A stretch of DNA of 64,000 nt from Ilumatobacteraceae bacterium. GTDB lineage: Bacteria; Actinomycetota; Acidimicrobiia; Acidimicrobiales; Ilumatobacteraceae. A model generated the notes under the pieces. That model had not been told where the DNA came from, made no database searches, and saw only the letters and a program-made list of their open reading frames with translations. Below are positions 1 through 64,000 of this stretch, one piece after another. The stretch spans positions 62,001-126,000 of the forward strand of contig JAJTEL010000003.1 of NCBI GenBank assembly GCA_021299715.1. The letters are read 5' to 3'. A program made the position numbers and the translations under genes. Position 1 is the first letter of the stretch; each line of letters opens with the position of its first letter.

Positions 1-329
1 GTGCGATGCGGAAGAACATGCAACAGACGGGTTCCGATAAGTGCGCCCGCAAGTGCACCAACCGCGAGACAGGCACCAACACGCCAGTCCACATGGTCGT
101 GCGCCCAATACGACATAAGAGAGGATGCAGATATTGGAAGAACCGCCGCCAAGGACGTGCCATGGGCGATGCGTTGATCCATCTTTGCCACCAACACAAG
201 TCCCGGCACAATGAGAATTCCGCCTCCAACTCCGAACATGCCAGAGAGAAATCCGGCGGCAATGCCAACGAGCACAATGGTGCTAGTTGAGGCCGAATGG
301 TGGGTAGGTGACGGAGAACTTTCACTCAT
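1..329 (-). CDS. TauE/SafE family sulfite/anion exporter, C-terminus cut by window edge
   Basis: Reading leftward from an ATG at 329 gives an open frame that runs off the window (about 109 codons). After a short polar N-terminus (MSESSPSPTHH) it shows a hydrophobic segment with the family signature GFLSGMFGVGGG followed by VPGLVLV, then a second segment (LAAVLPISASSLMSYW) and a third (GACLAVGALAGALIGTRLL). This layout of repeated glycine-rich membrane helices is typical of TauE/SafE (formerly DUF81) permeases, which export sulfite, sulfoacetate or related anions at the plasma membrane. Full-length members have about 250 residues, so more than half is missing. It is divergent from the lipoprotein gene at 379. 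The substrate cannot be told from the sequence. Confidence 0.85.
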   Translation of the reverse strand, partial: MSESSPSPTHHSASTSTIVLVGIAAGFLSGMFGVGGGILIVPGLVLVAKMDQRIAHGTSLAAVLPISASSLMSYWAHDHVDWRVGACLAVGALAGALIGTRLLHVLPHR

Positions 330-365
330 TGCGTTCCATGGTGACACACTCGGCCTTCTGTTCCC

Positions 366-371
366 TATCGT
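366..371 (+). promoter_or_regulatory. -10 box of a leaderless promoter for the lipoprotein gene
   Basis: TATCGT fits TANNNT and is followed by exactly 7 bases before the ATG at 379, so transcription would begin at or next to the start codon. No Shine-Dalgarno sequence is visible, which supports leaderless translation and this choice of start. Confidence 0.5.
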
Positions 372-378
372 TTGATGC

Positions 379-2025
379 ATGCGAGCGAAAAATATCGTTC
401 CGTTTTTGGGATTGGCACTGATTTCTTTGAGTTCGTGCTCTTCTTCCACATCATCTCCAACATCGTCTTCGCAGCCCAACACATTGGTTGCGCGCATCAT
501 GTCGAATTGCAAAGACGTTGTGAAGCCAGAACTTGGTCCGGGAACACTGTGTGTAGACAATGGCTTCAGACTGAAGCGAGACGACTTCTCATTTGCCAAC
601 TACGGTCGTTCACCCCGCGCCGATGACAACCTGACAGCACAAACATTGATAGACCTCTTCGGCTACGACACTGTCTGCACTCCGGGCCCTGCAACTGAAT
701 GTGTCGTCAGACCATCGGCAGTACAACTCATCGAGTTGTGGAACACAGCGCTTGCTGGCGGTCGGTGCGAAGGATTAGCAACGCTCAGTACGCGGTTGCA
801 CATGTCATTAGATGAACCTCAACAATTTTCTGGAAATGCAAATCGCACATCGGAACTGTCGTCACGTGACCCCGATGTTTCCGGAGCGGTTGTCTATTGG
901 TGGGCCACTCAATTAATTGACGAAGTGAAACGCACGGCATCCGACTCACGGCTGAAATCACCTCTCCAACTTGTTGACGAACTTATTAAAGGGTTGTACA
1001 ACAAGCTTGGCTACACGCTTGGTCTGTACTTCGAAACGCAAGGGCACACAGTCACGCCGTTCGCCGTAACTCAACGAGACGATTTTTTTGTTATTCATGC
1101 CTACGACAACAACTTCCCTGGCAAACGCCGAGAGATTTTGGTCAGTAAGTACACCGACACATGGACGTATCTCGGTGCATCAACTGGAATAGATGGCAGC
1201 CCCGTTGACTGGACCGGAGAAAAGGGATCTTTTGAACTGACCTCTATGTCATCAAGACAAGGACCATTCACATGTCCCTTCTGTAGAAAGCCGAATGAAG
1301 ACACGCCCACTGTTATTTCCTTGGCCTCGCGTGATGCTCAGCAACCTGGCTTTTTGCGCGTGACGTCTCGGAAAGGAGTCGCAGAAATGACTCCAACTGG
1401 ATTTACAAGCACAATTGACGACGCCACGTTCTCGGTGAGCAAGGGCGCTGGTGGTCTTGCAACCCTCACACTGCCTGCATCCGTTGTTGATTTCGATATT
1501 GAAGTCACTCGACGCTCTGCAGATGTACCGTCTGGAGACGTCGTCATGACAATCGATAAGCCCGGGTTTGCCCGACTTCAACTCGCCGGAAACTTAGCGA
1601 CACATGCGTGGGACGAAACCGCACTACCGGTGATGTCGGCGCGGAAGGCCAACGTCACAATTTTGGCGCCGCTCCTCCACTCTATTTCTGTCAGTATCGC
1701 CAGAAATGGAACATTGGCCCGAAAGCAATTAGACCCGGCCGAAGAATTTCATATCTCACGAATCTCTAATCAATCTGTCACCATCAGTGTGAAGGGCATT
1801 GCAGAAGATGTCACCGCTTCGCTTCCCATCTTTGCGCCCGACACAAGCGAGCACGTCGATATCGCACTAAAAGACAATGAACTCGTTCTCACCACGTCGT
1901 CTCCCACGTCCGTCAGAGCGCGCAAGCCCCGTGCCGCAAACTTCATTCCGCGCGAACGAGAAACGCCCCGTTCGTCAACAACTTCCACAACTGTTGCCAG
2001 TATTGAGATTTCAGAGCCGGATTAG
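379..2025 (+). CDS. Lipoprotein with papain/transglutaminase-like cysteine protease signature
   Basis: A 548-residue exported lipoprotein: residues 1-20 form a signal peptide with lipobox LSSC (lipidated Cys20), followed by a Ser/Thr-rich tether. The first half carries a likely Cys-His-Asn/Asp arrangement: GGRCEGLA (Cys about 130), QGHTVTPFAV (His about 223) and a YDNNFPG motif at about 243. The same order occurs in papain-like or transglutaminase-like hydrolases that I recall from other actinobacterial secreted proteins. The C-terminal half is beta-rich and ends in a Thr/Ser-rich low-complexity tail. Substrate unknown; a cell-surface peptidase or amide hydrolase is an inference. The gene stands alone, 22 bases ahead of trhO. 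Confidence 0.6.
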   Translation: MRAKNIVPFLGLALISLSSCSSSTSSPTSSSQPNTLVARIMSNCKDVVKPELGPGTLCVDNGFRLKRDDFSFANYGRSPRADDNLTAQTLIDLFGYDTVCTPGPATECVVRPSAVQLIELWNTALAGGRCEGLATLSTRLHMSLDEPQQFSGNANRTSELSSRDPDVSGAVVYWWATQLIDEVKRTASDSRLKSPLQLVDELIKGLYNKLGYTLGLYFETQGHTVTPFAVTQRDDFFVIHAYDNNFPGKRREILVSKYTDTWTYLGASTGIDGSPVDWTGEKGSFELTSMSSRQGPFTCPFCRKPNEDTPTVISLASRDAQQPGFLRVTSRKGVAEMTPTGFTSTIDDATFSVSKGAGGLATLTLPASVVDFDIEVTRRSADVPSGDVVMTIDKPGFARLQLAGNLATHAWDETALPVMSARKANVTILAPLLHSISVSIARNGTLARKQLDPAEEFHISRISNQSVTISVKGIAEDVTASLPIFAPDTSEHVDIALKDNELVLTTSSPTSVRARKPRAANFIPRERETPRSSTTSTTVASIEISEPD

Positions 2026-2034
2026 AGAAGCCGA

Positions 2035-2040
2035 TAGTTT
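2035..2040 (+). promoter_or_regulatory. -10 box candidate upstream of trhO
   Basis: TAGTTT lies 7 bases before an ATC codon at 2048, the same -10 to start spacing seen at other leaderless genes of this window. It lies outside the preceding gene, which stops at 2025. Confidence 0.35.
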
Positions 2041-2047
2041 GTAGAGC

Positions 2048-2920
2048 ATCGAATACAAGATTGTTTTGTTCTACAAATTCACTCCACTTGCCGATCCAGT
2101 TGCCATTCGGCTGTGGCAGCGCGCCCTCTGCGAAAAACTGAACCTGAAGGGTCGCATCATTATTTCCAAAGATGGCATCAATGGAACTGTTGGTGGTCGC
2201 CTTATGGATGTGAAGTTATACGTCCGAGAAACGCGCGAATTCGAGGCCTTTAAGAACATTGACTTCAAATGGAGCGAGGGGCTGGGTGATGATTTCCCGC
2301 GACTAAGCGTCCGTGTGCGCGACGAAATTGTCACCTTTGGTGTTCCCCACGAAATCAAGGTGGACGAAAACGGAATTATTGGTGGCGGCACTCACCTCAG
2401 CCCACACGAAGTAAACGCACTCGTCGAAGAACGCGGCGACGATGTGGTGTTCTTTGATGGTCGTAATGCTTTTGAAGCGCGAATTGGTCGATTCAAGAAT
2501 GCAATCGTTCCCGACACCCGCGTCACGCCAGATTTTGTTCGCGAACTTGAGAGCGGCAAATACGACCATCTCAAAGGAAAACCAATTGTCACCTACTGCA
2601 CAGGCGGAATTCGATGCGAAGTGTTATCTGCCATCATGAAAAACCGCGGATTCCAAGAGGTGTATCAAATTGAAGGTGGCATTGTTCGTTATGCCGAGCA
2701 GTACCGAGACAAAGGACTTTGGGAAGGTTCGCTGTATGTCTTTGATGCACGATTGAAAGTGGAATACGGCAAGGAAGAAAAGATTCTCGGATCGTGTGAT
2801 TTCTGCGCAGAACCTACGAACGACTTTTACAACTGCCAAGTTCTGTCGTGTAGAACTCGCATATTGGTGTGTTCCAACTGCAGCACAGACGATGAGCCGT
2901 TGTGCCCGAATTGTCGCTAA
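2048..2920 (+). CDS. trhO: tRNA uridine(34) 5-hydroxylase TrhO (rhodanese/UPF0176 family)
   Basis: TrhO hydroxylates the wobble uridine of certain tRNAs to 5-hydroxyuridine, a cytosolic reaction. The protein has the N-terminal UPF0176 domain ([17 protein letters not shown]), a central rhodanese domain with the active-site loop YCTGGIRCE (Cys near residue 184), and a C-terminal cysteine-rich tail (CDFC, CSNC, CPNC) typical of the family. The first standard start codon is TTG at 2066, but that would remove the conserved first strand. In-frame codons upstream read [11 protein letters not shown], which matches the usual KIVLFY start, and the only candidate first codon is ATC at 2048, 7 bases behind a -10-like TAGTTT. 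I give the extended start with reservation. Its stop abuts the stop of the convergent gene at 2921. Confidence 0.85.
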
Positions 2921-3832
2921 TTAGCGAAAGTGAACCGCAACTTCATTCCAAAATGTTGTGTAGTTCGCAAGACGTTCTTGTGCTGATTGACCCAAGGTGA
3001 AGTCCGGAACACAAATTTCATCGAATCCGAGATCTTTGTATTCACCAACAATGTCAACAAGTTGTGATGGGGTTCCGATGACTGAACGGTCTGCCGGAAC
3101 AAGTGAGCGCAGTTTTTCAGCAGATGCACCATCGGCAACCAAGAAAAACAGTGGCTGAACCGACTTACGAACGGTTGAAAAGTCTCGACCTTCCTTTTCG
3201 CACGCAACTCGCAACTTCTGAAGGACTGAGCCGGCTACTTCTGGTGTTCCCCAGGTGTTCCATTCTTGGGCAAAACGAGCAGTGAGACGCAACATGCGCG
3301 TGCCGCCCGTGCCCACCAAGATGGGAAGCGGAGACTGCACTGGCTTTGGTTCACACGGTGCGTTGGTAATGGTGAAATGTTGACCAGAAAACGACGTGCG
3401 ATCTTCACTCAACATGCTGGCAACAATTTCAATTGCTTCGGCAAAACGGTCTACGCGTGGCTTTGCATCGAACAGTTCAATTCCAAATGCCTTGTGTTCG
3501 TTCACTTGCCAGCCAGCACCCATACCCAAAACGAATCGCCCGTTACTTATTTGGTCGATGGTTGCAGCACGGTTCGCGATAAGCGCAGGATGATTCATGG
3601 TGGTTGGAGTAACGAGAGAGCCCAGCCGCACGCGAGATGTCGTTGCTGCAAGAGCCGACAACACGCTGAAACACTCATGGAAATTTCCGCCAATGGGTTC
3701 ACCGTCGGGAGTGTTTGGCATGTAGTGGTCGGCGTACCAGAAGCCGTCCCACCCCATGTCTTCTACGGCACGAACAAAGTCGCGCACTTCGGTCCATGAG
3801 TGAGCGCTATTTGCCCATGCAGAGAAAAACAT
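2921..3832 (-). CDS. LLM class F420-dependent oxidoreductase
   Basis: A 303-residue luciferase-like TIM-barrel protein. Visible family marks are DGFWYADHYM near residue 30, RVRLGSLVTPTTMNHPALIANRAATIDQIS (residues about 68-97) and GRFVLGMGAGWQVNEHKAFG, which line the F420/FMN site, plus ILVGTGGTRMLRL. Such enzymes pass hydride between coenzyme F420 and small substrates; the substrate here cannot be named. The ATG at 3832 sits 2 bases after the stop of the acyl-CoA dehydrogenase at 3835, so the two genes are translationally coupled in one leftward operon, which hints at joint action on a lipid or acyl-type compound. Confidence 0.85.
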   Translation of the reverse strand: MFFSAWANSAHSWTEVRDFVRAVEDMGWDGFWYADHYMPNTPDGEPIGGNFHECFSVLSALAATTSRVRLGSLVTPTTMNHPALIANRAATIDQISNGRFVLGMGAGWQVNEHKAFGIELFDAKPRVDRFAEAIEIVASMLSEDRTSFSGQHFTITNAPCEPKPVQSPLPILVGTGGTRMLRLTARFAQEWNTWGTPEVAGSVLQKLRVACEKEGRDFSTVRKSVQPLFFLVADGASAEKLRSLVPADRSVIGTPSQLVDIVGEYKDLGFDEICVPDFTLGQSAQERLANYTTFWNEVAVHFR

Positions 3833-3834
3833 AT

Positions 3835-5154
3835 TCAGGCTGGTCCGGAGAACATGCCGCGATACACCTGTGGCTTCGGCGGCGTGGTTTCACCTTCGTA
3901 GCGGTTGATTTCGGCGCGAGCGACAACTCCCCAGTGAACTTCGTCTGGACCATCGGCAAGACGAAGTGTGCGCTGGCTTGCATACATGCGAGCCAATGGG
4001 CTCCACTGTGACACGCCTGTTGCACCGTGCATTTGAATTGCTTCGTCGATGATTTGGCATACACGAATGGGAACCATTGCCTTAACCGCACTGACCCAAA
4101 TGCGTGCTTCTGCATTACCCATTGTGTCCATTGCCTTCGCAGCGCGAAGAACCATAAGGCGGCATGCCTCAATTTCGATTCGTGCCTTTGCAATGACTTC
4201 TGGGTTCTTGCCAAGACGAACAATGGGCTTTCCGAATGCTTCACGAGTAAGGCCGCGGCGAATCATGAGTTCAAGAGCACGCTCGGCCGCACCAATGGAG
4301 CGCATGCAGTGGTGAATACGACCTGGTCCAAGACGAAGCTGCGAAATTTCAAATCCGCGTCCTTCACCCAGCAACATGTTTTCCTTTGGCACACGAACAT
4401 TGTTGAAACGCAAGTGCATGTGACCGTGTGGTGCATCGTCTTCGCCGAAAACTTCCATTGGTCCAACAATTTGCACACCAGGTGTGTTCATGGGAACAAG
4501 GATTTGTGAATGCTTACGGCTTGGTGGACCGTCAGGGCTTGTTAACAGCATGACGATAAGAATCTTGCAACGAGGATCACCGGCACCAGATGCGTAGTAC
4601 TTGTCGCCATTGATTACCCACTCGTCACCATCGAGATACGCGCGGCACTGCAGGTTCTTTGCGTCTGACGATGCAACATCGGGCTCGGTCATGACATAGG
4701 CCGAACGAATTTCACCGTTCAACAACGGAGTGAGCCATGTGTCTTTCTGTTCACGTGTTCCGACTCGCTCGAGAACTTCCATGTTGCCGGTGTCGGGAGC
4801 TGAACAGTTCATGCTCTCGGACGCAAGCGGGTTCTTGCCAAGCTCAACAGCGATATATGCGTAGTCCAAGTTGGACAAACCTTCGCCTGTTTCTGCGTTG
4901 GGCAGGAAGAAGTTCCACAAACCTTGTGACTTTGCCTTTGCCTTCAGTCCGTCAAGAATTTCTAATTGACCTGGTGCATAGTCCCATCGATTCTCGCGGA
5001 CTTCGCCCAGTTCGTAAAACTTTGCAGATGCAGGTTCAACCTCTTCCGCAATGAATTTCTTCACCGCATTGAACAATGGAACTGCCTTTTCAGACATTGC
5101 AAGATTCAACGAATCATCGGTCTCAGATACTGCGTGCATTCCTGACTTGGGCAT
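3835..5154 (-). CDS. Acyl-CoA dehydrogenase (ACAD10/11-like)
   Basis: A 439-residue flavoprotein that introduces an alpha-beta double bond into acyl-CoA thioesters. Family motifs: YVMTEPDVASSDAKN (FAD/substrate loop, around residue 160), GDEWVINGDKYYASGAGDPRCK, LRLGPGRIHHCMRSIG and a C-terminal IDEAIQMHGATGVSQWSPLARMYA. The central loop with GAGDPRC matches the ACAD10/11-type subgroup, which often acts on hydroxylated or branched substrates; that subgroup call is inference. The ATG at 5154 is chosen because AAGGGGAG stands just upstream; a longer frame to 5199 lacks such a site. It is the first gene of an operon with the LLM oxidoreductase and is divergent from the alkylsulfatase. Confidence 0.88.
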   Translation of the reverse strand: MPKSGMHAVSETDDSLNLAMSEKAVPLFNAVKKFIAEEVEPASAKFYELGEVRENRWDYAPGQLEILDGLKAKAKSQGLWNFFLPNAETGEGLSNLDYAYIAVELGKNPLASESMNCSAPDTGNMEVLERVGTREQKDTWLTPLLNGEIRSAYVMTEPDVASSDAKNLQCRAYLDGDEWVINGDKYYASGAGDPRCKILIVMLLTSPDGPPSRKHSQILVPMNTPGVQIVGPMEVFGEDDAPHGHMHLRFNNVRVPKENMLLGEGRGFEISQLRLGPGRIHHCMRSIGAAERALELMIRRGLTREAFGKPIVRLGKNPEVIAKARIEIEACRLMVLRAAKAMDTMGNAEARIWVSAVKAMVPIRVCQIIDEAIQMHGATGVSQWSPLARMYASQRTLRLADGPDEVHWGVVARAEINRYEGETTPPKPQVYRGMFSGPA

Positions 5155-5274
5155 CGGTCTCCCCTTTTGTACGGGGCTCGTATGGCCCCACGCCCTCACC
5201 CTAGTTCTCTACCCCACCCGCGCACCATGGCGGAAAGTAATGTCAAAGGGTCGCACCAACTAGGGAGGCCCCAG

Positions 5275-7176
5275 ATGGCAGATGCACACAAGCACAAGCC
5301 CGCAACCGTCCATACGCAGCAACAGAACGCCATGGTCTCGGTTATTGATGACCACGCAGATTTCGAGCGGGCGTCTCGTGGCTTCATTGCCAGCCACCCC
5401 ACCGGTCACATTGTTGACGAGATGGGACGAACCGTCATCAACGTCAACAACTACGACTTCCTTGCGCCACATTCACCTGCACCAGCCACGGTAAATCCCA
5501 GCCTGTGGCGCCATGCGCAGTTGAACCACATTCACGGCTTATTTGAAGTTCGCCCAGACGTGTACCAGGTACGTGGATACGACATCTCAAACATCACCTT
5601 CATAAAGGGTGATGCCGGTTGGATTGTTATTGACCCGCTCACGACTGCACAAACAGCACGCGATAGCTACGACCTAGTCACTGCTCAACTTGGTCACCGC
5701 CCCATTACCGCGGTTATCTACACCCACTCACATACCGATCACTTCGGTGGAGTGTTGGGCGTTATTTCCGAAGAAGATGTCACCGCTGGTCGATGCATTG
5801 TGGTTGCTCCCGAACACTTCATGCATGAGACCGTTGGCGAAAACGTTATTGCTGGCCCCGCAATGGGCCGCCGTGCATTGTTCCAATTCGGGCCACTGTT
5901 GCCACCTGGACCCACTGGGCATATTGACGCAGGACTCGGCACGTCAGTTCCCGTTGGTCCTCCGGGACTCATTGCACCAACACACGACATCACTCGCACA
6001 GGCGAAGAAATGGTCATTGATGGTGTTCGCGTTATCTTCCAACTCACTCCAGAATCGGAAGCTCCGGCAGAGATGAACTTCTACTTCCCCGATCTTGGTG
6101 CTCTGTGCATGGCAGAGAACTGCAACCACACCATGCACAATCTCATCCCCATTCGTGGTGCGCTTGTTCGTAACGCAATGAACTGGTCGAAGTACATCAA
6201 TGAAGCCATGGAGTTGTTTGGTGCACAAGCCGATGTTCTCTTCACCTCACACCATTGGCCACGATGGGGCAACGAAGATCTCAACGATTTCCTGACGAAG
6301 CAACGAGATTTGTACAAGTGGATGCACGATCAAACCATGCGTTATGCAAACCACGGACTTGTCGCTGCCGAAATTGCTGAACTGTTGCAATTACCTAGCG
6401 AGTTCTTGGCTAACGAGCACACTCGTGGCTTTTACGGAGACTTGGTGCACAACGCAAAAGCTGTGTACCAGCGTTACCTCAGTTGGTACGACGGAAATCC
6501 AGCCAACTTGAAGAAGTATCCGCCAGTTGAAGCAGGCAAGCGCTACGTCGACCTTGCTGGTGGTGCCGATGCTCTCCTATCTAAAGCACGTGCCGCCTTC
6601 GATGATGGTGACTACCGCTGGGTGACAGAACTGGTGAACCATTTGGTGTTTGCAGACCCCGCAAATACGGCTGCGCGAGACTTACAAGCAGATGCGCTTG
6701 AACAACTTGGTTACCAATCAGAATCTGCAACCTTCCGAAATGCGTATCTGAATGCCGCACAAGAACTCCGCATTGGTCCGCCAAAACTTGCAGGTGGACC
6801 AGGTCGCGGCAAAGGCCTATTGCGTGCCATGTCCGTCGAGCAAGTGTTCGATGCAATTGCAGTTCGTTTGAAATCGGAAGATGTTGGTGGACACACCGTT
6901 TTTGTGAACTGGACATTCACTGACCTCAATGAAAAATGGGTTCTCGGATTGTCAAACCGAACGTTGTTTCATGTGCAAGGTCGACACGATGCTCGTGCGA
7001 CAGTCACGGTTACGCTGCCGCGCACGCTATTGGTTGCCGTTGTCACTCAAGAAACAACGTTTATGGATGAAATTCAGGCTGGAAGAATCACTCTCGATGG
7101 TGACCCAGCCGCACTACTAACCATCTTCGGAAACCTCGATACCTTCACCGTTGGTTTCAACGTTGTCGAACCCTGA
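5275..7176 (+). CDS. Alkyl sulfatase (SdsA1/BDS1-type metallo-beta-lactamase fold)
   Basis: A 633-residue protein that probably hydrolyses linear alkyl sulfates such as SDS to the alcohol and sulfate. The N-terminal metallo-beta-lactamase domain has the dinuclear zinc motif THSHTDHFGG (about residues 149-158), MAENCNHTMHNL (about 278-290) and TSHHWPRWG (about 322). An alkylsulfatase dimerisation domain follows (SWYDGNPANLKKYPP), then a C-terminal SCP2-like domain (from about residue 510) thought to bind the alkyl chain. The ATG at 5275 is preferred over earlier in-frame starts because GGGAGG precedes it. No secretion signal is obvious. The alcohol product could feed the acyl-CoA dehydrogenase or alcohol dehydrogenases of the region; that link is inference. 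Confidence 0.9.
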   Translation: MADAHKHKPATVHTQQQNAMVSVIDDHADFERASRGFIASHPTGHIVDEMGRTVINVNNYDFLAPHSPAPATVNPSLWRHAQLNHIHGLFEVRPDVYQVRGYDISNITFIKGDAGWIVIDPLTTAQTARDSYDLVTAQLGHRPITAVIYTHSHTDHFGGVLGVISEEDVTAGRCIVVAPEHFMHETVGENVIAGPAMGRRALFQFGPLLPPGPTGHIDAGLGTSVPVGPPGLIAPTHDITRTGEEMVIDGVRVIFQLTPESEAPAEMNFYFPDLGALCMAENCNHTMHNLIPIRGALVRNAMNWSKYINEAMELFGAQADVLFTSHHWPRWGNEDLNDFLTKQRDLYKWMHDQTMRYANHGLVAAEIAELLQLPSEFLANEHTRGFYGDLVHNAKAVYQRYLSWYDGNPANLKKYPPVEAGKRYVDLAGGADALLSKARAAFDDGDYRWVTELVNHLVFADPANTAARDLQADALEQLGYQSESATFRNAYLNAAQELRIGPPKLAGGPGRGKGLLRAMSVEQVFDAIAVRLKSEDVGGHTVFVNWTFTDLNEKWVLGLSNRTLFHVQGRHDARATVTVTLPRTLLVAVVTQETTFMDEIQAGRITLDGDPAALLTIFGNLDTFTVGFNVVEP

Positions 7177-7182
7177 CTGTCG

Positions 7183-8748
7183 TCACGCGCCTTTCACAAC
7201 AATTTTGCATCCGAGGTACTCCTCAAGTAGCTCGGTTCGCTCCTGTGATGTGTACAAATTCAATTCCAGAACTTCACGATTGTTGCATTCGCTACGAACA
7301 TTGAGTTGTACTTGTTCTTTGCTGTTGACTTCTCGAATTGATGCCGACACTGAACGCACGCACTGGTCGTGAGATCGGTCGAGCCCCGTCGCAATACGCA
7401 AAATTCCCGCCATGAGGTCAACATCGTGGCGACTGTCTTCATCCAGGGCGGCATACTCGGCATGAGACTTCTTGGGCGCCCCTTTTCGGTGGTATCGCGC
7501 TGCCAGCGCAATAAGTTCGATGTCATCGTCTGTAAAGCCAACCAACTCGGCATTTCTAATCATGTAATACGAATGAAGATGGTGACGCGAATATGACACC
7601 GATGCTCCGACATTGGAAAGAATTGCAGCCGCTTCAAGTAGCGGCACGAGACGTTCGTCAAGTTCAAAATGCCTATGAAGTGACTTGAAGATGTCTCCTG
7701 ACAGTTTTGCTACATGTTCTGAATGTTGTGTATCTACCGAGCATCGTTGGGCAAATCGCAAGACTCCGTCTCGTGCTGCATCTCGCTTAGATGTTGGACG
7801 ACCCAAAAGTTGTTCGGTTGCATCAATAAGAACACCTTCACGTAATGCAAAGTCGCTGTATTCAATTGTGTCTGCTTTCAACGCATGACACACTTCCTGA
7901 AGAATCAATGCTCCGGCGGCAATGATTTCCGATCGCTTCGGATCTATTCCCGGAATATCACTAATTCGAGATGGAATGTCAGCGTCGATAACGCTGTCCA
8001 CCACGTCGTCTACTTCTTTACGAGTAAACATTTGCCCATTCAGGGACCCAACCACATCGCGACCGCGCTGCAAAATGGCAACTCGTGCGATTGTTTCGCA
8101 CGTACCCGATGACACCACTACTCGCGAAAACCCCGTGCGCTTAATGTCATTCGCTAGTGGTGCGAACGTGGACGACACATACGCACGCAACTTCTCGAGT
8201 GCAGACGACGACAGTCCATCTGCAAGAAACTTGTCGGTAAGACGAACAGCACCCAATTTGATGCTCTGAGAAATAAACGTGCGACGTCCCTTTGACACGG
8301 TGAATTCAGTTGATCCGCCACCAATATCAATCATGAGAACTTGTTCGTCAGCAAGAGCTAGCGAATGGCGAACGCCAAGTGCAATTAGGCGAGCTTCTTC
8401 AGCGCCGGAGATGACCTGAACATCGATGCCCACTTCTTTCTTCACTCGCTCTACAAAATCTTCGCCGTTATCGGCTTCACGAACAGCGCTCGTAGCCACC
8501 GCTCTGACACTGGCGGAATGAGCATTGGCAATATGTTTCATTCGGCGAAGGGCTGCCACTCCACGGTCCATGGCGTCGGGTGCCAGATGGTCGAATCCCT
8601 GCACACCGGCGCCTAATCGAACCACCTCTTTTTCGGTGGTGAGAATGTGGAATCCCAAGTGGTCGACATCGGCCAGAACCATATGCACGCTGTTTGTGCC
8701 AATGTCTATTGCGGCCACAACAGCGTTCTGAGATGTTGGATTGGTCAT
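7183..8748 (-). CDS. ppx: Exopolyphosphatase / guanosine pentaphosphatase (Ppx/GppA)
   Basis: About 521 residues. The ASKHA-fold phosphatase region begins with AAIDIGTNSVHMVLADV and contains ISGAEEARLIALG and the second phosphate loop MIDIGGGSTEFTVS. The C-terminal 200 residues form the HD-like all-helical domain of long Ppx/GppA proteins (HLHSYYMIRNAELVGF, LAARYHRKG). It releases terminal phosphate from polyphosphate and possibly converts pppGpp to ppGpp. The gene is divergent from ppk1, so synthesis and breakdown of polyphosphate are encoded side by side. The ATG at 8748 is preceded by TAGGTG; an in-frame GTG at 8760 lies inside that sequence and is less likely. The stop is 6 bases from that of the alkylsulfatase. 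Confidence 0.92.
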   Translation of the reverse strand: MTNPTSQNAVVAAIDIGTNSVHMVLADVDHLGFHILTTEKEVVRLGAGVQGFDHLAPDAMDRGVAALRRMKHIANAHSASVRAVATSAVREADNGEDFVERVKKEVGIDVQVISGAEEARLIALGVRHSLALADEQVLMIDIGGGSTEFTVSKGRRTFISQSIKLGAVRLTDKFLADGLSSSALEKLRAYVSSTFAPLANDIKRTGFSRVVVSSGTCETIARVAILQRGRDVVGSLNGQMFTRKEVDDVVDSVIDADIPSRISDIPGIDPKRSEIIAAGALILQEVCHALKADTIEYSDFALREGVLIDATEQLLGRPTSKRDAARDGVLRFAQRCSVDTQHSEHVAKLSGDIFKSLHRHFELDERLVPLLEAAAILSNVGASVSYSRHHLHSYYMIRNAELVGFTDDDIELIALAARYHRKGAPKKSHAEYAALDEDSRHDVDLMAGILRIATGLDRSHDQCVRSVSASIREVNSKEQVQLNVRSECNNREVLELNLYTSQERTELLEEYLGCKIVVKGA

Positions 8749-8843
8749 GAGAGACGGCACCTAGCAGGTAAAGGCAAACCAAATTCCTCGTAAACAGTTG
8801 AGAAGAATGTTGGTGCTGCGTGGGTCATATTGCCTGTGGTTTG

Positions 8844-8849
8844 TACTGT
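8844..8849 (+). promoter_or_regulatory. -10 box of a leaderless promoter for ppk1
   Basis: TACTGT followed by six bases and the ATG at 8856. No Shine-Dalgarno sequence is present, so the transcript probably starts at the A of the ATG. Confidence 0.55.
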
Positions 8850-8855
8850 TGAGAT

Positions 8856-10997
8856 ATGGGAAACAACTTGTTCGTCAACCGCGAACTTAGTTGGCTGGAT
8901 TTCAATCGCAGGGTATTGGCGTTCGCCCAAGATTCATCTGTGCCACTTTTGGAGCGTTTCAAGTTCATCGCCATTTTTTCTTCAAATCTGGACGAGTTTT
9001 TCCAGGTACGGGTGGGGGCCCTGCACGACCGCGTCGAAGCTGGCATTACCCAACTGAGTTTCGATGGCATGACCCCAACCCAGCAATTGCTCTCAATTCG
9101 TGCTCGAACTCTTTCATTGGTGTCCCAACGAGACGAAATACTGAATTCATTGATTGAAGAGTTCCGCAACGAGGGCTACTCGCTTCTTACTGTTGATCAA
9201 CTTTCATTCAACGAACAACAAACACTCGACCAGTATTTTTCTGAAGACATACTTCCGGTACTCACACCACTGGCCGTAGACCCAACGCACCCCTTCCCTT
9301 ACATCTCGAATTTGGCTCTCAGTATTGGTGTACTTGTCACCGATCCAGAGACCGATACAACACGATTTGCGCGCGTGAAGGTTCCCGACACAATTCCTCG
9401 ATTTATTGATCTGGGAGATAATCGCTTCATTCCACTCGAGGCTGTCATCACAGACAAGTTGTCCTTGCTGTTTCCCGGAATGAAAACTGGTTCTCCGTCT
9501 GTCTTTAGAGTGACACGCAACACCGACCTCTCTATCGATAGTGAAGAAGCCGAAGACTTGTTGGAAATGGTGGAACTCGAGTTGCGCCGACGACGTTTCG
9601 GTAATGCAGTTCGATTAGAAGTCTCGAAGAGTATGACCGACGATGTTCTGTCAATGATTCTTGAAGAACTTGAATTAGATCCTGAAGACGTCTACAGACA
9701 CGAGTGGTTCGTCGGTGGAACCGAACTGTGGCAATTACACCGAATAAAAGACGCCAAACTTCACGACGCAGCATGGTCGTTAACGACTGCGGGACGATTG
9801 TCCGCTGCTTCCGATGCTGGCCAGAGCTTCTTCAGCGTTCTTCGCCACAGAGACTTAATGGTTCATCACCCGTACGAATCATTTTCCAGTTCAACCGAAG
9901 AGTTCATTCGACAGGCCGCTCACGATACTTCTGTTCGCGCAATCAAGGCCACGCTGTATCGCACATCTGCAGATAGTCCCATCGCTCGCAACCTCGTGTT
10001 AGCCGCCGAACGTGGTGTTCAAGTGGTTGCACTTGTAGAACTCACCGCGCGCTTCGATGAACAAACAAATGTGGCATGGGCAAAAGAATTAGAACGAGCC
10101 GGCGCTCATGTGGTGTACGGAATGGTGGGTCTAAAGACTCACGCCAAATGCATATTGGTGGTGCGTGATGAAGAAAGTGGCTTAAAGAGATATGCCCACA
10201 TTGGAACCGGTAACTACAACTCCACCACTGCTCGCATTTACGAAGACATTGGTTACTTCACAGACGACGATGCCATTACAAACGACGTGTCGAACTTATT
10301 CAACTATCTCACGGGTTTCAGCAAAGCCCCTGAATACGCCCAATTAATTGTTGCTCCCGAAGGATTCCGAACACATCTCGCCGAACTCATTCAGAAGGAA
10401 GCAACGTTTGGCGCTCAGGGTCACATCAGCTTGAAGATGAATTCGCTCGTCGATCCCGAAATCATCACTTTGCTTGTGGCGGCAGCCCAGCAAGGTACCT
10501 CCGTCGATCTTCTTGTTCGCGGAATTTGTTGCCTCAACAAAGCTGCCGTTGTTGGACTACCCATTCGAGTTCGTTCCATTCTTGGTCGCTATCTAGAACA
10601 CTCTCGCATTTATCGATTTGCACACGGCAGTGAAGACAACACTCCCATTCACTACATCGGATCGCCCGATGTGATGCAACGTAACCTCGATCTTCGCATT
10701 GAAGTTCTTGCTCCGATTCAGCATGAGAAACATCAGGCATGGCTAGACAAAGTTCTGGAAATTCACTGGGCCGATGATGTCTCTGCATTCGATCTTGACG
10801 ACACCAATGCATGGATTCGTCACCAGCAACCAAGCCTTGAAGCCGACCCCCAATATCGCCTCATGCGTTGGGCTACAGACCTACAACGTGTTCGCGGCCA
10901 AGTCAGCAAGTTCGATACCGACATCACCGGCGAGATTGTTCGAGATGTGGGCATTGTGCAGCGTTTGCTTCCGTGGATGCGCGAACATTTGCGCTAG
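8856..10997 (+). CDS. ppk1: Polyphosphate kinase 1
   Basis: A 713-residue protein that reversibly transfers the gamma phosphate of ATP to polyphosphate. The order of domains is standard: N-terminal helical domain (NRELSWLDFNRRVLAFAQD at residues 6-24), head domain, and two phospholipase-D-like C-terminal domains. The autophosphorylated histidine lies in GLKTHAKCILVV, followed by HIGTGNYNSTTARIYEDIGYFT; the second domain has IYRFAHGSEDNTPIHYIGSPDVMQRNLDLRIE. Length agrees with the family. It is divergent from ppx, separated by 107 bases, and lacks a ribosome binding site (see the -10 box at 8844). No phoU or pst genes adjoin it. Confidence 0.96.
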   Translation: MGNNLFVNRELSWLDFNRRVLAFAQDSSVPLLERFKFIAIFSSNLDEFFQVRVGALHDRVEAGITQLSFDGMTPTQQLLSIRARTLSLVSQRDEILNSLIEEFRNEGYSLLTVDQLSFNEQQTLDQYFSEDILPVLTPLAVDPTHPFPYISNLALSIGVLVTDPETDTTRFARVKVPDTIPRFIDLGDNRFIPLEAVITDKLSLLFPGMKTGSPSVFRVTRNTDLSIDSEEAEDLLEMVELELRRRRFGNAVRLEVSKSMTDDVLSMILEELELDPEDVYRHEWFVGGTELWQLHRIKDAKLHDAAWSLTTAGRLSAASDAGQSFFSVLRHRDLMVHHPYESFSSSTEEFIRQAAHDTSVRAIKATLYRTSADSPIARNLVLAAERGVQVVALVELTARFDEQTNVAWAKELERAGAHVVYGMVGLKTHAKCILVVRDEESGLKRYAHIGTGNYNSTTARIYEDIGYFTDDDAITNDVSNLFNYLTGFSKAPEYAQLIVAPEGFRTHLAELIQKEATFGAQGHISLKMNSLVDPEIITLLVAAAQQGTSVDLLVRGICCLNKAAVVGLPIRVRSILGRYLEHSRIYRFAHGSEDNTPIHYIGSPDVMQRNLDLRIEVLAPIQHEKHQAWLDKVLEIHWADDVSAFDLDDTNAWIRHQQPSLEADPQYRLMRWATDLQRVRGQVSKFDTDITGEIVRDVGIVQRLLPWMREHLR

Positions 10998-11072
10998 CAC
11001 CCCACAGATTCCGTCTGAGACCCAAGAAGTTTTCAGGGCTACTGTTTCTACGCACACAGCGAAGGGGGCGGC

Positions 11073-12050
11073 ATGTCGGAGAATTTGAAGAATGGCTATG
11101 GCGGGTTGACCGCTGTTGTAACTGGTGGCGGAACCGGAATGGGACGCGAACTTGTTCGACAACTCACAGAACAGGGATGCAACGTTGCTACGTGCGATGT
11201 GAATGCTGATGCGCTAGCCGAGACAGTTGATATCTGCGTAAAAGCCGGAAACAGCGGCAAGATTCTCACACATATTGCAGATGTCTCTCAAGAAGATCAA
11301 GTGCTGGCCTTCCGTGATGCGGTTGCAGCGTGGACTCCGCACATCCATTTACTCTTCAACAATGCAGGCATCGGTGGTGGTGGAAGTTTTGTAGAAGATC
11401 CACGCGACGGTTGGGAAAAGACATTCAATGTGTGCTGGGGTGGCGTGTATTTGAACGCTCGTGCATTCATTCCACTGCTCATGGCTGCCCCGTTTGGTCA
11501 CTTAGTGAATACAAGCTCAATCAACGGGTTCTGGGCGTCATTAGGGCCATCTGTTTCTCACTCCGCGTATAGCGCTGCGAAGTTTGCAGTGAAGGGCTTT
11601 ACCGAAGCACTGATTACCGATTTTCGCAACAACGCACCCCACCTTCGAGCACATGTGGTGATGCCAGGCCACATTGGTACCGACATCGCTATTAATTCAG
11701 GCAAATTGCACGGCAACGATCCGAAAGAAATGAACGCTGAACAAATTGAAAAAGTTCGTTCTCGTTTTGAACGTCAGGGTGTGGATACCTCGTCGGTCAG
11801 TGATGAGGACCTGCGCGTACTTCTTCAGATGGGCGCCGAAGGATTTCGCGACAATGCCCCCACCAGCGCAGCCGAAGCATCGAAATACATACTTGACTGC
11901 GTGGCGCGGGGCGATTGGCGCATTTTGGTTGGCGACGACGCGAAAGTCATTGACGAAGAAGTTCGTAAAGACCCATGGATTGCGTATGAATCTGAGTTCA
12001 TTGAGCGAGTCCACGCGCGCGGTGCACTTGGTGGAATTGTTCGAGACTAA
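11073..12050 (+). CDS. SDR family oxidoreductase
   Basis: A 325-residue short-chain dehydrogenase/reductase. The Rossmann nucleotide-binding loop is VVTGGGTGMGRELVRQL (residues about 12-28), the NNAG motif is at about residue 94, and the active site shows SSINGFW followed by YSAAKFAVKGF (Tyr-X-X-X-Lys). Asp at the end of the second strand (CDVNADA) suggests NAD(H) preference. The C-terminus is longer than in a minimal 250-residue SDR. The ATG at 11073 follows a clear AAGGGGG. The substrate is unknown. The gene overlaps the convergent ARPP-1 gene by 4 bases at their stops. Confidence 0.88.
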   Translation: MSENLKNGYGGLTAVVTGGGTGMGRELVRQLTEQGCNVATCDVNADALAETVDICVKAGNSGKILTHIADVSQEDQVLAFRDAVAAWTPHIHLLFNNAGIGGGGSFVEDPRDGWEKTFNVCWGGVYLNARAFIPLLMAAPFGHLVNTSSINGFWASLGPSVSHSAYSAAKFAVKGFTEALITDFRNNAPHLRAHVVMPGHIGTDIAINSGKLHGNDPKEMNAEQIEKVRSRFERQGVDTSSVSDEDLRVLLQMGAEGFRDNAPTSAAEASKYILDCVARGDWRILVGDDAKVIDEEVRKDPWIAYESEFIERVHARGALGGIVRD

Positions 12051-12955
12051 ATCTCTGCAAATGCGTAGGCATGCATAAGTTCGCCCGCCTCGTCCACCAA
12101 AGCGTGAGCAACAAGGCGGTCACTTGCAATGTGGTACTCCGTTCCCAAGCCGGTACCTTTCGCCTCTGTTACCTCTTGTGCTGCAACATCGGCAAGGAAC
12201 TTTTCAATGTCTGCTACGTCGACAGTGATGTCCTGCTCGTCGGACTGTGGCGAGTCAAGAACGGCAGAGCGCACAAGTGTCTCCCAGCTACGTGAAAGAT
12301 CGTCGGGATTGGTGAATACCTCTACACCCGCAACCTTGTTGCCGTATGCAACTGCAATTCCGGTTTGGCCAGGGGCCAGTGGTTCGTTCATGAACTCACT
12401 CAACGTTGCATACAAAGTTTCGTCTGCTTCTACGAAACCATCTGCTGCCAAGTAGCTGCTGGATTCGTGGTGAAGAGCTCGCGACGAGAGTTCATAATCG
12501 ATTGATCGCCACACATCGCCTTGGTCGGAAAACTTCTGGCCGTACGAGTCGATATTGCGCTTCACGCCACGTTGCTTGGCCATACGCACATTGCGACCAG
12601 CAACGCGCTTGGAGTCGCGGAACTGAGACCCGCCGTGCCAACGACCTGCCTCGACGCAGGACACGGGAATAGTGATGGTGGCACCCGCTGGCACCAAGAT
12701 GGACACGTTGACCGTTCGTGTTTGACGGCCCCCTTCAAGGACGCGACCTGCGGGAATGATGACCGGGACATCTTTCAGATTGGTGACCTGCAGTTGTGGC
12801 ACGGTGGCGGAATCAAGTTCTGACACCTGCAATGAATCGTCCGCTACGACAGCTCCAGAGCCGCGATTAGACCCCAGAAATAGGGGGAAGATGGTGACCC
12901 CACCGTGACGGATGGGCTTACCCACCTTGGTTTTTGTAAGTAGTTCTATTGACAT
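12047..12955 (-). CDS. ARPP-1 family domain protein (function unknown)
   Basis: A 302-residue cytosolic protein. The stretch VTNLKDVPVIIPAGRVLEGGRQTR followed by ILVPAGATITIPVSCVEAGRW (residues about 60-110) matches the ARPP-1 domain, a family named from genomic association with ADP-ribosyl/phosphatase-type enzymes and not characterised biochemically as far as I know. The rest has charged, mixed alpha/beta character. The start at 12955 is set by a perfect AAGGAG 7 bases upstream. That site sits in the 3' arm of a 9-bp hairpin (12965-13000), which suggests control of translation. Convergent with the SDR gene. I cannot assign a biochemical role. Confidence 0.7.
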   Translation of the reverse strand: MSIELLTKTKVGKPIRHGGVTIFPLFLGSNRGSGAVVADDSLQVSELDSATVPQLQVTNLKDVPVIIPAGRVLEGGRQTRTVNVSILVPAGATITIPVSCVEAGRWHGGSQFRDSKRVAGRNVRMAKQRGVKRNIDSYGQKFSDQGDVWRSIDYELSSRALHHESSSYLAADGFVEADETLYATLSEFMNEPLAPGQTGIAVAYGNKVAGVEVFTNPDDLSRSWETLVRSAVLDSPQSDEQDITVDVADIEKFLADVAAQEVTEAKGTGLGTEYHIASDRLVAHALVDEAGELMHAYAFAEI

Positions 12956-13000
12956 ATTTTTTCTCCTTCTTGGGACCGACTGGCCCCACAACCAAGAAGG
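12956..13000 (-). promoter_or_regulatory. 5'-UTR hairpin that sequesters the Shine-Dalgarno site of the ARPP-1 gene
   Basis: On the minus strand CCTTCTTGG (13000-12992) and CCAAGAAGG (12973-12965) are perfect 9-bp inverted repeats with an 18-base loop. The AAGGAG ribosome site (12968-12963) has four of its six bases in the stem, and the ATG follows 7 bases on. No T-run follows on either strand, so this is not a typical terminator. Confidence 0.55.
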
Positions 13001-13158
13001 TACGGAACGGGTCTGTCACATTTATGTATTAGTGACTCTATTCCCCTTTTCGTGTCATTACTACCTATTTTGAGGAAATTACGGCCGGCCTGAACCTGGA
13101 CATCTTGAGCCGCGCCTCATAGTCACCACGTGCCACACCGGGGTGCAAGACTGTCCCC

Positions 13159-13935
13159 GTGTTTACGCCACCTGACTACCTCTCACCGTCGTCTATTCGC
13201 ACGTTCATCGACTGCCCTCAGAAGTTCAAAATCAATCGCTTCGACAAAGTGAAAGAGCCCTCCACGTGGCACATGCACCTTGGCACCTTTGTCCATGAAG
13301 TACTAGAACATCTCTACGGCCTCCCCCACGAAGAACGCACCGTTGATGCCGTAAAAACCCTTGCTGGTCAGTTATGGACTGCCAATGAGTGGGAACAAAA
13401 AGTCTTGGCGTTAGAAGAGCCAGTCGGATCTATTAAAGACTTCAAAGTTGCCGCATTTACCAACATGGTCAATTTGTGGGACCTCGAAGAACCCGCAGAA
13501 ACAGATCTTGACGAGATGGAACTAAAACTAGATACCGAAGTTGAAGGGGTCCGTCTTCTCGGCTACATCGACCGGCTCGCAATTGACGATGAACAGTCGG
13601 CAATTATCTCCGACTACAAAACGGGCAAAGTTCCGAATGCCCAGTTCAAGTCAGAAGACGAAACGTTCTTTCAGTTACTTGCTTATGCGCTCATGTTGGA
13701 AGCATCAGACGGTGTTCCCACCAGCAAGCTTGAACTTTTGTATCTCTCGCATTCAACGAAACTAGAAATTGCTGCAACTCCCGTGAAGTTGTCTGTCGCC
13801 AAAGGCACCATTGTTGAAACAAAAGAAAATTTAGACAAAGCCTGCTCTACCGGCGAGTTTCACTGCAATGTCACCAACTTGTGCAACTGGTGCCACTACA
13901 AAAAAATCAACATTTGTCCTGCGCATAAGCAATAA
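13159..13935 (+). CDS. RecB-like PD-(D/E)XK nuclease with a probable [4Fe-4S] cluster
   Basis: A 258-residue stand-alone nuclease domain of the RecB/Cas4/AddB type. In order: SPSSIRTFIDCPQKFKI (first cysteine, Cys19), LGTFVHEVLEHLYG (motif with His), VRLLGYIDRLAIDDE (the GxxDR-x-D motif) and IISDYKTGKVP (the (D/E)XK catalytic motif). The C-terminal tail has three further cysteines (NLCNWCHYKKINICPAHK). One N-terminal plus three C-terminal cysteines is the AddB/Cas4 iron-sulfur pattern. It likely cuts or degrades DNA, perhaps in repair. No helicase or cas gene lies nearby. It starts at GTG 13159 without a ribosome site, behind a weak AAGACT box. Confidence 0.85.
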   Translation: MFTPPDYLSPSSIRTFIDCPQKFKINRFDKVKEPSTWHMHLGTFVHEVLEHLYGLPHEERTVDAVKTLAGQLWTANEWEQKVLALEEPVGSIKDFKVAAFTNMVNLWDLEEPAETDLDEMELKLDTEVEGVRLLGYIDRLAIDDEQSAIISDYKTGKVPNAQFKSEDETFFQLLAYALMLEASDGVPTSKLELLYLSHSTKLEIAATPVKLSVAKGTIVETKENLDKACSTGEFHCNVTNLCNWCHYKKINICPAHKQ

Positions 13936-13962
13936 ACCAAACGCGCAGCGCTAAAGAATTAC

Positions 13963-15462
13963 TTACTCGAAGCGCAGGCAGCCATCGTCCAGGCTCGCCT
14001 TGGGCAACAAATCTTTTTCTGCCCAGTAATCCTGATTGTGCATCCATTCAGGCTTCTTCCCGGCCTTTGGCATGAGGTGCTGTGAACGCATCAAATAGTT
14101 CGGGTTGAAGTTGTCTGGATCCATCCATGGGCCAATTTCCATATCTGCATCTTCCGGACGCAGTTGAGGTGTTACTCGATGAGCGCCCTTTGACTCCATG
14201 TGGCTAAACATGCGCAAAACAAAGTCAGCCATGATGTCAACACGAAGAGTCCAACTGGCACGGAAGTATCCGAATACCCACGCAAGATTTGGTACACCGG
14301 TAAACATCATTCCTCGATACGTCACCGTTTGGCTCCAATCGAGTGGCTTTCCGTCTAGCGAGAACGGAATGTCTCCCAACACGCTGAGATTGAATCCTGT
14401 TGCTGTGATGATGATGTCGGCATCGAGTTGAATGCCGCTCTTCGTCAGAATGCCGTTCGCATTGAACGTTTCAATTTCATCGGTAACAACACTGGCCTTA
14501 CCAGAACGAATTCCGGCGAATAAGTCTCCGTCTGGAACAAATGCGATGCGCTGTTGCCATGGTCGATATGACGGAGTGAAGTGCTTCATATCGAAGTCTT
14601 CGGGCAAGAGATCACGAATTCCCGTGAGCAATTGGTCCTTGAGGAACTCTGGCTGTTCAAATCCGAGTTGCGCGATTGTCTTCTGATCGAAAAGAACTTT
14701 GCGACGTACAATTTCGTGAATCCACATTTCGTCAATTTCAAGTTGACGCAAGGTGTCGGCAAGTTCATTCGCGTTGCGACCAGGAATGAAATACGTTGGC
14801 GAACGCTGCAACATAGTGATGTGTTCAACATCGTTTGCCATGTTGGGAACCAGAGTTGCCGCAGTTGCACCAGAACCAATGACCACAACTCGCTTACCTG
14901 TGTAGTCGAGATTTTCGGGCCATGTTTGCGGATGAACTATTTGACCCTTGAACGAATCCATGTTGGGCCACTCTGGCGTGTAGCCCTTGTCGTGTCTGTA
15001 ATAGCCCTGACACATCCACAAGAAGTTTGTGCTGATTTGGAATTTCTGATCTGTCGCAAGATTATGAACATCAACTGTCCACGTATTGTCTGCACTTGAC
15101 CATGCGGCTGCAGTAATGCGATGGCTATAGCGAATGTGGTCGTTGAGATGATTGTCTTCAATCACCTCTCCCATGTATTTCTTAATCTCCGCCGATGTTG
15201 CAATGGGGGTACCCGTCCACGGCTTAAAGCGATAACCGAATGTGTAAAGGTCGCTGTCGGAACGAATTCCTGGGTATTTGTGGGTGTGCCACGTTCCGCC
15301 GAACGTTTCGTACGACTCGAGAACAACAAACGATTTGTCCGGGGCCTGTTCTTTCAGGTGGTATGCGGTACCAACGCCAGAAATCCCAGCTCCCACGATG
15401 AGGACGTCGAAGTGCTCTATTCCGTTACGCAATGTGGACTGCGATGTGTCAACCAAGGTCAT
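13963..15462 (-). CDS. Flavin-containing monooxygenase (EthA-like Baeyer-Villiger type)
   Basis: A 499-residue two-dinucleotide-fold flavoprotein. FAD binding: DVLIVGAGISGVGTAYHL (residues about 19-36); FMO/BVMO fingerprint FKGQIVHPQTW (about residues 173-183); NADPH binding: VVVIGSGATAATLVP (about residue 191). The family oxygenates ketones or heteroatoms with O2 and NADPH. Overall layout, including the start region GGTWHTHKYPGIRSDSDL, resembles mycobacterial EthA. The start at 15462 follows AAAAGGAAG. It is divergent from a D-aminoacylase gene over a short region with a perfect palindrome (15487-15503), so both may answer to one repressor. Confidence 0.88.
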   Translation of the reverse strand: MTLVDTSQSTLRNGIEHFDVLIVGAGISGVGTAYHLKEQAPDKSFVVLESYETFGGTWHTHKYPGIRSDSDLYTFGYRFKPWTGTPIATSAEIKKYMGEVIEDNHLNDHIRYSHRITAAAWSSADNTWTVDVHNLATDQKFQISTNFLWMCQGYYRHDKGYTPEWPNMDSFKGQIVHPQTWPENLDYTGKRVVVIGSGATAATLVPNMANDVEHITMLQRSPTYFIPGRNANELADTLRQLEIDEMWIHEIVRRKVLFDQKTIAQLGFEQPEFLKDQLLTGIRDLLPEDFDMKHFTPSYRPWQQRIAFVPDGDLFAGIRSGKASVVTDEIETFNANGILTKSGIQLDADIIITATGFNLSVLGDIPFSLDGKPLDWSQTVTYRGMMFTGVPNLAWVFGYFRASWTLRVDIMADFVLRMFSHMESKGAHRVTPQLRPEDADMEIGPWMDPDNFNPNYLMRSQHLMPKAGKKPEWMHNQDYWAEKDLLPKASLDDGCLRFE

Positions 15463-15486
15463 GGATGCTTCCTTTTTGTCCTAGTA

Positions 15487-15503
15487 CCGATACTAGGTAT
15501 CGG
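15487..15503. promoter_or_regulatory. Palindromic operator candidate between FMO and D-aminoacylase genes
   Basis: CCGATAC-TAG-GTATCGG is a perfect 7-bp inverted repeat with a 3-base centre. An overlapping inverted repeat, CTAGTA-CCGA-TACTAG, covers 15481-15496. Its place between divergent genes and its size suit a TetR- or MarR-type dimer site. Confidence 0.5.
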
Positions 15504-15556
15504 GGTGGTCTGGCGCCTTGTTGAGGCGTTATTGTTCACCGAGAGGGGGTCTTCAC

Positions 15557-17302
15557 ATGTTTGACATCATCATTCGCGGGGGCACAGTTGTCGACGGCAC
15601 TGGCGCTCCGTCATGTATTCAAGATGTGGCCATCACAGATGGAAAAATCGTTCAGGTTGCAGATGTTGTTGTTGGCGAGGCTCGTGAGGTTATTCAGGCC
15701 AATGGTCTTCTGGTCACACCTGGCTTCATTGACATTCATACTCACTACGACGGTCAGGTCAGTTGGGACACCCTTCTAGAACCATCAAGCGCACACGGAG
15801 TCACCACTGTTGTGGTGGGCAATTGTGGAGTTGGTTTTGCCCCCGTGCGGCCTGGCAAGCAGGAGTGGCTTGTTCAACTCATGGAAGGCGTCGAAGACAT
15901 CCCTGGCACCGCCCTTCACGAAGGCATCAATTGGGAGTGGGAAACGTTCCCCGAATATCTCGATGCCATCGACAAGCGCCGATACGCAGTCGACGTTGCT
16001 GCATACGTTCCACATGGTGCAGTTCGCGGTTATGTCATGGGCGATCGCGGAGCGCGCAATGAAGATGCCACAGCGCAAGACATTGAAGAGATGGCACGCA
16101 TTGTGCGTGAAGCACGTGAAGCCGGAGCAGTCGGATTCTCTACAAGCCGCACAATGGGGCATCGCGCGAAAGATGGCGAACCAGTTCCTGGAACTTTTGC
16201 AAATACCGATGAACTGAACGCAATTGCCGATGCACTCGTTGCTGCAGGCGGCGGCATCTTTGAAGTAGCTCCAGAAGTTCTTCCCGATGGTGGTGATCAA
16301 CCAACTATGGGGATGACCGAAGAATTGCAATGGATGGGTGACATCGCATTGCGCACCAACTTGAAGGTCACCTACTTGTTGTTGCAGTACATGACCATGC
16401 CCGACGCATGGAAACAGGCGTTGTCGTTCTCACAAGACATCTTGGACAAGGGCGGATATTTGCGACCACAAGTAGCCGCGCGTCCATTCGGCATGATGGT
16501 GAACTGGGCGGGCTACCACCCGTTCATGAAGCGACCAACATTTATTGCGCTAGCAGCGTCACTATCGCTTGATGAACTCCGTATCGAACTGGCAAAACCA
16601 GACGTTAGAGCACAAATTTTGTGTGAAGCAGACGAACCAGTTGACCCACATGTGCAATTCGATGGTCTTGGTCCACGCCTTGGCATGATTCCTCATCTCA
16701 TTTACGCAATGGGTGATGGCGTTGATTACGAACCAACACCCGATATGTCGGTGAAAGCACTCGCCAGCAAAGCCGGCGTTTCAACCTCCGAAATGGCGTA
16801 CGACCTACTGAATGAACACGGTGGTCATGCATCGTTGATGTTCCCTACCCTCAACTATGTGGGCGAAAATCACGATGTCATCTACGAAATGCTCACACAC
16901 CCCGCCGCAATCAATGGCCTGAGTGATGGTGGTGCGCATGTTCGCATGATTTGTGACGCATCTATCCCCACCTATTTGCTCACCCATTGGGCACGCGATC
17001 GTGCACGTGGGCCAAAACTTCCTGTTGAAGAAGCAGTTCGTCTCCAAACCACTGCAACTGCAGATGTCATTGGGCTTTCCGACCGCGGACAAATTGCACC
17101 AGGAATGCGCGCCGACATCAATGTCATCGATTTCAATGCACTGCAACTTCATACACCTCATGCAGTGAACGACCTACCAGCTGGCGGTCGCAGAATGTTG
17201 CAAGGAGCATCTGGTTATGTAGCCACCATTGTGAACGGCCACATCACCCGTCGCAATGGCGTCGATACGGGCGAGCGACCTGGTCGTTTAGTGCGCGCTT
17301 AA
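15557..17302 (+). CDS. N-acyl-D-amino-acid deacylase / D-aminoacylase-like amidohydrolase
   Basis: A 581-residue amidohydrolase-superfamily enzyme. Beta-sandwich start FDIIIRGGTVVDGTG, metal motif GFIDIHTHYDGQ (His-X-His), TTVVVGNCGVGFAP containing the conserved Cys of D-aminoacylases, ending with DGGAHVRMICDAS (catalytic Asp region) and GQIAPGMRADINVIDFNAL. These enzymes hydrolyse N-acylated D-amino acids or related cyclic amides; many environmental homologues have undefined substrates. The ATG at 15557 follows GAGAGGGGG; an in-frame ATG-like start at 15518 is less likely. Divergent from the FMO. Its stop codon overlaps the convergent MFS gene by 4 bases. Confidence 0.88.
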   Translation: MFDIIIRGGTVVDGTGAPSCIQDVAITDGKIVQVADVVVGEAREVIQANGLLVTPGFIDIHTHYDGQVSWDTLLEPSSAHGVTTVVVGNCGVGFAPVRPGKQEWLVQLMEGVEDIPGTALHEGINWEWETFPEYLDAIDKRRYAVDVAAYVPHGAVRGYVMGDRGARNEDATAQDIEEMARIVREAREAGAVGFSTSRTMGHRAKDGEPVPGTFANTDELNAIADALVAAGGGIFEVAPEVLPDGGDQPTMGMTEELQWMGDIALRTNLKVTYLLLQYMTMPDAWKQALSFSQDILDKGGYLRPQVAARPFGMMVNWAGYHPFMKRPTFIALAASLSLDELRIELAKPDVRAQILCEADEPVDPHVQFDGLGPRLGMIPHLIYAMGDGVDYEPTPDMSVKALASKAGVSTSEMAYDLLNEHGGHASLMFPTLNYVGENHDVIYEMLTHPAAINGLSDGGAHVRMICDASIPTYLLTHWARDRARGPKLPVEEAVRLQTTATADVIGLSDRGQIAPGMRADINVIDFNALQLHTPHAVNDLPAGGRRMLQGASGYVATIVNGHITRRNGVDTGERPGRLVRA

Positions 17303-18561
17303 ACCTGCACACTGTTGAAGTCGCGCCGCTCAAGCGTGCGAACTTGTCGAGACAGTAACGGAACACTTGTAGCGACAACGGCAATAACACCCACCGTAAT
17401 GAGTGCTGTGCGCGTACCAACTGCATGTGTGAATGGTCCAGCGAGAAAAAGCCCAACAGGGGCAAGCACCAACGAGCCGAATGCGTCATATGCACCAACT
17501 CGTGACATGGACTCTTCGGGAACATGAGTTTGCAGCGTGGTTAACCAATTGGCATAGAAGACTTCAAGTGCAATTCCGGCAATGACTGCGGCAGTAATCG
17601 CCACCCATAGCGGGCTTGGACCGACAAGAGAGAACATCCACAGACTCATCAGTGGCATCACTCCACACGCCAGAAGTAGAGGTCGGTGGACACGGAATCG
17701 CAACGCCGCCAAGGTTCCAAGAATTCCACCTATCCCCCATCCCGCCAACATGAATCCCATGTCGCGAGAACCACCCATTGCTTCCTTTGCCTGAACCGGA
17801 GCAATCACTGCAAGAAATCCTTCAAAGGCTGGGTGAAAGAACGCAAATGCAACCACGGTGATGACTATCCAGAAACGAGACGAAAATTCGGTCCAACCCT
17901 CGCGCAAGTCGTGGAGAATTCCGTGGTTTTCTTCTTTTGTGTCGGTGGGAACTCGATCGAGATGTCGCAACGAGAACACCAAAAGACCAGCAATAAAGAA
18001 CGACACTGCGTCGGCCATGATGGCCCAGCCAGATCCGACTGCCGCCACCACCATTCCAGCGATTGCCGAACCAATGGTAAAGGCAAGATTTCCACCAACA
18101 CCGAGTATTGAGTTTGCACTCTGCAAGTGTTCACGCTTGACGATTTGCGGAGTGAGACCAGTGAATGCGGGATACCAAATTGCATTCAAGACGCCAAACA
18201 CAAAACCGTTGAACGCCAACAAAGGAACAGTGGCACTTCCCGTCAGAAACTCAATGGCGCTAATCGCGACAAACACTGCGCCGATGAGGTCACACGAACC
18301 AACTAAGCGTGCGCGACCAAACCGATCAGCCACCGCACCACCAATAATCATGAACAACACAAGCGGCACCATGTGCACACCCGTCACAATGCTGAGTGAA
18401 CTTGCATTCCCCCCAGGTAGATCAAGAACTCCAAAGGCAAGCGCAACTGGCGCCATGCCATTTCCAATGTTGCTGACGATACGAGAGATGAGGAGGGTTC
18501 GAAAATCTCGAATCCTCCACAGTTCTTTGAGTTGGTCGCGTGTAGTTAGCGACCCTTCCAC
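17299..18561 (-). CDS. MFS transporter (EntS-like efflux family)
   Basis: About 420 residues with 12 predicted membrane helices. The start RDFRTLLISRIVSNIGNGMAPVALAFGVLDL, the loop GGAVADRFGRARLVG between helices 2 and 3, and YPAFTGLTPQIVKREHLQSANSI resemble the MFS_3 (EntS/macrolide efflux-like) subfamily. It probably exports a small molecule at the plasma membrane, substrate unknown. The GTG start at 18561 lies 16 bases inside the end of the upstream enoyl-CoA hydratase gene, so translation is likely coupled. It is the last gene of a leftward run beginning at the dioxygenase near 21.5 kb. Confidence 0.85.
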   Translation of the reverse strand: MEGSLTTRDQLKELWRIRDFRTLLISRIVSNIGNGMAPVALAFGVLDLPGGNASSLSIVTGVHMVPLVLFMIIGGAVADRFGRARLVGSCDLIGAVFVAISAIEFLTGSATVPLLAFNGFVFGVLNAIWYPAFTGLTPQIVKREHLQSANSILGVGGNLAFTIGSAIAGMVVAAVGSGWAIMADAVSFFIAGLLVFSLRHLDRVPTDTKEENHGILHDLREGWTEFSSRFWIVITVVAFAFFHPAFEGFLAVIAPVQAKEAMGGSRDMGFMLAGWGIGGILGTLAALRFRVHRPLLLACGVMPLMSLWMFSLVGPSPLWVAITAAVIAGIALEVFYANWLTTLQTHVPEESMSRVGAYDAFGSLVLAPVGLFLAGPFTHAVGTRTALITVGVIAVVATSVPLLSRQVRTLERRDFNSVQV

Positions 18562-19289
18562 TCTGGAGCACGCTTCTGTGCAAATGCTGTTGCACCTTCT
18601 TTGGCATCTTCGCTGGTAAAGACCTTCTTCTGAAGTTCACCCATCAGTGAAGGATTGCCATTTCCAATTTCATCAAGCATGAGTTGCTTTGTTGCTTGCA
18701 CTGCAAGTGGGCCGTTGGCAGACACACGTGCTGCAAGCGCAAGAGCTGCATCGCGCAATTCGGCCGCAGGAACTACTTGGTTGATAAGCCCAAGTTCTTT
18801 TGCGCGTGCTGCGTCAATTGGGTCACCAGTAAGTCCCATTTCAAGTGCGACTGCAAGCGGAATACGTGCTGGAAGGCGCACACCGCCGCCGGCAGCGAAA
18901 AGGCCTCGCTTTACTTCGGGAATACCGAAGCGAGCAGAGTCCACCGCTACAACAAGGTCGCACATCATGACAACCTCAAAGCCACCGGCAAGTGCGTGAC
19001 CGTTCACAGCTGCGATGAGCGGCTTCTTGCAGTTTCGCAATGCCGCAAAACCCATTCCAATCTTTGCAATGTCTTCGCCAGCAGCGAAAGCCTTCAAGTC
19101 CATACCTGCACAGAAAATCTTCTCGCCTGCTCCAGTAACAACAATGGTGCGTACATCATCATTTTCTGCAGCCTCGGTCAGTGCATTCGACAATCCTTCG
19201 CTAAGTGCGCCGTTCAGAGCGTTTCCAGCTTCTGGGCGATTCAAGGTAACAACAAGAACATTGTTTGTGAGTTCTGACAAAACTTCCAT
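18546..19289 (-). CDS. Enoyl-CoA hydratase/isomerase (crotonase) family protein
   Basis: A 247-residue crotonase-fold protein. The oxyanion-hole motifs are CAGMDLKAFAAG (about residues 60-71) and VNGHALAGGFEVVMMCDLVVA (about residues 94-114); FGIPEVKRGLFAAGGG and a C-terminal TSEDAKEGATAFAQKRAPEWKG are standard. It hydrates or isomerises an enoyl-CoA intermediate; with no other beta-oxidation gene adjoining, the exact substrate is unclear. GGAGGAG stands 4 bases before the ATG. The gene overlaps the MFS transporter downstream, and a flippase-like gene lies 41 bases upstream. Confidence 0.9.
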   Translation of the reverse strand: MEVLSELTNNVLVVTLNRPEAGNALNGALSEGLSNALTEAAENDDVRTIVVTGAGEKIFCAGMDLKAFAAGEDIAKIGMGFAALRNCKKPLIAAVNGHALAGGFEVVMMCDLVVAVDSARFGIPEVKRGLFAAGGGVRLPARIPLAVALEMGLTGDPIDAARAKELGLINQVVPAAELRDAALALAARVSANGPLAVQATKQLMLDEIGNGNPSLMGELQKKVFTSEDAKEGATAFAQKRAPEWKGR

Positions 19290-19330
19290 GGGACTCCTCC
19301 GTGTAGGGCATTAACCCTGCCATAAGTGGG

Positions 19331-20272
19331 TTACTGAGTGCTATTTGTGCGTGGCTTGACCGCAAGGGACAAGCCAAACGAGCCAAGGTCTGCAATAAAT
19401 GTCATGACTCGATTGACAGCAAGCGCAATCACAATTGCGTCCTGTGGCCCCGTGGTTCCACCCAAGGCCCACAATGTGACCACTTCACGCACTCCAATTC
19501 CAGCGGGAGCAAAAACGGCAAGATAGCCAAGCCCGCGTCCCAAGGAGAAAGCGCCGATAGCAACAACTGGACCAATGCCTGCATCCACTGCTTCAAGAGG
19601 AATCCACACACCAAGACCAAAAAAGACCGCCATGATCACTTGCTCTGACAGTGAACGAAGAACCGATAGCGGCGTTATGACATTCCCAGTGAGACGGCCA
19701 CCCAACCACGTGGCAACAACCCAGAGGGCAACAATGGCTAGACGCGTAAGAACAACCGTGGTGGCTGATGTTGACAGCGACAACGCTTCAAGTCCGTCGG
19801 GAGTTAATGCAAGTGATCCTGTTGCGAGTGCACCAAGCACCATCCAGTACTTCTCTAAAGCGAATGCCTTTGTTGAGTCCGTTGCAGACATCCCCATTCC
19901 TGTGTACAAACGAACTCGTGCAAGCGCATTCCATAAACCACCAGGGATGTACTTCACCAGGTCGCTTGCGGAATACATCCAGAATGATTCACGAAAGGTG
20001 AACTCACGACCATTCACTTTTGTGATGAGTTGAGAATGAACGCTGATGACAACCTTGCCAATGATGGTGACCGCCACAGTTCCCAAAAGGACTAGTGCGC
20101 TGAAGGATTGCACGGTGTCTGTAATGGAGTCCCAATTGCGCACCATGTATCGCGCCACAAAGACAGTGACCAACACCATCCAAATGGCTTTCAGTGCATT
20201 ACGAACTCTGGGAGAAAGTATTCGAGACACGACTGATCGTGTTCTGTCAACCAGTTGTCTCAAGATGCTCAT
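19331..20272 (-). CDS. Lysylphosphatidylglycerol synthase TM-domain / flippase-like membrane protein
   Basis: A 313-residue integral membrane protein of the UPF0104/LPG_synthase_TM family. Typical marks: SDLVKYIPGGLWN (about residue 105), GYLAVFAPAGIGVREVVTLW (about 248-267) and six or more hydrophobic helices. Members flip or export lipids or lipid-linked sugars across the cytoplasmic membrane; the MprF catalytic domain is absent. It is preceded by the dioxygenase-Rieske gene (21 bases between) and followed by a crotonase gene. No strong ribosome site is seen before the ATG at 20272. The lipid substrate is unknown. Confidence 0.82.
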   Translation of the reverse strand: MSILRQLVDRTRSVVSRILSPRVRNALKAIWMVLVTVFVARYMVRNWDSITDTVQSFSALVLLGTVAVTIIGKVVISVHSQLITKVNGREFTFRESFWMYSASDLVKYIPGGLWNALARVRLYTGMGMSATDSTKAFALEKYWMVLGALATGSLALTPDGLEALSLSTSATTVVLTRLAIVALWVVATWLGGRLTGNVITPLSVLRSLSEQVIMAVFFGLGVWIPLEAVDAGIGPVVAIGAFSLGRGLGYLAVFAPAGIGVREVVTLWALGGTTGPQDAIVIALAVNRVMTFIADLGSFGLSLAVKPRTNSTQ

Positions 20273-20293
20273 GCTTCAGAGAAGTACGTGGAA

Positions 20294-21466
20294 TTATCGC
20301 GAAATGGGTTCAACGCGCAACTGATGTTGCGAGCACACAATTCGGCCATTTTCTAGACGTCCGTCACGAAGTGGAACACCCTGGTGCGGACAACGAGCAC
20401 AGAAAGTCTTTTCTCCCTCAGGCGTGTTAACAATTAACTCGCCATTTTCTTCTCGGGAATTGTCTCGCAGTGGTCTCTCTTGGGGACCAAAGTCTGCAAA
20501 CGATTCATCTCGTGAAGCAGGTTCGAACGAACTACGCGCCGCCACTTTAACTTTCGTCAAATTCGAAAAAGACGGCGCGATTCGAACGTAGTTGTACATG
20601 AAGTCACGATGAAAATCTGGTTCTTCAACAGTGCACCGCATTGAAAATGCAAAACGTGTCTGTTCTGTTTGATTCAGAATAGAACCGTGCATCAATTCGG
20701 CACGGAACAACAACACATCACCCGTACTCATCTGTGTGAGGTACTGGCGTTCTGGGTAGGTATCACAACCCGGAACAATCTCGTTGTCTGCAAACTTTGG
20801 CAAGTAATCGGTTGAGTGAGGAACAAGCATCATTCCGTTCAACGGAGTGACATCGCTGAGCGCTAGCCACACATTGATGGTGTTTGAAGGGTGAAAACGC
20901 CATGAGTCTTTGTGGGGACCATGGGCGTTCATTTTTCCACGGCCGACGCGCGCTTCAATTTCTTGTTCTTTTCCACGAACGGTTTTGTACGGAACCTGCG
21001 GGCGAAGGTTGGGCATGAGTTCGGCGTACAACTCTGGTGAGTAGCCAAACAACCCGTAAAAGATGCTGCACTCCAGTCCGAGAATGCGTTCATCCATTTT
21101 CAATTTCTCGGTGACATCAAGAATTTGGTCAATGGTCAGCAACTCATGAATACGGTTGAGATCCTCATAGGGAATTCCGTAAGCACCCGACATGACCGAG
21201 GCAAAGTCTTTGGTGAGTCCAGTGTTATTGAGGAAGTCTTTGGCCAACAAAATGTGACCCGTATCGAGCTTTTTCAGAACCTCGTTCTGCGGAACTACCT
21301 GACCCGACATGACATCGATAATCGTTCCCGTAAAAGCGGGGCGGGTGGCGTTCTTGACAATTCGCTTGTTGGCACCACTGCGCACAATTGAATAGGCACG
21401 AGATCCGAGGCTTGCCACAAAGGGAAAATCTGACTTCAATCGGGCGACGAAGCGGTGGTTCAGCAT
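20294..21466 (-). CDS. Phytanoyl-CoA dioxygenase-like Fe(II)/2-oxoglutarate oxygenase fused to a C-terminal Rieske domain
   Basis: A 390-residue protein with two iron sites. The double-stranded beta-helix domain has the HxD ligands in AHGPHKDSWRFHP (about residue 195-207), LALSDVTPLNGMMLVPHS, and the distal His with 2-oxoglutarate-binding Arg in AELMHGSILNQTEQTRFAFSMR. After about residue 345 comes a compact Rieske domain: CARCPHQGVPLRDG then RIVCSQHQ, giving the C-X-H and C-X2-H ligands of a [2Fe-2S] cluster. The start at 21466 follows AAGGGAG. Such PhyH-like enzymes hydroxylate small molecules; an on-board Rieske cluster is unusual for a 2-oxoglutarate enzyme, which needs no electron donor. 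The gene follows a BVMO gene and may act on the same substrate. Confidence 0.75.
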   Translation of the reverse strand: MLNHRFVARLKSDFPFVASLGSRAYSIVRSGANKRIVKNATRPAFTGTIIDVMSGQVVPQNEVLKKLDTGHILLAKDFLNNTGLTKDFASVMSGAYGIPYEDLNRIHELLTIDQILDVTEKLKMDERILGLECSIFYGLFGYSPELYAELMPNLRPQVPYKTVRGKEQEIEARVGRGKMNAHGPHKDSWRFHPSNTINVWLALSDVTPLNGMMLVPHSTDYLPKFADNEIVPGCDTYPERQYLTQMSTGDVLLFRAELMHGSILNQTEQTRFAFSMRCTVEEPDFHRDFMYNYVRIAPSFSNLTKVKVAARSSFEPASRDESFADFGPQERPLRDNSREENGELIVNTPEGEKTFCARCPHQGVPLRDGRLENGRIVCSQHQLRVEPISR

Positions 21467-21493
21467 GGATAACTCCCTTGATGAGTAGTCCAA

Positions 21494-21550
21494 ATTCTAA
21501 CACCGACGCCTTTTCACGAAATGTGAACTGTGCCCATATAGGCATGCCTA
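21494..21550 (-). promoter_or_regulatory. Promoter and palindrome upstream of the dioxygenase-Rieske gene
   Basis: On the minus strand a TAGAAT -10-like box occupies 21499-21494, about 28 bases before the ATG. Upstream of it, TAGGCATGCCTA (21539-21550) is a perfect 12-bp palindrome, a possible operator. Confidence 0.35.
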
Positions 21551-21560
21551 CTGGCAATGG

Positions 21561-23366
21561 TTAACGGAATACCAAACCCGCGAATTCGCCCGAAGTTCGC
21601 CATTGTTCGATGTATTCAAAATATGCGACGGGTCCACCGGGATGGCCGCTGCTATTTAGCTGCTCACGACGACCCATGGTTCCGCCTTCATTGTTGTAGT
21701 AACCGGGGGTGCAATCTTCTCCACCACGCAAGCCACGTTGCGTACTTGTAATAAATGTCAACCAGTCGTTCTCGGCCGTCTCGGTGACTTCAATTTCCGA
21801 CGCTCCAGTGCTTATTGCATGAGCAATGGTTGACGCAATGACAACACTATTTGCCACATAGTTGTGCGGAATATTCGAAATGAGATTCGCGCCCTGAGAA
21901 GGACCGAGAACAAAAAGATTCGGAAAATTATGAACATGAATGCCGTGCAAACTGCGCATACCATCGGCCCAGTACTCGCCTAAAGAAACTCCGTTGCGCC
22001 CAACAACGTCATACCCGCTGCGGCGCGTGTACGGAGTTCCTACTTCGAATCCAGATGCAATGACGAGACAATCGAGTTCATAGTGGACTCCATTGACCCA
22101 CACGCCAGTTTCATCAATGCGCTCGACACCTTTGCCGTCGGTATCGATGAGGTGCGTATTTGAATTATTGAACGACTGCAAGTACTCATCGTGGAAGCAC
22201 GGGCGTTTACACAACTGGCGATACCACGGTTTGAGAGCATCAGCCGTTGCCTGATCGTGCACTATTGAGTCGACTCGTGCTCGAATTTCCGACATCTTCT
22301 CGTCGTCACTCTCTTCATATGCACGCAAGAGAGTCTCTGGACCAACCTGGCTTCCTGCTTTCACCATCTCGATCACCCGATCGCGAATGCGAAGCGAGAT
22401 ATCGGTCCAACCGTCCATCACAAGGTCTTTCTCTGCAAAACCCATCGTTTGCAGAGTTGTGAAGTTCATCAACCATTCGTTTTGCCAGCCCGGCTGAAGC
22501 GAACCAAACCATTCTTTATCTATGGGATGGTTATTGCGCGTGTCAATTGCCGATGGCGTGCGTTGAAAAACAAAAAGATCTTTTGCTGCGCGCGAGAGAT
22601 GGGGAATGCACTGAACAGAGGTGGCACCAGTTCCAATAATGCCAACTCGTTTATCGGCCAGTTTCTCCATGAGTGCGCCAGTGGGGTCGCCGCCCGTGTA
22701 GTCGTAGTCCCAACGGCTGGTATGAAACGCATGTCCAGCAAAATCGTGAATACCTGGAATGCCAGGAAGCTTCGGACGATGCAAAGGACCTGGCCCCATG
22801 GCCAAGAATCGAGCACGAATCGTGTCACCGCGATCGGTGTTGACGATGTACCGAGAGATGCTCTCGTCCAATGTGATGGCGGTGATGCCAGTGGAAAAGA
22901 GTGCGTTGTCGTACAAGTTGAATGTTGTTGCAATTCGCTTTGCGTGTGCATGAATTTCTGGCGCGAGCACATACTTGGCCGATGGCACTGTTCCGGTTTC
23001 TTCAAGGAGCGGAAGGTAAATCATGGCTGCGGTGTCGCACATAGCGCCTGGGTATCTGTTCCAGTACCACACGCCTCCAACGTCTCCCGCCTTGTCAATA
23101 AGACGAACGTTGTTGACTCCTGCTTGCTTTAGACGCGCGCCCGTCACTAGGCCAGCGAAGCCTGCGCCGACCACCAGCACATCAACTTCATCATTTACAG
23201 GCTCACGCGGAGCTACCTGCACGTACGGGTCATCGAGCAGCGACGCAAATCGACCTTCTGGTTGCAAGTACTGCTGATTTCCATCTTTACGAATGCGCTT
23301 GTCACGCTCGTAGCGATACCGCTCGCGTATTGCGTTTCTGTCTTCTTCCGTCAATGGAGTAGTCAC
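21561..23366 (-). CDS. Type I Baeyer-Villiger monooxygenase (cyclohexanone monooxygenase-like)
   Basis: A 601-residue NADPH/FAD enzyme that inserts oxygen next to ketones. It has an N-terminal extension typical of the longer BVMOs, FAD site DVLVVGAGFAGLVTGARL (about residue 63), GGVWYWNRYPGAMCDTAAMIY (about residue 96-116), the BVMO fingerprint FAGHAFHTSRWDYDYTGG (about residues 197-214) and NADPH site VGIIGTGATSVQCIP. The C-terminus GGPVAYFEYIEQWR is a common end. It starts at GTG 23366, which lacks a ribosome site but lies 7 bases behind TAGAGT. The dioxygenase-Rieske gene follows after 94 bases on the same strand. Confidence 0.92.
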   Translation of the reverse strand: MTTPLTEEDRNAIRERYRYERDKRIRKDGNQQYLQPEGRFASLLDDPYVQVAPREPVNDEVDVLVVGAGFAGLVTGARLKQAGVNNVRLIDKAGDVGGVWYWNRYPGAMCDTAAMIYLPLLEETGTVPSAKYVLAPEIHAHAKRIATTFNLYDNALFSTGITAITLDESISRYIVNTDRGDTIRARFLAMGPGPLHRPKLPGIPGIHDFAGHAFHTSRWDYDYTGGDPTGALMEKLADKRVGIIGTGATSVQCIPHLSRAAKDLFVFQRTPSAIDTRNNHPIDKEWFGSLQPGWQNEWLMNFTTLQTMGFAEKDLVMDGWTDISLRIRDRVIEMVKAGSQVGPETLLRAYEESDDEKMSEIRARVDSIVHDQATADALKPWYRQLCKRPCFHDEYLQSFNNSNTHLIDTDGKGVERIDETGVWVNGVHYELDCLVIASGFEVGTPYTRRSGYDVVGRNGVSLGEYWADGMRSLHGIHVHNFPNLFVLGPSQGANLISNIPHNYVANSVVIASTIAHAISTGASEIEVTETAENDWLTFITSTQRGLRGGEDCTPGYYNNEGGTMGRREQLNSSGHPGGPVAYFEYIEQWRTSGEFAGLVFR

Positions 23367-23373
23367 ATACGCG

Positions 23374-23410
23374 ACTCTACGATGTCACACACTGAAAGTG
23401 GATGTCGTAG
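23374..23410 (-). promoter_or_regulatory. Leaderless promoter of the BVMO gene with overlapping inverted repeat
   Basis: Minus-strand TAGAGT (23379-23374) is 7 bases before the GTG at 23366. An inverted repeat, CTACGA at 23377-23382 and TCGTAG at 23405-23410, overlaps the -10 box and continues inward with mismatches, so it may be an operator. Confidence 0.45.
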
Positions 23411-23462
23411 AAACGGTTACACACTCCACTCCCAGACCGAGAAAGTCGAGCTATCGCCTTCG

Positions 23463-24035
23463 CTATTTTGTGAGATTCCTCATCTCACTGATTTCAGCCT
23501 CTTGGCCCTTAATGATGGCGTTTGCGAGCTCTCGAACAGCCGTATTCGCGCCATCTTTCAGCACTGCCTCTGCCATTTCGACTGCTCCTTCGTGATGAGC
23601 AATCATCCCTGTAAGCCATGCACGATCAAACTCCGCGCCGCGAAGTGTCGACAGACGCAACAGCTCCTCAGCCGACAACATCCCGCTCATCATCTCGCTG
23701 TGGTCCATTGACCCATCCATAGTCAGGCTTTTGTTCCACGATGTTAGGAATCCCGTCATCTGCTGAATCTCAGGGTCTTGCGCAGCCTTAATCTTCGTTG
23801 CCAGGTTCTTAACAACGTCTCCTGCCATCACGGTTGGATCAAGCGCAATATCAGACATTTCAATTGCTTGCTCATGATGAGGAATCATCATCTGTGCAAA
23901 CATCACATCGTCGTCATTGAAATCAGCAGAAGCAACGACTGAAGTGTCGCTTGGGTTTGAAGATGACGAACCCCCGCAAGACGCCAATGCAATTGCTAGT
24001 AGCAGTCCACCAAGAATTTTCTTTGTGTTTTTCAT
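23463..24035 (-). CDS. DUF305 family lipoprotein (ferritin-like copper-associated)
   Basis: A 190-residue exported lipoprotein: signal peptide with lipobox LASC (Cys20), short Ser/Asn linker, then a DUF305 helical domain with two copies of the metal-binding signature, MFAQMMIPHHEQAIEMS and WLTGMIAHHEGAVEMAE. A Met/His-rich patch (MDGSMDHSEMMSGM) lies between them. DUF305 proteins are often encoded with copper-resistance genes and probably bind copper at the cell surface. It is 16 bases downstream of the CopC-CopD gene in the same operon. The start at 24035 is chosen as the ATG just before the signal peptide, with GGAGAGAG close by. Confidence 0.85.
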   Translation of the reverse strand: MKNTKKILGGLLLAIALASCGGSSSSNPSDTSVVASADFNDDDVMFAQMMIPHHEQAIEMSDIALDPTVMAGDVVKNLATKIKAAQDPEIQQMTGFLTSWNKSLTMDGSMDHSEMMSGMLSAEELLRLSTLRGAEFDRAWLTGMIAHHEGAVEMAEAVLKDGANTAVRELANAIIKGQEAEISEMRNLTK

Positions 24036-24051
24036 TTCTCTCTCCATGTGT

Positions 24052-25416
24052 CTATGTAAACGATGCTGTGGCCAAAACTGTGCTGACGGCAATAACGATG
24101 CCGCCATTGACAATCTCGGTCAGGCTTGCTCGTCGCAGAAGCGACATTCTCTTTTCAAGTGCAATCTCTGATTGGGGTAGCCGCTTGATGACTCGTTGTC
24201 GATTGATATCACCAATCTTGAGCATGCACGCAACAAGAACAATCTTGAACAGAAGCCATCTGCCGTGACCTTCTGTGATCAACGTGACGAATGTGCCGTG
24301 CAGACGAAGACTTTGGATGACGCCCGACACCACCATGACGATGACTGCGTACTGAGCAGCATCACCGAATCGACGAAACGCGTTGAAACCTTCTTGCGCT
24401 GACACCACGGGAAGAACAAACAGAACGAACACAGCTAACCCACCGAGCCATACCGCGACCGATGCTGTATGAACCATTCCAGTTGGCACCCCAATTAGTG
24501 GCCAAGCCATTGAACGCGAGTGGCCTGCGTACGAGAGTGCAAAGAGATACACAGCCGACACGCCAATGACTAACGGTGTTGCAAAGTTGGACTGTGATCG
24601 GCGAATTTTCACCTCAGTTACGAGTAACACAATTCCGGCAACCATTCTCAAGAACATCATGAAGCCGGCTTCAGAATTGAAGAGGGAAAAGAGATGCCCG
24701 AACGCTCCGACAACTCCTACGTCTTGTGAGTCGTCCAAGAAAACCAAGGCCTGAAACAACGGAGCGCCGATGAGAACCACGGTGCTAAGAATCAGTGTTT
24801 CCATTGCACGGGGAGCGCGCAAGACCCCCTTCGCCAAGAAGATCTCTGAAAACAGCAGTCCGCCGAAAAGCAGCATCGCAACGTAACCGAACAGTCGAAC
24901 CCCAAACCGCACTGGCTCAGGTACGGAGTCATCAACGAACTCGTCTGGAATTGCTTGTGCGTCCACAACAGTGGTGGTGGTTGCAGAGGCATTCGCGTCT
25001 GTCTGTGGAATTGTGGTTGAAGAAACAACCGAGAAGCTCACTCGTGCAGAGACCACATGGCCATCTAGTCCCACTAAGCGCCAACGTCCTGTCACTTTGC
25101 CAGTGAGATCTGCGGGCAGTATGAAAACGACCTGTTTGTTACTCACGCCGTACGTGGGTGTGGGCAACTGAGTCCGCACCCCGGAAGCCGAGATGATTTC
25201 TGCAGACGCACTGTTGAGTGGGACATCTTTGGAGTAGGTGAGTGTCCAGACCGTCGGCGCACTCTCTAACACTGCGCCATTGGCAGGAGTGCTCTCAACG
25301 AGAGCGTTATGAGCCAATGCGGGCTGCGCCGAAAACGACACAAGGAAAAGCAAGAAAAATGCAAGACCAAAAAGACCTCGACGTACTTCTCGTGACTGAA
25401 AAAGTCGACTTTCCAT
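24052..25416 (-). CDS. CopC-CopD fusion copper resistance protein (YcnJ-like)
   Basis: A 454-residue membrane protein. Residues 1-35 are a signal peptide ending ALA, so the mature chain begins with His, the usual CopC Cu(II) ligand (HNALVESTPANGAVL). The CopC beta-sandwich ends near LVGLDGHVVSARVSFSV, containing the second His. A Thr/Ser-rich linker follows, then eight or so hydrophobic helices of the CopD domain with LSYAGHSRSMAW and an RRFGDAAQYAVIVMVVSG segment. It captures copper outside and may move it inward. It is the first gene of an operon with the DUF305 lipoprotein and is divergent from a ferric-reductase-like gene. Confidence 0.9.
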   Translation of the reverse strand: MESRLFQSREVRRGLFGLAFFLLFLVSFSAQPALAHNALVESTPANGAVLESAPTVWTLTYSKDVPLNSASAEIISASGVRTQLPTPTYGVSNKQVVFILPADLTGKVTGRWRLVGLDGHVVSARVSFSVVSSTTIPQTDANASATTTTVVDAQAIPDEFVDDSVPEPVRFGVRLFGYVAMLLFGGLLFSEIFLAKGVLRAPRAMETLILSTVVLIGAPLFQALVFLDDSQDVGVVGAFGHLFSLFNSEAGFMMFLRMVAGIVLLVTEVKIRRSQSNFATPLVIGVSAVYLFALSYAGHSRSMAWPLIGVPTGMVHTASVAVWLGGLAVFVLFVLPVVSAQEGFNAFRRFGDAAQYAVIVMVVSGVIQSLRLHGTFVTLITEGHGRWLLFKIVLVACMLKIGDINRQRVIKRLPQSEIALEKRMSLLRRASLTEIVNGGIVIAVSTVLATASFT

Positions 25417-25485
25417 AGAACACTGGAAGTGTAAATGAACGACAACTCGACCGGGTATCGCCTGATGTCACAAAGATGCCCCAAC

Positions 25486-25491
25486 TAGGGT
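25486..25491 (+). promoter_or_regulatory. -10 box of a leaderless promoter for the ferric-reductase-like gene
   Basis: TAGGGT lies 7 bases before the GTG start at 25499; there is no ribosome binding site. Confidence 0.45.
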
Positions 25492-25498
25492 CTACAAA

Positions 25499-26944
25499 GT
25501 GCGAGATCGTGTCTTTTCATTGTTGCGTCTACTGCTAGGGACGCGACACGACTGGCGCATACAACGCCCCACTGTTCCCGCACTCCCCCAGCTTGGTGTT
25601 CACACACTTGGTCCGTTGTTTGCAATCTTCTCGTTATGTATTGGCTGGTTCGCATTCACAAATGCGGTTGGCGATGGAAACACTTCATTTGCGTTGTTCA
25701 TCGGATCTGTCTCCATCTTGATGATGGCGTGGAGCAATCTTTTGTCTACACGCGCGTCATCTCTAGAGAAGGTCTTCGGCGGACTTGACCACGTGTATCG
25801 ATGGCACCGGTGGTTTGGTGCGCTCTCGGTAGGTGCCATGTGGTTACACATGGAAATAGTCGATGATGTCAAGGGAATTCGAGGCGCATCAAAGGACATC
25901 GCTGATGCTGCGGAAGATCTTGCAGAAACAGGGTCAACACTGCTCTACATCTTGGTTGCTGCCAGCGTTCTGCGATGGATTCCATCTCGCTGGTGGCGCC
26001 TTAGCCACAAAGCGTTGATTCTCCCGTATGCATTTGCGAGTTGGCATTTCTACACAGCAACAAAGCCGTATGCAAACAATTCACCGTGGGGTTGGTGGTT
26101 TACCACTTTCATGATTATTGGTGTTGCTGCATGGGTGTACCGAGTGATGTGGCGCGACATGGTGCGCAAAGGCGAACTTCACCGTGTGGCCAACCTTCAA
26201 CATTCAGGACACTCACTCACTGTTGAACTTGAACCGCTTGGTTCACCACTTCAGTACACCGCAGGTCAATTCGCATTTCTGAAAGTAAGAAAGAAAGGCC
26301 TTCGTGAACCACATCCGTTCACAATTGCTTCACATCCCTCAGAGAATGTCTTGCGGTTCGTCATTAAAGATTTAGGAGACTGGACTCAACGCGTCGGACA
26401 AAAACTACGCGTGAGTGACCGAGTCACCGTGGAAGGTCCCTACGGAAAGCTTCCACTCTTTCCTTCTCACAACGCGGACGAGATCATCTGGATAGCCGGC
26501 GGAGTGGGGATAACGCCCTTCTTGGGTGCAGCAACAAAATTGTCATCTCGCAACACACCACGACCCCATCTGTTCTATTGCGTGCGGTCACGAGACGATG
26601 CGCCAGGGCTTGACGAATTAGAAGAGGCGCATCGCCATGGTCGCATTCATCTTCACGTTCATTCCTCTGTCGAAGGAAACAGGCTGCGGCACGAGGATAT
26701 AGCTGCTGTTTCCCGCGGTGGAGACCTCTCGCACTCTCATGTGGTGATGTGCGGCCCGAACCCACTCATTACCGACATGCGTTCAGCTGTTCGCTCGATG
26801 GGTGTTCGGCATGTTCACGTTGAGGCATTCGACATTCGAACAGGCGTCGGCCCAGACTTGTCTCGCGAAGTTGATTCCCTCACAAGGACAGTCACAATTC
26901 GAGACATCGGGCAGAAACTCTCTCGAACCATTCCTTCTGACTAA
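25499..26944 (+). CDS. Ferric reductase-like transmembrane flavoprotein (NOX/FRE family)
   Basis: A 481-residue membrane flavohaem protein. The N-terminal half has about six helices with paired histidines for haem (VYRWHRWFGALSVGAMWLHME and RLSHKALILPYAFASWHFY). The cytosolic half has an FAD-binding barrel with HPFTIASHP and an NAD(P)H domain with IAGGVGITPFLGA and VVMCGPNPLI. It would move electrons from NAD(P)H through FAD and haem across the membrane to metal ions or oxygen. Being divergent from copC-copD, it may reduce Cu(II) or Fe(III) before uptake; this is inference. It starts with GTG in a leaderless context, and its stop abuts that of the convergent monooxygenase. Confidence 0.85.
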   Translation: MRDRVFSLLRLLLGTRHDWRIQRPTVPALPQLGVHTLGPLFAIFSLCIGWFAFTNAVGDGNTSFALFIGSVSILMMAWSNLLSTRASSLEKVFGGLDHVYRWHRWFGALSVGAMWLHMEIVDDVKGIRGASKDIADAAEDLAETGSTLLYILVAASVLRWIPSRWWRLSHKALILPYAFASWHFYTATKPYANNSPWGWWFTTFMIIGVAAWVYRVMWRDMVRKGELHRVANLQHSGHSLTVELEPLGSPLQYTAGQFAFLKVRKKGLREPHPFTIASHPSENVLRFVIKDLGDWTQRVGQKLRVSDRVTVEGPYGKLPLFPSHNADEIIWIAGGVGITPFLGAATKLSSRNTPRPHLFYCVRSRDDAPGLDELEEAHRHGRIHLHVHSSVEGNRLRHEDIAAVSRGGDLSHSHVVMCGPNPLITDMRSAVRSMGVRHVHVEAFDIRTGVGPDLSREVDSLTRTVTIRDIGQKLSRTIPSD

Positions 26945-28126
26945 CTAGACAGGGGTAGTGAGTGCGTCGTATTCATACACCCAGTCAAGAATCGACATTC
27001 CTGGTGGGCTGATTGAGAAAATTAAGTCTCGGTCTTTTTGCTCCTGGCCATCAACCATGTGAAATAGGTCCCTATTCATCAATGATGAGTTTTGCACCTG
27101 CGCAGTGCGTCCCCGACGCGCATCTTCATATCTACGTAATGCATCAGCTGCGTCGCTGGTGTTTGCATCTGACAGACAGCGTGCGAGAACTACGGCATCT
27201 TCTATGGCTTGGCACGAACCTTGTGCCATAAACGGAAGCATGGGGTGGCATGCATCGCCGAGCAGAGTGGTTGTACCTATTCCCCACTGTTCCAATGGTT
27301 CACGGTCGAACAACGCCCACCGAAAAACTGGTTCTTCAACTCTCTCAAGTAGCGAGAGAAACTCCGGAGACCATCCTTCAAATCGTGAATGCAGATCTTC
27401 CAACGTTCCCTGTTCAGTCCATGATTCGATTTCCCAAGATTCCTCAGGCGAAATGCAAACAAGATTGAGGTGGCTTCGACCTCGACCAATGAAATAGCTC
27501 ACAACATGGCGGTCCGGCCCCATTCGGTTAGTCACATCAATCGGCAGATCATCAACAGCGCTACGCGGGACTAATGCGCGATAGGCCGCCGACCCACTAA
27601 ATCGCGGCCTATCAATTCCACCAACGCACGGCCGCACTACAGAATGGATCCCATCTGCGCCAATCACAATGTCAAATGACTGAGATGAACCGTCTGCGAA
27701 GATTACTTCAGACGATGCATCGCTCGGCTCGACTGAAACAACATGCGTTGAAAACTTCAGAGCCACATTCAAGCAAGTAGCGACAGCGTTACCCAGAATC
27801 TCCACTAATTCATTACGTGCAACGTTTGCAAGCGGAACTTGATGTTGAGACAAGAAGCCTTCATCAAGCTCTGTTGCTCGGATAATGGAATCATCTTCCC
27901 AGCGACGAAGGACGACTCGATGAGGATTCACCGATATCTCTGAATATGCCGCACCGAGGCCTAATGAAAGTAAGAGACGTCCAGCATTAGGACTAATTTG
28001 CACACCGGCGCCAATTTCTCGGATACCTGCAGAGCGTTCAAAGACCGTCACATCATGAGAATGCTGTGACAGCGCAAGAGCTGTAGTCAGTCCGCCTATT
28101 CCGCCGCCAACAATTGCAATTTTCAT
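26945..28126 (-). CDS. FAD-dependent aromatic monooxygenase (salicylate / 3-hydroxybenzoate hydroxylase-like)
   Basis: A 393-residue class A flavoprotein hydroxylase. FAD motif IAIVGGGIGGLTTALAL at the start, REIGAGVQISPNAGRLL, the DG motif IVIGADGIHSVVRPCV (about residue 155) and the second FAD motif LLGDACHPMLPFMAQGSCQAIEDAVVLARCL (about residues 290-320). Members hydroxylate, often with decarboxylation, aromatic acids using NAD(P)H and O2. It is the last gene of a four-gene leftward catabolic operon beginning with the VOC dioxygenase-like gene, starting 2 bases after the stop of the gene before it. The substrate is most likely a phenolic or heteroaromatic acid; I cannot name it. Confidence 0.88.
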   Translation of the reverse strand: MKIAIVGGGIGGLTTALALSQHSHDVTVFERSAGIREIGAGVQISPNAGRLLLSLGLGAAYSEISVNPHRVVLRRWEDDSIIRATELDEGFLSQHQVPLANVARNELVEILGNAVATCLNVALKFSTHVVSVEPSDASSEVIFADGSSQSFDIVIGADGIHSVVRPCVGGIDRPRFSGSAAYRALVPRSAVDDLPIDVTNRMGPDRHVVSYFIGRGRSHLNLVCISPEESWEIESWTEQGTLEDLHSRFEGWSPEFLSLLERVEEPVFRWALFDREPLEQWGIGTTTLLGDACHPMLPFMAQGSCQAIEDAVVLARCLSDANTSDAADALRRYEDARRGRTAQVQNSSLMNRDLFHMVDGQEQKDRDLIFSISPPGMSILDWVYEYDALTTPV

Positions 28127-28128
28127 AA

Positions 28129-29280
28129 CTATGCGTCAGCTAGCAGAGCGGCACCGTACTTATCAAGCGACTGATTTGATGCAACAAGGTGGTGCGCAGA
28201 ACCTTGACTATCCCTGAAGCAACGTTGCAATGGACTTGAATTGAACAATGCACCAGCACCAGCAAAACTCATAAGGCGTGAAATTGCAGCCACTGCGGTC
28301 TCCGTGCAGTAGGCGGTCATAGCGGTCACAGCGGCTTCCTGCCGTGCATTGAACTCAGCGCCGTTTTCCATTGCATTGTCAACTTCTGCGAGCGTGGCAA
28401 GAGCGTGTGCTTGCACAGCCTTTAGTTGTTGACTACTGCGACCGAGTTCATATTGAAATGCACCACGATCGGCAAGGCGACCATCAAAACCGCGTGACTT
28501 ACCCCGCGCATACACAACTAACTCGTCAATGAATCGCGTGCATGCACCAAAAGTAAATCCAAGGTTCTCACCAGCTACAAAGACTGGGTAGTTCAATCCG
28601 AAGATTGCACCGCCACGCTTTGGCGGTTCCATTGGGTCTACTGTCAAGGCTGTTGGAACAAATACATCTTTCGCTGTAATGGAAACACTTCCGGTTCCCT
28701 TCAATGCCATAACATTCCAATCGCCGTGCACTGTGGCTTCTGCAGTACGAATGACCGCAAGAGTGACAGTTGGCTGGTCCGATGCTTCGATTGCAGTCAA
28801 CATTGCCCAATCGGCATGACGAACTCCACTTGCATAATTCCACGTGCCGTTTACCAATACTCCACCCTCTACGCGAGTAAATGTTCCAGTCGGCGATGCC
28901 ACAGCTGCGAGAAATGGCGATGGGTCTGCGCCAAATAACAAGTCAACACCCTCTTCACTGAGGCGTGACCCGGCAGCTGCCGCTGCACCTGCGTGATTGA
29001 AACCAGTCCATGCTGCAGTTGCGTTTGAGTAACTCAATGCGGTGAAATAGCGGCATTGGTCCGCCAATAACAACCGGTCGCCACCAGCTTCAAGAGGCGC
29101 CTTGATCATGGGTACGCGAATCTGACGCATGAGGTCAACTAATGCTGGCGGAGCATCACCTAGTTCTTCAGACTCTGCAGCAGTTGCATCGAATTGCGAA
29201 TGCAACTCAGAGATTTCGCTGACTAACTGTTCGATTGGACGCGCCTTGTGGTTACTTGCACGTGACGTTGTCATTGTCAT
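28129..29280 (-). CDS. Acyl-CoA-dehydrogenase-fold flavin monooxygenase, oxygenase component (HsaA/HpaB-like)
   Basis: About 383 residues with the ACAD fold, but with features of the HsaA-type group D flavin monooxygenases: FTRVEGGVLVNGTWNYASGVRHADWAML, HGDWNVMALKGTGSVSITAKDVFVP and the C-terminal FAGAGALFNSSPLQRCFRDSQGSAHHLVASNQ. These enzymes hydroxylate phenols using reduced flavin supplied by a partner reductase; none is encoded in the window. The ATG at 29280 shares one base with the stop of the upstream SDR gene and has AAGGAG 7 bases ahead, so coupling is tight. A true acyl-CoA dehydrogenase is the alternative, but the usual catalytic glutamate region is missing. Confidence 0.75.
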   Translation of the reverse strand: MTMTTSRASNHKARPIEQLVSEISELHSQFDATAAESEELGDAPPALVDLMRQIRVPMIKAPLEAGGDRLLLADQCRYFTALSYSNATAAWTGFNHAGAAAAAGSRLSEEGVDLLFGADPSPFLAAVASPTGTFTRVEGGVLVNGTWNYASGVRHADWAMLTAIEASDQPTVTLAVIRTAEATVHGDWNVMALKGTGSVSITAKDVFVPTALTVDPMEPPKRGGAIFGLNYPVFVAGENLGFTFGACTRFIDELVVYARGKSRGFDGRLADRGAFQYELGRSSQQLKAVQAHALATLAEVDNAMENGAEFNARQEAAVTAMTAYCTETAVAAISRLMSFAGAGALFNSSPLQRCFRDSQGSAHHLVASNQSLDKYGAALLADA

Positions 29281-30059
29281 CAAAAAACTCCTTCATAACT
29301 GCCACCATCAAGTTGCAGATTTTGACCGCTGATATATCCAGCTTGTGCTGAACAAAGAAATGCAAAAGCATCACCAAATTCATCGGGACGACCCAAGCGA
29401 CGTGCCTTGATTGATGCAATCTGTTGCGCTCGTGCCTCTTCGTATGTGATGCCGAGCATCTTCATTGCAACGTGAGCCATCTGTTCTTGACGAGCAGTGT
29501 CAAAACGTTCGGGCAACAATTGGTTTACTGTGACGTTGAATTGCGCAAGATCCTTTGATATGCCTTTCAAGACTCCTGTAAGTCCCAAACGTGTTCCATG
29601 CGACAAACTCATCAACGAATTAGGTGACTTAACCATTGCTGAGCTCACTGCAATAATTCGACCAAATCCACGCTCTCTCATGCCAGGCACAACACGCTGC
29701 ACAAGACCTAATGGCCCAGTAAGTGCTTGCAGCACCGCAGAGTTCCAATCATTGACTTCAATATCAAGAAAACTTTTGGGTGATGGCCCTTGACCGTTCA
29801 GTAAGAGAATGTCTGGCGCTGGACACGTTGCCATTAGTTCGTCTTGCACACTTGGAGTTGCTGAATCGCCCACAACTCCAATTGCTTCGACGCCATAACG
29901 CGACGTCAGTTCTGCAACCGCAACATCAACATCTACTTGATTGCGACCATTGATGACAACATTGACTCCTTCACGCGCAATGCTTTCTGCACATGCACGC
30001 CCGAGTCCCCTGCTTGAACCCGCAAGGATTGCCCACTTCCCCTTTATTCCAAGGTCCAT
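29280..30059 (-). CDS. SDR family oxidoreductase (FabG-like)
   Basis: A 259-residue classical short-chain dehydrogenase. Residues 8-25 carry the nucleotide-binding loop (AILAGSSRGLGRACAESI), with an Asn-Gly-Arg tripeptide at the end of strand 2 that favours NADP(H). LLLNGQGPSP replaces the usual NNAG motif, and the expected active-site area reads VSSAMVKSPNSLMSLSHGTRLGLTGVLKG. The normal Tyr-X-X-X-Lys is changed to His-X-X-X-Arg-like residues, so catalysis may be altered. The end YISGQNLQLDGGSYEGVF is typical. It starts 4 bases after the stop of the VOC gene and is the second gene of the catabolic operon. Confidence 0.82.
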   Translation of the reverse strand: MDLGIKGKWAILAGSSRGLGRACAESIAREGVNVVINGRNQVDVDVAVAELTSRYGVEAIGVVGDSATPSVQDELMATCPAPDILLLNGQGPSPKSFLDIEVNDWNSAVLQALTGPLGLVQRVVPGMRERGFGRIIAVSSAMVKSPNSLMSLSHGTRLGLTGVLKGISKDLAQFNVTVNQLLPERFDTARQEQMAHVAMKMLGITYEEARAQQIASIKARRLGRPDEFGDAFAFLCSAQAGYISGQNLQLDGGSYEGVF

Positions 30060-30063
30060 GGGG

Positions 30064-31020
30064 TTACATCAATCCGCTTGCTTCGCGAGCAGCAGCAATC
30101 GCCGGAAGGTCAGACGGGTTGAAAAATTCTTCGGGCGGAACTTTGGGTCCCCACACTGAGAATCCTGCTGGACCATCTTCACCTTCCCAGTCGAGTCGAC
30201 GATGCACTTGATCCCACACTTCCTCATCAACAATTTGATCCATGTCTGAGAAGAACTCAAACATATTTCCTGATGGATCACGCAAATACCAGAACACATT
30301 GGCTCCAAGATTGTGTCGACCAACTCCGATAACACTGGACACGCGTTTGTCTTTCAGCACATTTGAACCGGCAAGACCCACAGCATCAATGTCATCTACC
30401 TCTACTGCGTAATGATTGAGATACGAGGTAGGGCCCGGCTGAATCATCAAGTTGTGATGATCGGACTCAACACGCATGAATGTTGCGAAACCTTTCATGA
30501 TTTGGTCTGAGATGCGGTAACCCAAAACATTGGAATAAAAATCAACTGCTTTATCTAGAAATGGCGTTCCGAGAACGACATGCCCGACGCGACGAACAAC
30601 TGGCATTTCTGTGTGCAACACAGCATCGGCGCGTGTGTTGACGCGTGTTCGTTCACCCGGGCCGTTGAATGCGCGTGTCTGAGTTGGCGTCAAAGAATGC
30701 GGCAAACCCACATCAATGACAATTGTGTGGCCAAAGATTGGGTCCGTACAACGTAATGTGGTGCTGTCACCCGTAGATGCAATTCCCGCATCAGCCAATC
30801 GCTTTGTGATGGCAGCAATATCGGCTTCAGTGTCACAGCTGAGATGCATTAACGACAGGTGACGGTATGTACCTTCCTGTATTTGCATCTGCACGGGACG
30901 GTCTGGGGTGCCGAGCACGCCGTCAGATGTTGCACTCATTCCGTGCTCCAACCAAAAGTCGAAGAGTTCCTGCGGATTTGCCACCGAAAGTTGAATATCT
31001 AAGAGACCGTTTAGTGCCAT
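30064..31020 (-). CDS. VOC family extradiol-type dioxygenase (BphC/HsaC-like)
   Basis: A 318-residue protein with two vicinal-oxygen-chelate repeats. The second repeat shows the metal and active-site marks of extradiol catechol dioxygenases: VRRVGHVVLGTPFLDKAVDFYSNVLGYRISD (first His ligand), LMIQPGPTSYLNHYAVEVDDID (second His), GVGRHNLGANVFWYLRDPSGNMFEFFSDMD (Tyr and Glu ligand). Such enzymes cleave catechol rings next to the hydroxyl groups. The start at 31020 follows TACTAT by six bases, a leaderless arrangement, with a TTGACG -35 box 18 bases further up. First gene of the four-gene leftward operon, divergent from marR. Confidence 0.85.
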   Translation of the reverse strand: MALNGLLDIQLSVANPQELFDFWLEHGMSATSDGVLGTPDRPVQMQIQEGTYRHLSLMHLSCDTEADIAAITKRLADAGIASTGDSTTLRCTDPIFGHTIVIDVGLPHSLTPTQTRAFNGPGERTRVNTRADAVLHTEMPVVRRVGHVVLGTPFLDKAVDFYSNVLGYRISDQIMKGFATFMRVESDHHNLMIQPGPTSYLNHYAVEVDDIDAVGLAGSNVLKDKRVSSVIGVGRHNLGANVFWYLRDPSGNMFEFFSDMDQIVDEEVWDQVHRRLDWEGEDGPAGFSVWGPKVPPEEFFNPSDLPAIAAAREASGLM

Positions 31021-31026
31021 GCCGAA

Positions 31027-31072
31027 ATAGTACGACATCAAACTATTTGACGTCAAACTATCTGCCTAGAAT
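31027..31072. promoter_or_regulatory. Divergent promoters and shared operator between the VOC operon and marR
   Basis: TTTGACGTCAAA (31046-31057) is a perfect palindrome carrying a TTGACG -35 box on each strand. Leftward: TTGACG (31056-31051), 18-base spacer, TACTAT (31032-31027), then 6 bases to the ATG. Rightward: TTGACG (31047-31052), a short 14-base spacer, TAGAAT (31067-31072), then 6 bases to the ATG at 31079. TCAAACTAT is also repeated directly at 31038 and 31053. Confidence 0.65.
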
Positions 31073-31078
31073 GTGGCT

Positions 31079-31588
31079 ATGAAAATTGGGAAATACGTAG
31101 ATGAGACAGTGGCGACCTGGCAGCAACAAAGACCAGACCTTGACTTTGTACCCATGGGTTACATGCTCCGATTCCACGCCATGGCTGAAGCAGCTATGGC
31201 CAAGATTCACTCCATCACTAAGTCACACGGACTCACAGTTGGTGAATTTGATGTTCTCGCCACATTGCGCCGTCATGGCCGTACCAGCACATTGACTCCG
31301 TCATTCATTGCAGAGGTAGCAATGGTCTCACCCTCTGGCCTGACACATCGACTCTCACAGCTAGAACAATCTGGCCACATCGTTCGCATATCTGACGATT
31401 CAGATCGCCGCAGTTCTCTTGTTTCAATTACTAAGAGTGGGGCGGCTGTTGCTGATCAAATCATCGCACAAATAGCCGAACACAGTGCACGAATGTACGA
31501 CGCGATTCCCGCCAAAGATCTCGAGAAGTTCAGCAATGTTGTCTCTCGTGTCTCAGCACAGTTGGAATCAGAAGTAGTGCCGTCATGA
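31079..31588 (+). CDS. MarR family transcriptional regulator
   Basis: About 169 residues. The winged helix shows THE pattern GLTVGEFDVLATLRRHG, SFIAEVAMVSPSGLTHRLSQLEQSGHIVRISDDSDRRSSLVSITKSG, which is the recognition helix and wing of MarR proteins; flanking helices form the dimer. Such repressors usually release DNA when an aromatic ligand binds. The divergent promoter region carries a palindrome overlapping both -35 boxes, so control of the VOC operon and of itself is likely. The ATG at 31079 lies six bases behind TAGAAT; an in-frame GTG at 31073 would be upstream of the predicted transcript start. It overlaps the next gene by ATGA. Confidence 0.9.
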   Translation: MKIGKYVDETVATWQQQRPDLDFVPMGYMLRFHAMAEAAMAKIHSITKSHGLTVGEFDVLATLRRHGRTSTLTPSFIAEVAMVSPSGLTHRLSQLEQSGHIVRISDDSDRRSSLVSITKSGAAVADQIIAQIAEHSARMYDAIPAKDLEKFSNVVSRVSAQLESEVVPS

Positions 31589-32448
31589 CAACGACAGTCA
31601 CACTCACCGGTACCGGATTACCCAATGTTGCTCCTGGTCGCGCCGGAGCCGGCGTGTTCGTAAAACACAACGACATAGTTGTGCAATTCGACGCAGGCCG
31701 TGCAACATGCAACCGATTAATTGAAGCAGGCCTCAAACTGGCCGACCTGGATGCTGTCTTTATTACTCATATTCATAGTGATCATGTTTTCGGATTAGCT
31801 GAGCTCGTTCTGTCACGATGGATTGAAACACAATTTGACAAAGTGGCTATTCCATTGCCCATTTATGCGCCATCTGGTGGTGCGGCACGTTTCGTGAAAC
31901 GAATGCTTGAACCATACGAAGAGGACACTCACATTCGGCGCGAACACACAGGTTCACGCGAAGTTATTCTCGATGCTCGTGAATTTCCCGCCTCATTCAC
32001 AGTCGCAGAAATCTGGGCGTCTGAAGACCGCGCAGTTGTAGTGGAAACTGTTGCAGTACACCACGAACCAGTACCAGATGCAGTGGCATACAGAGTCACA
32101 ACGCCTGATGGTTCAGTAGTTATCTCTGGTGACACCCGCGTGTGTCAGGAAGTTGAAGATTTCAGTCGCAATGCAAACGTTCTCGTTCACGAAGCATTTC
32201 GACGCGCGCCGCTAGAGCATGTCATTGAGCACTTCCCGCGAATCAATTCGATTCTTGATTATCATGCGGACACAATTTCGCTTGGCGCCATGGCGCAACG
32301 AGCACAGGTACAGACCCTGCTACTCACCCACCTTGGGCCACCGCCACGTAATGAAGAAGAAGAACAAGGATTCTCAGATGACGTGAAGACTGGTGGCTAC
32401 ACCGGAAACTGTTTGGTCGGCCGCGACCTCATGTCGGTCACGTTCTGA
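31585..32448 (+). CDS. Metallo-beta-lactamase fold hydrolase (RNase Z/arylsulfatase-like group)
   Basis: A 287-residue MBL protein with the zinc motif FITHIHSDHVFGLAEL (about residues 59-74), VVISGDTRVCQEVEDF, VLVHEAFRRAP and a late LLTHLGPPP, the ligand pattern of RNase Z-type hydrolases. It lacks the long exosite of true tRNase Z. Placement behind marR with a 4-base ATGA overlap makes it part of the same regulon, so it more probably hydrolyses an ester, lactone or thioester intermediate of the aromatic pathway than RNA; that role is inference. No signal peptide. Confidence 0.8.
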   Translation: MTTTVTLTGTGLPNVAPGRAGAGVFVKHNDIVVQFDAGRATCNRLIEAGLKLADLDAVFITHIHSDHVFGLAELVLSRWIETQFDKVAIPLPIYAPSGGAARFVKRMLEPYEEDTHIRREHTGSREVILDAREFPASFTVAEIWASEDRAVVVETVAVHHEPVPDAVAYRVTTPDGSVVISGDTRVCQEVEDFSRNANVLVHEAFRRAPLEHVIEHFPRINSILDYHADTISLGAMAQRAQVQTLLLTHLGPPPRNEEEEQGFSDDVKTGGYTGNCLVGRDLMSVTF

Positions 32449-32462
32449 TTCAAGAGGTCGCA

Positions 32463-32468
32463 TAGTCT
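32463..32468 (+). promoter_or_regulatory. -10 box of a leaderless promoter for the MFS gene at 32476
   Basis: TAGTCT followed by 7 bases and the ATG at 32476, with no ribosome site, suggesting that the transporter can be transcribed apart from marR. Confidence 0.4.
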
Positions 32469-32475
32469 TGTACGA

Positions 32476-33708
32476 ATGCGGATTCGTCACAGTCACCTCT
32501 TGTGCGCATCAGCATTCTTTGGTTCTACAGGTAACTCCGCAGTACACGTAGCTATTCCGTGGCTTGTTCTTGATGTAACGGGGTCATCTGCAAATGCCGG
32601 AATCGTTCTTGGCCTCAGCGGATTGTCGGTCATCTTTACAGCACCACTCATTGGCGGCCTGATTGCTGTGCTTGGAGCGCGCCCTGTCTCTCTTTGGGCA
32701 GACATTATTTCGGCCGCATCGGTTGTGCTGTTCCCCATTATTGGAATCTTGTTTGATGTAAATCTCGCTGTACTCCTTGTCGTTGCAATTATTGGAGCAA
32801 TGTTCGATCCAGCAGGAGCTACAGCACGTAAGTCTCTTATTCAAGCCGTTGCCGAGCGAGATGCTGTCTCCTTAGTGAAGTTCAACGGCACATACGAAGC
32901 GGCCGCCACTATTGGAACAGTGATTGGGCCAACGGGGGCAGCATTAGCAATCAGTGTTGTGGGTGTCAACTCCACTTTCTACTTGATTGCAATCGTTTTC
33001 GTTTGTGCATCTAGTACCGCGTTCTTCATTCCGGTTGTTGCGCCCAAGACACATTCACACGAACGCTTCTCGATGGGCAATGTTGTGAATGAAACTCGCA
33101 TTGGTATGAGAGCACTCCTAAATGACACGCCATTGTTGTCGCTTGTTGGTCTGTACACCTTGCTGACTGCCATCTACATGCCAGTTGAATCAATTGTGCT
33201 GTCGCGCTACTTTCGCGACCTGAATGAACCAGAGACTTTAGGATTCATCTTGTCTGCGATGTCTGTAGGCATTGTGATTGGTGCACTTCAGTTCCACCGC
33301 GCGGTTCGCACATTCTCACCAGGAAATCTGGTCATGATCTCCATGACCCTCATCGGTGCGGCGGTGTGTTTCATGGCGTTCTTGCCTAACGCGATTGTGT
33401 TTATTGCACTTGGCCTGGCACTTGGACTCGCATTTGGCCCCGTCAGCCCCCTGACCAATTACTTAGTGCAAAGACGAATGCCACAACACCTACACGGACC
33501 GGTCTTTGGAACACAGTTCTCGCTTACTCACCTTGCTCAACCTGCAGGAACACTGGCCCTCGGACTCATTGTTCAGTCGGTCTCGATTCCGGTTTTGTTA
33601 CTAGTAATTGGTGCACTCTTTATTGGTGTCACGTTGCTGGTGGGCTTTAGTGGCCCACTTCGACAACTCAGCGTTGATGCGCCGCCTAACGGTGACTCAC
33701 CGAAGTGA
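32476..33708 (+). CDS. MFS transporter
   Basis: A 410-residue protein with 12 hydrophobic helices. The first helix (LLCASAFFGSTGNSAVHVAIPWLVLDVTGS), the loop VLGARPVSLWADIIS, DPAGATARKSLIQAVAERDAVSLVKFNGTYEAAATIG and SMSVGIVIGALQF fit the MFS_1/MFS_3 drug-and-metabolite group. It lies 27 bases after the metallo-beta-lactamase gene in the rightward arm of the marR locus, so it may carry the aromatic substrate or expel it. Direction and cargo cannot be told. It converges on the acyl-CoA dehydrogenase at 33740. Confidence 0.85.
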   Translation: MRIRHSHLLCASAFFGSTGNSAVHVAIPWLVLDVTGSSANAGIVLGLSGLSVIFTAPLIGGLIAVLGARPVSLWADIISAASVVLFPIIGILFDVNLAVLLVVAIIGAMFDPAGATARKSLIQAVAERDAVSLVKFNGTYEAAATIGTVIGPTGAALAISVVGVNSTFYLIAIVFVCASSTAFFIPVVAPKTHSHERFSMGNVVNETRIGMRALLNDTPLLSLVGLYTLLTAIYMPVESIVLSRYFRDLNEPETLGFILSAMSVGIVIGALQFHRAVRTFSPGNLVMISMTLIGAAVCFMAFLPNAIVFIALGLALGLAFGPVSPLTNYLVQRRMPQHLHGPVFGTQFSLTHLAQPAGTLALGLIVQSVSIPVLLLVIGALFIGVTLLVGFSGPLRQLSVDAPPNGDSPK

Positions 33709-33739
33709 GCCACCTACAAGGCATGACATTGGTGAGTCT

Positions 33740-34954
33740 CTACTCCACGCGCAAGCCGGAGATTGCGCGAGCTATCACCAGCTGCTGGATCTCAGAAGTG
33801 CCTTCAAAGATGGTGTGAATCTTTGCGTCACGGTGCATGCGCTCTACGTGGTACTCACGGGTATAGCCGTAGCCGCCAAGAATCTGAATTGCTTCTTCGG
33901 TCACTCGCACTGCAGTTTCCGATGCGTAGTACTTCGACATTGAGCCTTCTGCGTTCTTGAAGCCACCATTGCGAGCCAACCACGCTGCACGCCAAATCAT
34001 CAAACGTGATGCATCAATCTGTGTTGCCATATTTGCAAGTTTGAATGCAATGGCTTGATTCATGATGATGGGCTTGCCAAACGCAACGCGCTCTTTTGCG
34101 TAATCGAGTGCGATTTCATATGCGCCACGCGCGATACCAAGCGCTTGTGCACCAACCGCTGGACGTGTTGCTTCAAACGTCTTCATTGCCGGCTGTGCTT
34201 CGCCAGAACGACCTGCTTCGCGAGCACGAGCCAACTTGGCATCGAGCTTCTCTTTGCCGCCCAACAAACAACGACCAGGAATGCGCACGTCGTCAAGAAC
34301 TACTTCTGCAGTGTGCGAAGCCTTAATGCCGTGCTTTGCATACTTCTGGCCTTGCGACAAACCCTTTGTTCCTGGTGGAACGACGAACGATGCCTGACCG
34401 CGACCCTTCAGCGCAGGATCAACTGCAGCAACAACAACGTGAACGTCGGCGATACCACCGTTGGTGATCCATGCCTTAGTTCCGTTCAACACCCATTCAT
34501 CGGTTGCTTCGTCATAGACGGCACGTGTACGCAATGACGACACGTCGGAACCAGCGTCGGGTTCGCTTACGCAGAACGCACCAAGTTTTACGTCGTCTGC
34601 AGTTCCATAACACTGAGGAACCCATTCGATGACTTGCTCAGGTGTGCCGTTTCCACTAATTCCTGCAGCAGCGAGTCCGGAACCCATGATGGCCATACCA
34701 AGACCTGCGTCGCCCCAGAAAATTTCTTCAATAGCGACAGGCAATGTGAGTCCGCTTTGGTCTCCCATTGCGCTCATCATGAAGTCAATGCCGTACAAAC
34801 CAATCTTGGCTGCTTCTTGAACGATTGGCCATGGGAACTCTTCGCGGTCGTCCCATTCTTGGGCGGCCGGACGCATGACGTCCTTGGCGAATTCATGAAT
34901 CCAGTCTTTGATCTGGAGTTGGTCATCTGAGAGGTGGAGGGAAAACTCTGGCAT
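33740..34954 (-). CDS. Acyl-CoA dehydrogenase
   Basis: A 404-residue mitochondrial-type ACAD. FAD/substrate motifs: LGAFCVSEPDAGSDVSSLRTRA (about residues 125-146), EWVLNGTKAWITNGGIADVHVV, ALGIARGAYEIALDYAKERVAFGKPI, and the active-site base in HRDAKIHTIFEGTSEIQQLVIAR (Glu about residue 389). This is a complete, canonical enzyme for alpha-beta oxidation of acyl-CoA. The ATG at 34954 has TTGAGGAC ahead of it; the longer frame to 35050 reaches into the promoter region. It is divergent from the small tail-anchored protein gene at 35051 and converges with the MFS gene on its other side. Confidence 0.93.
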   Translation of the reverse strand: MPEFSLHLSDDQLQIKDWIHEFAKDVMRPAAQEWDDREEFPWPIVQEAAKIGLYGIDFMMSAMGDQSGLTLPVAIEEIFWGDAGLGMAIMGSGLAAAGISGNGTPEQVIEWVPQCYGTADDVKLGAFCVSEPDAGSDVSSLRTRAVYDEATDEWVLNGTKAWITNGGIADVHVVVAAVDPALKGRGQASFVVPPGTKGLSQGQKYAKHGIKASHTAEVVLDDVRIPGRCLLGGKEKLDAKLARAREAGRSGEAQPAMKTFEATRPAVGAQALGIARGAYEIALDYAKERVAFGKPIIMNQAIAFKLANMATQIDASRLMIWRAAWLARNGGFKNAEGSMSKYYASETAVRVTEEAIQILGGYGYTREYHVERMHRDAKIHTIFEGTSEIQQLVIARAISGLRVE

Positions 34955-35050
34955 GTCCTCAAAGTTACTGCCGGGTAGGTGCCCCACAACAAAAGTGAAG
35001 TCTGTTCTTGAAACTTTCTGGATTTCCGCGGGTATCCGGCCACAGTTCAC

Positions 35051-35362
35051 ATGAGGCCCGAAACGCCACTAGCCGAGGGAGATACCGTGGGGTCTGTAGA
35101 CGAGGAACGATATGTACTGCACTCCAAAGTGCGGGGCGTACTCGGAGCGCGAGAGGGGGACATTCTGATGGAACATTTACCGCCAGCTGGATGGCAACAT
35201 CTTGCAACGCGTCAGGATTTAGAAACAACTGCGCTTCTCTTGCGTTCAGATTTACTAACGGAAATAGAACGCGCCTTCAGAAGTCAAACGTGGAAACTTG
35301 TGAGTGCGCTGATTGCGTCCCATGCAGTCATGCTGACGGCCATTGGGTTCATGATTAATTAG
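35051..35362 (+). CDS. Small membrane-anchored protein with C-terminal TM helix (unknown function)
   Basis: A 103-residue protein. Residues 1-40 are soluble and beta-like (DEERYVLHSKVRGVLGAREGDILMEHLPP), then comes GWQHLATRQDLETTALLLRSDLLTEIERAFRSQ, an amphipathic helix, and a single C-terminal membrane helix (LVSALIASHAVMLTAIGFM). The motif MEHLPPxGWxxLAT-x-DL before a short coiled coil and tail anchor recurs in small actinobacterial proteins I recall, resembling the DUF1640/CCDC90-like layout but much shorter. Function unknown. It ends 8 bases inside the 3' end of the convergent MFS gene. No ribosome site or clear -10 box is visible. Confidence 0.65.
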   Translation: MRPETPLAEGDTVGSVDEERYVLHSKVRGVLGAREGDILMEHLPPAGWQHLATRQDLETTALLLRSDLLTEIERAFRSQTWKLVSALIASHAVMLTAIGFMIN

Positions 35363-36530
35363 TTGCGGCGCTCGTGGAACGCGTGATGCTCCACACCGCG
35401 CCAATGGCAACAACAATGAGAACACCGCTTACAAAAAACGGCGCACTCACTCCAATGTGATCGAACAATGCACCTGCAATTACTGGTCCCGCCACTCGAC
35501 CAAACGCCGCGGTGCTCTGCTGATATCCAATTGCTTCTCCACGCCGTTCAACGGGAGCAAGTTCTGCCACCAACGCGCCACCCGATGGACCCGACAGCCC
35601 TTGGCCAAGGGACAACAAGAACAAGGCCACAAACAACAGTGCCCACGATGAGGTAAAGCTGAGTAGTAGTAATCCGACAGCGACAAGCGAAAGACCAACA
35701 CGCAAGAGGGTTCGCGAACCAAGTCGCTGAGTCATTGGTCCGATGAGTGTTCCCTGTACTGCCACCAACGTGACACCAACAAAGACGAATACAAGGGATG
35801 CACTGCCTTCAGTGAACCCAAATTTGTTTTGCCCCCACAGAGAGAATGTTGATTCGAATCCGGCGAAACCCAACATTGACAAAAAGCCAACAAGGGCAAA
35901 ACGCTGCAGCGATGGCGACAGCGCGCCACGTTGGCGACGCGGAGTAGGCGAATGAATAACTTCGGGCTTAGTTTCTGGCAAACGAAAGAGCGCGGCAACC
36001 GCGTTGATGCCAGCAATTGCACCTGCAACATAGAACGGCACATGTGGACCACCAAGCGCGGCAAGTCCACCAAGCGCCGGACCCACTACAAAGCCCACAC
36101 CGAATGCCGCACCTAAGAGTCCAATCAAACGCGCCCGCTGTTCGGGCGGCGCTATGTCGGCAATTGCGCCTTGTGCAACCGCAACACTTGCACCAGATGC
36201 ACCGTCAATTGCACGGCCCAAGAACAACACCCACAAGGCGCCTGCTGCGCCTGTCACCACACTTCCAATTGCCGTACCGACAAGCGAAAAAACAATGATG
36301 GGCTTGCGTCCAATGCGGTCTGAAACGCGACCGAGAATTGGCGCAAACACCATTTGCGCAACGGAGAATGTTGCGAACATTAAGCCCACTTGCAGACCGC
36401 TGGCACCGAAACGCTCGGCGTAACGACCAAGAATGGGCACCACAATTCCAAAGCCCACAAGGTCAAGTGCAACCGTGGTCCAAATGATCCAGAATCCCGC
36501 CGGCATTGGCGAGCGCTCACGCTTAGCCAC
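35355..36530 (-). CDS. MFS transporter (TetA/multidrug efflux-like)
   Basis: About 391 residues with 12 hydrophobic helices. TTVALDLVGFGIVVPILGRYAERFGAS, the helix 2-3 loop LGRVSDRIGRKPIIVFSL, and DGASGASVAVAQGAIADIAPPEQRARLIGLLGAAFGVGFVVGPALGG are hallmarks of the TetA/Bmr-type DHA1 efflux group. It probably exports drugs or metabolites by proton antiport. I place the start at GTG 36530, 8 bases inside the end of cysS with AGAGGGG upstream; an ATG at 36506 is the alternative, while the longer frame to 36614 would overlap cysS deeply. Its coupling to cysS looks positional. Confidence 0.87.
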   Translation of the reverse strand: MAKRERSPMPAGFWIIWTTVALDLVGFGIVVPILGRYAERFGASGLQVGLMFATFSVAQMVFAPILGRVSDRIGRKPIIVFSLVGTAIGSVVTGAAGALWVLFLGRAIDGASGASVAVAQGAIADIAPPEQRARLIGLLGAAFGVGFVVGPALGGLAALGGPHVPFYVAGAIAGINAVAALFRLPETKPEVIHSPTPRRQRGALSPSLQRFALVGFLSMLGFAGFESTFSLWGQNKFGFTEGSASLVFVFVGVTLVAVQGTLIGPMTQRLGSRTLLRVGLSLVAVGLLLLSFTSSWALLFVALFLLSLGQGLSGPSGGALVAELAPVERRGEAIGYQQSTAAFGRVAGPVIAGALFDHIGVSAPFFVSGVLIVVAIGAVWSITRSTSAATN

Positions 36531-37884
36531 GTCGGACGCGTGTCCCCTCTTTGGACGTTTCAACGACGTAGCCAAGTGATTGCAACTCGTTTCGAAGCGC
36601 ATCGGCGACTGCAAAATCTTTTGCCGAACGCGCAGCGTCTAGTGCGGCTGCTTTCTCAAGAATGTCTGAACCAATATCGTCACCAGACGACAGTTCAATT
36701 CCAAGCGACCCTAGAACCTCGACAACAGATGCACGCAACGACGCTGCAGTATCTACGTCGCCAGCATCGAGTGCTGTGTTTGCGCGCCGAACGGTGTCAA
36801 AGACAAGAGCCATTGCTGCGGGCGTATCAAGGTCGTTGTCCATTGCTGCCATGAACTTCTGCACAACATCGGCATCGGCTACGCCTGTTGCGTGACCAGC
36901 TGTTCGCGCAGCGAATGCATCGAGACCAGCCAAGGCGGAAACGCTCGCATCAATATTGTCTTGACCAACACGTACTGGTGACCGGTAGTGAGTCTGCAAC
37001 AACAACATGCGGTAGGCGCGTGGATCGTATTTGTCTAACAGGTCGAGCAGGTTGAGAACATTCCCCAAACTCTTCGACATCTTTTCGCCCTCAAGGTCAA
37101 CAACAAACCCGTTATGCATCCAATGATTGGCAAATGACTTACCGAGTGCAACAGATTGTGCGCGCTCGTTCTCATGATGAGGGAAACGAAGATCGGCACC
37201 GCCACAATGCAAATCGAAGCCTTCACCAAGAAGTTCCAAACTCATCACAACACATTCACTGTGCCAACCAGGACGACCATCGCCCCACGGTGACGGCCAC
37301 GATGGTTCACCAGGCTTCGTGAACTTCCACAATGCAAAATCGGCAGGATGACGTTTGTTGTCGGCACCGAAGACTTCACGATCACCGCCGCCGCTCAACA
37401 TGTCATCAACGTTCTGATGAGCAAGCAACCCGTAATCGGGAACTGCAGCGATACTGAGATAAACGCCATCGCCCGTGACATACGCAGCATCGCGTGCGAT
37501 GAGGTTGCCAATCATGGCGACCATTTGGTCGACATATTCGGTGGCATGCGGAACATCTGTTGGTCGCAACACTCCCAACTTGCCCATGGCTTCAAACCAC
37601 ACGTTCTCGCACTTGGTAGTGATGTCTTGCCAGGGTCGACCTTCGTTATTGGCCCGGTCGATGATCTTGTCGTCAATGTCGGTGATGTTTGACACCAGAC
37701 GCACCTGCAAGCCCGTATAAGAGAGGTAGCGGCGCAAGATGTCGTACACCAGAGTTGCCCGACCGTGTCCAAGGTGCGGGGGGCCATAGACCGTGGGACC
37801 GCACAGATAAATGCTGACCTTGCCCGGATCGCGAAGGGCGAGGGGTTTCACGCTCTTCGTGGCGGTGTCATAGAGGTTCAGCAC
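36523..37884 (-). CDS. cysS: Cysteinyl-tRNA synthetase
   Basis: A 453-residue class I synthetase charging tRNA-Cys. The zinc ligand region YLCGPTVYGPPHLGHGRATLVYD (residues 26-48) includes the HIGH motif as HLGH; the second site holds GEGFDLHCGGADLRFPHHENERAQS with further zinc ligands; KMSKSLGN is the KMSKS loop. Length and the C-terminal anticodon domain are normal. It is a cysS, not the mshC ligase of mycothiol synthesis. It starts at GTG 37884 behind minus-strand TAGGCT at 7 bases, suggesting a leaderless transcript, and is divergent from valS with only 26 bases between. Confidence 0.96.
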   Translation of the reverse strand: MLNLYDTATKSVKPLALRDPGKVSIYLCGPTVYGPPHLGHGRATLVYDILRRYLSYTGLQVRLVSNITDIDDKIIDRANNEGRPWQDITTKCENVWFEAMGKLGVLRPTDVPHATEYVDQMVAMIGNLIARDAAYVTGDGVYLSIAAVPDYGLLAHQNVDDMLSGGGDREVFGADNKRHPADFALWKFTKPGEPSWPSPWGDGRPGWHSECVVMSLELLGEGFDLHCGGADLRFPHHENERAQSVALGKSFANHWMHNGFVVDLEGEKMSKSLGNVLNLLDLLDKYDPRAYRMLLLQTHYRSPVRVGQDNIDASVSALAGLDAFAARTAGHATGVADADVVQKFMAAMDNDLDTPAAMALVFDTVRRANTALDAGDVDTAASLRASVVEVLGSLGIELSSGDDIGSDILEKAAALDAARSAKDFAVADALRNELQSLGYVVETSKEGTRVRRG

Positions 37885-37891
37885 TCTGACA

Positions 37892-37901
37892 AGCCTACGA
37901 T
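37892..37901. promoter_or_regulatory. Overlapping divergent -10 boxes of cysS and valS
   Basis: Minus-strand TAGGCT (37897-37892) stands 7 bases before the cysS GTG. Plus-strand TACGAT (37896-37901) stands 9 bases before the valS ATG. They share two base pairs, so only one promoter could be occupied at a time. Confidence 0.45.
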
Positions 37902-37910
37902 TTAAGACCT

Positions 37911-40487
37911 ATGTCCACTGTCCCCGACAAGCCATCTCTTGACAACATCGAGCCAAAGTGGATTGGCGTCTGGGATACCGAGGGCGTGTACGCCTTTGAC
38001 CGATCGGCCACTCGCGACGCGGTGTTTGCCATTGACACTCCCCCGCCAACGGTCAGCGGTTCACTGCACATGGGACACGTCTTTTCCTATACCCATACCG
38101 ACACCGTGGCTCGCTTTTGGCGTATGCGTGGAAAAAGTGTGTTCTACCCAATGGGTTGGGACGACAACGGTCTTCCCACTGAACGACGTGTACAGAACTA
38201 CTTCGGTGTCTCGTGTGACTCATCGGTTCCCTATGTGCAGGGACTGCAGCCACCATTTCGTGGCGACCCACCAAAAGACCACAAGCCTGTGCCCATCTCT
38301 CGACCCAACTTCATTGAACTGTGTGAAGAACTCACCACAGAAGACGAAAAGATTTTTGAAGATCTCTTTCGCACTCTCGGATTGTCAGTTGACTGGTCGT
38401 TGCTGTACACAACAATTGATGAACGTTCACGACGCGCCAGCCAACGTGCGTTTCTTCGCAACTTGTCACGCGCAGAGGCGTACACGCAAGAGGCACCAAC
38501 ACTGTGGGATGTCGACTTCAAGACTGCGGTCGCGCAAGCAGAACTAGAAGATCGCGAGCGCCCCGGTGCGTATCACACGCTTGCCTTCCACAAATCGGAT
38601 GGCTCAGGTGACATTCTTATTGACACCACTCGTCCCGAACTTCTTGCAGCATGCGTAGCACTCATTGCACATCCGGACGACGATCGATACAAGCCATACT
38701 TTGGCAAAACAGTACGCACACCTTTGTTCAATGTTGAAGTTCCTGTACTTGCCCATCCTCTCGCACAGATTGACAAGGGAACCGGCATTGCGATGTGTTG
38801 CACTTTCGGTGACCTCACCGACGTCACATGGTGGAGAGAGTTGCAGCTACCAATGCGCGCCATCATCGGACGCGATGGTCGCATTGTTGCCGATGCACCA
38901 CATGGCCTCACCGACACACAAGGTCTCGCCCACTTCGAGTCGCTTGTTGGAAAGTCCGCAAAACAAGCCCAGACCGCAATTGCAGAAATGCTGACAGCGT
39001 CGGGCGAAATGATTGGTGAGCCACGAGCCATCACTCATCCCGTGAAGTTCTACGAAAAGGGTGATCGCCCACTTGAGATTGTGACAAGCCGCCAGTGGTA
39101 CATCCGCAATGGTGGACGCGATGCAGACCTTCGCACACAATTGCTTGAACGTGGAGCAGGACTGACGTGGCACCCCGATCACATGCGCCATCGCTATTCG
39201 AACTGGGTAGAAGGCTTGAACGGTGACTGGCTGGTGAGCCGTCAGCGTTACTTCGGTGTTCCTGTTCCTGTGTGGTATCCGTTAGACGCAAACGGCGAGA
39301 TTGTCTACGACTCTCCACTTGTCCCGAACGAATCGCAATTACCAATTGACCCCAGCACCGATGTGCCCGCTGGCTACACCGAGTCGCAACGTGGTCAGGA
39401 AAATGGATTCATTGGTGATCCCGACGTCATGGACACGTGGGCAACATCGTCACTCACTCCACAAATTGCCGGCCAATGGGAAGACAACCCCGACTTGTTT
39501 GGTCGCGTGTACCCGTTCGATGTTCGTCCGCAAGGACACGACATCATTCGCACATGGTTGTTCTCCACCATGGTGCGCTCACACTTCGAACACGGGCAGG
39601 CTCCGTGGGCAAACGCTGCATTGTCCGGATGGATTCTCGACCCCGACCGCAAAAAGATGTCGAAATCAAAGGGCAACGTTGTAACGCCCATTGATTTGTT
39701 CGAGAAATACGGAAGCGATGCCGTTCGGTATTGGGCAGCAGGTGCGCGCCCAGGAATTGACACCGCATTCAGCGAAGACCAAATGAAGGTTGGTCGCAAA
39801 CTTGCGATGAAATTGTTGAATGTCAGCAAATTTGTTTTGGGTTTTGGTGATGCAGATGAAACTGTTGCTCCCACACATGCCATCGACATTGCAATGCTTC
39901 AAAAATTGGGTGATGTTGTAAAAGAAGCGACTGCTGCGTTCGAAGCATTCGACTATGCGCGCGCGTTAGAACGAACCGAGTCATTCTTCTGGTGGTTCTG
40001 TGACGATTATGTGGAACTTGTCAAGACACGCGCCTACGCAACTCACAGCGAAGAGGGAGCATTGTCTGCTCGCGTTGCACTTCGCAGAGCTTTGTCCGCG
40101 TTGCATCGTCTCTTTGCACCAATTCTTCCGTTTGCATCTGAAGAGGCATGGCGTTGGTGGCAAGAAGGTTCTGTGCATCGCGCGCCGTGGCCCACGTTTG
40201 GCGACCTTGTGCGTGAAAGTGGGTGGACCATCCACGGAGAATCGTTTGCGACAACCGTCTGTCACGTGTTGGGTGAAATCCGCCGCGCCAAAACCGAAGC
40301 CAAGGTCAGTCAAAAGGCAGTGGTTCAATCGGTCACCATTACAGCCACCGCTGCGCAGATTGCAGTTCTGGAACAGGCATGGCCCGACATTGCCGATGCC
40401 GGATCTGTCACCGCATGGACTGCCAGTGCAGATGAAAACGCTGCGGAAATCGCCGTTTCCGTCATTTTGGAACCTGCAGCGGAATAG
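37911..40487 (+). CDS. valS: Valyl-tRNA synthetase
   Basis: An 858-residue class I synthetase charging tRNA-Val. [21 protein letters not shown] (residues 45-65) holds the HIGH motif; [19 protein letters not shown] marks the ValRS subgroup; the editing domain lies between about residues 200 and 400; [20 protein letters not shown] is the KMSKS loop, and GADAVRYW-like text follows ([37 protein letters not shown]). The C-terminal anticodon domain is short and lacks the long coiled coil of E. coli ValRS. It is divergent from cysS and ends 28 bases before an inverted repeat's right arm at 40515. Confidence 0.96.
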
Positions 40488-40515
40488 TTCACAGGCTCTA
40501 GCGACCTCTGTGAAC
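40487..40515. terminator. Inverted repeat after valS, possible terminator or LCP-gene operator
   Basis: GTTCACAG (40487-40494) and CTGTGAAC (40508-40515) are perfect 8-bp arms with a 13-base loop, beginning at the valS stop codon. No T-run follows, so termination would be weak or Rho-aided; it also lies just upstream of the LCP gene. Confidence 0.35.
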
Positions 40516-40543
40516 GCTGTTGCACAACTACGGTAGAAGTCGC

Positions 40544-41827
40544 ATGTCCACTACCCCGTCACGCCATGGCCATTCAGGCAAGCAACGTGCGTTTCTGCTG
40601 TTCAACATTGTGTTGGCAGTTGTCACCGTGCTTGCGGGCAGTGGACTGGTGTATGCCAACTGGAAACTTGGCAATCGCCAAGTGGTCAGCATTGACCCCG
40701 TAGCTGAAGGCGACGGAAATTTAGATTTGCCCGAAGGTGATCGAACCGCGAAGAACTATCTCATCACAGGGTCTGACAACAACGCATGCATCAGCAAAGA
40801 TTCACCGTTCTACGGAGGTTTCAGCAATCGTGCGGGCTACGGAGAGCGCAGCGACTCATTAATGGTGGTTCGCGTCAACCCCATTGACAATCAAGCCGCA
40901 ATTCTCTCGTTCCCCCGTGACATGTGGGTGAAACAAGCTGGGTCCAATAGAAGTAACCGCATTAACGCGAACTTCGAGAAGAAGAATCCCAATCGTCTCG
41001 TTCGCAATATCAAAGAGAACTTTGGAATTTCAATTGACCACTACATCAATATTGACTTCTGCGCCTTTGCCGCAATTGTTGATGCTGTAGGTGGGGTTCG
41101 CGTGCCATTCACCTACAAAGCACAAGACAAGATGACTGGGTTTAAAGTTCTTCGGGCGCGCGTGTGTTACACCTTTCAAGGAGATCACGCGCTTGCATAC
41201 ATGCGTTCTCGCCATTACAGATGGTTTAACCCCAAAACAATGGCGTGGACTCGAGATGGCACTTCCGACTGGGGTCGCATTAGTAGGCAACAAGACTTTA
41301 TGAAGCGTGTCATTCGCAAATCTTTAGAGAAATCGAAGACAAACCCCCGTGTTGCATCCGGAATTCTGAACGCTGCATTAAAGAACATCATCACCGACGA
41401 CAAGTTGACACCACTCACCGTTTTGCAACTTGGGCAAGCAATGAAGAATTTCAATACCGAGACCATGGGCAGCTACACCATGCCAGGCAACGGCCAAGTG
41501 ATTGATGACATGGCGGTCATTGTGCCGGACTTAGAAAGTGCAACATCGAAAAAGATTCTTTCCGTTTTCCAAGGTAAGGCAAGTCTGAAAACAACAATTG
41601 CCGGAGCAACTCCCGCAGATGCAACCACCGTGACAACTACAGCCACAACGTTGGCAGTAGTTGCATCCACCACCACCGTGGTGAAATCAACAACCACAAC
41701 TGCCAAGCAAACTCAAACAACGGTGAAGCCCACGCAGACCACTACAACGACCACAGTTCCGAAAGTGGCGATTGAACAAAGCACGCGCGGCGTTGTTCCA
41801 CCGAATGATCCAAATTGCCAGTATTAA
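40544..41827 (+). CDS. LytR-CpsA-Psr (LCP) family cell-wall glycopolymer ligase
   Basis: A 427-residue type II membrane protein: basic N-terminus, one membrane helix (residues about 18-40), then an extracellular LCP domain with YLITGSDNN, GERSDSLMVVRVNP, ILSFPRDMWV (conserved Arg-Asp), RINANF and DHYINIDFCAFAAIVDAVGGVRV, followed by CYTFQGDHALAYMRSRHY and RISRQQDFM. LCP enzymes attach polymers such as arabinogalactan or teichoic acid to peptidoglycan. The last 80 residues are a Thr-rich low-complexity stalk. Four scattered cysteines suggest disulfides outside the cell. The ATG at 40544 is preferred over TTG at 40520, with TACGGT 9 bases ahead. Confidence 0.9.
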   Translation: MSTTPSRHGHSGKQRAFLLFNIVLAVVTVLAGSGLVYANWKLGNRQVVSIDPVAEGDGNLDLPEGDRTAKNYLITGSDNNACISKDSPFYGGFSNRAGYGERSDSLMVVRVNPIDNQAAILSFPRDMWVKQAGSNRSNRINANFEKKNPNRLVRNIKENFGISIDHYINIDFCAFAAIVDAVGGVRVPFTYKAQDKMTGFKVLRARVCYTFQGDHALAYMRSRHYRWFNPKTMAWTRDGTSDWGRISRQQDFMKRVIRKSLEKSKTNPRVASGILNAALKNIITDDKLTPLTVLQLGQAMKNFNTETMGSYTMPGNGQVIDDMAVIVPDLESATSKKILSVFQGKASLKTTIAGATPADATTVTTTATTLAVVASTTTVVKSTTTTAKQTQTTVKPTQTTTTTTVPKVAIEQSTRGVVPPNDPNCQY

Positions 41828-41833
41828 CTGAAA

Positions 41834-42847
41834 TTATGCAATTGGCTCAAGAACCCGAGCCAGCACTTCAGGAATCTCACTAGGCCCGCCAACAAGAGCA
41901 ATACGAGCACCCACTCGTGCAGCAAATGCAGTTGCTTCATCGTGATCATCTTCCGGGGCAATCACTACAAGTTCTTCCATTCCATGCGCAGCATTCTCTG
42001 CGTCGCCTTCAACTGTTGCCCTGCAATCGGACAACAAGATGACAACTCTGCGACCAGCACGAGAACGCGACAGTTGTTGGCGCGCCGCAAGAAGCGCACC
42101 AGCAAGATCTGTTGTGCCATGCCCACGCAATGTCAACACATCGTTAATCACTCGTTCGCTTGCCTTTGGCACATCTTGACTTTTCGTCACAACCACGTCT
42201 TTACCGAATGCAATAACGCTGTAGTCGTCGGGGTTTCTGCTGGCAATGGCCGCGGTAGCCACGGCATTGGTTGCAAGTGGCTGACCGCCCATAGAACCGC
42301 TTCTGTCCAGAAGCAAACAAAATGCGGTACCTGGCTTTTTCCATCCGCGTACGCGTAACCGTTCTGGATCAATTGCTTCACCACGACGCGACTCTGCAAT
42401 TGCATCCATGCTGGCGTCAATATCGATGTCGCCGGCATCTTCGCGATAGGGCTGTTCCACCATTTTTCCTATGCCGCGCGGACGCGCGCGCCCACGTTGC
42501 CCTAGATCTAACATCAATCTCCCGGCAAGACGCTTCGCAAGTTCGCGCAACTTTGGATCGGTGGCTCCCGTGAGATCTGCCAGTAACCCAAGAGTCTCAT
42601 CTGGACTGTTCTGCATGGCTTCGTCAAGCGCAGCTTCGTCTAGTTCCCCTACTTCGGGAGAGATCTGTTCAAAGTTTTCGTTACGCGACAAATCCCGCCG
42701 CGACGTGGTGCGCTTGCCGGCTTCTGCAACTGCTTGGTCGGCGGCTTCGCCTTCCTTTGTTAGAGGGAGGTCGTGCCCCGGTTCGTCGGGGCTCCAGCTT
42801 TTCCCTCTCCGCCGTCCCCTTCCACTCGGCCGAACACGTCCTGCCAA
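41834..42847 (-). CDS. VWA domain protein (MoxR partner, CoxE/BatA-like)
   Basis: A 337-residue protein whose last 190 residues form a von Willebrand A domain with an intact MIDAS: LLLDRSGSMGGQPL (D-x-S-x-S), LRGHGTTDLAGALL (Thr) and VVILLSDCRA (Asp). The N-terminal half is charged and helical. VWA proteins act with MoxR ATPases as metal-dependent chaperones in cofactor insertion or complex assembly. It starts with TTG at 42847, 88 bases inside the end of moxR in another frame, so the true start may be further in, though no better codon is evident for some distance. Last gene of the leftward ADH-ADH-MoxR-VWA run. Confidence 0.83.
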   Translation of the reverse strand: MAGRVRPSGRGRRRGKSWSPDEPGHDLPLTKEGEAADQAVAEAGKRTTSRRDLSRNENFEQISPEVGELDEAALDEAMQNSPDETLGLLADLTGATDPKLRELAKRLAGRLMLDLGQRGRARPRGIGKMVEQPYREDAGDIDIDASMDAIAESRRGEAIDPERLRVRGWKKPGTAFCLLLDRSGSMGGQPLATNAVATAAIASRNPDDYSVIAFGKDVVVTKSQDVPKASERVINDVLTLRGHGTTDLAGALLAARQQLSRSRAGRRVVILLSDCRATVEGDAENAAHGMEELVVIAPEDDHDEATAFAARVGARIALVGGPSEIPEVLARVLEPIA

Positions 42848-43689
42848 ATCTCTGTGATGATTTCTTCCGACGTTCTCACACTGCCCTCGCGAACACGGAC
42901 ACGACCCGACAGCGCGACCAAGGCAGCGTCAACACCGACGCTTGGGTTTTCACGAGTTGACTCGCGAAGTTCAGCCAGTGACACCGCTACTTTCGCGAAG
43001 TCGACCGCGCCACGAACAGATGACCCGACGCGTAAATCTGTATGTGACCGAGTACGACGAACAACTGATACAACTTTTTCTAGCCACGCGGCATCTATTG
43101 ATGCACCGTTGAGATTTCGTTGCACTATGGCAACCTCTTCTTCAGCGGTTTGATACGACATTGCAACACGACACACTCGGTCGTACACAGCGCCAGAGAT
43201 ACGAGCGGTGCCCACTGCATCGAACGGGTTCATTGCAGCCACCAAACGGAACCCCGCCGCTGCGGCTATTCGACCTAAACGGGGAACATTTAGTTCGCCT
43301 TCACTCATCACCGTAATAAGAACGTTCAATGTCTCTTCGGGGATGCGATTGATTTCTTCCACATACAACAACGAACCGTCGCGAAGCGCACTCGCTAGCG
43401 GCCCGTCAACAAAAACAGAAGGGTCGTAGCCTTCGTTTAAGACACGCGCTGGGTCGAAGTGCCCAACGAGTCGTGCCGGCGTGAGTTCTGCGTTCCCTTC
43501 AACAAACTCAAAACCAATTCCTAAACCCTGTGCAACTGCACGCAGCAATGTTGATTTTCCGGTGCCCGGAGGTCCTTCTAACAACACATGACGGTCTGCG
43601 GCAAGAGCCGCAAGAACTAATTCAAGTTCACGACGACGTCCCACCACTTGCGAAGTGAGTGCGTTGCGGAGTGCGGATGAGTTAGTCAT
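42760..43689 (-). CDS. MoxR-type AAA+ ATPase
   Basis: A 309-residue AAA+ ATPase. Walker A: LLEGPPGTGKSTLLRA (about residue 38-53); Walker B: GSLLYVEEINRIPEETLNVLITVMSEGE; sensor 1 FRLVAAMNPFDAVGTARIS; typical of the MoxR/CoxD or magnesium-chelatase-I-like group. With the VWA protein it should form a chaperone pair that remodels a target enzyme. The ATG at 43689 overlaps the stop of the alcohol dehydrogenase by 8 bases, so the ATPase is translationally tied to a mycofactocin-type dehydrogenase, which is the plausible client. That pairing is inference from position. Confidence 0.88.
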   Translation of the reverse strand: MTNSSALRNALTSQVVGRRRELELVLAALAADRHVLLEGPPGTGKSTLLRAVAQGLGIGFEFVEGNAELTPARLVGHFDPARVLNEGYDPSVFVDGPLASALRDGSLLYVEEINRIPEETLNVLITVMSEGELNVPRLGRIAAAAGFRLVAAMNPFDAVGTARISGAVYDRVCRVAMSYQTAEEEVAIVQRNLNGASIDAAWLEKVVSVVRRTRSHTDLRVGSSVRGAVDFAKVAVSLAELRESTRENPSVGVDAALVALSGRVRVREGSVRTSEEIITEIWQDVFGRVEGDGGEGKAGAPTNRGTTSL

Positions 43690-44833
43690 TAACAATGACG
43701 CCGCGAATGTTCACGCCGTCGCGCATTGCCTGATAGCCCTCGTTGATTTCATCCAACGTGTAGCGGCGAGTGATGAGTTCTTCTAACTTCAAATCGCCAA
43801 CGCGATACATGTCGAGAAGACGCGGAATGTCTGCTCGTGGATTAAGGCTTCCGAAAATTGTGCCCTTCACTTCTTTGTTCCACATTGCAAGCTGGAACAA
43901 GTTGATGTCGGCAGATGTCTCGTGCATTGGTGAGATTGCAGTTACAACGCATGTACCGCCTTTGCCCACCATTGCCATTCCTTCGCCCATCATGTCGCCG
44001 TGGAGAACACCCGGAGTCATGATGACGCGGTCTGCCATTTCGCCCCATGTGAGTTCATTGATGTGCGGAATTGCTTCGGCCATTGACGCAAACGTATGAG
44101 TTGCGCCCATCTCCATCGCCTTTTCACGCTTGAACTCAATGGGGTCAATAGCAATGACTCGCTTGGCTCCGGCCATGCGTGCACCCTGCACAGCGTTAAT
44201 GCCAATGCCGCCAATGCCCACAACAACAACTGTGTCGCCGGGTTGAGTATCGGCGCGGTTCGTTGCTGAACCCCAGCCAGTAGCAACACCGCACGACACC
44301 AATGCGACGCAGTCGAGCGGAAGATCTTTTTCTACTTTGATGAGGGATGCTTCGGCAACCGTTGCGTATTCCGAGAACGTGCCCAGTTTGGCCATCAACT
44401 TCACGGGGCGACCGTCTTTCACGTGATGGCGATGTGTGCCATCTGTGATCATTCCACCGGTCAGTGTTCCGGCACCCAAGTTGCACAAGTTTTGTCGACC
44501 AGTAGAGCAGTAACGGCAGCGTCCGCATGACGGAACAAAACTTGCCGACACGTGGTCACCTGGTTGAAGCGATGTGACGCCAGGTCCGCATTTCACAACA
44601 ACACCAGCGCCTTCGTGTCCACCAATAAATGGGAAAAAGTCGTCAACACCCATCATCGCAAGAAGTTCTTTAGGTGGAACCATGTCGCCAGTGACGAAGT
44701 GCTCGTCGGAGTGGCACATGCCGGCCACTTTCCAATTCACCAGTACCTCGTTGGCCTTTGGTTCGTCTACTTCAATTTCTTCAACCACCCATGGTTGATC
44801 AATCCCGTAAAGAACGGCTGCACGTGACTTCAT
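43682..44833 (-). CDS. Zinc alcohol dehydrogenase, NDMA-dependent (mycofactocin-associated) type, copy 2
   Basis: A 383-residue class III-like medium-chain dehydrogenase. Catalytic zinc ligands: GMCHSDEHFVTGD (Cys, and following His in GGHEGAGVV), structural zinc: CGRCRYCSTGRQNLC; nucleotide fold: TVVVVGIGGIGINAVQGARMAGAKRVIAIDP. These features and SCGVATGWGSA match the family in which NAD(H) is bound tightly and re-oxidised by a carrier, artificially N,N-dimethyl-4-nitrosoaniline and naturally mycofactocin. A short insert (PPKELLAMMGVDDFFPF) after the first motif distinguishes it from copy 1. Preceded by GAGGGGG. It follows copy 1 after 39 bases and overlaps moxR downstream. Confidence 0.85.
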   Translation of the reverse strand: MKSRAAVLYGIDQPWVVEEIEVDEPKANEVLVNWKVAGMCHSDEHFVTGDMVPPKELLAMMGVDDFFPFIGGHEGAGVVVKCGPGVTSLQPGDHVSASFVPSCGRCRYCSTGRQNLCNLGAGTLTGGMITDGTHRHHVKDGRPVKLMAKLGTFSEYATVAEASLIKVEKDLPLDCVALVSCGVATGWGSATNRADTQPGDTVVVVGIGGIGINAVQGARMAGAKRVIAIDPIEFKREKAMEMGATHTFASMAEAIPHINELTWGEMADRVIMTPGVLHGDMMGEGMAMVGKGGTCVVTAISPMHETSADINLFQLAMWNKEVKGTIFGSLNPRADIPRLLDMYRVGDLKLEELITRRYTLDEINEGYQAMRDGVNIRGVIVND

Positions 44834-44872
44834 TGTTGTTCCCCCTCTTTGGAATGACTGTGTGATGTGCGG

Positions 44873-45988
44873 TTATTCGTACACCAAAACGCCGCGAATG
44901 TTCTTGCCATCGCGCATGTCTTGGTAACCCTCGTTAATGCCTTCGAGTGGGTAGGTCTTTGTAACAAGACCATCCAAATCAAGTTGACCTTCTCGGTAGA
45001 GACCAAGAAGTTTTGGAATATCGGCGCGTGGGTTACCCGAACCAAACAACGAACCCACTACTTGCTTCTCCATCAGAGTGAGGTCGAGAAGGCTCATGTT
45101 GGCACCACCCATTTCAAATGCTGGGTGAATGTTGGTAACAACTACGCGACCGCGCTTTGCAGCGAGTGCCATTGCTTCGCCCATCACTTGTCCGTCGCCA
45201 ACACCCATTGTCATGATGACTTTGTTTGCCATGGTTCCCCATGTGATGTCTTGCAACAACGGAAGGGCTTCAGCCATTGACGATGCAGTGTGTGTTGCAC
45301 CAAATTCCATAGCCTTTTCGCGCTTGAACTCAATGGGGTCAACAGCAACAACTCGCTTTGCGCCGGCAAGCTTGGCTCCCTGAATGGCGTTAGCACCAAT
45401 GCCGCCAACACCAACCACAACAACCGTGTCACCGGGAGCCACGTCTGCTGCGTACACAGCAGAACCCCAACCAGTAACTACGCCACAGCCCAACAAACAG
45501 GCCTTATCAAGTGGAACGTCTTTTTCAATTTTGATGCACGATGCTTCGTTGACCACGGTGTGATGCGCGAAGGTTCCCAACATGCACATCAACGTGAGAT
45601 CTTTGCCTTGCGCGTGGTGGCGAGATGTTCCGTCGGAGATTTGCAATCCGAGACCCATGAGTGCGCCAAGGTCACACAAGTTTTGGTGGCCGGTGGAGCA
45701 ACTTGGACAACGACCGCATGATGGGATGAAACCAAAAACAACGTGGTCGCCAGGTGCCAGCCAACTGACACCTTCGCCTACTTGTTCCACTACGCCGGCT
45801 CCTTCGTGGCCACCAACAATTGGCAAAGCAAATGGAAGGTCACCTGTTGTGAGGTGCTCATCTGAGTGGCACATGCCCGATGCAGCAATTTTCACCAGTA
45901 CTTCGCCTGGGCCAGGTGCGTCGAGTTCAATTTCTTCAACGCTCCACGGAGCATTGACTTCCCAGAGAACGGCTGCCTTGGTCTTCAT
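44873..45988 (-). CDS. Zinc alcohol dehydrogenase, NDMA-dependent (mycofactocin-associated) type, copy 1
   Basis: A 371-residue medium-chain dehydrogenase closely like copy 2: MCHSDEHLTTGDLPFALPIVGGHEGAGVV (catalytic zinc), CGRCPSCSTGHQNLC (structural zinc), VVVVGVGGIGANAIQGAKLAGAKRVVAVDP (NAD fold). Length and motifs match the TIGR03989-type family that co-occurs with mycofactocin genes. It likely oxidises alcohols with a non-exchangeable NAD whose electrons pass to mycofactocin. The ATG at 45988 follows AAGGGGAC; a longer frame to 46144 runs through the control region and overlaps mftA on the opposite strand. It is divergent from mftA with 107 bases between. Confidence 0.9.
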   Translation of the reverse strand: MKTKAAVLWEVNAPWSVEEIELDAPGPGEVLVKIAASGMCHSDEHLTTGDLPFALPIVGGHEGAGVVEQVGEGVSWLAPGDHVVFGFIPSCGRCPSCSTGHQNLCDLGALMGLGLQISDGTSRHHAQGKDLTLMCMLGTFAHHTVVNEASCIKIEKDVPLDKACLLGCGVVTGWGSAVYAADVAPGDTVVVVGVGGIGANAIQGAKLAGAKRVVAVDPIEFKREKAMEFGATHTASSMAEALPLLQDITWGTMANKVIMTMGVGDGQVMGEAMALAAKRGRVVVTNIHPAFEMGGANMSLLDLTLMEKQVVGSLFGSGNPRADIPKLLGLYREGQLDLDGLVTKTYPLEGINEGYQDMRDGKNIRGVLVYE

Positions 45989-46007
45989 TGAAGTCCCCTT
46001 TAGTTGG

Positions 46008-46041
46008 CCACTGGAGGGTCCAGCGGATGCCTTTGACATTA
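46008..46041. promoter_or_regulatory. Operator candidate and leftward -10 box in the adh/mftA control region
   Basis: CCACTGGA-GGG-TCCAGCGG (46008-46026) is an inverted repeat with 8-bp arms and one mismatch. Minus-strand TAATGT (46041-46036) could be the -10 box of the alcohol dehydrogenase gene, which would place the repeat just after its transcription start. Confidence 0.4.
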
Positions 46042-46082
46042 CCCACCTGGCGCCAACCTTCTCTAGTGGGGCTCTCGGCGGG

Positions 46083-46088
46083 TACTGT
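46083..46088 (+). promoter_or_regulatory. -10 box of a leaderless promoter for mftA
   Basis: TACTGT followed by 7 bases and the ATG at 46096, identical in sequence to the ppk1 box. No ribosome binding site precedes mftA. Confidence 0.5.
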
Positions 46089-46095
46089 CGTAGGC

Positions 46096-46215
46096 ATGGA
46101 ACAGGACAACATCCAGGACACCGCCGCAGAGCAGACCGAGACAACCCAGAACGTTGTCGTCGAAGAGCTCCTCGTTGAGGAAATCTCTATTGACGGCATG
46201 TGCGGCGTTTACTGA
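46096..46215 (+). CDS. mftA: Mycofactocin precursor peptide MftA
   Basis: A 39-residue peptide: acidic, Gln/Glu-rich leader and the invariant C-terminus IDGMCGVY. The last Val-Tyr is the core that MftC decarboxylates and cross-links, and that MftE later frees as AHDP, the base of the redox cofactor mycofactocin. The leader (VEELLVEEISIDG) binds MftB. The ATG at 46096 is supported by the -10 box at 46083 and by family length; longer in-frame starts reach back through the promoter. mftB begins 22 bases downstream. Confidence 0.97.
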   Translation: MEQDNIQDTAAEQTETTQNVVVEELLVEEISIDGMCGVY

Positions 46216-46237
46216 GAACCACTCCTCTCACGCCACC

Positions 46238-46504
46238 ATGACACTCACCCTTGAGTCGGCGTGCGAGATGCACCCGCAAGTCGCGTTGCGACCAGAGCCA
46301 TTTGGCGCTCTTGCCTATCACTACGGCAATCGCCGGCTCGTCTTCCTACGTCATCCAGACATTGTTCGTGTTGTGCGAAACATGTCAGCTCACCCCACAC
46401 TGCGCGATGCGCTCGCCGCAGAGGGTGTCGATGAATCCCGTTGGCCATCATTCGTGAAAGCCATTTCTTCTCTTACTACATCGGAGATTGTTCGTGTCCG
46501 CTGA
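46238..46504 (+). CDS. mftB: Mycofactocin chaperone MftB (RiPP recognition element)
   Basis: An 88-residue PqqD-like winged-helix protein. PQVALRPEPFGALAYHYGNRRLVFLRHPDIVRVVRNM is the beta-hairpin/helix core that binds the MftA leader and presents the peptide to MftC; the C-terminal helix ends TTSEIVRVR. Length fits the family. The start at 46238 is the first ATG after mftA; the 3' end overlaps the mftC start by 11 bases, so the two are made in a fixed ratio. Confidence 0.95.
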   Translation: MTLTLESACEMHPQVALRPEPFGALAYHYGNRRLVFLRHPDIVRVVRNMSAHPTLRDALAAEGVDESRWPSFVKAISSLTTSEIVRVR

Positions 46505-47609
46505 ATCGCTTGTTGCACAAATGAAGTCGGGGCTCGATGCTCCAATTTGCCTGACGTGGGAACTCACCTATGCCTGCAACTTGGAGTGCGTGCATTGTTT
46601 GTCCAGCAGTGGGCAACGTGACCCTCGTGAACTGTCAACGGAACAAGCCAAAGCGGTCTTAGACGAACTTCGCGATCTTCAGGTCTTCTACATCAACATT
46701 GGCGGCGGAGAACCAATGGTGCGCCGCGACTTCTTTGAAATTCTTGAGCACTCCATCGCCAACGGAATTGGTGTGAAGTTCTCCACCAACGGTGCGTTCA
46801 TAGACAAGAAGAATGCAGAACGCCTTGCAGCACTCGATTATCTCGACATTCAAATCAGCCTCGATGGAACAACTGCCGAGGTCAACGATGCAGTACGCGG
46901 CGACGGTTCATATGCAACCGCCATTCGTGCCATGGAAAACCTGCGTGACGCTGGGTTTGGCCAGTTCAAGATTTCTGTTGTTGTCACTCGCCACAACGTT
47001 GATCAATTAGACGACTTCAAGGCGCTGGCCGATTCATTCGGTGCGCAATTGCGCATCACACGTTTGCGTCCAGCCGGACGCGGAGCAGACACGTGGAATG
47101 AACTCCACCCCACCAATGCCCAACAACGCCAAATTTACGATTGGTTGTTGGCTCACGGGGAGAATGTTCTTACAGGTGACTCGTTCTTTCACTTGAATGC
47201 ATTCGGCGAGTCACTCCCAGGCCTCAATATGTGTGGTGCAGGCCGCGTTGTCTGCCTCATTGATCCACTTGGCGATGTGTACGCGTGTCCATTCGTCATT
47301 CACGACCAGTTCAAAGCAGGTTCCGTGTTGGATGCAGGCGGATTCACGAAAGTGTGGCGCGAATCTGAATTGTTTACCGAACTGCGTGAACCCCAAAGCG
47401 CGGGCGCATGTGCATCGTGTGGTGCATTCGATGCGTGTCAAGGCGGCTGCATGGCAGCAAAGTTCTTCACAGGAATTCCACTTGATGGCCCAGATCCCGA
47501 ATGTGTTGGAGGAGACGGAGAGGAATACCTCGCATCAACTCCGGTTGCCATTCTTCCTCGACCATCAATGGACCATTCAAAGCCCGCACGCTCCAAGGTG
47601 AATGCATGA
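46494..47609 (+). CDS. mftC: Mycofactocin radical SAM maturase MftC
   Basis: A 371-residue radical SAM/SPASM enzyme that oxidatively decarboxylates the C-terminal tyrosine of MftA and joins it to valine. The radical SAM cluster is CNLECVHC (C-X3-C-X2-C, about residues 28-35), with GGGEPM for SAM binding. The C-terminal SPASM region has CGAGRVVCLIDPLGDVYACPF, then CASCGAFDACQGGCMAAKF and a final Cys in GPDPEC, ligands for two auxiliary [4Fe-4S] clusters. GTG at 46494 is chosen because GGAGA lies 6 bases upstream and it overlaps mftB. Its stop overlaps plsY as ATGA. Confidence 0.96.
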   Translation: MSAESLVAQMKSGLDAPICLTWELTYACNLECVHCLSSSGQRDPRELSTEQAKAVLDELRDLQVFYINIGGGEPMVRRDFFEILEHSIANGIGVKFSTNGAFIDKKNAERLAALDYLDIQISLDGTTAEVNDAVRGDGSYATAIRAMENLRDAGFGQFKISVVVTRHNVDQLDDFKALADSFGAQLRITRLRPAGRGADTWNELHPTNAQQRQIYDWLLAHGENVLTGDSFFHLNAFGESLPGLNMCGAGRVVCLIDPLGDVYACPFVIHDQFKAGSVLDAGGFTKVWRESELFTELREPQSAGACASCGAFDACQGGCMAAKFFTGIPLDGPDPECVGGDGEEYLASTPVAILPRPSMDHSKPARSKVNA

Positions 47610-48196
47610 ACGTCATCAATCTCATTCTTGGAATAGTTGGCGGCTACCTTCTTGGCACGTTGCCCAGCGCCATCATCGTCGCGCGCGCAAAGGGTGTCGA
47701 CATCACAACATTTGGTTCGGGCAACCCAGGGGCTAGCAATGTGGCGCGTGCAATTGGTTGGCGCTACGGAAGCATTGTCTTTGTACTCGATGCTGCAAAA
47801 GGTGCAATTCCTGCCCTCCTCCTTATTGGGCATCGCCCCAGCGCATACATCTGTGGTGCTGTCGCCATTGTGGGCCACATCTTTCCCGCTACTCGCGGAT
47901 TTAAAGGTGGCAAGGGAATCGCCACGGGTGCCGGCGTTCTACTCGTTCTTCATCCACTCATCATGATCATTTCGGCAGTGTCGTGGATTGCCATCATGAA
48001 ATTGTCAAAGAAAGCATCCGTTGCATCCATTGTTGTTGTTCCGCTGGTTGTCGTTCTTCTCATCGTCACCGGAAAACCCGCGTGGGAGATTTTTGCGTTC
48101 ATCGGAATAGGACTTCTCATTGAAGTTCGCCACCTTTCCAATATCAAACGTCTTTTGTCGGGAAGCGAACCTCCCGTCTCTGGTACGCGTGGCTAA
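47606..48196 (+). CDS. plsY: Acyl-phosphate:glycerol-3-phosphate acyltransferase PlsY
   Basis: A 196-residue polytopic membrane enzyme that moves an acyl group from acyl-phosphate to glycerol-3-phosphate, the first step of phospholipid synthesis. Signatures: GYLLGTLPSAIIVARAKGVD, FGSGNPGASNVARAIG (phosphate-binding loop) and GHIFPATRGFKGGKGIATGAGVLL. About five membrane helices. It starts with an ATGA overlap at the mftC stop, so it is truly embedded in the mycofactocin operon, separating mftC from mftE. Its role there is unknown: a housekeeping passenger, or coupling of cofactor synthesis to the membrane. Confidence 0.94.
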   Translation: MNVINLILGIVGGYLLGTLPSAIIVARAKGVDITTFGSGNPGASNVARAIGWRYGSIVFVLDAAKGAIPALLLIGHRPSAYICGAVAIVGHIFPATRGFKGGKGIATGAGVLLVLHPLIMIISAVSWIAIMKLSKKASVASIVVVPLVVVLLIVTGKPAWEIFAFIGIGLLIEVRHLSNIKRLLSGSEPPVSGTRG

Positions 48197-48199
48197 TTC

Positions 48200-48823
48200 A
48201 TGCTCGGAATTCTTGAACAAGCATTTGATTGGTTAAAGGATTACTCCAGTTCGCCGTGGTTCTACGTCGTCCTTCTCACCATTGCATTTCTCGATTCGGT
48301 GTTTCCCATTGTCCCAAGCGAAACAATGGTCATCATCGGTGGTGTCAGTGCTGGCCTTCACGACCTTCATTGGTCGCTCGTCATCTTGTTCGCTGCAGTC
48401 GGAGCTTTCTCTGGCGACAACTTCAGTTATCACATTGGAGTCTTCTTCTCCGAGAGACTTCAGCGCAGATACAACAAAAGCGACAAAGGACGTCAACGGC
48501 TTCAATGGGCACACAACCAAATTGAGACTCGCGGAGGCGAACTTCTCGTCACTGCGCGCTTCATTCCTGGTGGACGCACAATCGTCACGTTGACATGCGG
48601 AATTACGGGTCAATCCACCAAGTGGTTCATGAAGTGGTCGGCCATCGCTGCAAGTATTTGGGCAACATACGCAACCATGCTGGGTTTTATTGGTGGGCGC
48701 ACATTCCAAGAAAACCACACAAAAGCGTTCCTCGTTGCTTTCGCTCTGGCCATTGGTGCAACCATCATTCTTGAAATCATTCGCTACGTCAGAGGCAAAA
48801 GATCTTCTGCACACCATGAGTGA
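48200..48823 (+). CDS. DedA family membrane protein
   Basis: A 207-residue DedA (SNARE-associated/VTT domain) protein. LTIAFLDSVFPIVPSETMVIIGG, GAFSGDNFSYHIGVFF and the conserved TARFIPGGRTIVTLTCGITGQSTKWFMKW (about residues 117-145) are canonical. DedA proteins are scramblases or flippases for phospholipids and undecaprenyl phosphate. It starts 3 bases after plsY and its stop overlaps mftE by 8 bases, so it is the second lipid-related gene inside the mycofactocin operon. Confidence 0.92.
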   Translation: MLGILEQAFDWLKDYSSSPWFYVVLLTIAFLDSVFPIVPSETMVIIGGVSAGLHDLHWSLVILFAAVGAFSGDNFSYHIGVFFSERLQRRYNKSDKGRQRLQWAHNQIETRGGELLVTARFIPGGRTIVTLTCGITGQSTKWFMKWSAIAASIWATYATMLGFIGGRTFQENHTKAFLVAFALAIGATIILEIIRYVRGKRSSAHHE

Positions 48824-49520
48824 CTTTGTCTCGCTCACATCATCGGACATCACACCTGGACGCGCACTCGTGGTGTTACCCCTTGGGTCGTGGGAACAAC
48901 ATGGTCCGCACCTTCCACTAGATACCGACACAATCATCATTTCGGAAGTTGTGAATCGCGGAGTGTCCGAGTCACAAATTCCACACAGACTTGTAATGGT
49001 TGCACCAGTGCTTCCCATTACAGCTAGCGATGAACATGCTGGTTTCCCAGGAGGTCTCAGCACGGGCACTCGCGCGCTCGTTGATGCAGTGGTGTCCATT
49101 TGTCGTTCAGCAGCTCCGTGGGCAGCAGGAGTTCTCATAGCGAACGGACATGGTGGAAACTTTGATGCACTGAAGGACATTGCATCGGCCCTTGACTACG
49201 AGAAAATTACGCACTCCATTTGGACACTTCCCCACTACACGGGCGCCGACATGCACGCAGGGAAAACCGAAACATCCGTGATGCTGCACATTGCTCCACA
49301 CACCGTTCGAACTGACCGTATCCCCCACGTAGATGCGCAAGAAATAGATGTGGCCGCGCTGCGAGAGCATGGCGTTCAGTCGGTTTCGACGTCTGGAGTT
49401 CTTGGTGAGCCTTCTTCTGCTACTGCTGAGCATGGTCGTGAGGTTTTCTCTCTGTACACCGAATCTTTCATCAGCCGTCTGCGAATGTGCGCGTCGCAGT
49501 GGTTGAATGTTGGTCAATGA
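48816..49520 (+). CDS. mftE: Mycofactocin peptidase MftE (creatininase family)
   Basis: A 234-residue metal-dependent hydrolase that releases the C-terminal Val-Tyr product (AHDP) from MftC-modified MftA. Creatininase-fold metal motifs: LPLGSWEQHGPHLPLDTDT (Glu, His, Asp ligands), PVLPITASDEHAGFPGGLSTGT and LIANGHGGNFDAL; the second half holds HAGKTETSVMLHIAP with a further Glu. The ATG at 48816 overlaps dedA by 8 bases; a longer frame to 48690 would run through dedA. Its stop overlaps mftF as ATGA. Confidence 0.94.
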   Translation: MSDFVSLTSSDITPGRALVVLPLGSWEQHGPHLPLDTDTIIISEVVNRGVSESQIPHRLVMVAPVLPITASDEHAGFPGGLSTGTRALVDAVVSICRSAAPWAAGVLIANGHGGNFDALKDIASALDYEKITHSIWTLPHYTGADMHAGKTETSVMLHIAPHTVRTDRIPHVDAQEIDVAALREHGVQSVSTSGVLGEPSSATAEHGREVFSLYTESFISRLRMCASQWLNVGQ

Positions 49521-50893
49521 GCATCCGCCTTCGCCCCGACCATCAATGGTTCCGCGCTTCAGACGGAAAGTCCCTGGTAGCTGGTTCTCCGCTGACGTTT
49601 TTCTCCGTCAGCGATAAAGGCGCCAACATTCTCACCTTGGTAGAAAACAACGATCTTCTGCCAGACGGACATGAACAACTCACTGATCGCCTTGTAGCGG
49701 CGGGATCAGCTCACCCTCTTTGGCACATGCCTGTTTCGGCCGAGACCATCACTGTTGTCATCCCTGCATTTTTAAAGGAAAGTCGAGATCTCGATCGCCT
49801 TGCGTCTCTCATTCGTCGACTCGACGGCCTACAGGTAATTGTCGTAGACGACTGTTCGCAAGAACCAATAGTTGTCCCTGGCGCCACAGTTATACGACAC
49901 GACAGCAATAAGGGGCCGGGGGCTGCACGTAACACTGGGCTTGCAAATGTCACCACACCGTTTGTTGCTTTTGTCGACGACGATGCACTTATCAACGAAG
50001 AAAAAATTCGACTTCTCGCTGCACAAATGAATGACCCACGTGTTGTCTTAGTTGCTCCACGAATTAACAGCACCGACAACAATCGACTCACGGGTGAGTA
50101 CGAAGCACATCATTCGCCGCTCACAATGGGCGAACATCCCACCATCATTCGGCCACTCTCGCGCGTGTCATATGTTCCGGCGGCGGTCATCGTGTGTAGA
50201 ACCGATGCAATTCGACAGGCGAATGGATTCAATGAAGCCATGCGTCTCGGTGAAGACGTTGACCTGGTCTGGCGTCTGGCCGCACAGGGCCATCTCTGTC
50301 GATACGAGCCCACCATCACATGCGAACACGAAACTCGATTAACGGTTCGCGAACTTCTTAAGCAACGTTTCGGTTACGGCACAAGCGCAGCAGCACTTAG
50401 CCAACAACACCGGGCTGCGGTTACTCCCCTTCGTGCCAATGTCATTCTTCTTCTGCCTGCACTTGCACTCATCTTCGGCTACATCTGGATCTTCCTGCCG
50501 CTGCTTCCGTTTGTCTATGCCTGGTACTGGATCACCCTGCGTCGATCTGGGCTGTCGCTTCTTCAACGAACTCGCCTGACAACCAGTGGGCTCTGGTCCA
50601 CCATTCGACTCTTGGCGTCAGCCGTCTCACGTGCGTGGTGGCCCATCTTCTTTGTTCTTTCCTTTTTCTCCTTTAGTGCCGGATTCGCATTGTTTGCCAG
50701 TGCGCTCACCCCGCCCATATACGGGCTGATGCGCTACAAGCCGCAACGTCTCTTGGGCTACATCGCGCTTCGCGTTCTCGACGGACTTGCGTACGGAACC
50801 GGAGTCTGGGTCGGAGCGTTTCGCCACCGGTCTCTGCGATGTCTCATGCCGATAGTCACGGGGTCAGCGTTGCGACTACGGTCAAAGGGGTGA
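49517..50893 (+). CDS. mftF: Mycofactocin glycosyltransferase MftF
   Basis: A 458-residue family 2 glycosyltransferase that adds beta-1,4-glucose units to premycofactocin. An N-terminal PqqD-like segment (SIRLRPDHQWFRASDGKSLVAGSPL) is typical of MftF. The GT-A domain follows: ITVVIPAFLKESRDLDRLASLIRRL, VIVVDDCSQEP, NKGPGAARNTGLANVTTPFVAFVDDDA (DXD as DDD) and GEDVDLVWRLAAQGH. The last 150 residues hold several membrane helices. The start overlaps mftE by ATGA. A PLP enzyme gene overlaps its 3' end. Confidence 0.94.
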   Translation: MSIRLRPDHQWFRASDGKSLVAGSPLTFFSVSDKGANILTLVENNDLLPDGHEQLTDRLVAAGSAHPLWHMPVSAETITVVIPAFLKESRDLDRLASLIRRLDGLQVIVVDDCSQEPIVVPGATVIRHDSNKGPGAARNTGLANVTTPFVAFVDDDALINEEKIRLLAAQMNDPRVVLVAPRINSTDNNRLTGEYEAHHSPLTMGEHPTIIRPLSRVSYVPAAVIVCRTDAIRQANGFNEAMRLGEDVDLVWRLAAQGHLCRYEPTITCEHETRLTVRELLKQRFGYGTSAAALSQQHRAAVTPLRANVILLLPALALIFGYIWIFLPLLPFVYAWYWITLRRSGLSLLQRTRLTTSGLWSTIRLLASAVSRAWWPIFFVLSFFSFSAGFALFASALTPPIYGLMRYKPQRLLGYIALRVLDGLAYGTGVWVGAFRHRSLRCLMPIVTGSALRLRSKG

Positions 50894-51846
50894 CAATTCG
50901 CCTTGCAGTTCATGAAGCCAAATGGCTGGCACATGTTCAAGGCGTGGCGCGCGCACACCCCGGTCTTGTTCCTGTTGTAAAAGGCAACGGATACGGATTT
51001 CGGCGATGGAATCTGATGCCACTTGCCGGTCAACTCGCGACAGAAGTTGCTGTGGGCACTGTTTTTGAAGTGCGAGACATTCCAACAACTGTGACACCAA
51101 TTGTTCTGACGCCAACTCTGACACCGCCACCAAAGAATCTGCCGCTGAACACAATTCTGACTGTTGCCTCTCCACATCACGTGGTGGCTCTCACATCTGC
51201 CGGATGGGCTGGCGATGTCATTGTGAAGTTGCAGTCGTCCATGTTGCGCTACGGAGTAGCGCGGGAGAATCTGTCATCACTTCTCAACGACGTAGAGAAT
51301 GCCCGATTCACGTTGCGCGGATTTTCATTTCATCCGCCACTCGAAGGTGATCCGGTTGCGCACCTAAAAGAAGTGGAGGCATGGCTTCCATTACTTCCTT
51401 CTAGTCTTCCGTTGTATCTCAGCCACTTCGATTCTCGCTTATACGAAAAGTTACGAACCGACCACCCTCATTACGATTTCCGCATTCGCTTAGGTACGTC
51501 GTTGTGGCACGGCGACAAATCAATGATGCAATTGTCGGCCGATGTCGTTGACCACCACGCCATCGAATCAGGCTCAAGAGCTGGCTATCGACAGGTAAAA
51601 GTGGATGGTCCGGGAGAAATTGTGCTGATTGGCTGCGGTACTTCACACGGAGTATTTCCCCTGCCCGATGGACGTAGCCCATTCCACTATCAACGACAAC
51701 GACTGAACATGCTGGAGCACCCACATATGCACACAACCATGTTGTTTGTTGCACGTGGTCGCCCAATTCCCAGCGTTGGAGAATGGATCGATGTTCAGCA
51801 ACCGCTCACGCGAGTACAAGTAGATCTCTTGCAATGGATTCGCTAA
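50839..51846 (+). CDS. Alanine racemase-family PLP enzyme at the end of the mycofactocin operon
   Basis: A 335-residue fold-type III PLP protein, shorter than the usual 360-380. The PLP lysine is in PVVKGNGYGF (about residue 48); SSMLRYGV and RLGTSLWHGD match barrel phosphate and substrate loops; SGSRAGYRQVKVDGPGEIVLIGCGTSHG aligns with the segment carrying the catalytic tyrosine of alanine racemase. It could be an amino-acid racemase or a relative with another reaction on an amine. ATG 50839 overlaps mftF by 55 bases; GTG 50890 forming a GTGA overlap is an equally good start. Its product may be unrelated to the cofactor, but it is co-transcribed. Confidence 0.75.
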   Translation: MSHADSHGVSVATTVKGVTIRLAVHEAKWLAHVQGVARAHPGLVPVVKGNGYGFRRWNLMPLAGQLATEVAVGTVFEVRDIPTTVTPIVLTPTLTPPPKNLPLNTILTVASPHHVVALTSAGWAGDVIVKLQSSMLRYGVARENLSSLLNDVENARFTLRGFSFHPPLEGDPVAHLKEVEAWLPLLPSSLPLYLSHFDSRLYEKLRTDHPHYDFRIRLGTSLWHGDKSMMQLSADVVDHHAIESGSRAGYRQVKVDGPGEIVLIGCGTSHGVFPLPDGRSPFHYQRQRLNMLEHPHMHTTMLFVARGRPIPSVGEWIDVQQPLTRVQVDLLQWIR

Positions 51847-51848
51847 AA

Positions 51849-51890
51849 AACCGAATCACGTTTTGATTTCTAAATATTTACCATTCGGTT
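51849..51890 (-). terminator. Intrinsic terminator-like hairpin between convergent alr-like and ROK genes
   Basis: AACCGAAT (51849-51856) and ATTCGGTT (51883-51890) form a perfect 8-bp stem with a 26-base loop holding the palindrome TAAATATTTA. Read leftward it ends in a run of six T, so it could stop ROK transcription; part of it lies within the ROK 3' end. Confidence 0.45.
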
Positions 51891-52757
51891 GAGGCCACGC
51901 CAACCAACTGCGGACGCTCCAACTAAAGGACCTTCGTCTGCAAGTCGTGCGGGAACAATTCGTGCATTACGAGAAAATTCAAGACCACACAACTCGTCGA
52001 GCGTCTTTTGAGCAGATGTAAAGAACGTTGCACCAAAGCCGAGCGCAACACTTCCTGCTACACACACAAGCTTTAGGTCCAACAGATTGCAGACAGATGC
52101 AACTCCTCGACCAACGAGGCGACCCGTGCGCACCATAATTTCGTATGTTGGCTGAGTAGGTGGTCGACCCGTGATTGCTTCAATGGCTGGACCTGACGCT
52201 TCTGCTTCGAGACACCCACGTCCGCCACACGAACAACGACGACCGTTTGGCTCAACGATGACATGACCAATGTGGCCAGCATTTCCGCTCTCCCCATCCA
52301 GCAGTTCGCCGTTCAAGACGATTCCGCCGCCGACCCCCGTTGACACCACCATGGCCATGAAGTTGTCGACACCGCGAGCGGCTCCAAGCCACCCTTCTGC
52401 AAGTGCCAATGCCTTGGCATCTCCGTCGCCAAAAACAGGAAGCCCCGTGTACGACGCCAGTCGTTCGCGAAGTGGGAAATTTCGCCACTGGTGAATATTT
52501 AGTGGCGACACAGTTTCTACATTGCGCGTGATGGGTCCGGCGCAGGCCACGCCAACAACTGACGGCACAACTCCGTGGTGATCGCGTGCTCGAACAAGTT
52601 GACCTTCCACCGCTTCGGCGAGATCGTCAAACAGTTCATCACCACTGCAACCCTTGTCGACAGGAATGTTGACCCGGTCGATAAGTTCCCCCGAACGGGT
52701 CACCAAGCCGACGGAAAATTTTGTTCCGCCAATATCAATAGCCAGTGCAAGTTCCAT
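51870..52757 (-). CDS. ROK family sugar kinase (glucokinase-like)
   Basis: A 295-residue ROK protein. ATP/phosphate loop LALAIDIGGTKFSVGLV at the start, VGVACAGPI, FGDGDAKALALAEGWLGAARG with the catalytic Asp (about residue 113), VVSTGVGGGIVLNG and the zinc motif GHVIVEPNGRRCSCGGRGCLEAEASG. No helix-turn-helix precedes the kinase, so it is an enzyme, not a repressor. It phosphorylates glucose or another hexose or hexosamine in the cytosol. Convergent with the mycofactocin operon; glucose activation may feed glycosylation in general, but no direct tie is shown. Confidence 0.9.
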   Translation of the reverse strand: MELALAIDIGGTKFSVGLVTRSGELIDRVNIPVDKGCSGDELFDDLAEAVEGQLVRARDHHGVVPSVVGVACAGPITRNVETVSPLNIHQWRNFPLRERLASYTGLPVFGDGDAKALALAEGWLGAARGVDNFMAMVVSTGVGGGIVLNGELLDGESGNAGHIGHVIVEPNGRRCSCGGRGCLEAEASGPAIEAITGRPPTQPTYEIMVRTGRLVGRGVASVCNLLDLKLVCVAGSVALGFGATFFTSAQKTLDELCGLEFSRNARIVPARLADEGPLVGASAVGWRGLNRMVNI

Positions 52758-52856
52758 GGGGTCACCATTCTCGCAAGCCAGAGGGTCATTGCTATGAACT
52801 ATTCAAACAAATGACCTGTTTACTGTTATGACTAATAACAAAAGAGCGTCATCCCC

Positions 52857-52862
52857 TACGCT
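52857..52862 (+). promoter_or_regulatory. -10 box of a leaderless promoter for ung
   Basis: TACGCT followed by six bases and the GTG at 52869, the only standard start codon before the in-frame stop at 52836. Confidence 0.45.
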
Positions 52863-52868
52863 CATCTC

Positions 52869-53534
52869 GTGCTTGGGGACTGGACTGATGTTGTTGAAGA
52901 ACAAGAACATCAACCGTATTTTCGCGACCTTACAGAATTTGTCGACATCGAAAGAGCGAAGCACTCCATCTACCCTCACCAGGCCGATGTCTATAAGGCG
53001 CTTCAGTTGACATCTCGTGCAGACACACGCGTGGTTCTTCTTGGACAAGACCCGTATCACGGGGCGGGCCAAGCTCACGGCTTGTCATTCTCTGTTCCAA
53101 CTGGCGTTGCACTGCCGCCATCGTTGCGAAACATCATGAAAGAACGTGAGTCGGATGTGGGAATACCCCTATCCCCACACGGAAATCTCACTAGGTGGGC
53201 AAAACAAGGGGTTCTGTTACTCAACTCCACGCTCACCGTGCGTGAAGGCGAAGCCGGCTCTCACCGTGGTCGCGGATGGGAAACTTTTACAGATGCGTTG
53301 TTGACCGCCGTGAACGAAAAAGATCGTCGTGTCGTCTTTGTTCTCTGGGGATCTACTGCTCAACAGAAACTTCCATTGATTACACGCAACCATCACGTGG
53401 TCCTTCGCGCACCACATCCGTCGCCCCTCTCTGCTCACCGCGGATTTTTTGGTAGTTCGCCGTTCTCACAAGTCAACAAAGCGTTGGAAGAAGTTGGCGA
53501 AATACCCATTGATTGGCATACCGATAACGAATAG
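52869..53534 (+). CDS. ung: Uracil-DNA glycosylase, family 1
   Basis: A 221-residue base-excision repair enzyme that removes uracil from DNA. Water-activating loop VVLLGQDPYHGAGQAHGLSFSV (Asp about residue 61), WAKQGVLLLNSTLTV, VVFVLWGSTAQ and the DNA-intercalating loop APHPSPLSAHRGFFGSSPFSQVN. All catalytic residues are present. GTG start without ribosome site. It lies between the ROK gene, from which it diverges, and the TetR-type regulator. Confidence 0.96.
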   Translation: MLGDWTDVVEEQEHQPYFRDLTEFVDIERAKHSIYPHQADVYKALQLTSRADTRVVLLGQDPYHGAGQAHGLSFSVPTGVALPPSLRNIMKERESDVGIPLSPHGNLTRWAKQGVLLLNSTLTVREGEAGSHRGRGWETFTDALLTAVNEKDRRVVFVLWGSTAQQKLPLITRNHHVVLRAPHPSPLSAHRGFFGSSPFSQVNKALEEVGEIPIDWHTDNE

Positions 53535-53587
53535 ACAGCGTTCAGCCCGCCTGCAGATAGCCACTATTCGTGTGGGACAATCCTCGT

Positions 53588-54781
53588 ATGGCACTCGCCG
53601 CACGACAATCCGAGAAGTCTCGGCAAACCGATTTAAAGGTTGCCGAAAGCGCAGCACGAGCTGTGCGAACAGTTGGCATAGACCAAATGGCGCTCACTCG
53701 CGTGGCTGCCGATGCAGGTTTCTCAAGTGGTGCCATTTATGCGCGATGTGATGATCGATCTGAACTTGTCGTGCTCGCGTGGGAAAAAAGTTTTTGGCCC
53801 ATGCTGTCGGAGATTCTTGTTCCGCTCGTCGATGCAGTTCTCGCCAACAACACCGAACACGTGGCGAATATCAGCCAACTCTTTGAACAAGCCAGCAGAA
53901 AAGATGCAGTTCCCGACCTTGGGAGCGCCATGGAAATCATTGTTGCCTCACGGCGCGATGAAGTGATTGCAGAAGTCGTACAACGCGACATCATTGGTCT
54001 GCTTGATGATCGCGGTGTTGGCCCCTCTACCGACGGCGCAAATCGACAGGCCGTGGTATCGGCACTTGCAACAACTTTTGGAGCAGCACTGTTGAACTCG
54101 GTGTACGACCAAGGAACGGTTAACCCCATCAATCCGCAAGCATTGCTTGAGTTGTTTACCAAAGCCGTTCGAACTGCTTCCAAACCTGCCAAGCCAGCCG
54201 GAGCAAAGCCCGCACCTGCGCCGTATACATTCCCGTCTACGCGCGATGAAATCCGAGACGCACTCATTTCGGCAAGCGAATACGTTATTGCTCGCTCTGG
54301 TGTGCATCGCGCAACCGTGTCTCGCATTGCACGACGCGCAGGCGTCAGTGTTGGTGCTATCTACGGACTGTATGAAAATAAAGATTCTTTGGTTGCAGAT
54401 TGTCTAGAGGTGTTATTTCCGCCGCAACTAGCAATTGACTCAAAAAGTTGGTCACAAGTCTTCACTGCAACCGATCAACGTGCAATGGTCACCGAAATTG
54501 TTTCCCAGTACATGTCGCCGTCTTACAGTCAATGGAGACGCTTCCGCTTAGAAAGCCTTATTGCGGCACGACATTCGCTTCCCATCGCTCAACAACTTGC
54601 CGTGTACGCAACACAAACGCAAGAGTCGTTGCTCAGAGCCAGCGCCCAGGCTCCGGCACATGCGGGCATTCGGGCCGAAACCGGACTTTCAGCACGCGCT
54701 TCCGTTATTGGATTGTCCATTGTTGAAATTGTGGACCCCTCTATCTGCAACCTCGATTGGCGTTGGGTTCCCGTTCCTTAG
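53588..54781 (+). CDS. Tandem TetR-family regulator (two HTH domains in one chain)
   Basis: A 397-residue protein that is about twice the length of a usual TetR regulator. The first HTH is MALTRVAADAGFSSGAIYARCDDRSELVV (about residues 29-57). A Pro/Ala-rich linker (SKPAKPAGAKPAPAPY) near residue 200 leads to a second HTH, ATVSRIARRAGVSVGAIYGLYENKDSLV (about residues 240-267), with its own helical ligand domain. One chain could thus bind DNA like a dimer. It lies 2.7 kb from the mycofactocin operon with ung and ROK between, so a link to mft control is only a possibility. Start at ATG 53588, six bases after a GACAAT box; GTG 53570 is an alternative. Confidence 0.85.
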   Translation: MALAARQSEKSRQTDLKVAESAARAVRTVGIDQMALTRVAADAGFSSGAIYARCDDRSELVVLAWEKSFWPMLSEILVPLVDAVLANNTEHVANISQLFEQASRKDAVPDLGSAMEIIVASRRDEVIAEVVQRDIIGLLDDRGVGPSTDGANRQAVVSALATTFGAALLNSVYDQGTVNPINPQALLELFTKAVRTASKPAKPAGAKPAPAPYTFPSTRDEIRDALISASEYVIARSGVHRATVSRIARRAGVSVGAIYGLYENKDSLVADCLEVLFPPQLAIDSKSWSQVFTATDQRAMVTEIVSQYMSPSYSQWRRFRLESLIAARHSLPIAQQLAVYATQTQESLLRASAQAPAHAGIRAETGLSARASVIGLSIVEIVDPSICNLDWRWVPVP

Positions 54782-54803
54782 TCCGTGACTCAGCCGTAGT
54801 CAC

Positions 54804-54809
54804 TAATCT
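54804..54809 (+). promoter_or_regulatory. -10 box of a leaderless promoter for the amidase gene
   Basis: TAATCT followed by six bases and the ATG at 54816; no ribosome site. Confidence 0.5.
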
Positions 54810-54815
54810 CGCATC

Positions 54816-56165
54816 ATGCTTGAAGAATTAGCCGCTGTTGTCCGAAGCGGAGCGCTAGATCCTGTAGACCTTGTCAACGAAAGCCTGCGCCGAATAGACG
54901 ACGCCAAAGAATTGAATGCCGTTGTTGCTCTCTACGCCGACGAAGCTCTCGCGGCTGCAAAAAATCATTCACGTGAAGGCGCACTTGCTGGACTTCCATT
55001 CTTGGTGAAAGACATGGCACGTGTGAAAGGACACGTCACCACAAGTGGTTCACGTCTCTACGCCAACGGTCCGGCCGACGATACGGATGACACGGTTGTT
55101 GCTCGACTACGCGCTGCCGGTGCAATTGTTCTTGGCCGCACGAATAGTCCCGAATTTGGCGCAACCGCATACACATCGAATCCGGTGTATGGCGCAACCC
55201 GAAATCCGTGGAACACCACCAAGGCACCGGGTGGCTCAAGCGGTGGTTCTGCTGCCGCTCTTGCAGCCGGACTCACTCCTCTTGCTACAACAAGTGACGG
55301 TGGTGGCAGTGTGCGCGGACCCGCAGCATCTGTTGGACTTGTGGGATACAAACCAACAATGGGAGCGATTGGAAGAAACATTCTCCCTCGGTGGATTGAA
55401 TTTTCTACTCAAGGTACGACAAATGCAACCGTTGCCGACGTGGTGTACGAAGCATCCGTCACGCTTGGTGAGGCACGAGGCGATTTTTTGTCAGTTCCGC
55501 GTGCGGGAATTCAACTCACACCACAACGTCCCACCAAAGTGCTCGCGTGTCGAACATTTCGCGCCGATGTCGACCCTGAAATTGAGGAGCACTTTGAAAA
55601 CACTCTTAATGCCATTGCCAAGAGCGGCATTCCCGTTGAACGAGTTGATTCACCAAGCAACAATGACACCATCTGGAATTGGTTCATCATCTCAACTGCG
55701 GAACTCACTCAAAGCCTTCGCCACGAAGAGCACCGGTGGAACGAATTATCTGACTATGTGCAACAGCAATTGAAGTTCGGTTCATCAGTCACCATTGATC
55801 AGTACATTGCGGCTCAACGTTTTCGTCATGAAGTCTCGGCACGATTCGATGACATTCTGGTCGACGGTGCTGTATTAGTAACTCCCACTGCCAATGCTCG
55901 ATCGTGGCCAGCAGAAGGACCCCTTCCTACTCATGCAGGCAACACCACCGATCCCATGATCACCTTGAACACCCCCGACAACAATTTCACTGGGCATCCG
56001 GCCGTGAGTGTGCCAATGGGTCTCGACAACAATGGTGTGCCGTGTGGGTTTCAAGTGATATCAGCTCGTTTTCAGGATGGGCTCAGCCTTGGTCTTGCCG
56101 AACATCTTGAAAGAATTCAACCTTGGCCACTTGTTGCGCCTGGGTATGAACGTTTTTCCATATAA
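54816..56165 (+). CDS. Amidase signature family hydrolase
   Basis: A 449-residue amidase. The Ser-cisSer-Lys catalytic triad is visible: Lys in LPFLVKDMARVKGH (about residue 70), and GGSSGGSAAALAAGLTPLATTSDGGGSVRGPAASVGLVGYKPT (about 139-181) with both serines. HPAVSVPMGLDNNGVPCGFQVISARFQDG is the usual end. It hydrolyses an amide, nitrile-derived amide or peptide amide; GatA is unlikely because no gatB or gatC adjoins and the protein is single-standing. Leaderless start at 54816, directly after the TetR-type gene. Confidence 0.9.
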   Translation: MLEELAAVVRSGALDPVDLVNESLRRIDDAKELNAVVALYADEALAAAKNHSREGALAGLPFLVKDMARVKGHVTTSGSRLYANGPADDTDDTVVARLRAAGAIVLGRTNSPEFGATAYTSNPVYGATRNPWNTTKAPGGSSGGSAAALAAGLTPLATTSDGGGSVRGPAASVGLVGYKPTMGAIGRNILPRWIEFSTQGTTNATVADVVYEASVTLGEARGDFLSVPRAGIQLTPQRPTKVLACRTFRADVDPEIEEHFENTLNAIAKSGIPVERVDSPSNNDTIWNWFIISTAELTQSLRHEEHRWNELSDYVQQQLKFGSSVTIDQYIAAQRFRHEVSARFDDILVDGAVLVTPTANARSWPAEGPLPTHAGNTTDPMITLNTPDNNFTGHPAVSVPMGLDNNGVPCGFQVISARFQDGLSLGLAEHLERIQPWPLVAPGYERFSI

Positions 56166-56214
56166 GCAGGGGCGACCTCTCTCGCTTTTGCTGGCTCACT
56201 AGCGTGAGTCCACA

Positions 56215-58260
56215 ATGTTCATTCGCCTCTCTCGTCTGTGTGTCGCCGTATTTGCCGTCTGTGCACTTGTCTTCACTACGGGCATCGTCGCCCAATCGGC
56301 CGCCCCCGATGTTCCAGGCGTCGTTGCCCCTCCCGTGTTGTCATCTCCCTCGCTAGGTTCACGCCATTCATGCATCGTGCGAGAAGGAACTGTGTGGTGC
56401 GCTGGGTCAAACACATCGGGACAACTAGGTGTTGGCGCAACATCAACACGACTCACATCGTTTAGCCCCACATTGATGACTAATGCGGTGTCCGTTGCTG
56501 CCGGTGGACTACGCACATGTGCCATCGCAAATGACACATCGGTGTGGTGCTGGGGCTCTTTACACATAGCCGTAGACCCAGTAGCGACACCAAGTGTTCT
56601 CACACGAACAATTGTTGCTACACCTACCCAACTGCCAGTCAACAATGTTCGTTCATTATCGGTGGGCACCGATCACATATGCGCCCTGAAAAGCGATGCC
56701 ACGGTGTGGTGTTGGGGAATCAATAAGTACGGTCAACTCGGTGACGGTACGCGTACGTCATCTGCAGTTCCCGTTCAATCCCTCCTTACTGGCGTGATGT
56801 CGGTTGATGTGGGCGCCGCACACACGTGTGCAATTCGCACCACGAAATCAGTGTGGTGTTGGGGTCGAAACAATTACCGGCAATTGGGCCAATCAAACCC
56901 CGCGTCTCGAGCCACACCCACCTATGTACCTATCGTGCGCGCAAATAGCGTGACCACGGGTGTGGCATTCACGTGCATTCTGTCCGTCACTCAACGTTCA
57001 CAATGCTGGGGGCGCAACAATTACGGACAACTGGGCGCAGCGTGGGGTGCCTCACGTGAACGCGCGGTCACAGGCATGCGTACTGGTTTTGTCTCGCTTG
57101 AAGCCGGCCAAGAATTCGTATGTGGCATTACCAGTTCAGCGAGTACCTGGTGTTGGGGTCGAAACAAATACGGTCAGCTCGCTAATGGCAGTTACATTGC
57201 AAAAGCAACACCGCAAAAAGTTGTACCCGCAGCACTTGTTGGGTCACCGCAGTCTCTCGCCGCTGGGGACATGCACGCATGCGCACTGTCTTCCACCACC
57301 TCTGGCATGTGGTGCTGGGGGCTAAATACCTCCGGACAACTGGGAGACGCCAGCACCACTCTGCGCAGAAGCGGTACAGCAGTTTGGCCAAATGGCGTGC
57401 GTATGAAACCAATTGGCACAGATCAGTCGGCTCGACTCATTGTTGCTGGTGACATTGCGTGCAATCAGATTCGTCGCACCACGTACGGAATTGGGCCTTC
57501 TGGAATTCAATGTGGAGAAGTTGCAACTGCTGCGCTGATTACTTCACTAGCTCCCGATGGTGTCATCGCTTTGGGCGACCTTCAATACGAAGATGCCAAT
57601 ATCTCCGAACTCCGCGAGTTTTACGGAACAACCTGGGGTGCCTTCAAGAACATCACATACCCCGTTCGTGGAAATCATGAATACATCACCAGTGGAGCAT
57701 CTGGTTACGTCGAATACTTCGGAGAGATGTCTCCGTCGTACTGGACAACTGATGCCGGTGGTTGGCGCATCATCGCTGTTGACTCGTGGTGTCAAGGGCA
57801 GTTGTATGCCGGTTGTTCAGCAACGTCTGCCCAAACACGTTGGCTCATTTCAGAACTTCAACGAGCCCGTTCGGAAGGAAAGTGTGCCGCAGTCATGATG
57901 CATCACCCCTACGTGTCGAGCGGCCGATATGCCGTTGCAACAGTTCAACATTTATGGGAAGCGTCTGTTGCCAACGGAGCAGATCTGGTCATGACTGCAC
58001 ATGATCATCACTACGAGCGATTCGGCCCACTCGACGCAACTGGTGCACCGGCACCTGGTGGTGTTCCCTTGTTTATTTCGGGCCTTGGAGGTGCGCAGGT
58101 CTATCCGCTTGGACCCGCGGTTCCTGGAAGCCAATACATGTTGAATTCAGACCACGGCGTGGTGCAATTGACTCTCACGCCCACCACATTCTCGTGGGGC
58201 TTTGTTAGTGCTTTAGACAATCTCACGTACGACGCTGGCTCAGCGTCGTGCACGCCTTAA
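56215..58260 (+). CDS. Secreted RCC1-repeat protein fused to a metallophosphoesterase
   Basis: A 681-residue exported protein. Residues 1-30 are a signal peptide. Seven RCC1/BNR-like repeats follow (about residues 45-395), each with a C-x-I/L segment then WCWGxNxxGQLG, forming a beta-propeller with paired cysteines. After about residue 405 comes a calcineurin-like metallophosphoesterase of the purple acid/PhoD-like kind: VAGDIACNQ, VIALGDLQYED, VRGNHEY, MMHHPYV and MTAHDHHYERFG, a full set of dinuclear metal ligands. It should be an extracellular phosphatase with a propeller for binding a surface or ligand. The start is ATG 56215, with TAGCGT 9 bases ahead. Converges with the quinone oxidoreductase. 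Confidence 0.85.
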   Translation: MFIRLSRLCVAVFAVCALVFTTGIVAQSAAPDVPGVVAPPVLSSPSLGSRHSCIVREGTVWCAGSNTSGQLGVGATSTRLTSFSPTLMTNAVSVAAGGLRTCAIANDTSVWCWGSLHIAVDPVATPSVLTRTIVATPTQLPVNNVRSLSVGTDHICALKSDATVWCWGINKYGQLGDGTRTSSAVPVQSLLTGVMSVDVGAAHTCAIRTTKSVWCWGRNNYRQLGQSNPASRATPTYVPIVRANSVTTGVAFTCILSVTQRSQCWGRNNYGQLGAAWGASRERAVTGMRTGFVSLEAGQEFVCGITSSASTWCWGRNKYGQLANGSYIAKATPQKVVPAALVGSPQSLAAGDMHACALSSTTSGMWCWGLNTSGQLGDASTTLRRSGTAVWPNGVRMKPIGTDQSARLIVAGDIACNQIRRTTYGIGPSGIQCGEVATAALITSLAPDGVIALGDLQYEDANISELREFYGTTWGAFKNITYPVRGNHEYITSGASGYVEYFGEMSPSYWTTDAGGWRIIAVDSWCQGQLYAGCSATSAQTRWLISELQRARSEGKCAAVMMHHPYVSSGRYAVATVQHLWEASVANGADLVMTAHDHHYERFGPLDATGAPAPGGVPLFISGLGGAQVYPLGPAVPGSQYMLNSDHGVVQLTLTPTTFSWGFVSALDNLTYDAGSASCTP

Positions 58261-58278
58261 GAAGTTCGCTGTCGAACC

Positions 58279-59256
58279 TTAGGAAAAGTCGGGAACGAGG
58301 ATGACTTTGCCAGCAACTTTTCTGTTCTGCATATCCCGCAGCGCTTGAACAGCTTTCGACATGGGATACGACACTGGTTCCACCGGATGTAGTCGTCCCT
58401 CGCCCATTTCTTTCAAGACTTCAACCACCATCTCGGCGTGAGCTGCCGGATTCTTTGCCACCCACGCACCCCAATCAACTCCGATCACCGTGCGATTGAG
58501 CAACAGAACGAGATTGGCGGGCAACTTAGGAATACCTGCAACAAAACCAACCACCATGTACTGACCCCCAGAGGCCAATGCACGTAATGCTTGTTCTGCA
58601 AGTTCGCCACCTACTGGGTCGTACACCAGGTCAAGTTTTCCATCGGCCAATTCACGAGCGCGAAGTTTTAGATCTTCATTCAGCACGTCAATAGTTGCAA
58701 ATGCACCTGCATCCATAGCAAGTTGACGCTTCTCTTCAGACGATGCTGCTGCGATCACCTTTGCACCCATGGCAACTCCAAGATCGACTGCAGCCAAACC
58801 AATTCCGCCACCAGCACCTAAGACCAACATGGTGTCACCCTCACGAATGTCGGCGCGATGTCGAAAGGCGAACCAAGCAGTGAGATAACTCTGCATAAAG
58901 GTGGCGGCTTGACCATCAGTGAGATTGTTTGGAATGCGAAGTGCACGTGATGCATGCACGACGGCCGTATCGGAGAACCCGCCAATCCCAATGGGAACGA
59001 ACACACGATCACCGACGGACAATGTGGTCACATCTGATGCAACTTCTGTGACGACGCCAGCAACTTCAGACCCAGGCCGATAAGGTACGGGCGGCTTTAT
59101 TTGATAGCGACCCTCAATCATGAGCGAGTCAACAAAGTTCAAACCACACGCGCGAATATCAATTCGAACATATCCGTTTCCAAGCGGAGCATCAGGCAGT
59201 TCCACCACGTGGAGTGCGTCGAGTGAACCGAGTTCTTCTACCTGCAGTGTCTTCAT
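58279..59256 (-). CDS. NADPH:quinone oxidoreductase-like zinc-free MDR protein
   Basis: A 325-residue medium-chain reductase of the quinone oxidoreductase (QOR) group. GroES-like start with RIDIRACGLNFVDSLMIEGRYQIKPPVPYRPGSEVAGVV, and nucleotide fold MLVLGAGGGIGLAAVDLGVAMGAKVIAAASSEEK. The zinc-binding cysteines of true alcohol dehydrogenases are missing. KLDLVYDPVGGELAEQALRALASGGQYMVVGF is standard. It reduces quinones or enones with NADPH. The ATG at 59256 lies 7 bases behind minus-strand TACCGT, mirrored in the divergent gene. Confidence 0.9.
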   Translation of the reverse strand: MKTLQVEELGSLDALHVVELPDAPLGNGYVRIDIRACGLNFVDSLMIEGRYQIKPPVPYRPGSEVAGVVTEVASDVTTLSVGDRVFVPIGIGGFSDTAVVHASRALRIPNNLTDGQAATFMQSYLTAWFAFRHRADIREGDTMLVLGAGGGIGLAAVDLGVAMGAKVIAAASSEEKRQLAMDAGAFATIDVLNEDLKLRARELADGKLDLVYDPVGGELAEQALRALASGGQYMVVGFVAGIPKLPANLVLLLNRTVIGVDWGAWVAKNPAAHAEMVVEVLKEMGEGRLHPVEPVSYPMSKAVQALRDMQNRKVAGKVILVPDFS

Positions 59257-59262
59257 GTACTC

Positions 59263-59306
59263 GACGGTACTAGACCTCCTCTACGCCTGCACAGACGAGT
59301 ACCGTC
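59263..59306. promoter_or_regulatory. Symmetric divergent leaderless promoters (QOR gene and GT-C-like gene)
   Basis: GACGGTACT (59263-59271) and AGTACCGTC (59298-59306) are a perfect 9-bp inverted repeat. Each arm contains a TACCGT -10 box (minus 59269-59264; plus 59300-59305), each exactly 7 bases from its ATG. Confidence 0.55.
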
Positions 59307-59312
59307 TAGACC

Positions 59313-60620
59313 ATGTCGCGCATACGGTTCCTGCTGCGCATGCCGTGGTTTTTCTACATCGCATCGGTTGTGGCGTTTGCCGTTCGTGCCACAGCGTCAA
59401 TTTCGTACGAGGCAGTTCGTTATCCAGATTCGCTCGGATATGACACGGTGAATTTCTTTACCCGCACAGATAGACCGTGGCCAATTCCGTTCGTCTTCTC
59501 TTTGGCTGGCTCTGACTCTGCGCGCATCGTGGTGCAGGTAATTCTTGGAATGAGTGCGTGGATTTTTTTGGCCTCCGTCTTGTCATCACTCACCCGCTAC
59601 GGCCGCACAGCTTTTGCGCTCACACTTGTTCTGGGGCTTTCACCACAAGTCATTCGCTATGACGTAGCCATGTTGTCCGAGTCTCTCAGTATCACTTTTG
59701 CGGTGACAGCTGTTGCGGCAACCCTGTACAGGCTTCGTACTAAATCAATGCTCTCTGCTGTCATCTGGGGCACTGCGCTGACCATGTCTGCTTTGTCTCG
59801 GCCCACGCACCTCATTGTCGTCGCGGTGTGTTTACTTCCGTCGTTCATTACCTTTGTTCGATCGCGGGGTCGAAAAGTGACACTGACAATGGTTGCATTG
59901 CTGACATTGTTCATGGCCGGCATTGTGTCACTGCGCACAACATCTCATGTGTCGTTACTCAATATGTACACAGTTGTTTCAAGCCGTGTCCTCAGCGACG
60001 AAAATCGCTTTTCGTGGTTTGTCGAACGCGGTATGCCCAACATCCCTAACATGCGCAGCGCAACTGGATACGACTACGCGGGTGACCTTCCCCCCGATGT
60101 TGCTGCGGTTGTTCAACTTCCTGTCGACCAACAACCTCCACAGTTAATGCGTGTGGGCGGTGTTGAACTAGCGACATGGCTGAAAGACAACGGTTGGCGC
60201 ACGTTGGCCCAGTACCTCATTACGCATCCGACCGACGCGCTGAGTCATGCCAGCCAACTGCTAGAGCCAACGTTGAACCCACCAAATGGTGATTTTCTTC
60301 CGCTGAAGAATGGGCCCATGATTCCTTGGACGGTGTTCCTCAACTGGCAACTGTGGACACTTGTGTCGTGCGCCGCTCTCATCGCTGGTCTTGTCCAACG
60401 TCAGGCTCGTTCCATGGCTCTGCTCATTGCAGGATTCTTATTCGCGACATGGAGTATCTATTTCGTCACTGTGCATACCAGTGGCATTGAACATGTTCGG
60501 CACGCAACAACAGTCAGCACGATGATTCGTGTACTGGGCCTAGTTTCCTTGGTTGCTCTACTGCCCGAAAAGAGAACTACCGCATCACTCGACGAACACG
60601 GCGGCGAACGGAGCCAATAA
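59313..60620 (+). CDS. Polytopic membrane protein, GT-C glycosyltransferase-like
   Basis: A 435-residue protein with about ten hydrophobic helices. An acidic pair in the first outer loop (RYPDSLGYDTVNFF, about residue 35-50), helices rich in Ser/Thr, and a large extracytoplasmic segment (about residues 215-320, FVERGMPNIPN to LPLKNGPMIP) resemble GT-C lipid-linked sugar transferases such as the ArnT/PMT class. No specific family is recognised with certainty, so function is inference. It starts at ATG 59313 behind TACCGT and its last 44 bases overlap the convergent flavodoxin-fold gene. Confidence 0.6.
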   Translation: MSRIRFLLRMPWFFYIASVVAFAVRATASISYEAVRYPDSLGYDTVNFFTRTDRPWPIPFVFSLAGSDSARIVVQVILGMSAWIFLASVLSSLTRYGRTAFALTLVLGLSPQVIRYDVAMLSESLSITFAVTAVAATLYRLRTKSMLSAVIWGTALTMSALSRPTHLIVVAVCLLPSFITFVRSRGRKVTLTMVALLTLFMAGIVSLRTTSHVSLLNMYTVVSSRVLSDENRFSWFVERGMPNIPNMRSATGYDYAGDLPPDVAAVVQLPVDQQPPQLMRVGGVELATWLKDNGWRTLAQYLITHPTDALSHASQLLEPTLNPPNGDFLPLKNGPMIPWTVFLNWQLWTLVSCAALIAGLVQRQARSMALLIAGFLFATWSIYFVTVHTSGIEHVRHATTVSTMIRVLGLVSLVALLPEKRTTASLDEHGGERSQ

Positions 60621-61182
60621 TTTTTTCGCGATCTCGTCCATCTGCATGATCGAGGCCGTACACGCCAATCCACGTGGTGCGAACTCTTCGGTGGAACATG
60701 ATGCGAATTGATCGAAGCGCAATTCGTTTGCCTGCTTCTCCCTGAAGTGCATTCACATATTTAGGAGATCCGTGTGTTGTTACAACAATGAGACGTTTCA
60801 CATTTGTGAGAAGGGGCTTTATGCGTGCAGCACCTTCAGGTAGTACCCACGCCACCTCATTCATAAAGACTCGATCAATCCAGCCCTTCAAAATTGCTGG
60901 CTGAGCGGACCACCAAGTGGGATACACCAAGACAAGGGCGTTGCACCACCGAAGATCGTCGACATACGTCTTTAGTTCGGGTAACTGCGCAAGTTTCTGC
61001 TGCAGGTCTCCCACATGATGTGTTCTCTCGTAGGCCGTGAACACCGGGTTGAATGACTCTTGATAGAGATCTCTATGTCGAATGACATGACCTGCAGACG
61101 AAATCTCTTTCAGAACTTCGTTACGAAGAGTGGCATGAAGGGACTTCTCCGACGGATGGGCAGAGACAACAAGAACGTTCAC
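60577..61182 (-). CDS. NAD(P)H quinone dehydrogenase, flavodoxin-like fold, copy 2
   Basis: A 201-residue flavoprotein of the NQO1/MdaB-KefF type. It opens with VLVVSAHPSEKSLHATLRNEV, has LVLVYPTWWSAQPAILKGWIDRVFMNEVAW (flavin and dimer contact) and LIVVTTHGSPKYVN. It reduces quinones by two electrons. Its ATG overlaps the stop of copy 1 by 4 bases, and the two share the YPTWWS-x2-PA-x-LKGW-x-DRVF core, so they arose by duplication. The basic C-terminus (RRRVRRVMR) overlaps the 3' end of the convergent membrane-protein gene by 44 bases. Confidence 0.85.
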   Translation of the reverse strand: MNVLVVSAHPSEKSLHATLRNEVLKEISSAGHVIRHRDLYQESFNPVFTAYERTHHVGDLQQKLAQLPELKTYVDDLRWCNALVLVYPTWWSAQPAILKGWIDRVFMNEVAWVLPEGAARIKPLLTNVKRLIVVTTHGSPKYVNALQGEAGKRIALRSIRIMFHRRVRTTWIGVYGLDHADGRDREKIIGSVRRRVRRVMR

Positions 61183-61766
61183 AATTGAGCCATCTTTTTC
61201 TCAACGCGAGACAAGAATGCAGCGCGACTTTCTGGTGTTGAACGGTCCATTCGGTAATACGAAAGTCGTAACGTACGAACTCGATGAACGCATGACAAAC
61301 GCAACGATCGAATGAATATTCGCGATCCGTTGTCGTTCATGGCCTTTACATACATCCATGGTGACCCAAAAGTAGTAACGGTAATGATGCGGCGAAGATT
61401 TTTTAGCGCCGGTCTCACTCTGTTTCGTTTGTTCAATGTGAAGGCCACTCCAGGTCTAAAGACTCGGTCCGCCCAGCCCTTCAGTTGCGCTGGCACTGAT
61501 GACCACCATGTGGGGTACACAAGAACCATGATTTCCGCGTGCTGCACTAGCTCCACATATTTCGCCACATCGGGTGGCGGCACGGGATTCTTTGCCATAT
61601 ACGACAGCCATTCATCTTCGCGCATCACTGGATCAAATGAATCGGCTGCCAAGTCGATGATGTCTACTGAGTGGCCCGCACGACGCAGACCCGAAACAGT
61701 GGCATCGCGTAGCACCGAAGAAAAACTTCCCTCAATTGGGTGGCAATAAACAACAAGTGCGCGCAT
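61179..61766 (-). CDS. NAD(P)H quinone dehydrogenase, flavodoxin-like fold, copy 1
   Basis: A 195-residue paralogue of the following gene: RALVVYCHPIEGSFSSVLRDAT, VLVYPTWWSSVPAQLKGWADRVFRPGVAF and IITVTTFGSPWMYVKAMND. Such enzymes detoxify quinones or supply reduced flavin. Minus-strand TATAAT (61783-61778) lies 11 bases before its ATG, so the pair has its own promoter with a leader of only a few bases. It follows the DCC1-like gene after 42 bases. Confidence 0.85.
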   Translation of the reverse strand: MRALVVYCHPIEGSFSSVLRDATVSGLRRAGHSVDIIDLAADSFDPVMREDEWLSYMAKNPVPPPDVAKYVELVQHAEIMVLVYPTWWSSVPAQLKGWADRVFRPGVAFTLNKRNRVRPALKNLRRIITVTTFGSPWMYVKAMNDNGSRIFIRSLRLSCVHRVRTLRLSYYRMDRSTPESRAAFLSRVEKKMAQL

Positions 61767-61777
61767 AGAGAAACAGA

Positions 61778-61783
61778 ATTATA
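61778..61783 (-). promoter_or_regulatory. Consensus -10 box of the paired quinone reductase genes
   Basis: A perfect TATAAT on the minus strand, 11 bases before the ATG at 61766. No clear -35 box is seen. Confidence 0.45.
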
Positions 61784-61808
61784 AGGAAATAAGAACAACC
61801 GTAACCGC

Positions 61809-62156
61809 TTAGCGAGGCGGCAGAGCGCACGCCTTCAATCCAAACAAGCGTGAGATGAGTCGTCGATTCTTCGCGATGACGAAATACACGGCGCGTGCAA
61901 GGACTCGAACAATTGGTGCTCCGATGACAGTTCCAAGCACGCGAGTAACTGCCAAATCTGACTTACGCAAGATATGCGAGACTGCGTCGGCTCCTTCACG
62001 GCGTCCACTCCAGGTAATAAACCATACGGAGGACAAGTGTGCGATGCCGTAGTTGGTGTGTGACACCACATCTACTCCGGGGACATGTTGACGTATCCAA
62101 CCCGCAGACCACTCACAGATGCCGCAATCTCCGTCGTAGACAACCACATCGTTCAT
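61809..62156 (-). CDS. DCC1-like thiol-disulfide oxidoreductase family protein (DUF393)
   Basis: A 115-residue thioredoxin-like protein. The N-terminal VVVYDGDCGICEWSAGWI carries the family motif DGDC-x2-C (Cys12, Cys15). The C-terminus has the hydrophobic APIVRVLARAVYFVIAKNRRLISRLFGL typical of DUF393, and a final Cys. It probably handles disulfide exchange near the membrane; the partner is unknown. It starts 5 bases after the ferritin-like gene in a leftward operon. Confidence 0.85.
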   Translation of the reverse strand: MNDVVVYDGDCGICEWSAGWIRQHVPGVDVVSHTNYGIAHLSSVWFITWSGRREGADAVSHILRKSDLAVTRVLGTVIGAPIVRVLARAVYFVIAKNRRLISRLFGLKACALPPR

Positions 62157-62161
62157 GGCAA

Positions 62162-62632
62162 CTATGCACCTAACAGTTCAAACACCTGCTGTGCACGCCC
62201 AGCGTGAATTGTTTCTTCTCGGCCATTGAGACGTAGTAAACGCTGAACTTCTTCGTTCTCTTCTGCATCTGCCCACTTTTGATAGCCCGCATCGCCATTC
62301 AATTCACCCTTAACAATGCCCGCAAACATTTTTGCGTCGATTGTGTCGGGCAAAGGAACATCGAGAAGTTCTTCAACATCGGCACTTGGAACCCACTCGT
62401 GACCAAGCTTGATGCTGATCATGCGCGCCAGACGACGTGCATGTCCGCGCTCTTCTACTGCGTTCTTTCGCAACAGGTTTGCGGCTTCTTCATTATTCAC
62501 AAGGTCGGCCAGTTTGTTATAGAAAACCTCGCCTGCCATTTCAATGCGATACATGAGAGTGAGTTCAGGAATGTCCAGTTTCTCAACTCCGGCGAGGCCA
62601 GCGTTTGCCGTATAGAAGTTCTGTTCGCTCAT
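62162..62632 (-). CDS. Ferritin-like/rubrerythrin-fold protein
   Basis: A 156-residue four-helix protein. Two metal-binding halves are visible: IEMAGEVFYNKLADLVNNEEAANLLRKNAVEERGHARRL and GELNGDAGYQKWADAEENEEVQRLLRLNGREETIHAGRA, each with Glu and E-x2-H, the diiron arrangement of the ferritin-like superfamily. There is no rubredoxin domain. It may bind iron or act against peroxide. It begins 2 bases after the FKBP stop and is followed by the DCC1-like gene. Confidence 0.78.
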   Translation of the reverse strand: MSEQNFYTANAGLAGVEKLDIPELTLMYRIEMAGEVFYNKLADLVNNEEAANLLRKNAVEERGHARRLARMISIKLGHEWVPSADVEELLDVPLPDTIDAKMFAGIVKGELNGDAGYQKWADAEENEEVQRLLRLNGREETIHAGRAQQVFELLGA

Positions 62633-62634
62633 AA

Positions 62635-63003
62635 CTAATTCACATTCAAAAGATCGACAACAAAGACAAGGGTTTCGCCACCCTTAATGACGCCACCTGC
62701 ACCCTGTGCGCCGTAGCCCATGTGCGGTGGAATAGTAAGGACGCGACGGCCACCGACTTTCATTCCGGCGACGCCTTGGTCCCAACCAGAAATAACTTGG
62801 CCTGCACCCAGACGGAATTCAAATGAGTCGCCACGATTCCAGGACGCGTCGAACTCTTTCTGCGTGCTCCATGCAACACCCACGTAGTGGACCTCTACAA
62901 CGGTTCCACTTGTTGCTTCTTTGCCATCACCAACCGTGAGGTCTTCAATAACAAGATCGGCAGGAGGATTTCCCGCGGGGATAGTGACGTCAGGCTTGCT
63001 CAT
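62635..63003 (-). CDS. FKBP-type peptidyl-prolyl cis-trans isomerase
   Basis: A 122-residue single-domain FKBP. LVIEDLTVGDGKEATSGTVVEVHYVGVAW, FDASWNRGDSFEFRLGAGQVISGWDQGVAGMKVGGRRVLTIPPHMGYGAQGAGGVIKGGETLVFVVDLL hold the conserved Asp, Phe, Ile-Trp and Tyr of the active pocket. No signal peptide, so it works in the cytosol on prolyl bonds of folding proteins. Lies 20 bases after the flavoprotein gene and 2 bases before the ferritin-like gene. Confidence 0.95.
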   Translation of the reverse strand: MSKPDVTIPAGNPPADLVIEDLTVGDGKEATSGTVVEVHYVGVAWSTQKEFDASWNRGDSFEFRLGAGQVISGWDQGVAGMKVGGRRVLTIPPHMGYGAQGAGGVIKGGETLVFVVDLLNVN

Positions 63004-63023
63004 ATGCCCAACCTATCTGCCGG

Positions 63024-64000
63024 TCAGGCTTTGGCACGGGTGCGGCGGAGAAGCGGATCGGCAAGTCGCAGTGACGTATCGGCAATTCTCATGACACGGC
63101 CCGCGGCACCTGGCGTTGACGAGTCGATGAGATTTCCCATGACTGCCAGTGTGATGTCTGCAGCCTTTTGTGTACCCACAGCAACACGAAGACCTGGCTT
63201 AAGTAACCACGGGTGGCCAATGATGAAACTGAATCGTCGGCCCGTGCGAAGGAAGGAATCGAAACGTTCGCCCACTTCGCGGTCATATGCCTGAGACGCT
63301 GTGACGGGGTCTTCAATAAATTTCTGTGCCGCCAACATTCCCGATTCAAGGCCGTAGTCAATTCCTTCGCCATTCATTGGGTTAACAAAACCAGCTGAGT
63401 CTCCGACAGCAACCCAACCTGGACCAGAGCGCCGAACACAGCTCATAGGCAAACGCCATGCACGGGGCTTCTCTACGTACTCACCCAAACTCCACGATTC
63501 GCGTACAAGCGATGAGTACTGGTCAAGAAGAGTGTTGAGATTCAATTTTTTGAAACCCTTCATGGTGCTGAGTGCACCAACACCAACATTCACGGTGCCA
63601 TCGCCTGCTGGGAACATCCACCCGTAGCCCGGCACTGCTGTTCCGTGTTCATCACTCAAACTGAGACACGCTTCTAGGTGACGTTCTGCATGACGTGGTG
63701 TGGGTGCATACGCACGAATGGCCAGTCCGAAGGTTTCATTCGGATCACGAACCGCGCCCAATATTTGTGCCGCTTGACCTTGTGCTCCCGCGGCAAGAAC
63801 AGTGAACGGCGCAGTGAACTTTTCTGTTCCAACAACAACGCCGACACATCGATTGTCTTCAAGAACGGGAAGTGCTTCACATTCAAATCGAACGTCGACT
63901 CCGCTAGCAATAGCAACGTCAAGCAAGTGATTGTCAAAACTCTTACGCGGCCACACTGCACCGTGGTTTGGAAAACGATCAGTGGTTGGCCACAACAATT
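63024..64000 (-). CDS. Geranylgeranyl reductase-family flavoprotein, N-terminus cut by window edge
   Basis: At least 325 residues; the frame remains open at the right edge, so the N-terminal FAD loop is missing. Visible parts are AVWPRKSFDNHLLDVAIASGVDVRFECEA, VLAAGAQGQAAQILGA, GYGWMFPAGDGTVNVGVGALS and the second FAD motif WVAVGDSAGFVNPMNGEGIDYGLESGMLAAQ. These match the geranylgeranyl/menaquinone (MenJ-like) reductases, which saturate isoprenoid chains of lipids or menaquinone. It is the first gene seen of a leftward operon running to 60577. The exact substrate is inference. Confidence 0.85.
   Translation of the reverse strand, partial: LLWPTTDRFPNHGAVWPRKSFDNHLLDVAIASGVDVRFECEALPVLEDNRCVGVVVGTEKFTAPFTVLAAGAQGQAAQILGAVRDPNETFGLAIRAYAPTPRHAERHLEACLSLSDEHGTAVPGYGWMFPAGDGTVNVGVGALSTMKGFKKLNLNTLLDQYSSLVRESWSLGEYVEKPRAWRLPMSCVRRSGPGWVAVGDSAGFVNPMNGEGIDYGLESGMLAAQKFIEDPVTASQAYDREVGERFDSFLRTGRRFSFIIGHPWLLKPGLRVAVGTQKAADITLAVMGNLIDSSTPGAAGRVMRIADTSLRLADPLLRRTRAKA

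Follow-up and report, generated by a model that had tools for sequence, protein, structure and literature searches.

MftD is credited with forming the redox-active centre of mycofactocin. A passage of PMC7491314 reports that deletion of mftD in Mycobacterium smegmatis abolishes the mycofactocins, while AHDP-n accumulates; a genome without mftD would therefore need a substitute in order to make the active cofactor. According to PMC11162802, Saccharopolyspora clusters are without mftD and a methylated mycofactocin is nonetheless produced by S. erythraea. Another system of relevance here is the EtfABCX-like electron-transfer module, for which PMC10734219 gives menaquinone as the electron acceptor.

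In this work we describe a mycofactocin operon from a member of the Ilumatobacteraceae, found in a 64 kb stretch of DNA (the window), where two lipid genes stand between mftC and mftE. In our main reading, to which we give a probability of roughly two in three, the genome holds a complete mycofactocin gene set with a displaced mftD, the gene order is a relic of an operon that carried OYE and ETF genes, and in relatives a cassette of these genes acts in MftD's stead.

The operon and its displaced mftD

The operon runs along the forward strand, starting with the precursor peptide gene mftA (46096..46215; TIGR03969, 51.9 bits, cut-off 25; also PF23709), whose product ends in IDGMCGVY. A gap of 22 bp, read from the mftA stop (46215) to the mftB ATG (46238), separates it from the chaperone gene mftB (46238..46504; TIGR03967, 95 bits, cut-off 33). 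The radical SAM maturase gene mftC (46494..47609; TIGR03962, 625.9 bits, cut-off 265) overlaps mftB by 11 bp, as its probable GTG start at 46494 lies upstream of the mftB stop at 46504; a TTG at 46488 is the other candidate start. Hence a precursor with a core ending in GVY, a chaperone and a maturase are encoded side by side, all scoring above their curated cut-offs.

The next gene is plsY (47606..48196), joined to mftC by an ATGA overlap at 47606. It belongs to the glycerol-3-phosphate acyltransferase family (PF02660, G3P_acyltransf, 148.6 bits), with a TIGR00023 score of 133.8 bits that falls just below the cut-off of 137.2. Following a gap of 3 bp, dedA (48200..48823) encodes a VTT-domain membrane protein (PF09335, 75.2 bits) and overlaps by 8 bp the gene of the AHDP-releasing peptidase, mftE (48816..49520; TIGR03964, 215.2 bits, cut-off 172). 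The ATG of the glycosyltransferase gene mftF (49517..50893; TIGR03965, 332.9 bits, cut-off 280) at 49517 overlaps the mftE stop, and both MftE and MftF exceed the curated NCBIfam cut-offs. The last gene (50890..51846), for a PLP enzyme with an alanine racemase N-domain-like region (PF01168, 38.2 bits), overlaps the mftF stop with its probable GTG at 50890, or else starts at an ATG at 50839. Its product has no match among PDB sequences at E<=0.01. We dropped the idea that it is half of a FemX pair; the next gene in a relative encodes a DUF418/acyltransferase-like membrane protein, not FemX.

The NCBIfam and Pfam profiles thus confirm the order mftA-B-C-plsY-dedA-mftE-F-PLP-enzyme gene that had been read from the letters. 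The junctions lie between two extremes, an overlap of 11 bp and a gap of 22 bp. Membership of the lipid genes in the operon fits these junctions and the conserved order described below. On the minus strand are two genes for NDMA-dependent alcohol dehydrogenases, the divergent neighbour at 44873..45988 (start taken from the sequence; TIGR03989, 557.9 bits) and a second at 43682..44833 (551.8 bits; cut-off 440 for both), which are likely users of the cofactor.

The earlier note found no mftD in the 64 kb and proposed that the gene either lies elsewhere or has given way to a different finishing step. The absence from the window is correct, since none of the five TIGR03966 matches in the genome falls within it. 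The first alternative is also right. A whole-genome search, which rules out a true absence, places mftD at G000:C13:18637-19785 on the minus strand, with a score of 706.3 bits (cut-off 470.85), on the same contig and 88.7 kb from mftC. The protein is full length, with residues 24-406 covering positions 2-384 of the 385 in this equivalog profile. A hydroxyacid-oxidase paralogue at C1:339640 was rejected as MftD, as its 260 bits are far below the cut-off. The usual arrangement, with mftD adjoining mftC or mftE, is dispensable for function; here the neighbours of mftD are a HAD gene and znuABC, so the other mft genes that would have marked a trivial rearrangement are not beside it. As mftD lies on the same contig, MftD is displaced and not replaced in this genome. 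Stretches fetched around mftC in genomes of the same genus likewise hold no mftD.

A different finishing step is not supported for this genome; among its relatives, where mftD is often lacking, the pattern is well supported. The OYE_1 model has no match here at E<=1e-75, a threshold at which the search also detects OYE_2 in relatives, so the genome does not carry the mycofact_OYE_1 and OYE_2 pair of the OYE/ETF type; nor does mft_etfA match at E<=1e-40, with 3 of 3 candidates scored, and at 92.8% completeness of the genome a missed cassette is possible though unlikely. The best MftG score is 58.9 bits, below the cut-off of 387.45. Judging from the named families, MftA, MftB, MftC and MftE would yield AHDP, the displaced MftD would convert it by oxidative deamination to premycofactocin, MftF would glycosylate the latter, and the alcohol dehydrogenases would then be the likely users of the product.

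mftD and the OYE/ETF genes across the class

Comparing mft gene order across the class, as had been suggested in the earlier note, proved informative: genomes without mftD are common, and nearly all of them have OYE and ETF genes instead. Of 394 genomes sampled in the class, 150 carry mftC. Of these, 84 have mftD only, 56 only the mycofactocin-associated ETF subunit (mft_etfA), one both, and nine neither above cut-off; at most five first-look candidates were scored per genome for mft_etfA, so that an mftD-type genome may have a copy that was overlooked. The single genome with both, G257, has two mftC clusters. Among the nine with neither, there are fragments of mftD in three and OYE-type genes in five, while one is outside the OYE check. 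Put differently, about two fifths of the cluster-bearing genomes (62/150) show no mftD; 56 of them carry the ETF subunit instead, and the other six are the five with OYE-type genes and the one outside that check.

Could a diverged hydroxyacid oxidase be hiding in these genomes? We searched 64 of the 65 genomes that have mftC and no mftD above cut-off, leaving out G341 with its contig-edge piece of mftD, and scored all or nearly all candidates. None of the 64 exceeded the cut-off at E<=1e-45 and 29 had no match at all, and the idea was rejected; fragments are present in G405 (two adjacent pieces) and G406 (a contig-edge piece). The MftA core pattern is found in both types, in 59 of 61 ETF-type rows and 61 of 62 mftD-type rows.

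The genomes without mftD carry OYE1-OYE2-etfA-fixC-fixX-etfB, in several families exactly in the slot of mftD, giving the row mftC-OYE1-OYE2-etfA-fixC-fixX-etfB-mftE. That said, the OYE genes are not exclusive of mftD, because in Rhodococcus four loci out of five combine mftD with both OYE genes and show no ETF genes in the flank. OYE genes with mftD and ETF genes both lacking from the fetched flank are seen in three Pseudonocardia loci and in three of the four from Actinomycetospora.

The near-complete mutual exclusion of mftD and mft_etfA is also evident on an MftC tree of 123 rows from the 150 genomes (a quick tree method was used throughout). With raw over-cut-off labels, nine well-supported independent pairs differ in mftD; on average mft_etfA differs in the opposite way in 7.3 of these, in the same way in 0.1 and not at all in 1.6 (sign test, median p 0.016, range 0.008-0.125). 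A second set of labels was set by hand as exclusively mftD or ETF, with G341 and G406 counted as mftD from their fragments, G257 split by cluster, and four f26 rows counted as ETF from divergent cassettes or OYE hits. A sign test on exclusive labels would be circular, therefore the raw-label test stands in its place. With the hand-set labels, well-supported branches force at least eight switches, and the best tree has 21.

This wider pattern looks new. Our literature searches found no paper joining mycofactocin with the electron transfer flavoprotein, and none joining it with Acidimicrobiia; for mycofactocin and OYE, the relevant match among those listed is BGCFlow.

Possible chemistry of the cassette

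The cassette proteins resemble known redox enzymes. OYE1 matches the histamine and trimethylamine dehydrogenases (PDB 3k30, 6de6, 1djn) at 104-108 and 80 bits and OYE2 at 172-194 and 181 bits, although 2,4-dienoyl-CoA reductase and NCR outscore them. Each of these alignments covers about two thirds of the length or more, and both OYE proteins share with the dehydrogenases a four-cysteine row as for an iron-sulfur cluster. At one active-site stretch, 11 of 12 OYE1 seeds have N-A-G-Q and the remaining one has D-A-G-P, and 9 of 9 OYE2 seeds have Q-C-S-H; here the OYE proteins seem to differ from the dehydrogenases, as judged by eye on the alignments. The FixC-like protein matches chain C of Thermotoga maritima EtfABCX (7koe) at 256.5 bits and its gene adjoins etfA, etfB and a FixX-like ferredoxin gene; unlike 7koe, the module is linked to mycofactocin genes.

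Most likely, we infer, the OYE pair with its EtfABCX-like electron outlet makes premycofactocin in place of MftD in the mftD-less relatives. A bolder version, offered tentatively at a little short of an even chance, is that this is a second, non-homologous premycofactocin synthase, in which an OYE pair like trimethylamine and histamine dehydrogenases passes electrons to a dedicated EtfABCX and on to menaquinone without oxygen, and that its exchanges with MftD have been numerous, the operon in the window being the fossil of one of them.

It is rather unlikely that the cassette instead takes on MftG's role, the re-oxidation of mycofactocinol, or serves another late step, with mftD-less genomes ending at e.g. 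AHDP glycosides. The ability of EtfABCX-like modules to pass electrons to menaquinone and the 7koe match would suit such a role, as would the AHDP-n species of M. smegmatis without mftD and the four Rhodococcus loci with mftD and OYE genes together, but the exclusion is specific to mftD, whose very position the cassette takes. We searched for OYE and MftG in 80 genomes (39 of the 56 with ETF only, G257, 35 of the 84 with mftD only and five of f26). MftG exceeds its cut-off in just two, both ETF-type, therefore mftD-type genomes manage without MftG and without the cassette, and a plain equivalence of cassette and MftG was rejected. The methylated mycofactocin of S. erythraea also argues for a substitute, the Saccharopolyspora cluster inspected here being that of S. 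shandongensis (L201) and not S. erythraea.

If the cassette does the job of MftD, the same redox centre can be reached by a second route, open to testing one gene at a time, and the pattern would predict which genomes should make the cofactor. It would also provide a job for four protein families whose curated names are merely 'mycofactocin-associated' or 'mycofactocin system'.

Origin of the gene order and comparison with known systems

The family of the window's genome shows both arrangements. Two members without mftD, G121 and G298, have the row mftBC-OYE1-plsY-OYE2-dedA-etfA-fixC-fixX-etfB-mftE-F, that of G298 without mftE and that of G121 with a minus-strand reading frame between plsY and OYE2. 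Two other genomes, G033 and G331, have dedA-etfA-fixC-fixX-etfB-mftE-mftF, with one extra gene before mftE in G331. In G321 the row is dedA-mftD-mftE-mftF, i.e. mftD fills the slot of the four ETF genes. The order in the window is the G121/G298 row minus OYE1, OYE2, etfA, fixC, fixX and etfB, therefore descent from an OYE/ETF-type operon is most likely: mftD would have been acquired elsewhere in the genome, and the operon would then have lost these six genes.

Alternatively, mftD may simply have left an ordinary mftABCDEF operon, with plsY-dedA inserted in its former place; what relatives show of OYE/ETF genes would then be unrelated. This trivial rearrangement, which we consider unlikely, accords with the presence of mftD in the genome itself and with mftD adjoining mftE in G321, G233 and, divergently, G086. 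It does not explain why plsY and dedA occur in the same order in OYE/ETF relatives without mftD. A single clade for the 34 MftD proteins of the family is rejected (AU p 1.6e-5), and those of the window's genus fall among MftD of other families, including in a second tree without G118 and the paralogue outgroup; arrival from elsewhere therefore fits better than a move. Of the family's MftC proteins, 41 form one group on the best tree, though with weak support (56); G294, which groups with other families, was omitted from this check. The MftC and MftD trees do not separate gain from loss.

The lipid genes do stand where mftD would be expected, as the earlier note had observed, yet this position does not mark them as replacements, because relatives that carry OYE/ETF genes have plsY in this place as well. 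Among the mftC loci scanned, plsY comes first or second of the scored genes downstream of mftC in 46 of 50 from the family (in G086 past a gap of more than 1.5 kb), against 0 of 81 from other families, therefore its location is not due to chance. A role for plsY or dedA in mycofactocin metabolism in this family, e.g. in membrane handling of a lipid-linked form, is quite improbable. The frequent position of plsY after mftC in the family and the coupled junctions in the window would favour it, but none of the loci scanned from other families has plsY there, several genomes of the same genus have no dedA in the row, and operons often carry housekeeping genes.

The locus can be compared with two known types of cluster. 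It shares with the mycobacterial mftABCDEF cluster mftA, B, C, E and F, the IDGMCGVY core end, the NDMA-type dehydrogenases alongside and an mftD in the genome, and differs in the displacement of mftD, plsY and dedA between mftC and mftE, the terminal PLP-enzyme gene and the lack of an MftG above cut-off. Compared with the OYE/ETF-type cluster (NCBIfam TIGR03996, TIGR03997, NF038209 and TIGR04503; e.g. Saccharopolyspora shandongensis L201), the genome is without matches to mft_etfA (E<=1e-40) and OYE_1 (E<=1e-75), and the genes that remain in the window stand in the same order as in G121 and G298.

The window's operon and a displaced mftD

The earlier note described mftA, mftB, mftC, plsY, dedA, mftE, mftF and a PLP-enzyme gene as one plus-strand run (window 46096-51846), and all eight are present in that order. 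The five mft genes each score above the curated cut-offs of their NCBIfam models, plsY and dedA are backed by Pfam matches, and the last gene matches the Pfam alanine racemase N-domain. Read from the sequence, the junctions are as tight as claimed, with extremes of an 11 bp overlap and a 22 bp gap, and the MftA precursor ends in IDGMCGVY. Immediately upstream, and in the opposite direction, lie two genes for NDMA-dependent alcohol dehydrogenases, which score 557.9 and 551.8 bits against TIGR03989 (cut-off 440). The alanine-racemase-like PLP gene (window 50890-51846) stands close to mftF in many genomes of the window's family, and has no relative among PDB sequences at E<=0.01.

The 64 kb indeed hold no match to the mftD model. 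The first alternative offered for this, that mftD lies elsewhere in the genome, proved correct: a whole-genome search gave one protein above the MftD cut-off outside the window (C13:18637-19785, minus strand; 706.3-706.5 bits by profile search and hmmscan, cut-off 470.85). The window is C13:62001-126000 and its mftC C13:108515-109522, so the two genes are 88.7 kb apart. The note would have called the arrangement trivial had mftD stood beside other mft genes; instead it adjoins a HAD-family gene and znuABC. Same-genus genomes likewise have mftD outside the stretches fetched around mftC, in more than one type of neighbourhood. MftG reaches only 58.9 bits in this genome, below its cut-off of 387.45; an eLife 2025 paper reports it missing from about 25% of mftC genomes (PMC11778925). 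Apart from one displaced gene, the window's mycofactocin gene set is an ordinary one.

Loci without mftD and the exclusion pattern

We sampled 394 genomes of the class Acidimicrobiia, each at least 90% complete. Those with mftC above cut-off number 150 and those with mftD 88, three of the latter without mftC, so that 85 of the 150 carry both and 65 have no mftD above cut-off. One of these, G341, has an mftD piece at a contig edge (370 bits). The other 64 were re-searched at a lax threshold and none yielded an mftD above cut-off; G405 has two adjacent pieces and G406 a contig-edge piece, and 62 of the 150 mftC genomes give no sign of mftD. The mftD adjoining mftC in G405 (C3:6684-7756) is broken across two reading frames, which is either an assembly frameshift or a decaying gene. 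The least fragmented mftD-less assembly, G185, is a single contig of 4.66 Mb. Among the 64, mftE is above cut-off in 55, under it in five and unmatched at E<=1e-25 in four (G176, G213, G405, G413), while mftF is above cut-off in 68 of 80 genomes searched, including 16 mftD controls, and unmatched at E<=1e-25 in two (G338, G378). The steps on either side of MftD are therefore kept in most mftD-less genomes. Haft 2011 states that the majority of cluster-bearing species, though not every one, have the MftD, MftE and MftR families (PMC3023750).

Genes around mftC were clustered in 20 genomes, 16 with mftC but no mftD at E<=1e-100 and four with mftD, the mftE-mftF surroundings being added for 13. 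An OYE-type gene occurs in 14 of the 16 mftD-less genomes versus 0 of 4 with mftD, and a FixC-like flavoprotein in 13 of 16 versus 0 of 4; for the three without FixC (G040, G052, G054) the mftC side alone was fetched. In G033 the set comprises mycofact_OYE_1 (645 bits) and OYE_2 (963 bits), both above cut-off, mft_etfA (NF038209, 327 bits, cut-off 240), mft_etfB (TIGR04503, 204 bits, cut-off 200) and a FixC-like FAD protein; a FixX-like ferredoxin adjoins the cassette genes in G331.

With at most five first-look candidates scored per genome, 58 of the 394 genomes have mft_etfA above cut-off, and mftC is present in 57 of those. The 150 mftC genomes divide into 84 with mftD only, 56 with mft_etfA only, one with both and nine with neither (Fisher's p = 2e-30, kinship ignored). 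The only genome that combines them is G257. One of its two mftC loci lies by mftD-mftE-mftF and the other by mftE-mftF (L208, L209); the OYE and etfA genes of this genome lie on a third contig. The nine are G341, G405 and G406, with their mftD fragments, and six of family f26. Custom profiles found a divergent OYE1-OYE2-etfA-fixC-fixX-etfB-mftE row in three f26 genomes (G160, G279, G291), and two more (G198, G362) have OYE matches. OYE_1 was searched for in 80 genomes (39 with mft_etfA and no mftD, G257, 35 with mftD and the five f26 genomes just named out of six, the sixth being G338) and is above cut-off in 37. At E<=1e-75 it matches all 39, G257 and all five f26 genomes; 30 of the 35 mftD-type genomes have no such match and the remaining five a single weak one each (257-284 bits).

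A kinship-aware test used a 123-row MftC tree and raw over-cut-off labels. Nine well-supported independent pairs differ in mftD, and in these mft_etfA differs on average the opposite way in 7.3, the same way in 0.1 and not at all in 1.6 (median p 0.016, range 0.008 to 0.125). Hand-set labels require 21 switches, eight forced by well-supported branches. Genomes of one genus can differ in type (e.g. G032 vs G298, G422 vs G052). In the class surveyed, mftC genomes have mftD or OYE/EtfABCX, hardly ever both. This pattern, whose biochemical meaning is putative, is the main point of interest. A literature search, for most papers at the level of search listings and scarcely covering subscription journals, found no paper tying the ETF cassette to mftD absence.

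Position and probable history of the cassette

Rows without mftD in several families read mftB-mftC-OYE1-OYE2-etfA-fixC-fixX-etfB-mftE; set against the usual mftC-mftD-mftE order, the cassette sits in the slot of mftD. Within the window's family the swap of mftD for etfA-fixC-fixX-etfB is exact: in G321 the row is dedA-mftD-mftE-mftF, where mftD is set off from its neighbours by 32 bp and 73 bp, and G033 and G331 have dedA-etfA-fixC-fixX-etfB-mftE-mftF, with one additional gene before mftE in G331.

The window's gene order is a family trait. Throughout the genus one meets a vWA-MoxR-ADH-ADH row facing mftA-B-C-plsY-(dedA)-mftE-F-PLP gene-ROK. Among the scored genes downstream of mftC, plsY ranks first or second in 46 of the 50 family loci scanned (including G086, where more than 1.5 kb precede plsY), compared with 0 of 81 from other families. 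In G121 the row is mftBC-OYE1-plsY-OYE2-dedA-etfA-fixC-fixX-etfB-mftE-mftF, where a minus-strand frame separates plsY from OYE2, and G298 has the same row minus mftE. Removing the six OYE and ETF genes gives the window's operon, and we therefore read its plsY and dedA as the probable remnant of an OYE/ETF-type operon.

A single clade for the 34 MftD of the family is rejected (AU p 1.6e-5), and those of the window's genus are intermingled with MftD of families f22 and f27; on the best MftC tree, 41 sequences of the family group together with a low support of 56, G294 being excluded. The MftD placements fit repeated acquisition of mftD from outside, the trees being silent on the direction of change.

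The mftE gene is missing from the operons of G032 (L078) and G298 (L220), both of genus g2, whose sole mftE-like match is a creatininase paralogue elsewhere (138 and 132 bits, cut-off 172). The AHDP-releasing peptidase may be replaceable as well.

Comparison with other mycofactocin loci and known flavoproteins

Beyond the class we drew on 80 named mftC loci. Saccharopolyspora shandongensis and a Prauserella have OYE1, OYE2, etfA, fixC, fixX and etfB in a fetched flank without mftD; two Saccharomonospora loci have part of the set, again without mftD. In Streptomyces, Actinomadura and mycobacterial loci mftD is present. BGCFlow lists 17 Saccharopolyspora clusters that have TIGR03997 and no mftD, and cites S. 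erythraea as producing a methylated mycofactocin (PMC11162802). OYE genes in flanks without mftD or ETF genes are seen in three loci of Pseudonocardia and in three of the four from Actinomycetospora. In two Pseudonocardia loci (L187:11157-15116, L199:11280-15278) a single frame of some 1,320 codons lies between mftC and mftE and seemingly holds both OYEs fused, judging from frame length and the span of profile matches. A record titled as a Bifidobacterium breve MAG (L156), a title that is probably wrong, has an OYE1 gene and an mftC 84% identical to the window's.

Could the OYEs alone substitute for MftD? The strongest point against this is Rhodococcus, where four of five loci (L182, L183, L186, L198) have mftD with OYE1 and OYE2 in a flank without ETF genes, R. 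rhodnii having mftD alone. OYE genes of Rhodococcus strength were absent from the mftD-type genomes searched within the class. It is the ETF part that excludes mftD in the class surveyed.

MftD converts AHDP to premycofactocin by oxidative deamination, and deleting mftD in M. smegmatis is reported to abolish mycofactocins and let AHDP-n build up (PMC7491314). The core pattern of the MftA precursor is shared by 59 of the 61 rows of the ETF type and by 61 of the 62 of the mftD type. The OYE superfamily has amine oxidisers that hand electrons to an ETF, such as trimethylamine dehydrogenase. On the most natural reading, the OYE would be the amine dehydrogenase, EtfAB the electron carrier and FixCX the outlet to quinone, although the FixC-like protein may itself be the oxidase. 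The best matches of OYE1 and OYE2 are 2,4-dienoyl-CoA reductase and NCR; those to histamine and trimethylamine dehydrogenase score 80-194 bits. The FixC-like protein, part of the putative quinone outlet, matches the EtfABCX complex of Thermotoga at its chain C (7koe, 256.5 bits).
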